Assembly (NCBI GenBank): GCA_022821365.1
Contig: JAJEDS010000171.1
Span: 1 to 38,368 of the forward strand
Direction of reading: 5' to 3'
DNA length: 38,368 nt
Source of the DNA: Dehalococcoidia bacterium
Lineage (GTDB): Bacteria; Chloroflexota; Dehalococcoidia; Lucifugimonadales; UBA3495
The translations under genes and the position numbers were made by a program. Shown piece after piece: positions 1-38,368 of the stretch; positions within the stretch are counted from its first letter, which is position 1; each line of letters begins with the position of its first letter. The notes under the pieces were generated by a model, which made no database searches, was not told the origin of the DNA, and worked only from the letters and a program-made list of their open reading frames with translations.

Positions 1-83
1 GCGATGGAAAGGTGGTGTTCCAGCACGGTGTTGAGTACCTGAATTCTTGCCTGTTCTCGCTGTTTCAATGTCACTTCCTTCAT
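1..83 (-). pseudogene. 5' end of a transposase-like CDS cut by the window edge (ISNCY-like N-terminal HTH)
   Basis: Manual minus-strand translation from ATG at 83: MKEVTLKQREQARIQVLNTVLEHHLSI, similar to N-termini of ISNCY-type transposases. Typed as pseudogene only because it is truncated by the window; it may be intact beyond it. Confidence 0.5.
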
Positions 84-365
84 AAGGGTGACATTTTCGC
101 TGACCAGTTAGCTGGTGACTTAATCGTAGAACATCAACAAAGGGGGTCCCTGTTAATGACCCACCGGCAAGAGTTGGCAACCCGGGATGATCCCACGATT
201 GCGATTCCGTTTAGGTGGTCCGAGCGCGATAATGGTAGGGGCAGACCTGTGTGTCTGCCCTGGTCCCATGGCAAAACCACCTGTATTGGAACGCTGCGCG
301 ATCCCACCGTTTCCCTACCATCCGCCTTCGCCGGGTGGTATGCTTGACCTGTACAGGAGAGCGCC

Positions 366-647
366 ATGGCCTCGAAAAACTTGCAAACTAATTACATCGT
401 GCAGGATGAAGGTGTGTGCGGGGGAAAACCCAGGATTGCCGGCGCCCGCTTCAAGGTTCAGCAAGTGGTTATAGAATACGTACACGCGTCCCGGACGGTA
501 GAACAGGTTCTTCAGTCGCATCCCCACCTCAGCCTGGCGCAAACTTATGCAGCATTGTCCTATTACTATGACCACCAGGATGAAATTGAGAGCGACATTA
601 AAGAAGGGTGGGAATACGCTAAACAGATGGAAGCCGGTCTTGCCTAA
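366..647 (+). CDS. DUF433 family antitoxin-like protein
   Basis: 93 aa with the GVCGGKPRIAGARFKVQQVV...LSLAQTYAALSYYYDH pattern typical of DUF433; stop overlaps the next start. Confidence 0.88.
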   Translation: MASKNLQTNYIVQDEGVCGGKPRIAGARFKVQQVVIEYVHASRTVEQVLQSHPHLSLAQTYAALSYYYDHQDEIESDIKEGWEYAKQMEAGLA

Positions 648-937
648 TGCCTTTGGCGCTCCTTTGCGACGAGCACATCGATTACGGCATTATTGAAGGA
701 CTGGTGCAGCAGGGGATAGATGCTGTGAGCGTTCAGCAAGCGGGCTTGGATGCTACGGATGACGCGCTGATTCTAGCCGAAGCTCGACAGCTGGGTCGCG
801 TGATATACACCGGAGATGATGACTACCTGCGACTCAGTAGGTCCGGTTTCCCTCACGTAGGCATACTCCACCACCATCCCCTCAAGTACTCCATCGGTAA
901 TGCTATTCGCACTGTCGCCTGGCCTGCCAGGTCTTAA
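647..937 (+). CDS. DUF5615 family PIN-like toxin, apparently frameshifted near its C-terminus
   Basis: LLCDEHIDYGIIEGLVQQGIDAVSVQQAGL...DALILAEA...GRVIYTGDDDYLRL is PIN-like DUF5615. The family-like C-terminus TPDEMRNRVEFL is encoded in another frame, ending at TAA 973-975. Confidence 0.82.
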   Translation: MPLALLCDEHIDYGIIEGLVQQGIDAVSVQQAGLDATDDALILAEARQLGRVIYTGDDDYLRLSRSGFPHVGILHHHPLKYSIGNAIRTVAWPARS

Positions 938-997
938 CCCCCGACGAAATGCGCAACCGCGTAGAATTCCTCTAACCGCCAATGGAGTGAATACCCC

Positions 998-2863
998 ATG
1001 TACGTCATCGGCACCGCCGGCCACGTGGACCACGGCAAGTCCACCCTGGTCAAAGCCCTTACCGACATCGACCCCGACCGCCTGCCCGAGGAAAAGGAGC
1101 GGGAGATGACCGTGGACCTGGGCTTTGCCTGGATGACCCTTCCCAGCGGCAGGGAAGTCAGCATAGTGGACGTACCCGGCCACGAGCGGCTCATCAAGAA
1201 CATGCTGGCCGGCGTGGGCGCCATCGATCTGGCCCTGCTTATCGTGGCCGCCGACGAAAGCGTGATGCAGCAGACTCGGGAGCACCTGGCCATCCTCGAC
1301 ATTCTCCAGATCAGGCGGGGCCTGGTAATAATCACCAAGACGGACCTGGTGGACGAGGAACTGGTGGAACTGGTCAAGGCCGAAGTGGAAGACGTCGTGG
1401 CCGGCACCTCCTTCGAAGGCTGCCAGATGCTCGGCGTGTCGGCCTTCACGGGCGCCGGCCTGGATGAACTCAAGGCAACTATCGACGACGTCCTTGACCA
1501 GACCGGCGCCCGCCGTGACCTGGGGCGTCCCCGCCTCCCGGTGGACCGCTGTTTCTCCATATCCGGGTTCGGCACCGTGGTTACCGGCACGCTGATTGAC
1601 GGGATGTTCGCCGTGGGCCAGGAGGTGGAATTAACGCCGTCGGGTATGCGGGGCCGCATCCGCGGGCTGCAGAGCCACAAGGAGCGGGTGGACCGCAGCG
1701 ACCCGGGAGTCCGGCTGGCCGTCAACCTGTCCGGCATCGCCAGGTCCGACATTGAGCGGGGCGAGGTGGTTACCCTGCCCGGGTGGCTGACCGCCACCCG
1801 CCGCCTCGATGCCCACATCCGGATGGTTCGGGGCGCGCCTCACCCGCTGCGCCATAACGCCGGCGTTACCTTCCACCTGTTCACCAGCGAGACCACCGCC
1901 CGGGTTCGGCTCCTGGACGCTGACCGCCTTGCCCCGGGCGACGAGGGCTGGATCCAGGTCCTGCTGGACGACCCCATTCCCATGGTGAAGGGCGACTACT
2001 TCGTCCTGCGCTCTGCCGAGGACACCCTGGGCGGCGGCCAGGTGGTGGACCCCAATCCCCGGCGACGCCACCGCCGCTTCAGCCCCGACACCATCGAGCA
2101 GCTTATGATGCTGGACCAGGGCACGGGAGAGGACATCATCTACAGTGTCGCCGACCAGGGCGGCCCCTGCGACCTGCGTACCCTGTCCCAGCGCTCCAAT
2201 CTCTCCACGGAAGAGGCCCTGGAACGGGCCCTGCAACTGGCCGAAACCGGCGACCTGGTAATCCTGGGCAACCTGGGTTCCGACAACGACGCGGTCGTCT
2301 ATTCGGCCCAGGGCTGGGACATCTTCAGGAACCGGGTGGCAGTGGAGTTACAGACCTACCACCACAGCTACCCCCTGCGCCGCGGCGCGCCCACCCAGGA
2401 AATTCGCAGCCGCACCGGCCTGTCCCAGGGCGTATACCTGCGGGCCCTGGCCCGCCTGGTGGACGAGGAGCGCGTGGTGGAAGAGGGCCAGCAGGTCCGC
2501 CTGCCCGACCACCAGGCAGCGCTGACGCCCGAACTGGAAAAGCGGGCCGCCGACTACCTGCAGTCCCTGGAGCGGGAACCCTACTCGCCGCCCACGGAAC
2601 GGCACCCGGAGCCGGAACTGCTGGGCTACCTGATCGACGAGGGCCAGGTGGTTCGCGTCAACGAGTCGGTAATCTTCACCGCCTCAGCCTATCGGGAACT
2701 TACCGACCGTATAGTCGCCCACCTGCACGAAAACGGCTCAATAACGGTTGCTGACGTCCGCACCATGTTCGGCACCAGCCGCAAATACAGCCTCCCCCTC
2801 CTCGAACACATGGACCAGCAGAGGATTACGCGGCGGGTGGGGGATGAGCGGGTGTTGCGGTAG
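998..2863 (+). CDS. selB: Selenocysteine-specific translation elongation factor SelB
   Basis: 621 aa; MYVIGTAGHVDHGKSTLVKALTDIDPDRLPEEKEREMTVDLGFAW, DVPGHE, TKTDLVD G-motifs and a C-terminal winged-helix-like region. Confidence 0.93.
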   Translation: MYVIGTAGHVDHGKSTLVKALTDIDPDRLPEEKEREMTVDLGFAWMTLPSGREVSIVDVPGHERLIKNMLAGVGAIDLALLIVAADESVMQQTREHLAILDILQIRRGLVIITKTDLVDEELVELVKAEVEDVVAGTSFEGCQMLGVSAFTGAGLDELKATIDDVLDQTGARRDLGRPRLPVDRCFSISGFGTVVTGTLIDGMFAVGQEVELTPSGMRGRIRGLQSHKERVDRSDPGVRLAVNLSGIARSDIERGEVVTLPGWLTATRRLDAHIRMVRGAPHPLRHNAGVTFHLFTSETTARVRLLDADRLAPGDEGWIQVLLDDPIPMVKGDYFVLRSAEDTLGGGQVVDPNPRRRHRRFSPDTIEQLMMLDQGTGEDIIYSVADQGGPCDLRTLSQRSNLSTEEALERALQLAETGDLVILGNLGSDNDAVVYSAQGWDIFRNRVAVELQTYHHSYPLRRGAPTQEIRSRTGLSQGVYLRALARLVDEERVVEEGQQVRLPDHQAALTPELEKRAADYLQSLEREPYSPPTERHPEPELLGYLIDEGQVVRVNESVIFTASAYRELTDRIVAHLHENGSITVADVRTMFGTSRKYSLPLLEHMDQQRITRRVGDERVLR

Positions 2864-2878
2864 AGGGGCATTTACAGT

Positions 2879-3496
2879 TCAAGAAATGGCTTGCCTGAGA
2901 GCGCAATAGAATACCTGGAAACTGCGAGAACAATTACGTTCTGGCGCCATCTGGGCTGCCATGTCCCTTGCGGCCTCTACCTTCCGAAGGCCACTCTTAA
3001 AGTAATTTCGCCTCTGTAGCAACCTTTCAAAAGTCTCCCAAGCTCCTCCCGCAACGGCGTCCGGGTCACGATAACGCGCTTGTCCCAAGGTCTTGCGATT
3101 GATTCGCGGATAAGCCTTACAGATCGCTTCCGGGTCACCAATGTACCAAGCTTCCAATTCTTCAATGACGACTCGGTTTGCTACTTGCCACCTTCCGCTC
3201 GGTTCTCTGGTTCGCGTGATTAGACCAGCTGCAAAAGCCACTTGTTCGAGATTGTTCTTCAAGCCAAGGCAATTGTCATCGTCCCTATCAACTAATACAA
3301 AAATACTCCAATTGGTTGGCAACCATTGCGCGTATCCCCGTAATCTGGAGGGTAATTTGGAGAGAAGGTCTTGCTTTCCCTGATATGAGTGGGTTTCATA
3401 GCTACAATGTTCCGGCAGGACAGAAATCAGGAAAACCTCGAGAAAAGCCTCCATAGACGGTTCTTCAACCAAGAATATGAGGTGACGTTGATCCAT
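2879..3496 (-). CDS. DUF4276 family protein (TOPRIM-like)
   Basis: 205 aa; N-terminal LVEEPSMEAFL, LVDRDDDNC acidic motif and EELEAWYIGD motif characteristic of DUF4276; directly downstream of the ATPase gene. Confidence 0.8.
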   Translation of the reverse strand: MDQRHLIFLVEEPSMEAFLEVFLISVLPEHCSYETHSYQGKQDLLSKLPSRLRGYAQWLPTNWSIFVLVDRDDDNCLGLKNNLEQVAFAAGLITRTREPSGRWQVANRVVIEELEAWYIGDPEAICKAYPRINRKTLGQARYRDPDAVAGGAWETFERLLQRRNYFKSGLRKVEAARDMAAQMAPERNCSRSFQVFYCALRQAIS

Positions 3497-3501
3497 GGTT
3501 C

Positions 3502-4734
3502 CTAGATCAGTGGACCAACGGAAGTCCCTTGGTTAATCAGGGGATCGCCGATGCGAAAGTGGCCTTCCATCCATAGATGTCCAAGCTGGGCTCCGTTTCT
3601 GATGAAATCTGCAATACCCTTGATATCTGAAACGGTTTGCGCCTGGGAAAAGCCTCTCGAGTCACGCCATAACACCCTCACTTCTTCGGGGCGCAGAGCA
3701 TTCAGGAAAAAGGGTGAGTGAGTCGTTACCAGCAATTGGGTTTGCTCACTAGCTTTCCTACACTCCTCCCCCAGTTCGTGAAGCAGGCGGGGATGGAGGA
3801 AATTTTCCGGCTCTTCTATGCCTATGAAAGGAGGCGGATCCGGATCGTAAAGCAGCATCAGGTAGGCGAGCATTTTCAGGGTTCCGTCGGATGCGAAACG
3901 GGCCATCACCGGGTCGTCAAAGGGGGCGTCTTTAATCTGCAGCAGCAGTCTCCCGTCAGGCATAGGATGTGACATTACCCTTTCGAATCTCGGAACCCGG
4001 CGTTGGAGGGTATTTGAAATAATTTCGAGACGATCCGGGTGTTGTTCCCACAAGTATTGGACCACATTGGCCAGGTTATCTCCGGACCTGCTCAGGCGTT
4101 CATTGGGGCCGGCTTCGGGTTGACCCCGCGCGCTGTCTGCTGACAGATAAGACACATACCATCCGGCGATGAAGTTACTTAATGCCGCAACCCGAGGGTG
4201 CTGGGCGAATTGACCCAGGGCGCTCACAGCCAGAAGGTCGGGGGATTGTAACGGTTCTTCAAGTCTCTGGTCGTCCTCGTCTGGTAACTCACCACTGGTT
4301 GCACGTCCTTGCCCCTCGTGGTATTCCAGGAAGCGGAAGGGCTTGCCATGGCTTCTCCTCCTCCATTGAAGCCATTCCGACTGCACTACCGGGCGTCCCT
4401 GTATCTCTTCAACCTCCAAATGGTAGGTGATGAGGGGTTGCTTCGGCCTTTCCCTGTACTTTACTTCGATAGTAACAGGGCCTCCCGATCCACGTGTCTT
4501 GATCTCCCTTGCTCTGCCGCGCCTGTCCCATGCGAACCTCAGGCCAAACTGGAAACACTCTGAAAGGAACGCAAACACATCGAAAATAGTAGATTTGCCG
4601 CTCCCATTAGGGCCGAGCAGTACAGTCAGAGGCGTCAGGTCCTTTAGTTCAACGTCACGTAAGGCCCTGAAGTTCTGCACCTTCAAGGAGGTTATTCTGG
4701 GTGGCGTCCTTCCTTGGCTCACTGGGGAATCCAT
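3502..4734 (-). CDS. AAA/ABC-type ATPase (RecF/OLD-like, AAA_21)
   Basis: [36 protein letters not shown] (Walker A), [13 protein letters not shown] (Walker B), [11 protein letters not shown]. Start set to internal ATG 4732-4734 (MDSPVSQG). Confidence 0.88.
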
Positions 4735-5008
4735 GGGCAATACAGTTTCTCCGAAATGCAGGTCTGTAAATCTTATGTAACTTTGTAAGCTTAACACCAA
4801 CAAGCAAGCATACGCACGGTAACTGGAACTGGAGTAACAGTTCACGTTTGTCGAAAGACTCCCGTTCTGAATCCGTCATACCGGCTTTCGCAGGGTTCCA
4901 AGCCTGTTGGTACCAGTGTGTTTCGGAGCAAGTCTGGAGTGTCAGCTAAGGTTCGAGATCCCCCATTTCTGAACAATTACGTTGTCGTGTTGTTATGGGA
5001 CGCCCCCC

Positions 5009-5887
5009 CTACCCCCGCTCGTACCAGTCCGGGTGCACCGCCTGCAGGCCCAACTGGGGCCAGGCCGCCGGGGCCCCGCACTTCTCCAGCCGCTCTTCCA
5101 GGGGCAGCGATTCGTCCCAGTGGTAGGCGATGATGCGGCGCCCATTCCAGTCGGCGGCCTCTTCGGAGGCAATCCACACCGCCGGGGCCTGCATCACCTC
5201 GGGCTGGATGAGGGTGCGGGAACTGGTACCGTCGGGGGGAAGCACCATGTTGGTGGCGGTGGCGCCGCCAGGGGTCAGCACGTTGGCGGTTACCCCCGTG
5301 CCCTCCAGGTCCTGGGCCATTATTGCCACCAGGGCCTCGTGCCCCGCCTTGGAGGGGCCGTAGGGAGCGCCGCCCCTCCGCCACATGGTGTCCATGCTGG
5401 TGGTTACGCTGATAATGCGCCCGAACCCCTGCTCGATCATGTGGGGCGCCACGGCGTGGGACATGATGAAGGGGCCGCTCAGGTTCACACCGATAACCCG
5501 CAGCCACCCCGCCGGTTCGATGGTCCAGAAATCGGTGCGGCGGCCCGTCTCCTCGGGGCCGGTGAAGCCGCCGGAGCGCAGGTTGATGCCGGCATTGTTG
5601 ACCAGGATATGCAGACCGCCCATTTCATTGATGGTGCGTTCCACCGCTTGGGCCACCGACTCCGGGCTGGTAACGTCGGCGACGATGGGAAGGACGGCGT
5701 CGTCTCCGCCCACTTCCTGCATCACGCTGGCCGTCTCGTCCAGCCAGTCCTCGTTAATGTCCAGCATGGCCACCCGGGCCCCCGCCCGCACCAGGCCCTC
5801 GGTTATGGAGCGGCCCATGCCTATGGGACTGGCGGCCCCGGTAACAATGGCTATTCTTCCTTCCAGTACTCGGGAAGCTGAGGTCAT
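5009..5887 (-). CDS. SDR family NAD(P)-dependent oxidoreductase
   Basis: IVTGAASPIGMG, LVNNAGIN, YGPSKAGHEAL (YxxxK). Confidence 0.93.
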   Translation of the reverse strand: MTSASRVLEGRIAIVTGAASPIGMGRSITEGLVRAGARVAMLDINEDWLDETASVMQEVGGDDAVLPIVADVTSPESVAQAVERTINEMGGLHILVNNAGINLRSGGFTGPEETGRRTDFWTIEPAGWLRVIGVNLSGPFIMSHAVAPHMIEQGFGRIISVTTSMDTMWRRGGAPYGPSKAGHEALVAIMAQDLEGTGVTANVLTPGGATATNMVLPPDGTSSRTLIQPEVMQAPAVWIASEEAADWNGRRIIAYHWDESLPLEERLEKCGAPAAWPQLGLQAVHPDWYERG

Positions 5888-5984
5888 AGCGCCACCTCTC
5901 TCTTTGGTCTAATGATGTCCCGCCAGGCTTACCGAAACATCGGCTGGCCAGGCCCCGCCCTTCCCCGCAGGTAACTGCCCCAAA

Positions 5985-6170
5985 CTACACCCGCATGTTG
6001 GGCGGCAGCAGGTTGGGTATGGCGTCGGTGATGGGGTAGGTTTCCGGGCATTTGTGGCAGACCAGCGAACCCTCGATGACTTCCTCGTCCTCGTCCTCCG
6101 TGTCCACCGTCAGTTCCAGTTCCCCCTTGCAGACGGGGCAGGCCAGTATTTCCATCAGGTCTTTCTTCAA
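5985..6170 (-). CDS. Trm112 family protein
   Basis: LKKDLMEILACPVCKGELEL...LVCHKCPETYPITDAIPNLLP. TTG start at 6168-6170 preferred because GGGAGGAA lies just upstream; the called GTG start sits in that Shine-Dalgarno. Confidence 0.85.
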   Translation of the reverse strand: MKKDLMEILACPVCKGELELTVDTEDEDEEVIEGSLVCHKCPETYPITDAIPNLLPPNMRV

Positions 6171-6218
6171 GGTTCCTCCCACTCCACGAAGTTGGTCCGC
6201 GATGCGGGTATGATTGCG

Positions 6219-6698
6219 CTACCGGACCAGGCTGTCTTCAAACATTGCCGCCAGCACGTCGGCCAGTCCAAATATTATAACGCCGATAACCAGCAGGGCC
6301 GTGGGGCCGGTCAGTATCTCCCTGATCCGGGTTCCTCGACCGGCCGGCTGGGCATCGTCAGTTACATCCCTGGGCCGGCGAAAGCGCACCACCGCCATCA
6401 TGTACAGCGCCAGCGCCACTTTGACCACCAGCACCGCCACGTAGGGCATGGTAACTGTGTCCAGCGTCAACCGGCTGGCTGTCAATATAGCGCCGGTAAC
6501 CACCAGCACCACAATGGCCGTGTTGACCAAGCCGCGAAATTCCTGGCCGATGGCGCGGTTCACTCCAGGGGCAGGACTGGCCCGCCGGAAGGCCGGACGC
6601 AGCACCATCAGGTAGAAGATGCCGCCGCCCACCCAGGCCACGGCGCCCAGTGCATGGGCCCAGCGGATGACGAGCAGTATCCAGTCGAGGACGTCCAT
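6219..6698 (-). CDS. CopD-like integral membrane protein
   Basis: 159 aa, about four hydrophobic segments, WAHALGAVAWVGGGIFYLMVLRPAF motif. Confidence 0.7.
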   Translation of the reverse strand: MDVLDWILLVIRWAHALGAVAWVGGGIFYLMVLRPAFRRASPAPGVNRAIGQEFRGLVNTAIVVLVVTGAILTASRLTLDTVTMPYVAVLVVKVALALYMMAVVRFRRPRDVTDDAQPAGRGTRIREILTGPTALLVIGVIIFGLADVLAAMFEDSLVR

Positions 6699-6898
6699 GT
6701 GTGAAGTTCGATTATCCCGCAGTTTCGATGTTGGTGCTGACAGGGCCGGAACATTCTATTGGCGGGGCCGAACCGGGGTCAAATTTGCCCGTGAGAGAAT
6801 CGCGTTGTGAGGATTCTCTTTACCACAGAGTGGGTTTGCCCTGGAAGGCCGATAATTGTAAGCTGAACTCAATCACCATTGAGCGAGGAGGCAACACT

Positions 6899-7648
6899 AT
6901 GCGACTGGAAGGAAAGGTAGCGTTAATCAGCGGCGGCGCCAGGGGACAGGGAGCCGTGGAGGCCCGCATGTTTGCCACCGAGGGGGCAAGGGTGGTAATC
7001 GCCGACGTCCTGGAGGACGAGGGCCGGCAGGTTGAGGCGGAAATCAACGAGCAGGGCGGCGAGTGCCTTTTCCTGCGGCTGGACGTGACCAGCGAGGCCA
7101 ACTGGCAAGACGTGGTGGCCGCCACGGTGGAGCGGTTCGGCAAGCTGGACATCCTGGTCAACAACGCCGGTATCTACCGCACCGAAACGGTGGAGGAGAC
7201 CTCCGAGGAGTTGTGGGACCAGGTGATGGACATCAACGGCAAGGGGGTGTTCCTGGGCACCAAGGCCGCCATACTGGAAATGCGCAAGGCCGGCGGCGGC
7301 TCCATCATCAACATCTCATCGGTGGCCGGCCTGGTGGGCAGCGAACTGTCGGCGGCCTACGGTTCATCCAAGGGCGCGGTGCGCATCTTCACCAAGGCCA
7401 CTGCCATCCAGTACGCCGGGGAGAAGATCCGGGCCAACTCCATCCACCCCGGCATCATCGAGACACCCATGACTGCGCACTTGCTGGCCGACGAGGAACA
7501 CCGCCAGTACCGCCTGAACCGCACCCCCCTGCGCCGCATCGGCCGTCCGGAGGACGTGGCCTACGGGGCCCTCTACCTGGCCTCCGACGAGTCATCCTTC
7601 GTAACCGGCAGCGAACTGGTAATAGACGGCGGCCGCACCGCCATGTAG
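6899..7648 (+). CDS. SDR family oxidoreductase
   Basis: MRLEGKVALISGGARGQGAVEARMFA, LVNNAGIY, YGSSKGAVRIF, C-terminal SELVIDGGRTAM. Start ATG 6899 preceded by gcgaggagg. Confidence 0.94.
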   Translation: MRLEGKVALISGGARGQGAVEARMFATEGARVVIADVLEDEGRQVEAEINEQGGECLFLRLDVTSEANWQDVVAATVERFGKLDILVNNAGIYRTETVEETSEELWDQVMDINGKGVFLGTKAAILEMRKAGGGSIINISSVAGLVGSELSAAYGSSKGAVRIFTKATAIQYAGEKIRANSIHPGIIETPMTAHLLADEEHRQYRLNRTPLRRIGRPEDVAYGALYLASDESSFVTGSELVIDGGRTAM

Positions 7649-7650
7649 CG

Positions 7651-7735
7651 AATTTTCACAAAGAGACGCAGAGAATCAGAGGAATGCAGAGAGACTCCGT
7701 GAAACTCTGCGCCTCTGCGCCTCTTTGTGAAACTA
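7651..7735. repeat. Imperfect inverted repeat of the CACAGAG/CTCTGCG family
   Basis: ttcacaaagagacgcagag...ctctgcgcctctttgtgaa between convergent genes. Confidence 0.75.
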
Positions 7736-9490
7736 TCGCCCCATCGCGTAGTTATCCCGCCGCAGGTCCGCCCCCACCTCCAGGGTTTCCCGCTGCCGGT
7801 TGATGGTGATGGCGTTCAGGGCGCCCATGCGCGGCGTCCAGTCGTCCCACACGTCCACCTTGTGGCCCCGGCGTTCCAACTCCTTGATAGTCTCCGGGTC
7901 AATACGGCCCTCGGCCGACATGGCCGCCGGGGTGTACCCGTGGGGGAAGCCGGAATCGGGGAAGCTCCAGCTGGCCACCCGGGGCTGCTCGATGGCCTGC
8001 TGCACGTCCATGCCGAACTCCGCCACGTTCAGGAACAACTGCGTCATCGACTGGCACTGGACGTCGCCGCCTGGGGTGCCGAAGGGCATCCACAGCTTGC
8101 CGTCGCGGAAGGCCATGGCGGGATTGGGCGTCAGGCGGGGCCGCTTGCCGGGCATCAGGCAGGCCGGATGGTCCCGGTCTAGCCACGTCTGGTAGCCCCG
8201 GGTGGACATGGCGAAGCCCAGGCCCGGTACTGCCGCCGCGCTGCCGATCCCGTCGCTGGGCGTGGCCGAAAAGCCGTTGCCCCACCGGTCCACCACGCAG
8301 ACGTAGCTGGTGTCCGGCTCCGCCGCGCCGGCCACCGGCTCCGGGTGTGCCGGCTTTACGCCGTTTCCGCCGTACCCCTGGTAGGCCCAGGGGTCTCCCG
8401 CCTTCGGCATGTCCGGGCAGGCACGGGACGGGTCGATTTCCTGGCGGCGCTGGGCGGCATAGTCCGGGTCCAGCAGGCCCTTCATGGGCACGTTGACGAA
8501 GTCCGGGTCGCCATAGTAGGAATGGCGGTCGGCGAAGGCCAGCTTCAGCGACTCGATCAACGTGTGCAGGTAGTCCGGACTGTTGTGCCCCATCTCCTTC
8601 AGGTCAAAGCCCGACAGGATTCCCAGGGCCTGGATGGTGGTGGGACCCTGGCACCAGGGGCCGCACGTAAACACTTCGATACCCTTGTAGTCGATGGAAG
8701 CCGGTGGTTCCAGCTTGGCCTCAAAGGACTCCATGTCCTCCAGAGACATCAGCCCTCCCTGGGCGCGGTTGAACTCCACCATCTTGTGGGCCAGGTCGCC
8801 CCGGTAGAACAGGTCGCGGGCCGCCTGGATGGCCATAACCCGCCCCTTGCCGGACGCTGCCCGTTCCGCTGAAATCAGTCGCTTGAAGGTATTGGCCAGT
8901 TCCTTCTGGACGGCCACTCCGCCGGTCTCCAGGGCCTTGCCGCCGGGGAAGAAAACGTCCAGCGTGCTGCCCCAGATGCGGGGGTCGCGGCTGCCGTTGG
9001 CGAACTTCTCCTCCTCCCTGGCCAGGGCGCGGTGCAGGGACTGGGGGATGGGGAAGCCCCTCTCCGCCAGTTCCAGGGCGGGAGTAACCACCTGCCGGAA
9101 GGTCATGGTTCCGTAGAACTGGATGGCCGTCAGCCAGGCGTCGGCCGCCGACGGGGTTACCGTGCGCAGCACTCCGCCGGGCAGTTGGCCGCCGTGGTTA
9201 GCCTCGAAGTAGTCCACGCTGGCGGCCTTGGGCCAGCGACCCAGGCCGGCGATGGTTACCGTCTCGCCCCGGCCTGCGTCATGCACCATGATGGGGGCCA
9301 CGCCGCCAAAGCTGGTGTACTGGGGCAGGGTAACGTTAAGCGCAATGCCCGCCGCCACGCCGGCGTCGGTGGCGTTGCCCCCCTCCTCCAGAATGCGGTA
9401 GGCCGCGGCCGTAGCCAGGTAGTGGCCCGCTGCCGCCATGTGGGTCCGCCCCGAAATCAGGGGCCGGTAAGTCCTCAGTCCCAGCGCCAT
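7733..9490 (-). CDS. Gamma-glutamyltransferase family protein
   Basis: 585 aa; GNATDAGVAAGIALNVTLPQYTSFGG, DTSYVCVVDRWGNGFSATPSDG near the catalytic Thr, FGTPGGDVQCQSMTQ. Confidence 0.92.
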   Translation of the reverse strand: MALGLRTYRPLISGRTHMAAAGHYLATAAAYRILEEGGNATDAGVAAGIALNVTLPQYTSFGGVAPIMVHDAGRGETVTIAGLGRWPKAASVDYFEANHGGQLPGGVLRTVTPSAADAWLTAIQFYGTMTFRQVVTPALELAERGFPIPQSLHRALAREEEKFANGSRDPRIWGSTLDVFFPGGKALETGGVAVQKELANTFKRLISAERAASGKGRVMAIQAARDLFYRGDLAHKMVEFNRAQGGLMSLEDMESFEAKLEPPASIDYKGIEVFTCGPWCQGPTTIQALGILSGFDLKEMGHNSPDYLHTLIESLKLAFADRHSYYGDPDFVNVPMKGLLDPDYAAQRRQEIDPSRACPDMPKAGDPWAYQGYGGNGVKPAHPEPVAGAAEPDTSYVCVVDRWGNGFSATPSDGIGSAAAVPGLGFAMSTRGYQTWLDRDHPACLMPGKRPRLTPNPAMAFRDGKLWMPFGTPGGDVQCQSMTQLFLNVAEFGMDVQQAIEQPRVASWSFPDSGFPHGYTPAAMSAEGRIDPETIKELERRGHKVDVWDDWTPRMGALNAITINRQRETLEVGADLRRDNYAMGR

Positions 9491-9830
9491 GTCAGCACCT
9501 CCAGAGCTTCTTTACAGGACAATCTCATACCAGGCTCGGGAATACCCCGGTCTTCTCCCCGCCGGCTGGAACCTCGCAGCGTAAGACCCCGCGTTGCCCC
9601 GCCGTCGGAAACCTCCGTGCGGAAATTCCCTTCCTTCCCCCCTTGCCAACCTGCATAACCCATCTTCACCATAAAACCATGACCCAATCACAACCCTTCC
9701 CCAACCGTAGGGCCGCACGGCCATGCGCTCATTCCCCATCTTTCGTAGGGGCGGCCCTTGTGGCCGCCCTGGACAAGGCCCAGGCTTCTGTAGGGGCAGA
9801 CCTATGTGTCTGCCCTGCCCCGGGGCGAAC

Positions 9831-10101
9831 CCCCCCAAAACGGGCCAAAACGGAACCAAATGGAACCATTATCAAAAAATTCCCAGCTTCGTGCCCCTTC
9901 GTGTCCTTCGTGGATAAATCCCCCCAAAACGGGCCAAAACGGAACCAAATGGAACCATTATCAAAAAATTCCCGGCTTCGTGCCCCTTCGTGTCCTTCGT
10001 GGATAAATCCCCAAAAACGGGCCAAAATGGAACCAAATGGAACGATTATCAAGAAATTCCCATTAGTGAACATTCGTCCGCCGCGGCGGATTCGTGGATA
10101 A
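9831..10101. repeat. Tandem repeat, 89-bp period, about 2.7-3 copies, third copy diverged
   Basis: Unit ccccccaaaacgggccaaaacggaaccaaatggaaccattatcaaaaaattccc...ttcgtgtccttcgtggataaat starts at 9831, 9920 and 10009. Confidence 0.92.
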
Positions 10102-10104
10102 ACA

Positions 10105-11187
10105 TCAATTCAAATCGGCCAGGCGGGGCATGACGTCTTTGGCCAGGGTGGTTACCGAGTTGACCCAGCCTTCCTCCGGGTCCCATTCGTGGCCCATGGC
10201 CAGCAGCACGCCGAAGCCGCCCACGTCCTGGTGCATCTGCCGTATCTTTTCCGTTACGTCGTCGGGGCTGCCGACGATCCAGACGTTGTCCACCAGGTAC
10301 TCCGGGGTTATAGCCTCGTCGGGAATGTCGGAATCGGTCTTGAACAGGCTCAAAGCTTCCATGTACTGCATCAGTGGGATGAAGTACTGGCGGAAGTCCC
10401 GGCCAATGGTGCCGTTCAGCACTTCGTCCCTGGCCTGCTCGGTGGTCTCGGCGACGTAGATTTCCCGGGCGATACGCCATTCCGAGCGGTCTGGAGTGCG
10501 GCCCGTTACCGCCGCGCCGGCCTCCACCGCCTCCCAGTGGCTCTTCAGGGTTACCGGCGGCACCAGGTTGATGCTCAGGGGCAGCCACCCCTTCTCCCCG
10601 GCCAGCAGCAGGGTGTCGGACCTGGCCGATACGCCGGCCACGCCGATGGGCGGGTGGGGCTTCTGGTAGGGGGTAACGTGGAACTGAAGCCCGATTTCCG
10701 GCACGGGTTCATGTATGGCGAACTTCCAGTAAGGGTGCTGGTAATCGCCGGGCCGGTGGTTCTCCCACATGTCCAGGATCAGCTCGATCATCTGGCGGGA
10801 CATTCCCCGGTGGGCGCCCTGGGAAGCGTCCATGCCGAAGACCTCAAAGTCGCCGGGGAAGCCGCCGGAGCCCACGCCCCAGTAGAAGCGGCCCCGGGCC
10901 AGGTTGTCCAGCTGGGCCACCCGGTGGGCGATCATGAAGGGGTCGTGATTGGGCATGCAGGTAACGCCGGTGCCAAATACTATGTTCTTCGTGCGGGGCA
11001 GGGCGGCGGCAATGAACTGGTCGGGGGCGGGAATGTTCTCCCACACGGTGGTGAAGTGTTCGCCGATCCACGCCTCGCAGTAGCACAGGCGGTCCAGGGT
11101 CTCCATCTGCACCAGGTCCGATTCCAGGGTGGCGGAAAGGTCGGAGCCGGGCGGGTGGAGCGGCATAGTGAAGTAACCCAGTCGCAT
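10105..11187 (-). CDS. LLM class flavin-dependent oxidoreductase
   Basis: MRLGYFTMPLHPPGSD...ESDLVQMETLDRLCYCEAWIGEHF...FGTGVTCMPNHDPFMIAHRVAQLDNLARGRFYWGVGSGG. Start set to 11185-11187. Confidence 0.92.
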   Translation of the reverse strand: MRLGYFTMPLHPPGSDLSATLESDLVQMETLDRLCYCEAWIGEHFTTVWENIPAPDQFIAAALPRTKNIVFGTGVTCMPNHDPFMIAHRVAQLDNLARGRFYWGVGSGGFPGDFEVFGMDASQGAHRGMSRQMIELILDMWENHRPGDYQHPYWKFAIHEPVPEIGLQFHVTPYQKPHPPIGVAGVSARSDTLLLAGEKGWLPLSINLVPPVTLKSHWEAVEAGAAVTGRTPDRSEWRIAREIYVAETTEQARDEVLNGTIGRDFRQYFIPLMQYMEALSLFKTDSDIPDEAITPEYLVDNVWIVGSPDDVTEKIRQMHQDVGGFGVLLAMGHEWDPEEGWVNSVTTLAKDVMPRLADLN

Positions 11188-11403
11188 AACCGCCTCCTTA
11201 GGTAGCAAGGGAATTTGGCGTAAGTATAGTGTATGTGCAGGGGGTAATGAAAGACGAGCGAGTCAGGCCCGGGCCGCATGGAGACTCTCCGCGCTCCTCT
11301 GCGTCCTCTGCGCCTCTGCGGTGAAAGGAATCCGCAAAATGCGATGCCCTGCACAACTGACTAAACTCTCAAAAATTGACCAAAAAAACGCTCGAAAAAC
11401 CCA

Positions 11404-11460
11404 TTGACACTATCAGAACAGCCGTTCTATACTCATCCTGCAATTAGAACAAACGTTTGT
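11404..11460 (+). promoter_or_regulatory. Sigma70 promoter TTGACA-N18-TATACT with two LexA-like palindromes
   Basis: -35 11404-11409, -10 11428-11433; GAACAGCCGTTC 11416-11427; GAACAAACGTTT 11447-11458 overlapping perfect palindrome ACAAACGTTTGT 11449-11460. Confidence 0.75.
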
Positions 11461-11477
11461 GCAAGCAGGTGAGAGAA

Positions 11478-11813
11478 ATGACAATGACAGCAGTTTTGAC
11501 AGGTAGGAACGAACTCACAGACGCCATACCGGAGTTTTGCCACTACGAGGACACGGGCTGCGAGGTGTCCGCCGCCTGCCTCGACTGCCCCCTTCCCCGG
11601 TGCAAGTTCGACGACCCGGCCTGGTACCAGCGGAACCGTCGGCTGGCGCGGGACTTCAGGGTGATGTACACCATCCAGCAGGAGAGCCTTTCCATGGAAG
11701 AGGCGGCGGAACGGTTCTCGGTCACCGTGCGGACTATCTTCCGCATCCTGCAGCGGTGCCGCAATGCCATGTCTGCGGTGGATGGCCAGAACATTGCGGC
11801 CTTTGCGGCTTAG
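11478..11813 (+). CDS. Small Cys-cluster plus helix-turn-helix protein
   Basis: CHYEDTGCEVSAACLDCPLPRCKFDDPAWYQRNRRLARDF (C-x6-C-x5-C-x2-C-x4-C), then MEEAAERFSVTVRTIFRILQRC (HTH). ATG 11478 follows caggtgag. Confidence 0.82.
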   Translation: MTMTAVLTGRNELTDAIPEFCHYEDTGCEVSAACLDCPLPRCKFDDPAWYQRNRRLARDFRVMYTIQQESLSMEEAAERFSVTVRTIFRILQRCRNAMSAVDGQNIAAFAA

Positions 11814-11893
11814 CTCCGCAACTGCCCCTGTTAAACATAAACCGGGGCGGGCCTGAAGCCCGCCCCGATTGAATCATTGGACACGTAAGAGGT

Positions 11894-13069
11894 CTAGCCT
11901 CTCGGCAACCCCAGGCCCCGGCTGGCTATGATGTTTCGCTGCACTTCCGAGGTGCCTGCCGCAATCTTGTGGGAGAAGCTGGTCATCCAGTGCTCCTGGA
12001 TGCGGCCCCGTAGCGGCGCAAACTTGTCATTGCGGTCCAGCGCCCCGTACAGGCCCAGAATCTCCATGCCGGCAAGGGTTACCCGCTGCAGGGTTTCGCT
12101 GCCGAACACCTTGCTCATTGAGGCTTCCTTGTTGGGCACCAGGCCCTGTCCCTGCATCCAGGCCACGTTGTAGGCCATCAGCCGGGCCACCTCGCACTCG
12201 ATATACCGGTCGGTCAGCAGGTTGCGCACCCAGGGGGTCTGCAGCATGGGCTGGCCGTTCTGGTTTGTCTCGGCGGCGTAGTTCTTCACCTCGTCCAGCA
12301 GGCGGCGCCCCATGGCCGAGTAGTCAATGCCGGAACGCTCAAAGTCCAGCAGGGTAACGGCCACGTACCAGCCCCGGTTCTCCTCGCCCACCACGTTGCC
12401 CACCGGCACACGCACGTTGTCGAAGATAATCTGGTTGAACTCGTGGCCGCCGGCCATGTTGATGATGGGCCGCACCTGGATGCCCGGTGTCTTCATGTCC
12501 ACCAGGATGAAGGAGATGCCCCGGTGCTTGGGCGCGTCGGGGTCGGTGCGGGCCAGCAGCATAATCCAGTCGGCCCGGTGGCCCAGGGTGGTCCAGATCT
12601 TGGCGCCGTTTATCACGTACTCGTCGCCGTCCCGAACGGCGCGGGTGCTCAGGGAGGCCAGGTCGGAGCCGGACTCGGGTTCGCTGTAGCCCTGGCACCA
12701 CTGCACCTCGCCCCGGGCCACGGGCTGCAGGTGCGCCTGCTTCTGCTCCTCGTTGCCGTGAATCATCAGGGTGGGGCCCAGCATCCGGACGCCGAAGATG
12801 TCGCGGCCGGGTGCGCGCATGTAGGCCAGTTCTTCGTTGTAGATGGCCGAACGAACGGGGGAGGCGTCCTGGCCGCCGTACTCGCTGGGCCAGTGCATGG
12901 TCAACCAGCCGTTCTGGGCCATCTTGCGGCGCATATCCCGGGTCAGTTCCCAGTTCCACTCCTCGGGCCAGCGGCCGCCTCCCTCCCAGTCCGGGGGCAG
13001 TTCCCGCTGCACAAAGTCGCGCAACTCCTGGCGAAAGGCGTCGTCTTCGGGGGTAAATCTAAAGTCCAC
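11894..13069 (-). CDS. Acyl-CoA dehydrogenase family protein
   Basis: 391 aa; QGYSEPESGSDLASLSTRAVRDGDEYVINGAKIWTT and C-terminal GTSEVQRNIIASRGLGLPR. Confidence 0.95.
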   Translation of the reverse strand: MDFRFTPEDDAFRQELRDFVQRELPPDWEGGGRWPEEWNWELTRDMRRKMAQNGWLTMHWPSEYGGQDASPVRSAIYNEELAYMRAPGRDIFGVRMLGPTLMIHGNEEQKQAHLQPVARGEVQWCQGYSEPESGSDLASLSTRAVRDGDEYVINGAKIWTTLGHRADWIMLLARTDPDAPKHRGISFILVDMKTPGIQVRPIINMAGGHEFNQIIFDNVRVPVGNVVGEENRGWYVAVTLLDFERSGIDYSAMGRRLLDEVKNYAAETNQNGQPMLQTPWVRNLLTDRYIECEVARLMAYNVAWMQGQGLVPNKEASMSKVFGSETLQRVTLAGMEILGLYGALDRNDKFAPLRGRIQEHWMTSFSHKIAAGTSEVQRNIIASRGLGLPRG

Positions 13070-13160
13070 GGTAACCTCCCCGTTTGTCGGAGGATGCTGG
13101 CCTCGGCGGCCAGGCCAGGCTTGCGGGTAAGGCCGCCCAACCTGCGGCGGCCCTCACCGA

Positions 13161-13397
13161 TTAAAGGTCAACTACAGGATAAGAGGTAGCGCGAACGATG
13201 CCGTTGATGGTGTGGACTTTCTCCGTTACCAGTATGCCTACCTGGGTAAAGTCCGCCACGTTGATGACCGCAATGACGTCGAAAGGCCCGGTTACCACGT
13301 CCGCCGAATCGATACCTTCCACGGCCCGCAGCGACGTCACTACGTCCCGGGTGGTCCCAATTGCAGTCTCTACCAGCAGATAAGCCTTGATTGCCAT
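13161..13397 (-). CDS. Stand-alone Lrp/AsnC ligand-binding (RAM) domain protein
   Basis: 78 aa; AYLLVETAIGTTRDVVTSLRAVEGIDSADVVTGPFDVIAVINVAD, no DNA-binding domain. Confidence 0.85.
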   Translation of the reverse strand: MAIKAYLLVETAIGTTRDVVTSLRAVEGIDSADVVTGPFDVIAVINVADFTQVGILVTEKVHTINGIVRATSYPVVDL

Positions 13398-13554
13398 TTG
13401 CTACCTCTCAAAAGCGTCTATTTGGTCGTCCGGCTAATTCTAAGGCGGCCCCAATCTAGTGTCAATTAAGGCTGGCGCATCCGCCGCGCGTCCCCTTGAT
13501 GCAAATTGTCCTCGATTCGTGGATAATTGAGCAAACACGCATGGAGTGACGGTT

Positions 13555-14106
13555 ATGGTTTCCAAGCCCCGACTGGTAACCGCCGAGGAACTGCTGGATA
13601 TGCCCCACGACGGGTATCACTACGAACTGGTGAGAGGTGAGTTGCGAAAAATGGCGCCTGCTGGTTACAGACACGGAAAGTCCGCAGGAAATATCAATGG
13701 TGTGCTTTTTGTTCATGTGACGGCCAACAACCTTGGCACGGTCCCTACAGCAGAGACTGGCTTCTTGCTGGCTTCGGACCCTGACCTGGTGCGCGTACCG
13801 GATGTGGCCTTCGTCCGCCGGGAACGCGAGGAGGCCGTAGGCATAATGGATGGCTTCTTCCCCGGACCTCCCGACTTGGCCATAGAGGTAATTTCACCCT
13901 ACGACCGTTATTCAGAAGTCGAAGAGAAGGTGTCGGACTGGCTGGCTGCCGGTACGCTCATGGTGGTTGTAGTTGACCCTCGCCGGCGCACGGCCAGCGT
14001 ACGTCTCCCTGGCCAGGCTCCGGTAACCCTTACCGAGCATGACACTCTCGACGGCGGCGATGTTGTTCCCGGGTGGAGCATGCCCGTCGCTGATATTTTC
14101 GCCTAA
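13555..14106 (+). CDS. Uma2 family (DUF820) putative restriction-endonuclease-fold protein, copy 1
   Basis: LVTAEELLDMPHDGYHYELVRGELRKMAPAG...PPDLAIEVISPYDRYSEVEEKVSDWLAAGTLMVVVVDP. Confidence 0.92.
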   Translation: MVSKPRLVTAEELLDMPHDGYHYELVRGELRKMAPAGYRHGKSAGNINGVLFVHVTANNLGTVPTAETGFLLASDPDLVRVPDVAFVRREREEAVGIMDGFFPGPPDLAIEVISPYDRYSEVEEKVSDWLAAGTLMVVVVDPRRRTASVRLPGQAPVTLTEHDTLDGGDVVPGWSMPVADIFA

Positions 14107-14164
14107 GCGGTTTCTCAACCTTGAGCTGGCACGCCTTTCTGTGATTAACCAACAGACAACTCCC

Positions 14165-14884
14165 ATGTATCTGCTGTCCAACAGCGCCCCGGAACTGGGC
14201 CTGTCCCTGGACGCCGTCCAACTGGCCCAGTTCGAGACCTATTATCGTGAACTGGCCGACTGGAACACCCGCATGAACCTCACCTCGGTCATAGACTACG
14301 CCGAGGTCCAGGTCAAGCATTTCCTCGATTCCCTTACCGTACTTCCGGCGCTGGGCGACTCGTTTCCCCAGAACGCCCGAGTCGTGGACGTGGGCGCCGG
14401 GGCCGGTTTCCCCGGCCTGCCTCTGAAGCTCACCTGCCCCGGCATCAGCCTTGCCCTGGTGGAGTCCACCGGCAAGAAGGCCGGTTTCCTCTCCCACGTC
14501 GTTGAAACCCTTGACCTGTCCGGCGTTGATGTGTACACCGGCCGCGCCGAGGAACTCGCCCACCGCCCGGAGTTGCGGGGCAGTTATGACCTGGTTCTGG
14601 CCCGGGGCCTGGCCCGACTGCCAACTTTGTTGGAGTACACCCTTCCCTTCACCTGCCAGGGCGGGCTGGTGGCCGCCTGGAAGCACGGCGGCGAGGGCCT
14701 GAAAACCGAACTGGATTCAGCGCGCAATGCCCTGCGGGTGTTGGGCGGACGGGTCAAGTCCATCTACCCCGTCAAGGCAACCGGGCTTGAGGACAACAGG
14801 GTGGTGGTAGTAATACAGAAGATGAGAGAAACACCTGAAGAGTACCCGAGAAGGACGGGAGCGCCCAGAAAGCAGCCACTGTAA
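14165..14884 (+). CDS. rsmG: 16S rRNA (guanine(527)-N7)-methyltransferase RsmG
   Basis: NLTSVIDYAEVQVKHFLDSL, VVDVGAGAGFPGLPLKL, ESTGKKAGFL, ARGLARLPTLLEY. Start chosen at MYLLSNS. Confidence 0.94.
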   Translation: MYLLSNSAPELGLSLDAVQLAQFETYYRELADWNTRMNLTSVIDYAEVQVKHFLDSLTVLPALGDSFPQNARVVDVGAGAGFPGLPLKLTCPGISLALVESTGKKAGFLSHVVETLDLSGVDVYTGRAEELAHRPELRGSYDLVLARGLARLPTLLEYTLPFTCQGGLVAAWKHGGEGLKTELDSARNALRVLGGRVKSIYPVKATGLEDNRVVVVIQKMRETPEEYPRRTGAPRKQPL

Positions 14885-14936
14885 TGTTCGTGGTTATTCT
14901 TGCCTATTCGTGGATAACTGAACCGGAGGAACAGCA

Positions 14937-15881
14937 ATGACAGTCATGGTTACCGGGGGCAACGGCCTCATAGGCTCCCGCATTATTCGCAAGCTGCAGG
15001 AACGGGGCGAGGACGTTATGTCCTTTGACCTGGCGCCGCCCCGCGCCAACTTACCCCTGCACCGGCATCTGGCCGACGTGCCTTTCTATCGGGGAGACAT
15101 CACCCAGATTCCCCATCTCCTGGAAGCGATTAACCTCCACCAGGTAGACCGCATAATCCACATGGCTGCCCTGCTGCCCCCGGATACGGAAGACCGGCCC
15201 CACTTCGGAATGCAGGTCAACATCGTTGGCACCAACAACGTCTTTGAGGCAGCCCGCTGGACCGGCGTGCAGAGGGTGGTATATGCCAGTTCCATCGCCG
15301 TGTACGGTGTGCAGGAGACCTTCGGCGAACGGCCCCTGGTTGAAGACGACCTGACCGCCCCCATCAACGTCTACGGCATGACCAAGGCGGCCAACGACTT
15401 CTCAGCCTGGAAGTACCGGGACCGGTACGGCCTGGACCTGCGGGGCATCCGCATAGGCACCGTATTCGGCCACGGCCGCACCACCGGCATGACGGGCATG
15501 ATCGGCGGCCTGATGGTTTCCCTGCCTGCCCTGGGGCGGCCCGTGGCCATGCCCTTCAACCCGGACGAGGCATCGCCCATGATCCACGCCGAAGACGCCG
15601 CCGAAGTCTTCGTGCAGGTGGCCCTGTCCGGCGGCCTGAACCACCACGTTTACCTGACCGGCGGCCACCTGGCTACCATTGGCGACATGGCCGACATGGT
15701 GCGCAGCTTCATCCCCGACGCCCAGATCACCACCGGGCAGCAGGCCGTCCCCCACGTCTACCTGGTGGACAACAGCCGCATGCTGGCCGACGTAGGCTAC
15801 GAAATGGCCCCCCTGGAGGTAAGGGTGCTGGAACACATCAACGACGCGCGGGAGGAGGCGGGGTTGGGGGCGTTATCGTAA
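14937..15881 (+). CDS. NAD-dependent epimerase/dehydratase family protein
   Basis: MVTGGNGLIGSRIIRKL, YASSIAVYG, YGMTKAANDF. Confidence 0.93.
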   Translation: MTVMVTGGNGLIGSRIIRKLQERGEDVMSFDLAPPRANLPLHRHLADVPFYRGDITQIPHLLEAINLHQVDRIIHMAALLPPDTEDRPHFGMQVNIVGTNNVFEAARWTGVQRVVYASSIAVYGVQETFGERPLVEDDLTAPINVYGMTKAANDFSAWKYRDRYGLDLRGIRIGTVFGHGRTTGMTGMIGGLMVSLPALGRPVAMPFNPDEASPMIHAEDAAEVFVQVALSGGLNHHVYLTGGHLATIGDMADMVRSFIPDAQITTGQQAVPHVYLVDNSRMLADVGYEMAPLEVRVLEHINDAREEAGLGALS

Positions 15882-15894
15882 TAGAGGGCTACTG

Positions 15895-16524
15895 TCAAAA
15901 CGGTAACTCTAACTCGTTGCCGTAGCACCCTGAAATTTGCAAATAGCAGCGCTCGGGGAAATTCTCATCGGCATCGGGTGGTTTGTACCAGCGGGCCAAC
16001 GATACGCGCACCAAGGCACCTTCTGGAATAACATCTAAGCTACGCTCCACTCCAACATGCGGAATCCTAAAGGGCTCATACCTGTAGTAGTGCCTTTGTC
16101 TTTCAGGATCCCAGTTGCCGGGTAGGTCCTTGTCCGGCACCCAGAAACCGACGCTCTGGGCTGGTATATCGTCCTGAATATACCCACTGCCCCCGGAAGT
16201 GGGACCTCTGACTTTCCCGTCGAACAGTTCTTCTATGCCACCACGCCACGTCGGTACCCAAGAGGCTAAGGATGCCGACAAATCTGACAAGGTATAGGAA
16301 AATTCGGAGGACGTAACAACCACGTCTTCAACATGGGGAAGCCTTAAGTCGGTGGAGGGAGTGTATTCAATATCCCAGACTTGCCCGATTTCATAAGGGG
16401 TATCTTCAGGGAGAAAAGGATACCCTTCTTGGTCCGTCAAACGTAAATTCGTACGGTCACGTGCCAGCGCACCTACACATACGCCGCTACCTGCCCAGGT
16501 CCTGGAAACAATCAGGCATCTCAT
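15895..16524 (-). CDS. Uncharacterised protein, probable dual OB-fold (DuOB-like) family
   Basis: MRCLIVSRTWAGSGVCVGAL...LRLTDQEGYPFLPEDTPYEIGQVWDIEY...LPHVEDVVV. Assignment from recalled family pattern; ATG overlaps upstream stop (ATGA). Confidence 0.6.
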   Translation of the reverse strand: MRCLIVSRTWAGSGVCVGALARDRTNLRLTDQEGYPFLPEDTPYEIGQVWDIEYTPSTDLRLPHVEDVVVTSSEFSYTLSDLSASLASWVPTWRGGIEELFDGKVRGPTSGGSGYIQDDIPAQSVGFWVPDKDLPGNWDPERQRHYYRYEPFRIPHVGVERSLDVIPEGALVRVSLARWYKPPDADENFPERCYLQISGCYGNELELPF

Positions 16525-17006
16525 GGCATCAAATTGACGACCTCAACACCATAATAGTCGGCTACCCGTCCGGCGACTATGGACCGGTGACACGCTTCGG
16601 GGGATTCTTCGACACAGAAAAAGGCCATGCTCTCTACGCCTTCAAGAGAACCATCAAACTGCTCTAACTCTTCCTCGAAAGTCCTCAGTATTTCGTACTT
16701 GTAAGCCTCAATGAAAGGTAGGGACAGCTCGGTTCGTTGCCGTTTCAATACCCCCGTAGCTGCGTCTTCGTCCTTTTGCAGTGTGCGGATGTCAGTAGTG
16801 GGAGCCAGCCTGCTGATGTGGCGATATTCCTTGTTGTTACTGTGCAAGGCCTCCTGCAGTCTGTTCTTGTTCAAGAAAGCGTACTTGGCGCCCCGCATAC
16901 CGGCGCGCTGGCGAACATCCACCAAGAGGTCAATGTCAGCCTCTTCCAGGGCTTCCAGGAAGGAATGTTCATCAAATCCATAACCGCCTATGGTAAAAAC
17001 TCTCAT
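16521..17006 (-). CDS. DUF488 domain protein, copy B
   Basis: MRVFTIGGYGFDEHSFLEALEEADIDLLVDVR...FFCVEESPEACHRSIVAGRVADYYGVEVVNLMP. Confidence 0.88.
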   Translation of the reverse strand: MRVFTIGGYGFDEHSFLEALEEADIDLLVDVRQRAGMRGAKYAFLNKNRLQEALHSNNKEYRHISRLAPTTDIRTLQKDEDAATGVLKRQRTELSLPFIEAYKYEILRTFEEELEQFDGSLEGVESMAFFCVEESPEACHRSIVAGRVADYYGVEVVNLMP

Positions 17007-17563
17007 CCCAATTCTTTCCTCTCGGCAACGCGCTTGCTAGACACCAGGTCGAACCCCGGTAGTGGAATCTTCCCGCTCGTGCGCTGCTGCATAATCTCAG
17101 ACTGGAACTTTTGGCTGCCATCGGGCATTAGGTGGAAAACCTGCACACCGCGATCGTACAGTTCGTTTCCAATTAGCGCAGATCGGTGGCAGTTGGCAGG
17201 GTTCCCTTCACTGCAAAGCAATGCCAGAGAGAACCCTCGTTCACAGGCGGTCAAAAGGCGACTGATACCTTCCTGAAAGAAATTGCGCTGGCGACACTCC
17301 CCATAGTCAACATTTCCGTTCTCCGTATAGCAAGTGGGGTCTTGGGGACGCCCTCCCAGTTGTTCGCCCATGAAAATGTAATGCAGGTTGGCCTTGGCAA
17401 GATGCTGTGCCAGAGTGTTCCTGGAAAAATCCGGCTGGTACTTGGAATAAGGTTGTGACCGGACATCTACCACGAATTTAATTCCCTGATCTTTCAACTG
17501 GGTCACGATCTCATCAATACTTCTGCCGCCGTGACCGATTGTGAAAACTCTGAAGTCAGTCAT
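17003..17563 (-). CDS. DUF488 domain protein, copy A
   Basis: MTDFRVFTIGHGGRSIDEIVTQLKDQGIKFVVDVRSQPYSKY...LLCSEGNPANCHRSALIGNEL. Start set to 17561-17563. Confidence 0.9.
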   Translation of the reverse strand: MTDFRVFTIGHGGRSIDEIVTQLKDQGIKFVVDVRSQPYSKYQPDFSRNTLAQHLAKANLHYIFMGEQLGGRPQDPTCYTENGNVDYGECRQRNFFQEGISRLLTACERGFSLALLCSEGNPANCHRSALIGNELYDRGVQVFHLMPDGSQKFQSEIMQQRTSGKIPLPGFDLVSSKRVAERKELG

Positions 17564-17701
17564 AAATTCCACTGCTGTGTTGATCTCGATGTGGGTGGCC
17601 CAATGGTATTGGAGATAGTGTTTTACAGTCAAGAACAAAGTGTCACTGCTCTTATTGCCGAAAGATACGGGGCACACAATACGCTTATATATCTCTATCC
17701 C

Positions 17702-18988
17702 TCAATCCTCCGACCGCGCCTGCCCGCCCATCTGCCGAATCTTCCCGTTAAACACCCCCGTCGCCAGGGCAAACAGCACCACCGCCGCGCCGCCGATGGA
17801 CACGGCGAAGGGGGCGCCAATCCAGGAGACGTTGGCCAGTGCCCCGGCCTGCAGGCCCCCCAGGGGCATAATGCAGTAAGTCATCCCGTAGAAACCCATC
17901 ACCCGCCCCCGCACATTGTCCGGCACCAGCACCTGCAGCGAACTCAGTATGGAAATCATATAAATGGAGTTGCTGCAGCCCAGAATCACCATCAACGCCA
18001 GCGCCAGCGTGAAGCTGCCCAGGAACTGGGAGGTCAGCCCGAAGGCAATGATCGTAAGGCCGAAGACGATGGCTCCGCCCACAATAGCCAGGCCCCGCCG
18101 TTCCACGCCTCCCCGGCCGCCCAGCCAGATGGTAGTCAGCAGCGCCCCAACGCCGCCCACGCCCAGCAGGATTCCCTGGCCCCTCGCGCCCACCTCCAGC
18201 ACGTCCACCGCGAATACGGGCATCAGCAGCACGTAGGCCATGCCGAAGAAGCTGTTGAAAAAGGTCATGGCAATCAGGAAGGCGAATATGCTGTTCTTCC
18301 CGATGAAGGTCATCCCCTCCCAGAGAGCGCGGGCGGGGTTGCGGGGCGCCCCCTGAGGTATGGGCTGAATGCGCAGGAAGAGCATCACCACGGCCATGAT
18401 GAAGAACCCCACCGCGGAAACTACCAGGGCCGTGCCGGTGTTGACCAGGTCAATGATGAACCCGGCGATGGCCGGCGCCACGATACGGGTGCCCTGCCAG
18501 ATGGTGGAGTTGAGGGCCACGGCGCTGGTCATGGCGGACCGTTCGATGAGGTGGGGATAGAGGGCCTGGCGGGCCGGGGTATCGAAGGCCTCCGCCGCGC
18601 CGGCCAGGAAGGCTATCACCAGGATATGCCACACCTCCACCACGCCCAACAGCGTCAGCAGCCCCATGACGAGGATGAACAAGCCGGTACTGCCCTGGGT
18701 GCTGAAAACCAGGATGCGCTTGTCCAGCCGGTCGGCGAAGACGCCCCCAACCAGGTTGAAGACGATGCCTGGGATGGCGTTGGCGGCCAGGGCATAACCC
18801 AGGTAGAGGGGGGAACCGGTCAACTCGTACACCAGCCAGCTCTGGGCCACCCGGAACATCTGGAAGCCGGTGACGGCGCAGAGCATGCCGGTCCAGTAGG
18901 CGCGGAAGGCGGGGTAACGAAAGGCGGGAGGGATCCGGCTGTCCCGGGGGCCGGTGGGTCTGGGAGTGACTGTCGGTCGTTGCTGCAT
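17702..18988 (-). CDS. MFS transporter (EntS/MFS_3-like)
   Basis: 428 aa hydrophobic; FADRLDKRILV loop 2-3 motif, VRGRVMGFY. Confidence 0.92.
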   Translation of the reverse strand: MQQRPTVTPRPTGPRDSRIPPAFRYPAFRAYWTGMLCAVTGFQMFRVAQSWLVYELTGSPLYLGYALAANAIPGIVFNLVGGVFADRLDKRILVFSTQGSTGLFILVMGLLTLLGVVEVWHILVIAFLAGAAEAFDTPARQALYPHLIERSAMTSAVALNSTIWQGTRIVAPAIAGFIIDLVNTGTALVVSAVGFFIMAVVMLFLRIQPIPQGAPRNPARALWEGMTFIGKNSIFAFLIAMTFFNSFFGMAYVLLMPVFAVDVLEVGARGQGILLGVGGVGALLTTIWLGGRGGVERRGLAIVGGAIVFGLTIIAFGLTSQFLGSFTLALALMVILGCSNSIYMISILSSLQVLVPDNVRGRVMGFYGMTYCIMPLGGLQAGALANVSWIGAPFAVSIGGAAVVLFALATGVFNGKIRQMGGQARSED

Positions 18989-18995
18989 CAGTCAG

Positions 18996-19104
18996 ACATG
19001 GATATACAGGATTTATTGACGGCTGAAATGAGCACGGTTTCTACAAGACCTCACGTTCTCATCCTGTATATCCTGTATATCCTGTACATCCATGTTTTAA
19101 TCAA
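18996..19104. repeat. Inverted repeat with 9-bp tandem (ATCCTGTAT)3
   Basis: acatggatatacaggat 18996-19012 pairs 16/17 with atcctgtacatccatgt 19079-19095; atcctgtat units from 19061. Confidence 0.85.
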
Positions 19105-19126
19105 CCGTCTCACCGAATCTCCTTCC

Positions 19127-19678
19127 TTAAGCAAAAATATCCGCCACCGCCATCCGCCACCCGGGCACTATATCGCCGCCCTCCAGCGTGTCTCCCTCAC
19201 CCAGGATAACCGGGTTCATGCCGGCGACCCGAACGGTAGCGGTGCGGTTCCGCGGGTTGACTACCACCACCATGCTGGCCCCTGCCTCCAGCCACTCGTC
19301 CACCTTCTCGTAAACCTCGGTGTAGCGGTCGTTGGGTGAGATGACTTCAACGGCCAGATCGGGCGGGCCGGGGAAGTAGCCGTCAACGATGCCGGCCGCT
19401 TCAACCCGTTCCCTCCGTACGAAGGCAGCATCCGGGGCGCGCACGGTGTCCGGGTCCCTTGCCAACAAGAAACCGGTTTCAGCAGCAGTAACCTGGCCCA
19501 AGCCATTAACTCTGACGTGATTGTGCAGCGAGCCGAAAATATTCCCTGATACAGTTCCGTGAATAAATCCGGCCGGCGCCATCTTTCGCAACTCCCCTCG
19601 CACCAATTCATACTTGAACCCGTCATCGGGCATATCCAGCAGTTCTTCAGCAGTTACCAGTTGAGTCTTGGCAACCAT
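19127..19678 (-). CDS. Uma2 family (DUF820) putative endonuclease-fold protein, copy 2
   Basis: MVAKTQLVTAEELLDMPDDGFKYELVRGELRKMAPAG...PPDLAVEVISPNDRYTEVYEKVDEWLEAGASMVVVVNP; clear paralog of 13555-14106. Confidence 0.92.
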   Translation of the reverse strand: MVAKTQLVTAEELLDMPDDGFKYELVRGELRKMAPAGFIHGTVSGNIFGSLHNHVRVNGLGQVTAAETGFLLARDPDTVRAPDAAFVRRERVEAAGIVDGYFPGPPDLAVEVISPNDRYTEVYEKVDEWLEAGASMVVVVNPRNRTATVRVAGMNPVILGEGDTLEGGDIVPGWRMAVADIFA

Positions 19679-19711
19679 GATGTTCGCTCCCGGTCGTATT
19701 TCTCTTCTTCC

Positions 19712-19790
19712 ACGAGGGGACACAAAGCTACACAAAGGAATTGCCAGACTTCCCTTCGTGATTCTTCGTGTGCCTTCGTGGATGATTATT
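19712..19790. repeat. Imperfect inverted repeat (CACGAAG/CTTCGTG type)
   Basis: ccacgaggggacacaaagctacacaaaggaa...cccttcgtgattcttcgtgtgccttcgtgg between Uma2 copy 2 and an LLM gene. Confidence 0.75.
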
Positions 19791-20712
19791 GATGAAACCG
19801 CGGCAGGATTTCCTCGCCCATAATGTTCAACTGCTCCACCGACTCTTCCCCGGAGCACAGGGGCCGTACCACGAACTTGGAGGCTCCGGCATCAACGTAA
19901 CGCTGGATGACATCGCTGACCTCGTCCACGTCGCCCAGGGCGCTGTACTCGGTGAAGTTCACGTCGGGCCGGTGGCGGGTAACAAACTGGTGGGTCTGGG
20001 CCACGGCCTTCTCCCGGTCGGAGCAGATGTAGTAACCCAGCAGCATGCCGATGTGGTCTTCCTCGATCTCCCGTTCGTACTTGTCCGCCGTCTCGAACAC
20101 AATGTCCCGCCCTTGGCTTATTTCATCCGTGGTCGCGCCGGAGACCAGCCAGCCGTCGCCGACCCGGCCCACGCGGCGGGCGGCGGCGGGACTGCGGCCG
20201 CCGATCCACACCGGCGGCGAGGGTTTGAAGCAGGTCTTGGGAGTGATGCTGACGTTGTGGCAGGTGAAGAACCGGCCCTCGTGGGTAACGTTGTCCTCCT
20301 CCCACAGGCGGCGCATCAGGACGATAGCCTCGTCGGTGCGGGGGCTGCGGTCCTCTTTGGGCACGCCGCAGGCCTCGTATTCCTCGATCTCCTCGCCGCC
20401 CAGGCCCACGGCGGGGAAGCAACGGCCCTGGGACAGGAAGTCCAGGGTGGCAATCTGCTTGGCCAGGACCACGGGGTTCCGCAGGGGAAGGGCCAGGACG
20501 CTGGTCCCAAACTTCATCCGGTCGGACCAGGCGGCCACCATGGAAAGGGCCACCATGGGCTCCAGGCTGAACCGGTCGCTGACGATGCGGTCGCTCAGCC
20601 AGATGGAATCGTACCCGTACTTGTCGCCCAGTTCCACCAGGCGGCGCAGGAAGTCGGGGTCGTCTCCCCCCTGTCCGTAGGCGCCCGGCACAAATCCAAT
20701 GGCAACGCTCAT
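19786..20712 (-). CDS. LLM class flavin/F420-dependent oxidoreductase
   Basis: IGFVPGAYGQGGDDPDFLRRLVELGDKYGYDSIWLSDRI...FGTSVLALPLRNPVVLAKQIATLDFLSQGRCFPAVGLGG. Confidence 0.94.
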   Translation of the reverse strand: MSVAIGFVPGAYGQGGDDPDFLRRLVELGDKYGYDSIWLSDRIVSDRFSLEPMVALSMVAAWSDRMKFGTSVLALPLRNPVVLAKQIATLDFLSQGRCFPAVGLGGEEIEEYEACGVPKEDRSPRTDEAIVLMRRLWEEDNVTHEGRFFTCHNVSITPKTCFKPSPPVWIGGRSPAAARRVGRVGDGWLVSGATTDEISQGRDIVFETADKYEREIEEDHIGMLLGYYICSDREKAVAQTHQFVTRHRPDVNFTEYSALGDVDEVSDVIQRYVDAGASKFVVRPLCSGEESVEQLNIMGEEILPRFHQ

Positions 20713-20984
20713 ACACCCTCCCGGGGCAGGCCGAATTGGGGTAATTCTAGCACAACGGGAACTTTATCCACGAATGGGCACTAAGACTCGCCGAGGGAAT
20801 CGCACCTGCTGTCTGCCTTCACCCCCGAGCGAAGCATGGTTCGCTGTGTCCATGTCCGTCCGCTCCCCGACTGCTTACCCTGGCTTGATTTGTAAACGGT
20901 GTTCGCCGGTCGGCGTTGCTTAACGGCGCAGACTGACGTCAGCGGATGTTGTGGCAAGCCTTGGAGACGCTGCTGCGGAAGCTG

Positions 20985-21950
20985 TCACTGCAGTGCCTTA
21001 CGCACTCCAGCTATGACATTGTCCTTGTCGGGTAGGCAGTATTGCTCCATGACGGGGCTGTAGGGAATGGGGACGTCGGGAGCGCAGACGCGGACTGGCG
21101 GGGACTTCAAAGCCCGGAATGTCTCCAGGTCCTCGGTAATCTGGGCGCTGATTTCGGCGGCGGCGCTTCCGGTAATGCAGGCCTCGTCCACAATCACCAC
21201 GCGGCCGGTCTTCCGCACCGAACGGCGGATGGCCGGTGTGTCCATCGGCACCAGGGTACGAGGGTCCACCACTTCCAGGGATATGCCTTCCGCCTCCAGT
21301 TCATCCGCAGCCTTCAGGGCTTCTGGCGCCATCTTCGAAATGGCTACGACTGTCACATCGGACCCTTCCCGCTTCACGTCTGCCTCTCCGATGGGTACCA
21401 GGTACTCCTCCTCTGGCACCGGACACCGGTCCGGAAGGGCCGCCAGCAATTGGTCCTCGAAGAACACCACCGGGTTGTTGTCGCGGATAGCGCTCTTCAT
21501 CAGGCCCTTGGCGTCGTATGGATTGGAGGGCATTACCAGCTTCAGACCCGCCAGGTTCATGAACATGGGGTGAGGACTCTGCGAATGCTGGGCCGCCGCC
21601 GAACGCCCGCCGCCGGTGGAGGCGCGGAACACCAGGGGGAAGGCCGCCTGGCCGCCGAACATGTAGTGGATCTTGGCCATCTGGTTGACGATCTGGTCCA
21701 TCGCGGTGAAAGCGAAGGTCATCATCCCGGGGCTGATGATGGGCCGGAAGCCGCTGCCTGCCGCGCCGAGGCCAGCTCCCACGTAGGCCTCCTCGGAGAT
21801 GGGCGAGGCCCTCAGCCGCTCAATGCCGAACTCGGGAACCAGCGCGGCCAGCGGTCCCAGGTTGCCGCAAATATGAAACACCTTGTCGTCCCGGCGCATC
21901 TCCTCCCGGAACGCTTCCATAATCGCCTCAGCGTAGGTTATCTCTCGCAT
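20985..21950 (-). CDS. 2-oxoacid dehydrogenase E1 component, beta subunit
   Basis: MREITYAEAIMEAFREEM...AAAQHSQSPHPMFMNLAGLKLVMPSNPYDAKGLMKSAIRDNNPVVFFED; start set to 21948-21950. Confidence 0.92.
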   Translation of the reverse strand: MREITYAEAIMEAFREEMRRDDKVFHICGNLGPLAALVPEFGIERLRASPISEEAYVGAGLGAAGSGFRPIISPGMMTFAFTAMDQIVNQMAKIHYMFGGQAAFPLVFRASTGGGRSAAAQHSQSPHPMFMNLAGLKLVMPSNPYDAKGLMKSAIRDNNPVVFFEDQLLAALPDRCPVPEEEYLVPIGEADVKREGSDVTVVAISKMAPEALKAADELEAEGISLEVVDPRTLVPMDTPAIRRSVRKTGRVVIVDEACITGSAAAEISAQITEDLETFRALKSPPVRVCAPDVPIPYSPVMEQYCLPDKDNVIAGVRKALQ

Positions 21951-22028
21951 AGTTTGCACCCACTTCAACGCCTCCCAAAGAGGGGAGGAGACTTGGAAAT
22001 CTCTGCGATGGCTAGTTCCGAAACACGT

Positions 22029-22997
22029 TCATGGCGCAAACACCTCCGTCAGGGCGTCCTCGGGCCTGGGCAGGGGGCTGGACCTGGCGAACTCGATAGC
22101 CGACTCGACGGCAGCGGCAACCTCCTGGTCGATCTGCTGTAGTTGCTCCCTGGTCGCGACGCCCTGCTCCATTAGCAGGTCGATGAATACCGAGATGGGA
22201 TCGTGGGACTGGCTCAGTTCAATCTCGCTAACCGGTCTCGGGTCCGGCGGGTTGCCGCGGGACTCCGAGTGGCCGCGCCAGCGGTAGGTCTTGCATTCCA
22301 GCAGGGTGGGACCGCCGCCCTCCCTGGCTTGCCGTACCGCTTCCTGCGCCGCCTCGTAGACGGTCAGAACGTCGGTGCCTTCCACCGTCAGCCCGGGGAT
22401 GTTATAGCCAGCGGCCCGCGCCGACACGTCCTCCACCGAAAGCGTGGCCGCCGCTGAGTTGCTCGAGGCCCAGCGGTTGTTCTCGCAGACAAAGATAACC
22501 GGCAGGTTCCAGATAGAGGCCAGGTTCAACGAGCCGTGAAAGGCCCCTTCGTTGGAGGCTCCGTCGCCGAAAAAGGCCACTGCTACGCCGTCGCCGCCTT
22601 CCAGCTTGGCGGCCAGCGCCGCGCCGGTGGCAATGGGCATTCCCGCGCCCACAATGCCGTTGGCGCCCAGCATCCCCACGCTGAAGTCTGCGATGTGCAT
22701 CGAGCCGCCCTTTCCGTGGCAGTAACCATTGGCGCGGCCGAACAGTTCCGCCATCATCAGGTTGATGTCGGCTCCCTTGGCGATGTTGTGGCCGTGGCCC
22801 CGGTGGGTGCTGGCGATTCGGTCGGTACTGCGGAGGGCAGAGCACACGCCCACGGCGACGGCCTCCTGACCGATGTAAGCGTGAACCACGCCGGGGATGT
22901 TGCCTTCGTGAAACTCTTCGACGGCCCTGGCGTCGAAGGTGCGGATGGTTACCATCTTGCGGTACATATCCAACAAAAGGCCGGAATCCGTAGTCAT
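22029..22997 (-). CDS. Thiamine-diphosphate-dependent E1 component, alpha subunit
   Basis: GQEAVAVGVCSALRSTDRIASTHRGHGH...GDGASNEGAFHGSLNLASIWNLPVIFVCENNRWA (ThDP motif). Confidence 0.94.
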   Translation of the reverse strand: MTTDSGLLLDMYRKMVTIRTFDARAVEEFHEGNIPGVVHAYIGQEAVAVGVCSALRSTDRIASTHRGHGHNIAKGADINLMMAELFGRANGYCHGKGGSMHIADFSVGMLGANGIVGAGMPIATGAALAAKLEGGDGVAVAFFGDGASNEGAFHGSLNLASIWNLPVIFVCENNRWASSNSAAATLSVEDVSARAAGYNIPGLTVEGTDVLTVYEAAQEAVRQAREGGGPTLLECKTYRWRGHSESRGNPPDPRPVSEIELSQSHDPISVFIDLLMEQGVATREQLQQIDQEVAAAVESAIEFARSSPLPRPEDALTEVFAP

Positions 22998-23357
22998 TAG
23001 CCTTCCCTCCTGATGTCAGAGATTGGCCGCATTGTACCCCACTGCAAACCGCGCCGCTATGGCAGGCGTTGCCTCAAAAATAATCTTACGGGCGGGTGGC
23101 ATGACGCCGGGCGCGATGAGCAAGTCTTTGGACGCAATCAAATCAGCGGAACAGGGGCCATTCAGACCGTCCAAAGGCTTGAACAAAGGGAAACTCCTTG
23201 CAGCAGCTGCGGCAGGCAGGGAATAACCGATTTGACGGGGAGCATTGACCTGGTCTAATACAAGGTCGAGAAGGTCCCGTAGCGAAGGCGAGGCGGTGCA
23301 AGGGCCGAGGCATTTGGCCCCGGGTCAATCGCAATTTCCCACATACTTGGCTCGCTG

Positions 23358-24773
23358 TTACTGAGACAAATCCCCGGGGTGCCGCCTATGCCACTCCGTC
23401 CGCGCCTGGTATTCCCGGGCAATGGCCAGGCAGGCGTTCTCGTCGTAGGCGCGGGCCATGAACTGGATTCCCGTGGGCAGGCCGTCGCCGTCGAAACCGC
23501 TGGGCACGGAAATGGAAGGCAGCCCGCAGCCGTTGCCGATGCTGCCCATCAGGTCGCCGGCCCCGGCGGAAGTCATTGAGCGGCTGCGGAACTCCTGGTC
23601 TATGGACGTGGCCGTGTTCATCGCCGTGGGCGCGGCAACGGCGTCATACCGGGCCAGCGCTTCGTCCACCTGCCTGGCCATCACTCTCCGAAGCCGCAGG
23701 GCCTTGATGTAGTCGGTGGCCAGGACGGCCGGCCGGGCGTAGGGACTGCGGCCGTGCCAACCCGGGGCCGACAGTTCCCGCGGGCCGCCCTCGGCCAGGA
23801 AGTCCTCAAAGGCGCTGGCCGACTCCACCATCAGGATCACCGACGTTATTTCCACGTAGGGAAACTCGGGAAACTCCATCTCCTCCACATCCGCTACGTC
23901 TCTCAACACCTCAACGGCCGCCTCGAAATTCTCCTTGACCGCATCCGCCGCCTCATCCAGCGTCCCACTGGGCACGCCGATGCGGTAGCGGCGACCAGGG
24001 TTGAAGCTGGGGTTGTAGGTGAATGGCTCAGCGTGGGTGGAACCATCCAGCGGGTCGGGGCCGGCAATGGCCTCCAGGACAATGCCGCAGTCATCGGCGG
24101 TCAGGCACAGTGGGCCAAGCTTGTCCAGGGTCCAGCAAAGGGCCATGGCCCCGTACCGGCTTACCCGTCCGTAGGTAGGACGCAGCCCGGACAGCCCGCA
24201 GTTGTTTGCCGGAATGAGAATGGAACCCCAGGTCTCCGAGCCAATGGCAAAGGGGACCAGCCCCGCCGCCACCGCCGCGCCCGACCCGCTGGAGGAACCG
24301 CCGGTCCAGCGGCCCGTGTCCCACGGATTCCTGGGCGGGCCGGTGAGCGATGCGTCGGGGTGGATGTAGCCCATGCCGCCGGCCAGTTCAATCATGGCCA
24401 GTTTGCCGGCCAGGGGTGCTCCAGCCGCTTCCAGCCTGTTAATCACCGTCGCATCGTAGTCGAACTGCTGGTCTTTGAAAGGGGCCGCGCCCCAGGTGGT
24501 TGGGATTCCCCCAGAGGTAGCCAGCAGGTCCTTGGCGCCCCAGGGGATGCCATGCAGCAGGCCCCGGTTGCGCCCGGCCACCAGTTCGGATTCGGCCTGC
24601 CTGGCAGTGGCCAGGGCCCGGTCGGCCGTCAGGGTTACCAGGGCGTTGTAGTGGGGACCGTATTCTTCCAGGCGATCAAGGAAGTCCTGGGTTAAACCGA
24701 CGGGAGAGACTTCCCTGCTGGCAATGAGGCCGGCCAGTTCCCGAATGGGCTTGAAGATGAAGGAGTTGCCCAT
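23358..24773 (-). CDS. Amidase signature family protein
   Basis: GIPWGAKDLLAT, TGGSSSGSGAAVAAGLVPFAIGSETWGSILIPANNCGLSGLRPTYGRVSRYG. Start set to ATG 24771-24773. Confidence 0.93.
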   Translation of the reverse strand: MGNSFIFKPIRELAGLIASREVSPVGLTQDFLDRLEEYGPHYNALVTLTADRALATARQAESELVAGRNRGLLHGIPWGAKDLLATSGGIPTTWGAAPFKDQQFDYDATVINRLEAAGAPLAGKLAMIELAGGMGYIHPDASLTGPPRNPWDTGRWTGGSSSGSGAAVAAGLVPFAIGSETWGSILIPANNCGLSGLRPTYGRVSRYGAMALCWTLDKLGPLCLTADDCGIVLEAIAGPDPLDGSTHAEPFTYNPSFNPGRRYRIGVPSGTLDEAADAVKENFEAAVEVLRDVADVEEMEFPEFPYVEITSVILMVESASAFEDFLAEGGPRELSAPGWHGRSPYARPAVLATDYIKALRLRRVMARQVDEALARYDAVAAPTAMNTATSIDQEFRSRSMTSAGAGDLMGSIGNGCGLPSISVPSGFDGDGLPTGIQFMARAYDENACLAIAREYQARTEWHRRHPGDLSQ

Positions 24774-24774
24774 G

Positions 24775-24984
24775 CTAATCACCCCGGAAAGGCCTGAAGT
24801 TGGAAAAGGGTTCCACGTCGTTGGTCAGTCTGTACTCACGGATGGGGCGTAGGACCTCCCGCTGTCCGACAATGGCGGTGCGCACGCTTTCCAGTTGTTC
24901 GTCGGTCAACAGGTGGCCGTATCTCTCCTTGATTATGGCAAAGAGGAGCTCCTGTTCCAGTGAATTATCCGCGTTGGTCGTCAT
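24775..24984 (-). CDS. Small amidase-associated protein (possible GatC/AtzG-like subunit)
   Basis: MTTNADNSLEQELLFAIIKERYGHLLTDEQLESVRTAIVGQREVLRPIREYRLTNDVEPFSNFRPFRGD; stop lies 1 nt before the amidase ATG. Confidence 0.7.
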   Translation of the reverse strand: MTTNADNSLEQELLFAIIKERYGHLLTDEQLESVRTAIVGQREVLRPIREYRLTNDVEPFSNFRPFRGD

Positions 24985-25024
24985 CGGGCCCTCCTGGGTA
25001 AAGCTGTCCAATACAAAGTGATGC

Positions 25025-26392
25025 TTAGTTCTGTCCGGCGCGCTGGCTGCGGCTGCGGGCGGTGAGGCGCACGCCCCACATGAGAAAGACCGATGCGGTG
25101 GTCAGGCCGGCGGATATCAGGAAGGCCAGGAAATAGTCGCCCTGCAGGTCGAAGAGCAGGCCCGCCAGTATGGGCCCGAGGCCGATGCCTATGCCCCGCC
25201 CCACTTCCATCATTCCCATCACCTTCCCCAGCATACGGGGCGGGTACAAGTCGGCAGCCTTTGCGCCGATCAACAGGCCGCTGATGCCGTCGCTCAGCCC
25301 GTTCAGGGCCACGAAAGTAACCAGCACCCACCATGCGCCGCCGGCGCTGAGAAACAGGACCAGGACCACGGCTGCCACGGACATGGACATTCCAATGGTA
25401 TAGACGATCTCCCTCCCGATAATATCGGAAAGCAGGCCGGTTGCGGGACGGCCGCCGATACCAAGCATACCGGCGATGCCAATGGCCAGGGCCGCCTGGA
25501 TTTCGCCGTACCCTGCCAGGAAGAGGAAAGCCAGGATGTGGACCATGATCATGTGGTTGCCCACGGAGTTGACCGCCCGGGCGCCCAGCAGCAGCCACAC
25601 CGCCGGTTCGCGGAGAACCTCGCCAACGGAGGACTGGACGGGCGTTTCAACCGCCACAGGCGCGGCGGCCGCCGCGACGGGCAAATCCTCTTCCTCGGCG
25701 CCGGCGTCGTTCCTGCCATCCCAGTTCTCCGGCGCCCGTTTCTGGAAGAGCAGGTTTGGAATGACTACCAACAGGAAGAAAACTACCCCGAAAATCCTGA
25801 AGGCCCACTGCCATCCCAGCGTCGAGACTATAAGCTGGGCCAGGGGGACCACGATTGCCTGCCCCGCCGGATTGCCCGCGTCGGCCATTCCCAGCGCTAC
25901 GCCCCTGCTGCGGGGGAACCAGGGTGCCAGGGTTGCGGTGGCGGAAAAGGATGAGATACCAACCTGACCCACCGTGGCAACTACGCTGTAGAAGATGAAC
26001 AACTGCCATACTTCGCTGACCATGCTGCTGGCCAGCCAGCCAACCAGGATGAAACATCCGGCAATGGGAAACAACACCCTGGGGCCGTAGCGGTCCAGAA
26101 TGATTCCCAGCAGGGGGGCTACAAATGCCCCGAACAGCCCCGAAGCGGAAAAAACGGCGGCGGTAAGGGCCACGCTGCTGCGAAAATGGTCCCGCAGGGC
26201 GACCAGGAACACGCTCTGGACGTTCTTTGACCCGCCTTCAACCGTCAGGTTCGAAAAGGTCAGGAGGAAGATTACCCAACCGTAATGCAGCCTGCGCTTG
26301 AAGGCGGTCAGCAAGATGCACCGGATTTCGGAATTTCGACGTAACAGGGCATGGCATTTACCCGTAGCTGGATTGCCCTGCATTGCGGGCAA
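25025..26392 (-). CDS. MFS transporter (OFA/monocarboxylate-like)
   Basis: 455 aa, about 12 hydrophobic segments; RLHYGWVIFLLTFSNLTVEGG, GLLSDIIGREIVY. Exact start uncertain. Confidence 0.9.
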   Translation of the reverse strand: MPAMQGNPATGKCHALLRRNSEIRCILLTAFKRRLHYGWVIFLLTFSNLTVEGGSKNVQSVFLVALRDHFRSSVALTAAVFSASGLFGAFVAPLLGIILDRYGPRVLFPIAGCFILVGWLASSMVSEVWQLFIFYSVVATVGQVGISSFSATATLAPWFPRSRGVALGMADAGNPAGQAIVVPLAQLIVSTLGWQWAFRIFGVVFFLLVVIPNLLFQKRAPENWDGRNDAGAEEEDLPVAAAAAPVAVETPVQSSVGEVLREPAVWLLLGARAVNSVGNHMIMVHILAFLFLAGYGEIQAALAIGIAGMLGIGGRPATGLLSDIIGREIVYTIGMSMSVAAVVLVLFLSAGGAWWVLVTFVALNGLSDGISGLLIGAKAADLYPPRMLGKVMGMMEVGRGIGIGLGPILAGLLFDLQGDYFLAFLISAGLTTASVFLMWGVRLTARSRSQRAGQN

Positions 26393-26489
26393 GGCAGTAG
26401 CATTATAGCTTCATGTCATCCTGAGCGCAGGGCAAACGCATCTTGGTAGTAGCGTATCTTCAACCTGTTCCTTTGCCAGGGTATCGTTT

Positions 26490-26568
26490 ACCACGGAGGC
26501 ACAGAGTACGCAGAGATGCACAGAGCAACTCTGTGAACCTCCGCGTCCTCTGCGTCTCTGTGTTAAGA
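26490..26568. repeat. Imperfect inverted repeat of the CACAGAG/CTCTGTG family
   Basis: accacggaggcacagagtacgcagagatgcacagagcaactctgtgaacctccgcgtcctctgcgtctctgtgtt. Confidence 0.8.
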
Positions 26569-26707
26569 ATCGCCTTGCCGGCCCAACCCGCTCCGTTGCG
26601 GCGCCCCTGTCCTTCAGTTAGACTACCCTTCGGCCCAAAAGGGGCCCCACTTCGATCAGCGATTACTGACATTCTTGACCGCAAACAGGCTTACGGAGGC
26701 TATCTCA

Positions 26708-28069
26708 ATGTCCAGCGCCAACAGCATAACCCCCGAACTTATCCACTACCTCTCCGGCGCCCTTGACGCCGAACTTCCACCCAACGTGCTGGAGAAGGCC
26801 AAGCACCACATACTGGACACCCTGGCAGCCATGGTTTCCGGTTCCGTGCTCAAGCCAGGAGTCCTGGCCCGCCAGTACGTCGAACAGCAGGGCGGCCCCG
26901 AGGAGGCCCAGGTGGTGGGCAGTTCCATGGTGGTGTCGGCGGTGAACGCTGCCATTGCCAACGGGATGATGGCCCACGCCGACGAGACCGACGACTCCAA
27001 CGGTTCCGCCGGCATCCACCCGGGCTGCGCCGTCCTGCCCGCCGCCATGGCCATGGCGGAGCGGCAAAATGCCAACGGGTCGGACTTTATCAAGGCCGTG
27101 GTGCTGGGTTACGACATTGGCAGCCGCACGACCAAGGCCCTGGGTCGAGAGGAGATGCGGGCGCGCAATCACCTGCCCTTCAGCATCGGCGGCACCATGG
27201 GCGCCACCGCCGCGGCCGGATGCCTGGCCGGCTTGCAGGAAGAGCAGTACCGCGACCTGCTTTCCTACGGCGCCCAGCAGGCTTCGGGCATTATGACCTA
27301 CCCCCGGGACGTGGAACACATCGAGAAGGCCTTCATTTTTGGCGGGATGAACGCCCGCAACGGGGTGATGGCCGCCGAAATGGTGCAGATGGGCTTTACC
27401 GGGGTGTACGACACCTTCACCGGCGACGGCAATTTCCTGGTGGCCTATGCCGATAATCCCGATGGACAGCAACTGGTGGCTGAACTGGGCAGCCGCTACG
27501 AGGTGATGCTGACCAACATCAAGAAGTTCTGCGTGGGCTTCCCCATCCAGTCCCCCGCCGAGGGCCTGCTCATGATCATGGACAAACACGTTATCGGCGC
27601 CGCAGACGTGGACAAGATCGTCGCCCGCCTGCCCGAAAGCGGCGCCCACACCGTCAACGACCGGGACATGCCCGACATCAACCTCCAGTACATCTTCGCC
27701 ATCGCCCTGCTGGACGGCCGGGTCTCCTTCGAGGCCGCCCACTCCTTTGAGCGAATGACTGCTCCGGACGTGCTGGACCTGCGCTCCAGGGTTACGCTCA
27801 TTGGCGACCCTGAACTCAGCGGCGCCCAGCCCGACTACCAGGCCATTGTTGAAGTAACCACGAAAGACGGAACGGTCCACGAGGAACGGGTCACCAGCTT
27901 CCGGGGCCGGGCCGAGAACCCCCTATCCCGGGAGGAAGTGGGCGAGAAGGCGCTGGACTTGATGGAACCGGTCCTTGGTAACGCCCAGTCAAAGGAGTTG
28001 ATTGACGCAATCAACCGGCTGGAAACCCTGCCCAGCGTGCGGGAGTTGCGGCCGCTGCTGTCGGTGTAA
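26708..28069 (+). CDS. MmgE/PrpD family protein
   Basis: KHHILDTLAAMVSGS, NAAIANGMMAHADETDDSNGSAGIHPGCAVLPAAMAMAE. Confidence 0.93.
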   Translation: MSSANSITPELIHYLSGALDAELPPNVLEKAKHHILDTLAAMVSGSVLKPGVLARQYVEQQGGPEEAQVVGSSMVVSAVNAAIANGMMAHADETDDSNGSAGIHPGCAVLPAAMAMAERQNANGSDFIKAVVLGYDIGSRTTKALGREEMRARNHLPFSIGGTMGATAAAGCLAGLQEEQYRDLLSYGAQQASGIMTYPRDVEHIEKAFIFGGMNARNGVMAAEMVQMGFTGVYDTFTGDGNFLVAYADNPDGQQLVAELGSRYEVMLTNIKKFCVGFPIQSPAEGLLMIMDKHVIGAADVDKIVARLPESGAHTVNDRDMPDINLQYIFAIALLDGRVSFEAAHSFERMTAPDVLDLRSRVTLIGDPELSGAQPDYQAIVEVTTKDGTVHEERVTSFRGRAENPLSREEVGEKALDLMEPVLGNAQSKELIDAINRLETLPSVRELRPLLSV

Positions 28070-28098
28070 GCGGGGTCCGTTTCCAAGCCCGTAAATGC

Positions 28099-28126
28099 GC
28101 AGGGGCGCACGGCCGTGCGCCCCTGC
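28099..28126. terminator. 28-bp perfect palindrome between convergent genes, possible bidirectional terminator
   Basis: gcaggggcgcacgg/ccgtgcgcccctgc, 14-bp arms, followed on + by cggttttcttc. Confidence 0.55.
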
Positions 28127-28186
28127 GGTTTTCTTCAGCTCATCGTGACCTTACCCCATCAATGGCGTGGGGTCGTCGGAGAGATC

Positions 28187-29170
28187 CTACACCACCGCCG
28201 GCTCAACCTTGTGGCACGCCGTCAGGTGCTCCGACAGAATCTCTCGCCAGTCGGGTTCAACTTCGCGGCACATGCTGGTTTCCAGGTAGATGGGGCAGCG
28301 GGTGTGGAAGCGGCAGCCGCTGGGCGGGTTGATGGGGCTGGCCACCTCGCCGCCGATGGTGGTGCCCATGGGAATGTCCGGGTCTGGCTTGGGCACCGAC
28401 GCCAGCAGGGCGTTGCTGTAGGGGTGCAGGGTGTTCCCGTAGAACTCATCCCGGGTGGCCAGTTCCACCATCTTGCCCACGTACATTACGCCCACCCGGT
28501 GGCTCATGTGCTCCACGATGGCCAGGTCGTGGGAGATGAGCAGGTAGCTCAGGCCCAGGTCTCGCTGCAGGTCCACCAGCAGGTTGAGAATCTGCGCCCG
28601 GATGGAAACGTCGAGGCCGGAGACCGGTTCGTCCAGCACTATAAGCTGGGGCCGCAGGGCCAGGGCGCGGGCGATGGCAATGCGCTGTCGCTGGCCCCCG
28701 CTGAACTGGTGGGGAAAGAAGGAGGCGGTTACCGGGTTCAGCCCCACGTTCTCCAGCAGTTCTCCCACCCGCATTCGCAGGGTACGTCCCCGCAGTCCCT
28801 GGTGGACGCGCAGGGGTTCGCCGATAATGTCCAGCACCTGCATTCTGGGGTTGAGGGAGCTGTATGGGTCCTGGAACACCGCCTGCACCATGCGCTTGTA
28901 TTCTCGCAATCCTCCGCCCCGGAAACCGCTGACGTCCTGGCCCTGGAAAGATATGGACCCCCGGGTTGGCCGTTCCAGCAGCAGGATCATCTTGGCCACG
29001 GTGGTCTTGCCGCAGCCGCTCTCGCCCACCAGCGCGAAAGTCTCCCCCGCTTCCACGTGGAAGCTGACGCCGTCCACCGCCCGGATGGCGTCTCCCCCGC
29101 TGGTCAGCCAGTTGCCGCCGCCGCGGAAGTGCTTCGCCAGCCCCTCTACTTCCAGCAAACGGTTGGCCAT
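28187..29170 (-). CDS. Oligo/dipeptide ABC transporter ATP-binding protein (OppF/DppF-like)
   Basis: LVGESGCGKTTVAKMIL, FSGGQRQRIAIARALAL, CRFHTRCP C-terminal motif. Confidence 0.94.
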   Translation of the reverse strand: MANRLLEVEGLAKHFRGGGNWLTSGGDAIRAVDGVSFHVEAGETFALVGESGCGKTTVAKMILLLERPTRGSISFQGQDVSGFRGGGLREYKRMVQAVFQDPYSSLNPRMQVLDIIGEPLRVHQGLRGRTLRMRVGELLENVGLNPVTASFFPHQFSGGQRQRIAIARALALRPQLIVLDEPVSGLDVSIRAQILNLLVDLQRDLGLSYLLISHDLAIVEHMSHRVGVMYVGKMVELATRDEFYGNTLHPYSNALLASVPKPDPDIPMGTTIGGEVASPINPPSGCRFHTRCPIYLETSMCREVEPDWREILSEHLTACHKVEPAVV

Positions 29171-29171
29171 G

Positions 29172-30167
29172 CTACCTTCCCTCCTCGGTCAACCAGCAGT
29201 GCACAAAGTCTTGGCCGCCCAGCGAGGTCCGGGGAGGGTACTGTTCCTTGCACTTGTCCATGGCCTCCGGGCAGCGGGGCCAGAAGGGACAACCCTGGGG
29301 AATGCTGCGCAGGTCTGGCGGCTGCCCGTCAATCTGGTACAGCTTGTCCCGCCGAGCCCCCATCAGGGGCACCGAGTCCAGCAGGGCCCTGGTATAGGGG
29401 TGCTGGGGTTCCTTATATATCTGCCGCACCCGCCCGCTCTCCACGATACGGCCGGCATACATCACGTTCACCCGGTCGCACATCTGGGCGACAATGCCCA
29501 GGTCGTGGGTTACCCAGATGACGCTGGTGCCGCTGTCCTGCTGCAACTCCCGGATCAGCCGCAGGAACTGGGCCTGGATCGTAACGTCCAGGGAGGTCGT
29601 TGGCTCGTCGGCGATCAGCAACTCCGGCTGGGTGGTCAGGCCCATGGCGGCCACCACCCGCTGGCGCATGCCGCCGCTGAACTGGTGGGGATACTGGACT
29701 AGGCGCTGCTCCGGCCGCGGAATGCGCACCGCTCTAAGGGCATCCAGCACTCGGTTCATGGCCTGCTGGCCCCGCTCCTTCAGATGCAGGCGCACCGGCT
29801 CGGCAACCTGTTCGCCGATGGAATAGACGGGGTTCAGGGAGGTCTGCGGGTCCTGCATGATGATGGCCATGCGATGTCCCCGGTAGGCCCTCATCTCGTG
29901 TTCGGTAATGTCCAGGAGGTTCTCGTCCTTGAACCAGATTTCCCCCTCTACTATGCGGGCCCCGGGCTGGGGCACCAGGCGCATCAGGGAAAGGCAGGTC
30001 ATGGTCTTGCCGCTGCCCGACTCACCCACCAGGCCCACGGCCTCCCCCTGGGCGACGGTAAAGCTGACCCCGTCCACCGCCTTCAGCACGGCGTTGCGCT
30101 GGAAGAAGTAGGTCTTCAGCCCCTCTACCCTAAGCAGGATGTCGTCTTCTATGTTCTGGTTAACCAT
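29172..30167 (-). CDS. Oligo/dipeptide ABC transporter ATP-binding protein (OppD/DppD-like)
   Basis: LVGESGSGKTMTCLSLM, FSGGMRQRVVAAMGL, ADEPTTSLDVTIQAQ, CPFWPRCPEA. Confidence 0.94.
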   Translation of the reverse strand: MVNQNIEDDILLRVEGLKTYFFQRNAVLKAVDGVSFTVAQGEAVGLVGESGSGKTMTCLSLMRLVPQPGARIVEGEIWFKDENLLDITEHEMRAYRGHRMAIIMQDPQTSLNPVYSIGEQVAEPVRLHLKERGQQAMNRVLDALRAVRIPRPEQRLVQYPHQFSGGMRQRVVAAMGLTTQPELLIADEPTTSLDVTIQAQFLRLIRELQQDSGTSVIWVTHDLGIVAQMCDRVNVMYAGRIVESGRVRQIYKEPQHPYTRALLDSVPLMGARRDKLYQIDGQPPDLRSIPQGCPFWPRCPEAMDKCKEQYPPRTSLGGQDFVHCWLTEEGR

Positions 30168-30191
30168 CAGCGGATAAACCTTGCTATTCTC

Positions 30192-31091
30192 CTACAGTTG
30201 CCGTCGCCTGGGGTCCAGCGTATCCCGCAGCCAGTCGCCGAACAGGTTCAGGGACAGCACCGCCGCCAGGATGCACAGGCCGGGGAACAGGGTAATCCAG
30301 TAGGCCGATGTCAAAAACTCCCGCCCGTCGGCAACCATCAGCCCCCACGCCGGCTGGGGCGGTGGCACGCCCACGCCCAGGAAGCTGAGGGACGATTCCA
30401 GCAGAATCAGGTGCCCCACTTCCAGGGTAGCCAGCACGATAATGGTGTTGAAGACGTTGGGCAGAATGTGGCGCAGCAGGATCATCCAGGCGGGAGTGCC
30501 GATGACCTTGGCGATGGCCACGAAGTCCCGCTCCCGAACGCTCAGGGTTTCCCCGCGGACAATGCGGGCAAACCGGGCCGCCAGGAAGGGGGATAAGATC
30601 AGAATGACGCTCTCGAAACTGCGCCCCACCGCAAACACAAACACCAGGGCCACCAGGATGGTGGGCATGGCGAGAATAACCTCGATGCCCCGCTGCATCA
30701 CGGCATCCACCTTACCGCCGGCGTACCCGGAAATCAGCCCCAGGGCCACGCCCACGCCGCCGCCCAGGCCGATAACGAACAGGGACAGGGAGAGGGAGAC
30801 CCGGGCGCCTCGAATCAACCGGCTCAATATATCCCGGCCCAGCTTGTCGGTGCCCAGCAGGTTGTTGGCGGTCCCCTCTTCGTGCCACACCGGCGGGGCG
30901 AAGGAGTTGGCCATATCCACGGCCACCGGGCTGTGGGGCGCAATCCACTGCCCGAAGAGGGCGAAAATCATCAGCACCAGCAGCACCGCCGTGGGAATCT
31001 TGGGAACCCGCCGCGCAACGCTGAGGCTTGACCGCACTCTCACCAGCCAGGCGGAAGCCGGTACCGCTGTTTGTATCGTCGTGTTGGCCAT
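30192..31091 (-). CDS. ABC transporter permease (OppC/DppC-like)
   Basis: 299 aa; NLLGTDKLGRDILSRLIRGARVSLSL, RHILPNVFNTIIVLATLEVGHLILLESSLSFLG. Confidence 0.94.
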   Translation of the reverse strand: MANTTIQTAVPASAWLVRVRSSLSVARRVPKIPTAVLLVLMIFALFGQWIAPHSPVAVDMANSFAPPVWHEEGTANNLLGTDKLGRDILSRLIRGARVSLSLSLFVIGLGGGVGVALGLISGYAGGKVDAVMQRGIEVILAMPTILVALVFVFAVGRSFESVILILSPFLAARFARIVRGETLSVRERDFVAIAKVIGTPAWMILLRHILPNVFNTIIVLATLEVGHLILLESSLSFLGVGVPPPQPAWGLMVADGREFLTSAYWITLFPGLCILAAVLSLNLFGDWLRDTLDPRRRQL

Positions 31092-31101
31092 AAGCTGCCT
31101 G

Positions 31102-32022
31102 CTACGGAGTGTACTTTATGCGGGGGTCAATTACCGCATAAAGTATGTCAACGAATAGATTGATAAGGATGAAGAAGCTGCCGAAAACTATCACCACGCC
31201 CTGGATTACCGGGAAGTCCCGCCGCACCACGCTCTGCACCGCCGAGGTGCCGATGCCGGGCCAGGCAAACACCTGCTCCACCACCACCGACCCGTTCATA
31301 AAGGCGCCCAGCACCAGGCTGCTGTAGGTGAGGACCGGCAGCAGGGCGTTTCTCAAGGCGTGCTTCCCGATGACTACCGCTTCCGGCAGGCCCTTGGCCC
31401 GGGCCATGACCACGTAGTCGCTGTCCAGCACGTCCATCATGCTGGACCGCACCAGGCGCACCATGCCGGCCATCACGCCCCAGCCCAGCGTAAAGCCCGG
31501 CAGTATGTACGAAGTCCAGCCCCCCTTGCCGGCAGGCGGCAGCATCTCCCAGACCACGGCAAAGAGAATTATCAGCATTATCCCCGACCAGAAGGGCGGC
31601 ATGGACTGGCCCAGGAAGGCCAGCACCTTGGCTATCCAGTCGATGGCGGAATCGCGGTACACCGCCCCCAGCACCCCCAGGGGCAAGGAAAACACCAGGG
31701 CAAATATCAGGGCAACCAGCCCCAACGTAAAGGTGGCCGGCATCCGTTCCACCAGTATCTGGGTTACGGGAATACCGTTGCTGACCGAATCCCCCAGGTC
31801 CAGCCTTACCAGCTGCCCCAGGAACTTCAGGTACTGCTCGTGGACAGGCCGGTCCAGGCCCAGCTTGGCGGCCATGATTTCGCGGGCATCCACCCCCGAG
31901 TTTCGGGCGGTGAAAACCTCTGCCGGGTCGCCGATGGAGCGGGAGAGAATGAACACCAGGGTTGCAATGAACCACAAGCCCAGCAGGGCCTGAAAAATGC
32001 GAAACCCGATGTACTTGAGCAT
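31102..32022 (-). CDS. ABC transporter permease (OppB/DppB-like)
   Basis: 306 aa; LGLDRPVHEQYLKFLGQLVRLDLGDS, DYVVMARAKGLPEAVVIGKHALRNALLP, EQVFAWPGIGTSAVQSVVRRDFP. Confidence 0.94.
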   Translation of the reverse strand: MLKYIGFRIFQALLGLWFIATLVFILSRSIGDPAEVFTARNSGVDAREIMAAKLGLDRPVHEQYLKFLGQLVRLDLGDSVSNGIPVTQILVERMPATFTLGLVALIFALVFSLPLGVLGAVYRDSAIDWIAKVLAFLGQSMPPFWSGIMLIILFAVVWEMLPPAGKGGWTSYILPGFTLGWGVMAGMVRLVRSSMMDVLDSDYVVMARAKGLPEAVVIGKHALRNALLPVLTYSSLVLGAFMNGSVVVEQVFAWPGIGTSAVQSVVRRDFPVIQGVVIVFGSFFILINLFVDILYAVIDPRIKYTP

Positions 32023-32115
32023 GGGTTAGTCCTTAAGCTGGTGGGCCTGCCGGAAAATCACCTTCGCCGGCAGACCCACGCTGCGATTCCAGTCTGCGTC
32101 AGTGGACGGGGCCGA

Positions 32116-33936
32116 TTACGGCCTTATCGTCCAGTGGTTATGGGGGTAGGGCTTTCCCGTAATGGGAGTCCAGGAACCGACCTTTTCACTGGCCCCGAAC
32201 ACTGCCCCGGCTTCCAGCAGGGGACCGGCCCAGAAGTCCCGGTTAAGCAAGCGGTGGAAGTCGGCCATGGCTTCGTGCTGGTCCTGCAAGTCAAAGGAGG
32301 AACCGGCCTTGTCCAGCAACGGGTCAAGAATGTCCGGCATTCGCATCATTTGCCGCCGACCCTCGGAATGGTAGTAGATATGCGAACCCCGGTAGGAGTG
32401 CAGCCGGGTGTCGCTGCCGCGGACGGCTATCTGGTAGGGAGGCTGCTCGTTGACGATTGTTTCGATCTCGTCGGGCGTCTTGATGGCGTTGTCGAAGGTT
32501 TCCCGCAGCACCGGGCCGTCCACCACCGATACGAAGGTGTTCAGGCCAATGGCCTCCAGGTACCCCGCCACGGCTTCCGACAGGCCGGGCTGGTCGACAA
32601 AGTCCGCGTCGCCGGAGAAGGTCAGGATTTCGATTTCGGCGCCCTCAAATCCGGCTTCCTGGACCAGCTGCATGGCCCGGTTCGGGTCGTAGGGGTGCGG
32701 GTCCACGTCGCCGGGGTAGCCGATGTTGCCCTCCACCACCCAGTAGCAGCAGGCGGGAGTCGTCTGGCCTGCGTACAGGCCCGTGCCGATGGCCTCGCGG
32801 TCAATGGCGATGGAAATGGCTTCCCGTATCCGCTTGTCGTTGAAGGGGTGGCCCGGCACCCAGGCGTAGTTGTACCAGATCCAGGAGATATTGGCGGCCG
32901 GCGACTGCAGCACCTGGAGGTCTGCGTTCTCCAGTTCCTCAACGCTGCGAACCGAGGCGGTAATCAGGTCGGCGTTGCCGCTCTTCAGCATGGCCATGCG
33001 GGTATTAAGCTCGGCCACGTCCCAGATCTGCAGGATCTTGTAGCCCGGGTTCTTTTCGTAGTGTTCCTCGAAGGCCTCCATCTGGATGTACTGGCCGGGG
33101 ACCCGGTCAGCCCACTTGTAGGGACCGGAGCCCACGGGAGCCTCGCGGAAGTTGTCTATCCCCCCTACGCTCTCAAAGTGGTCCTTCGGGAAGACCACGG
33201 AACGCGGCGGAGACGCCGACGCAAAGAACAGCGGCAGCGTGGACTGGGGTTCCTTGGTGGAAACGCTTACCGTGTTGCCCGCCACCGTGAAACCCGAACT
33301 CAGCAGCGGCCCCACTTCCAGGGCGAACCCGCCCAGGGAGTCCTCACCAACGGCCCGTGTCCAGGTCCAGGCAACGTCCTCGGCCGTAATATCGTCGCCA
33401 TTGTGGAACTTCATCCCGTCGCGGATGGTAAAGGTCCAGGTCAGCTGGTCCGGCGACACCTCCCACCCGGTGGCAAAGCCGGGCGTCAGGGTGCCGTCGG
33501 GGTTCTGGCCGATGGCGTAATCGAACACCTCGTCGTAGTACACCTTGGTGGCGCTGTCCTGGGAGATATTGGTGTCTACTCCCTGGAATCCCAGGTAGGA
33601 ACTTACCGAGATGATGGAACCGGCGGGGTCCACCCTGCCGGGAAGTCTTCCCGACTCAGGAATCGAGACAGGGGTAGGGGTGGCCACCACTATTCTCTCG
33701 ACCTCTTTTTCTACTTCGCGAATGGTCTCAACCTCTACTGCAACTTCCTTCTCCACTTCGCGAATGAGCTCAACTTCTATCGGGACTTCCTTCTCCACTT
33801 CCACTTCGCGGACAGTCTCCACTTCCACCACCCGCTCCACCTCCACTACCTCCGGCTGGGCGGTGCCGCAGGCCACCAAAAGCATCAGGCAGAAGAGACT
33901 TCCCATTACAAGTAACGACGTTTTCATATTACTCAC
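32116..33936 (-). CDS. ABC transporter substrate-binding lipoprotein (SBP family 5)
   Basis: LLVACGTAQPE lipobox, Val/Glu-repeat linker, then TIRDGMKFHNGDDITAEDVAWTWTRA and GGIDNFREAPVGSGPYKW. Confidence 0.94.
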   Translation of the reverse strand: MSNMKTSLLVMGSLFCLMLLVACGTAQPEVVEVERVVEVETVREVEVEKEVPIEVELIREVEKEVAVEVETIREVEKEVERIVVATPTPVSIPESGRLPGRVDPAGSIISVSSYLGFQGVDTNISQDSATKVYYDEVFDYAIGQNPDGTLTPGFATGWEVSPDQLTWTFTIRDGMKFHNGDDITAEDVAWTWTRAVGEDSLGGFALEVGPLLSSGFTVAGNTVSVSTKEPQSTLPLFFASASPPRSVVFPKDHFESVGGIDNFREAPVGSGPYKWADRVPGQYIQMEAFEEHYEKNPGYKILQIWDVAELNTRMAMLKSGNADLITASVRSVEELENADLQVLQSPAANISWIWYNYAWVPGHPFNDKRIREAISIAIDREAIGTGLYAGQTTPACCYWVVEGNIGYPGDVDPHPYDPNRAMQLVQEAGFEGAEIEILTFSGDADFVDQPGLSEAVAGYLEAIGLNTFVSVVDGPVLRETFDNAIKTPDEIETIVNEQPPYQIAVRGSDTRLHSYRGSHIYYHSEGRRQMMRMPDILDPLLDKAGSSFDLQDQHEAMADFHRLLNRDFWAGPLLEAGAVFGASEKVGSWTPITGKPYPHNHWTIRP

Positions 33937-34099
33937 CCTTCCATGTTGATTAACGTGAAACGATCGACGATTGTGGTTCCCTGATCGGGAAATACAAGCC
34001 GTATTACGAAGAACTATTGCAATTACAACAAAGGTCCGCCCGCATCACCCTGGTCTGCCAGTCCCTTTCCCGAAAATATACTGCGGCCGCTTGCCGCAA

Positions 34100-34138
34100 A
34101 TTTGGCGGGATTATACTCACGCCAAATGGTGGTGTCAA
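34100..34138 (-). promoter_or_regulatory. Consensus sigma70 promoter with embedded symmetric operator, upstream of the ABC operon
   Basis: On minus: TTGACA (34133-34138) - N17 - TATAAT (34110-34115). ATTTGGCG (34100-34107) and CGCCAAAT (34120-34127) are inverted half-sites 20 nt apart flanking the -10. Confidence 0.75.
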
Positions 34139-34533
34139 TTTGTTCCAGGATCTGTCAACGCAATCTCATTCTGAGACATTCCGTAACCACAGGGCCGCAC
34201 TGTGTGCCGTCTTTGCGGGACATCTCCGTGAAACCCTGCTTTCTCTGCGCCTCTGGGTTGAAAATCACCCTGTAAAGAAGAGCCGGAACGGAACCTGGCA
34301 ATCAGCATACAATTGCCCTGAATTTGCTTTAAGCGTTCACGGAGAAATAGGCCGGCTGTGGGACCCATCCTGTACGTCTGAGCGGCAACTCCCGAGTCCA
34401 ATCGGTTGACACGAGCCGAAATGCCGGGTGGAATAAGGGGTGTGAGACGGGAGGGCGAACCGTGCCCTCTTGATATTCTCGCTGGGAGAGGGCAGTTAAA
34501 GGGAATCTATTAAGTAGTTGAGAGGGGGATAAT

Positions 34534-34866
34534 ATGGCATTCTACCGGTTTTATTCGGACGATGACGGCGAGAGCCACGTTGAGGACGTTAACCTGGAGG
34601 AACACCCGGATTTGGCCGCAATGGTCAACGTATCCGAGGTGAGTGTACGGGAGTTTGACGGGTCGCGCCACATGGACTTTCATCCCCTGCCCGAGCGACG
34701 GCTGATCATTCACCTGTCCGGCGAGGTGCAGATTGGCGCCAGCGACGGTTCCCAGCGGGTGCTGCGGGCCGGGGACATCCGGCTCATGGAGGACGTGAGC
34801 GGCAAAGGTCACAAACATGATGACCTCTCTCCGTCCTCGGCCGTTTACGTGGTGTTGACAGACTAG
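34534..34866 (+). CDS. Small cupin-like protein
   Basis: 110 aa; MDFHPLPERRLIIHLSGEVQIGASDGSQRVLRAGDIRLMEDVSGKGHKHDD, jelly-roll/cupin-like pattern. Confidence 0.7.
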   Translation: MAFYRFYSDDDGESHVEDVNLEEHPDLAAMVNVSEVSVREFDGSRHMDFHPLPERRLIIHLSGEVQIGASDGSQRVLRAGDIRLMEDVSGKGHKHDDLSPSSAVYVVLTD

Positions 34867-34930
34867 GAGACTATCTCAAAAGTCCCTTCCCCCTTGCGGG
34901 GGGAAAGTTAGGATGGGGGTGGTGGTCGCT

Positions 34931-34966
34931 GGGCGTAGGGGCGATTCGCGAATCGCACCTACGCCC
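34931..34966. repeat. Near-perfect 36-bp palindrome of the GTAGGGGC hairpin family
   Basis: gggcgtaggggcgattcg/cgaatcgcacctacgccc, 17/18 arm matches. Confidence 0.85.
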
Positions 34967-35047
34967 ACGCATAGAGTTCATGCCAGCGCCATGACGACCA
35001 CTACTTATTCAGAGGTTCACCATAACGTCACATCCGGGAGGAAGGCA

Positions 35048-36631
35048 ATGAAGTACAACTACATAGTCATTGGCGCAGGCTCGGCCGGCGCCATCCTGGC
35101 CACCAGGCTTTCCGAAGACCCCAATGTCTCGGTGCTGCTGCTGGAGGCGGGACAGGACTTCGCGGACATGGACACCCTCCCGGAAGAGGTCAAGTACGGC
35201 TACATGTCCACCAAGAGCGTCTGGGACAGCGAGCACAACTGGCAGTACCGGGCCCGCGCCACCGACCAGGCCGAGATCGAAATTCCCCGGGGCAAGGTAA
35301 CCGGCGGGTCCAGCGCCATCAACGGCCAGATCTTCATTCGGGGCATTCCCGAGGACTATGACAACTGGGCCGAGTGGGGCAACGACGAATGGAATTTCGG
35401 CAAGCTGGTGCCCTACTTCAACATGGTCGAGACGGACACCACCTACCAGGACGACCCGGGGGACTTCCACGGCAACAGCGGCCCCATCATCTGCCACCGG
35501 TTTCCCGAAGACCAGTGGCGCCAGGGGAATAAGGCGTGGTTCCAGGCCTGGCGGGACAATGGGCACCCCTACTGCGAAGACCACAACATGCCGGGCACCA
35601 CCGGCGTGGGGCCCATAACCCTGAACAACCCTGAGGGGATCCGCTGGTCCACGGCCATAGGCTACCTGGGCCTGTCGCGCCATCGCCTGAACCTGACCAT
35701 CCGGCCCGGCGTAACGGTCAAGCGGATTCTGTTCGACACCAGCGGCGAGAAGCCCCGGGCCACGGGCGTGGAAGCGGTATCCGGCGAGGAGACCTTCGCA
35801 GTTGAGGCTGACGAAGTTATCCTCAGCGCCGGGGCCATCGGATCGCCGCAGATACTGATGCTTTCGGGCGTGGGCCCCGCCGACCACCTCAGGGATCATG
35901 GCATAGAGACCGTCATCAACTCGCCGGGAGTGGGCCAGAACCTGGCCGACCATCCCCTGATCAACATCCTGTGGGCCACTAAGCCCGAGGTGGACTTGAC
36001 CCCCTTCCTGCCCAGCGCTCAACTGCTGGCAAGATATACGGCGGCGGGTTCTCCCTTGGAGAACGATATGATCGTCTACCTGAACGCCGCCGCGGGAATG
36101 TCGCGCAACCGGGGCGGAATGCGCGGCGGGGCGGCGGGCATGAGCGCGGTAGTGGGCCTGGGCGCCAGCCTCGGGCTGAACCTGGCCCTGTCCAAGGGCG
36201 AGATAAGACTCAGGTCCGGCGACTACCGGGACTATCCCTACCTTAACTACAATATGCTGGACCACGAGGAGGACGCTCGCCGGTACCGGGACGGCATCCG
36301 CATGATCGTCGACCTGGAAGACCATCCGGCCATGGCCGCCATCATCGAAAAGCGGGTGTACCCCGAGGACTCGGACCTGGAGTCGGACGAGGCCCTTGAC
36401 CTGTGGATGAAGCGCTGGGTTGGCACCGGCCACCACGTTTCCTGCACCGCAAAGATGGGACCGGCCTCCGATCCCATGGCCGTTGTGGACCAGTATGGCA
36501 AGGTGCACGGAGCCGACGGGCTACGCGTGGTGGATGCCTCCATAATGCCCGAATGTGTGCGAGCCAACATCAACGTTACCGTACTGATGATTGGCGAGCG
36601 GATAGCCGACTTCATCAGGCAGGGCAGGTGA
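35048..36631 (+). CDS. GMC family FAD-dependent oxidoreductase (choline dehydrogenase-like)
   Basis: YIVIGAGSAGAILATRLSEDPNVSVLLLEAG, GGSSAINGQIFIRG, GAIGSPQILMLSGVGP, VVDASIMPECVRANINVTVLMIGERIADFI. Confidence 0.95.
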   Translation: MKYNYIVIGAGSAGAILATRLSEDPNVSVLLLEAGQDFADMDTLPEEVKYGYMSTKSVWDSEHNWQYRARATDQAEIEIPRGKVTGGSSAINGQIFIRGIPEDYDNWAEWGNDEWNFGKLVPYFNMVETDTTYQDDPGDFHGNSGPIICHRFPEDQWRQGNKAWFQAWRDNGHPYCEDHNMPGTTGVGPITLNNPEGIRWSTAIGYLGLSRHRLNLTIRPGVTVKRILFDTSGEKPRATGVEAVSGEETFAVEADEVILSAGAIGSPQILMLSGVGPADHLRDHGIETVINSPGVGQNLADHPLINILWATKPEVDLTPFLPSAQLLARYTAAGSPLENDMIVYLNAAAGMSRNRGGMRGGAAGMSAVVGLGASLGLNLALSKGEIRLRSGDYRDYPYLNYNMLDHEEDARRYRDGIRMIVDLEDHPAMAAIIEKRVYPEDSDLESDEALDLWMKRWVGTGHHVSCTAKMGPASDPMAVVDQYGKVHGADGLRVVDASIMPECVRANINVTVLMIGERIADFIRQGR

Positions 36632-36737
36632 GTAGGCGGCTCCTGAAGCTGCTCAGCGGAGTATAATGCCTGTTGTCGCTGACCGATAAGGTCGCACTTA
36701 TTGAAACGGCCACTCGAGCCCGGCCCAGACCGGGCTC

Positions 36738-38075
36738 GTGCCAACTCAAGGAGGTGCTCACACGGCTTCACCCCAACAGCGCGGCGCCGGTGCGGCTCCT
36801 GCCCCGGAAGAACCTCCCAGGCCGCCACGCCGGCCGGGCCGGCTGAATCCCACCCGCTTCAATACCTTCGTGTCCCTGCGCCACAAGGACTTCCTTCTAC
36901 TGTGGCTCAGCAACCTGTGCAACGCCTCGGCGGTGTGGTTCCAGCAGATCACCATTCCCTGGGTGGTCTGGGAGATCTCCGGTTCCCCCTTCCTGGTGGG
37001 ACTAGCCGCCGGCATGCGCTCCATCCCCTTTCTGGTCATAGGGCCCATGGCCGGTGTGCTCGCCGACCGGGTGGACCGCCGCAAGATGGTCCTGGTAACC
37101 CAGTCGGTGATGGCCATGGTGGTGCTCGTCTTTGCCGGCGCGGTGCAACTGGGTGTGGTGGTAGGCACCCTGGGGGTAATCTACGCCCTGGCGTTCTCCT
37201 TCATCACCGGCACCCTCCACTCGCTCATCCAGCCGGTACGCCAGGCCATGGTGGCCAACACCGTCCCCCGGGAAGACCTTTGGAACGCCGTCGCCCTCAA
37301 CTCCATCGCTGGCAACGTGGCCCGGGTGGTGGGCCCCGGGCTCGGGGGCGTGCTCATCGCGTGGCTGGGGCCGGCCCTCAACTTCTTCCTGGAAGGGATC
37401 CTGTACGTCCTGATGGTGTTGGTGATGATTCCCATAGCCCTGCCCTACCGGGAGGCTATCACAGCGCGGCGGGCGTCAATGATGGCCAACCTGAAGCAGG
37501 GGTTCGCCTACGTCCTGAGCGAACAGGTGGTGCTGCGTCTGCTGCTGGTGGCCTGCATTTCCGATATACTCCTGGCTCCGGTCATTCACCTGATGCCGGT
37601 AATCGCCACCGAGGTGCTGGGGCAGGGTCCGAAGGTGTACGGGTTCCTGGTGCTGGCCACGGGCGTGGGCGGAATAATTTCCACCATCTCCTTTGCCTCG
37701 CTGGGGGGCGTGTTCCGAAGGGGGTCCGTCGGCCTGCTGGCTCTGATGTTCCTGTCGGCCTCCGCCATACTGCTGGGCTTTTCCACCTGGGTGTGGGTGT
37801 CCCTGGCGGCCATGTTCTGCTTTGGCTTCTTCCGCCTGGCCTTCAAGATCAACAACAACACCCTGGTGCAGACGACAATACCCGACGCGCTGCGGGGCCG
37901 GGTAATGTCCATCTACCACCTGGATCATGGCCTCACTCCCCTAGCCAGCATGACCCTGGGTCTGATCGCTGAATTCTGGCCCGCCAACTTCGTGGTGGCG
38001 CTGGTGGGCGTGATCAGCCTGGCACTGACCATTTACGCCTTCATCGCCTATTCGGATATGCGAAGGATGAGCTGA
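36738..38075 (+). CDS. MFS transporter (EntS/MFS_3-like)
   Basis: 445 aa; LADRVDRRKMVLVTQ loop, LRGRVMSIYHLDHGLTPLASM. The true start may be ACG 36762 rather than GTG 36738. Confidence 0.9.
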   Translation: MPTQGGAHTASPQQRGAGAAPAPEEPPRPPRRPGRLNPTRFNTFVSLRHKDFLLLWLSNLCNASAVWFQQITIPWVVWEISGSPFLVGLAAGMRSIPFLVIGPMAGVLADRVDRRKMVLVTQSVMAMVVLVFAGAVQLGVVVGTLGVIYALAFSFITGTLHSLIQPVRQAMVANTVPREDLWNAVALNSIAGNVARVVGPGLGGVLIAWLGPALNFFLEGILYVLMVLVMIPIALPYREAITARRASMMANLKQGFAYVLSEQVVLRLLLVACISDILLAPVIHLMPVIATEVLGQGPKVYGFLVLATGVGGIISTISFASLGGVFRRGSVGLLALMFLSASAILLGFSTWVWVSLAAMFCFGFFRLAFKINNNTLVQTTIPDALRGRVMSIYHLDHGLTPLASMTLGLIAEFWPANFVVALVGVISLALTIYAFIAYSDMRRMS

Positions 38076-38368
38076 CGGGAGACTCTGGTGGTCCCTCTCG
38101 CTACTGGCACTTTACCGTTCAGGCAGGGTGAAGGCCCTGGCGCCGCCCGATTCGGCCCGGCGGCGCTCTTCGTCAGGAATACCTGCGCCCACGACTACGG
38201 GTCTAGCAGCCTGTCCGGGGAATATCTTCAGGCGGCTATTGGGGGACGCCACAGGTGGTTGGATGCGGGTGAAGCCATGAATGGCTGGGTCCTTGTCAGC
38301 AAGGAAGCGTTCCCGCTGGACCCGGAGGGGCCGGCGCCCCTACCTTTACCATTGGCCTCGGCGCCGAA

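Follow-up and report, generated by a model that had tools for sequence, protein, structure and literature searches.

Three genes on one strand, encoding two divergent DUF488 proteins (DUF488a and DUF488b) and a dual OB-fold protein (DuOB), form a mobile operon that travels between distant bacteria and prophages. The operon was analyzed in a window of 38,368 nucleotides, the whole stretch of DNA under study, from a Dehalococcoidia bacterium (contig JAJEDS010000171.1 of assembly GCA_022821365.1). Since its genes travel together and frequently come with a link to a DNA helicase, the triplet is probably a small antiviral DNA-processing machine. As an overall explanation, we lean, by a modest measure, toward a helicase-assisted module that acts on nucleic-acid ends or junctions in anti-phage or anti-mobile-element defense.

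Operon structure, recurrence, and catalogued relative

All three open reading frames were confirmed on the minus strand of the window. DUF488a (17003..17563, 186 aa) is the first gene of the operon, DUF488b (16521..17006, 161 aa) the second, and DuOB (15895..16524, 209 aa) the third. The exact ATGA stop/start overlaps that the earlier note had described were both present on this strand, between DUF488a and DUF488b at 17003..17006 and between DUF488b and DuOB at 16521..16524 (junction sequences GGGATGAGAG and GCCATGAGAT). An upstream GTG at 17677 would lengthen DUF488a to 224 aa; the ATG start is more likely because relatives of the protein align from 'RVFTIGHGG'.

The proposed gene identities agreed with the Pfam matches, which were over the cut-off for all three proteins. 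DUF488a and DUF488b matched DUF488 (PF04343) at 79.4 and 53.6 bits, with E values of 4.5e-22 and 4.5e-14, against a curated cut-off of 22.2. DuOB matched PF22557 at 43.5 bits (E = 5.1e-11, cut-off 27), and positions 1-209 of the 210-position profile were covered. Against DUF488-N3a (PF22751), the DUF488 pair scored 17.4 and 18.5 bits, under the cut-off of 27.

A DuOB alignment search with one genome per species yielded 80 loci. They were distributed over about ten phyla, with Chloroflexota, Bacteroidota, Chlorobiota, Planctomycetota, Verrucomicrobiota, Poribacteria, Latescibacterota, Pseudomonadota, and Bacillota represented, along with one Geobacter. Gene order was counted over the 69 loci with at least 1.5 kb of sequence upstream of DuOB. 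The triplet, whose recurrence across genomes had been set beforehand as the test of the idea, was found as DUF488a-DUF488b-DuOB on one strand in 66 of these 69 loci. The DUF488 pair was inverted in L095 and missing from L133 and L134. Most loci had 20 or fewer bases between the end of the DUF488b homology and the DuOB homology, and an ATGA-type 4-bp overlap was found at 31 of 73 DUF488b/DuOB junctions. The tight operon is borne out by these counts, and the three-gene arrangement is more than chance. When neighbors up to eight genes away were clustered, no widely conserved fourth gene was found except in the PIF1 cases described below.

Three Bacteroidota loci (L097, L101, and L153) carried DUF488a and DuOB with DUF488b not detected, so it may not be obligatory to have both DUF488 enzymes. 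A copy in genome G032 (L202 6095-6823) showed a different change: a deletion seems to have created an in-frame fusion of DUF488b, reduced to its N-terminal two thirds, with the C-terminal half of DuOB, and this copy is probably decayed. A reciprocal DUF488b search of 400 Chloroflexota genomes gave nine matches, six of them in triplets, the G032 copy among these six. The three weaker matches, at about 170 bits, were solo genes (L199, L200, and L201, in G231, G366, and G017) with neither DUF488a nor DuOB nearby, and they are possibly an outgroup to the module.

These solo genes, together with the wide spread of DUF488 proteins (found in 6 of 14 control genomes), favor an ordinary metabolic operon, in which DUF488 would take part in small-molecule metabolism with DuOB as an accessory. 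The fusion and adjacency to DNA helicases, the tandem-OB fold, and the carriage by prophages argue against such an operon, and we consider it highly improbable.

The earlier note had taken the triplet for an undescribed module, a claim that was not upheld, since the same gene set is already in PADLOC as the candidate PDC-M45. In PDC-M45, the same three families stand in one operon, with M45A as DuOB and M45B and M45C as DUF488 proteins. The window's DUF488a matched PDC-M45B at 2.4e-50 and its DUF488b matched PDC-M45C at 3.2e-11, the two genes being adjacent with an ATGA overlap. The window DuOB matched no PADLOC model at E values up to 1, even though Pfam places it in one family with the M45A proteins. 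The DuOB proteins of L034 and L035 likewise matched no PADLOC model, and the DuOB of L055 matched M45A at 1.9e-87. Gene order also differs: the window has DUF488a-DUF488b-DuOB, whereas the more distant DuOB clade of L055 has DuOB-DUF488a-DUF488b. Judged by these sequence comparisons, the window operon is a divergent variant of PDC-M45. Within the accessible literature, a search for PDC-M45 or the triplet found no experiment or functional test. The PDCs derive from a guilt-by-embedding approach and are mostly unvalidated (PMC12988326).

Conserved residues and predicted folds

The C-x-E...CHR motif was found in both DUF488 paralogs, as the earlier note had claimed. In DUF488a, the center reads C-S-E-x2-P-x2-C-H-R (LLCSEGNPANCHR), and its C, E, and C-H-R, along with a D-x-R strand, were invariant or nearly so among 100 homologues. 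In DUF488b, it reads C-V-E-x2-P-x-A-C-H-R (FFCVEESPEACHR), with C, E, and C-H-R invariant or nearly so among 77 homologues. The DUF488b subfamily has further invariants of its own at R37-G38, N45, R73, Q76, D80, and R90 (numbered from the second residue). Aligned with each other by hhalign (probability 98.5, E = 3.3e-15), the two proteins are clearly related, though they have diverged. Because the center is conserved in each, both DUF488 proteins look active, with a catalytic-type center. A pair made of one active and one inactive DUF488 protein was considered and rejected on the same conservation.

The intact center in both proteins also bears on the idea that the triplet works as an addiction or toxin-antitoxin-like cassette, one toxic DUF488 protein being held in check by the other members. 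Such a cassette would agree with the tight translational coupling and with the presence of HicAB at the same chromosomal site in congeners. Nevertheless, the lack of an active/inactive pair speaks against it, as does the fusion to a complete RecQ, which is unusual for toxin-antitoxin pairs, and this explanation is very unlikely.

To our knowledge, DUF488 is a widespread family without an established reaction. The window proteins presumably share DUF488 membership with the RapZ-C-DUF488-DUF4326 clade of the rhodanese-phosphatase superfamily, as named by Burroughs and Aravind in 2023; in the same work, DNA-end-processing roles were reportedly predicted for DUF488-clade enzymes in conflict systems. 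The Rossmann-like fold with an active-site cysteine loop that marks this superfamily was sought in an AlphaFold2 model of DUF488b, which was alpha/beta and confident (pLDDT 96.9). Its fold matches in the PDB were weak, many of them to tetrapyrrole-methylase/diphthine-synthase folds with E above 0.01. No close solved structure of DUF488b was found in the PDB by sequence or fold search, with no fold match under 1e-2, and a PDB sequence search with all three families returned no convincing relative.

The AlphaFold2 model of DuOB had a mean pLDDT of 94.8; one plasmid-record row was left out of the alignments behind the structure models. The best PDB matches were the tandem-OB DNA binders p202, p204, the AIM2/IFI16 HIN domains (HIN-200), POT1, the Oxytricha telomere end-binding protein, and BRCA2. 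Two tandem OB folds in DuOB are supported because these best matches are tandem-OB proteins, and the domain arrangement differs from theirs because the TM-scores are low. The likeness lies in having two OB folds in tandem; with a top E of 9.5e-4, a TM-score of about 0.3, and about 10% identity, it is an analogy of fold from which homology is not implied. The third protein had been proposed to be an OB-fold protein, and the structure comparison agreed, giving tandem OB folds and no unrelated enzyme fold. The model supports DuOB as a DNA-binding-like tandem OB-fold protein, the match being support for the fold and not proof of DNA binding. Against viral predicted structures, the best match had an E of 1.2e-2. 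The DuOB invariant residues (R28, P63-H64, E66, S124, and R192-C193) suggest a putative fixed binding site. The window DuOB deviates at two near-invariant tryptophans, which are replaced by Y180 and C200.

Lower down, the DuOB fold list also held matches to IF1A, an OB-fold translation factor, that covered a single domain. Together with one triplet copy that adjoins a type III CRISPR adaptation region, they favor an RNA substrate: the DUF488 pair would modify or trim the ends of RNAs such as tRNA or phage mRNA, with DuOB as the RNA-binding part. Against this, both the helicase partners, RecQ and PIF1, and the fold matches that rank best over the whole length of DuOB point toward DNA, and an RNA module is improbable.

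Helicase linkage, mobility, and genomic site

The helicase link, of which the earlier note made no mention, took three forms. In the first, a RecQ helicase was fused behind DuOB in 31 frames, and the full-length fusions contained DEAD, Helicase_C, RecQ zinc-binding, RQC, and HRDC domains. When the concatenated proteins were placed on a tree, these fusions fell into one clade (SH-aLRT 100) with members from Chloroflexota, Verrucomicrobiota, Poribacteria, and Latescibacterota. Many independent origins of the RecQ fusion were rejected on account of this single clade; the lone exception, L132, looks like a 32nd fusion that was apparently split by a frame break. The fusions of Poribacteria (L125, L136, L147, and L149) were longer, with frames of about 1040-1100 aa, and the one that was scanned, L125, had three HRDC domain matches. 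The stand-alone DuOB group that holds the window lies next to the fusion clade on the tree. Unlike its sister clade, the window DuOB stands alone, its open reading frame stopping at 209 aa without RecQ in frame, and a RecQ gene is present elsewhere in the window's genome.

In the second form, DuOB was followed immediately, on the same strand, by a gene for a PIF1-type helicase. This was seen in four loci of Bacteroidota, three from Prevotellaceae and one from Ekhidna (L140 10702-12150, L144 10708-12753, L154 10710-12761, and L097 1953-3860). In the third, a RecQ-like helicase was close to L045 and L074, which belong to other DuOB branches with another gene order. These three kinds of helicase association suggest that the substrate is DNA.

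Both helicases, RecQ and PIF1, serve in genome maintenance. Partners of this type would also suit a mobile operon for DNA (or RNA) repair or maintenance, in which DuOB would recruit RecQ/PIF1, or act with it, where forks stall or ends are blocked, leaving the cleaning of damaged termini to the DUF488 enzymes. The retention of the fused form across a broad clade and the mostly housekeeping neighbors of the triplet are in line with repair. The distribution of the triplet and the sites that it occupies, described below, are what weigh against it.

Among the 247 genomes of the order, a clear DuOB match was found in the window's genome alone; two others had marginal matches (E about 3e-4). No DuOB was found in the four congeners searched. 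Alignments with congeners placed the insertion interval at 15873..17705, a block of low GC with an epimerase gene on one side and an MFS gene on the other. The GC content of the triplet block was 0.49-0.56, and that of both flanks was mostly 0.60-0.67. Both flanking genes were kept in congeners at 80-88% identity. Between them, G504 has 136 bp, G497 carries a HicAB-like pair, and G474 carries Uma2 together with HicAB. The nearest tree relatives of the window triplet were alphaproteobacterial, a placement to be read with caution given the long branch.

The whole triplet was also present on three IMG/VR viral contigs, and a DUF488b search of IMG/VR returned the same three contigs only. In annotated phages, neither DuOB nor DUF488b had a match. 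On one of the three contigs, L160, a P2-like prophage, the triplet is flanked by the replication endonuclease gene and the portal gene. This position has been described as a P2 defense hotspot, home to tin, old, and numerous further systems (PMC9519451). On the prophage contig L159, a DNA methylase-like gene (N6_N4_Mtase, 3425-4831, minus strand) adjoins the triplet on the opposite strand. The Rhodothermus marinus plasmid pRMAR01 (L034 10911-16642) carries a complete triplet directly before cas1-cas2. A J-domain gene and cas6 follow cas1-cas2 on this plasmid, with csx2 and csm6 near.

Repair genes are rarely as sporadic as this triplet, which was clearly matched in none of the order's other 246 genomes. 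Carriage by prophages, including at the P2 defense hotspot, is likewise rare for repair genes, and so is an insertion site that holds HicAB or Uma2 in congeners. Therefore, a repair or maintenance operon is unlikely, although less so than the RNA, toxin-antitoxin, and metabolic alternatives.

The near neighbors of the window triplet were the epimerase, rsmG, the MFS transporter, a luciferase-like enzyme, and two Uma2 genes. Because the immediate neighbors are mostly metabolic or transport genes, the 38-kb window itself is not a defense island. Across the 80 loci, most immediate neighbors were housekeeping genes, and among 121 close neighbors tallied with PADLOC and Pfam, methyltransferase, TIR-TM, and AbiLi/Abi-like matches were only a minority; defense-island enrichment is therefore weak. 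The suggested link to conflict modules thus holds up in the prophage hotspot and the PADLOC candidate, and the enrichment looked for in the neighborhood survey does not add much to it.

Two further features of the window were recorded. An AAA_21 ATPase gene (3502-4845) and, after it, a DUF4276 gene (2879-3496) occupy 2879-4845 on the minus strand, 11 kb from the triplet; in the window scan, the pair was consistent with the PADLOC candidate HEC-01A/HEC-01B and is a second defense-like pair. The two Uma2 genes, putatively restriction endonuclease-like, flank the triplet at 13546-14106 (plus strand) and 19127-19858 (minus strand). They share a short inverted similarity, and a Uma2 gene also stands in the equivalent interval of a congener.

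Proposed role of the triplet

The triplet very probably acts on nucleic acid, and a role in defense or conflict is likely. In the helicase-assisted end or junction module that we prefer, the three genes would be one mobile functional unit, related to PDC-M45. DuOB would bind an exposed nucleic-acid end or a single/double-strand junction, and the co-translated DUF488 pair would carry out complementary or successive chemistry on the nucleic acid held by DuOB. The most likely form of that chemistry would be transfer of a phosphate or sugar at DNA termini; that the DUF488 pair works chemically on DNA ends at all is conceivable but somewhat doubtful. The substrate would be supplied by a helicase. 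This would be RecQ in cis where it is fused to DuOB, the adjoining PIF1 for some Bacteroidota loci, and, for the window, perhaps the RecQ encoded elsewhere in the host genome. The purpose would most likely be defense against phages or mobile elements.

A more specific version is tentative and rather unlikely as it stands. With DuOB as an end-binding tandem-OB scaffold, a DUF488 heteromer might chemically modify the DNA ends that RecQ/PIF1 opens, so as to block or mark them, which would make the triplet a new class of antiviral nucleic-acid-end modification. The heteromer, and a part for the OB protein as sensor or guide, had been put forward in the earlier note, and both are candidate features here.

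A mechanism for the triplet would advance PDC-M45 beyond a catalogued candidate. Relatives of PDC-M45 with another gene order, some of them fused to RecQ, can escape the current DuOB models. With a mobile minimal operon, a prophage hotspot, and a repeated tie to helicases, the question of the DUF488 reaction becomes testable. If the heteromer and end-marking reading were true, it would give DUF488 its first defined reaction.
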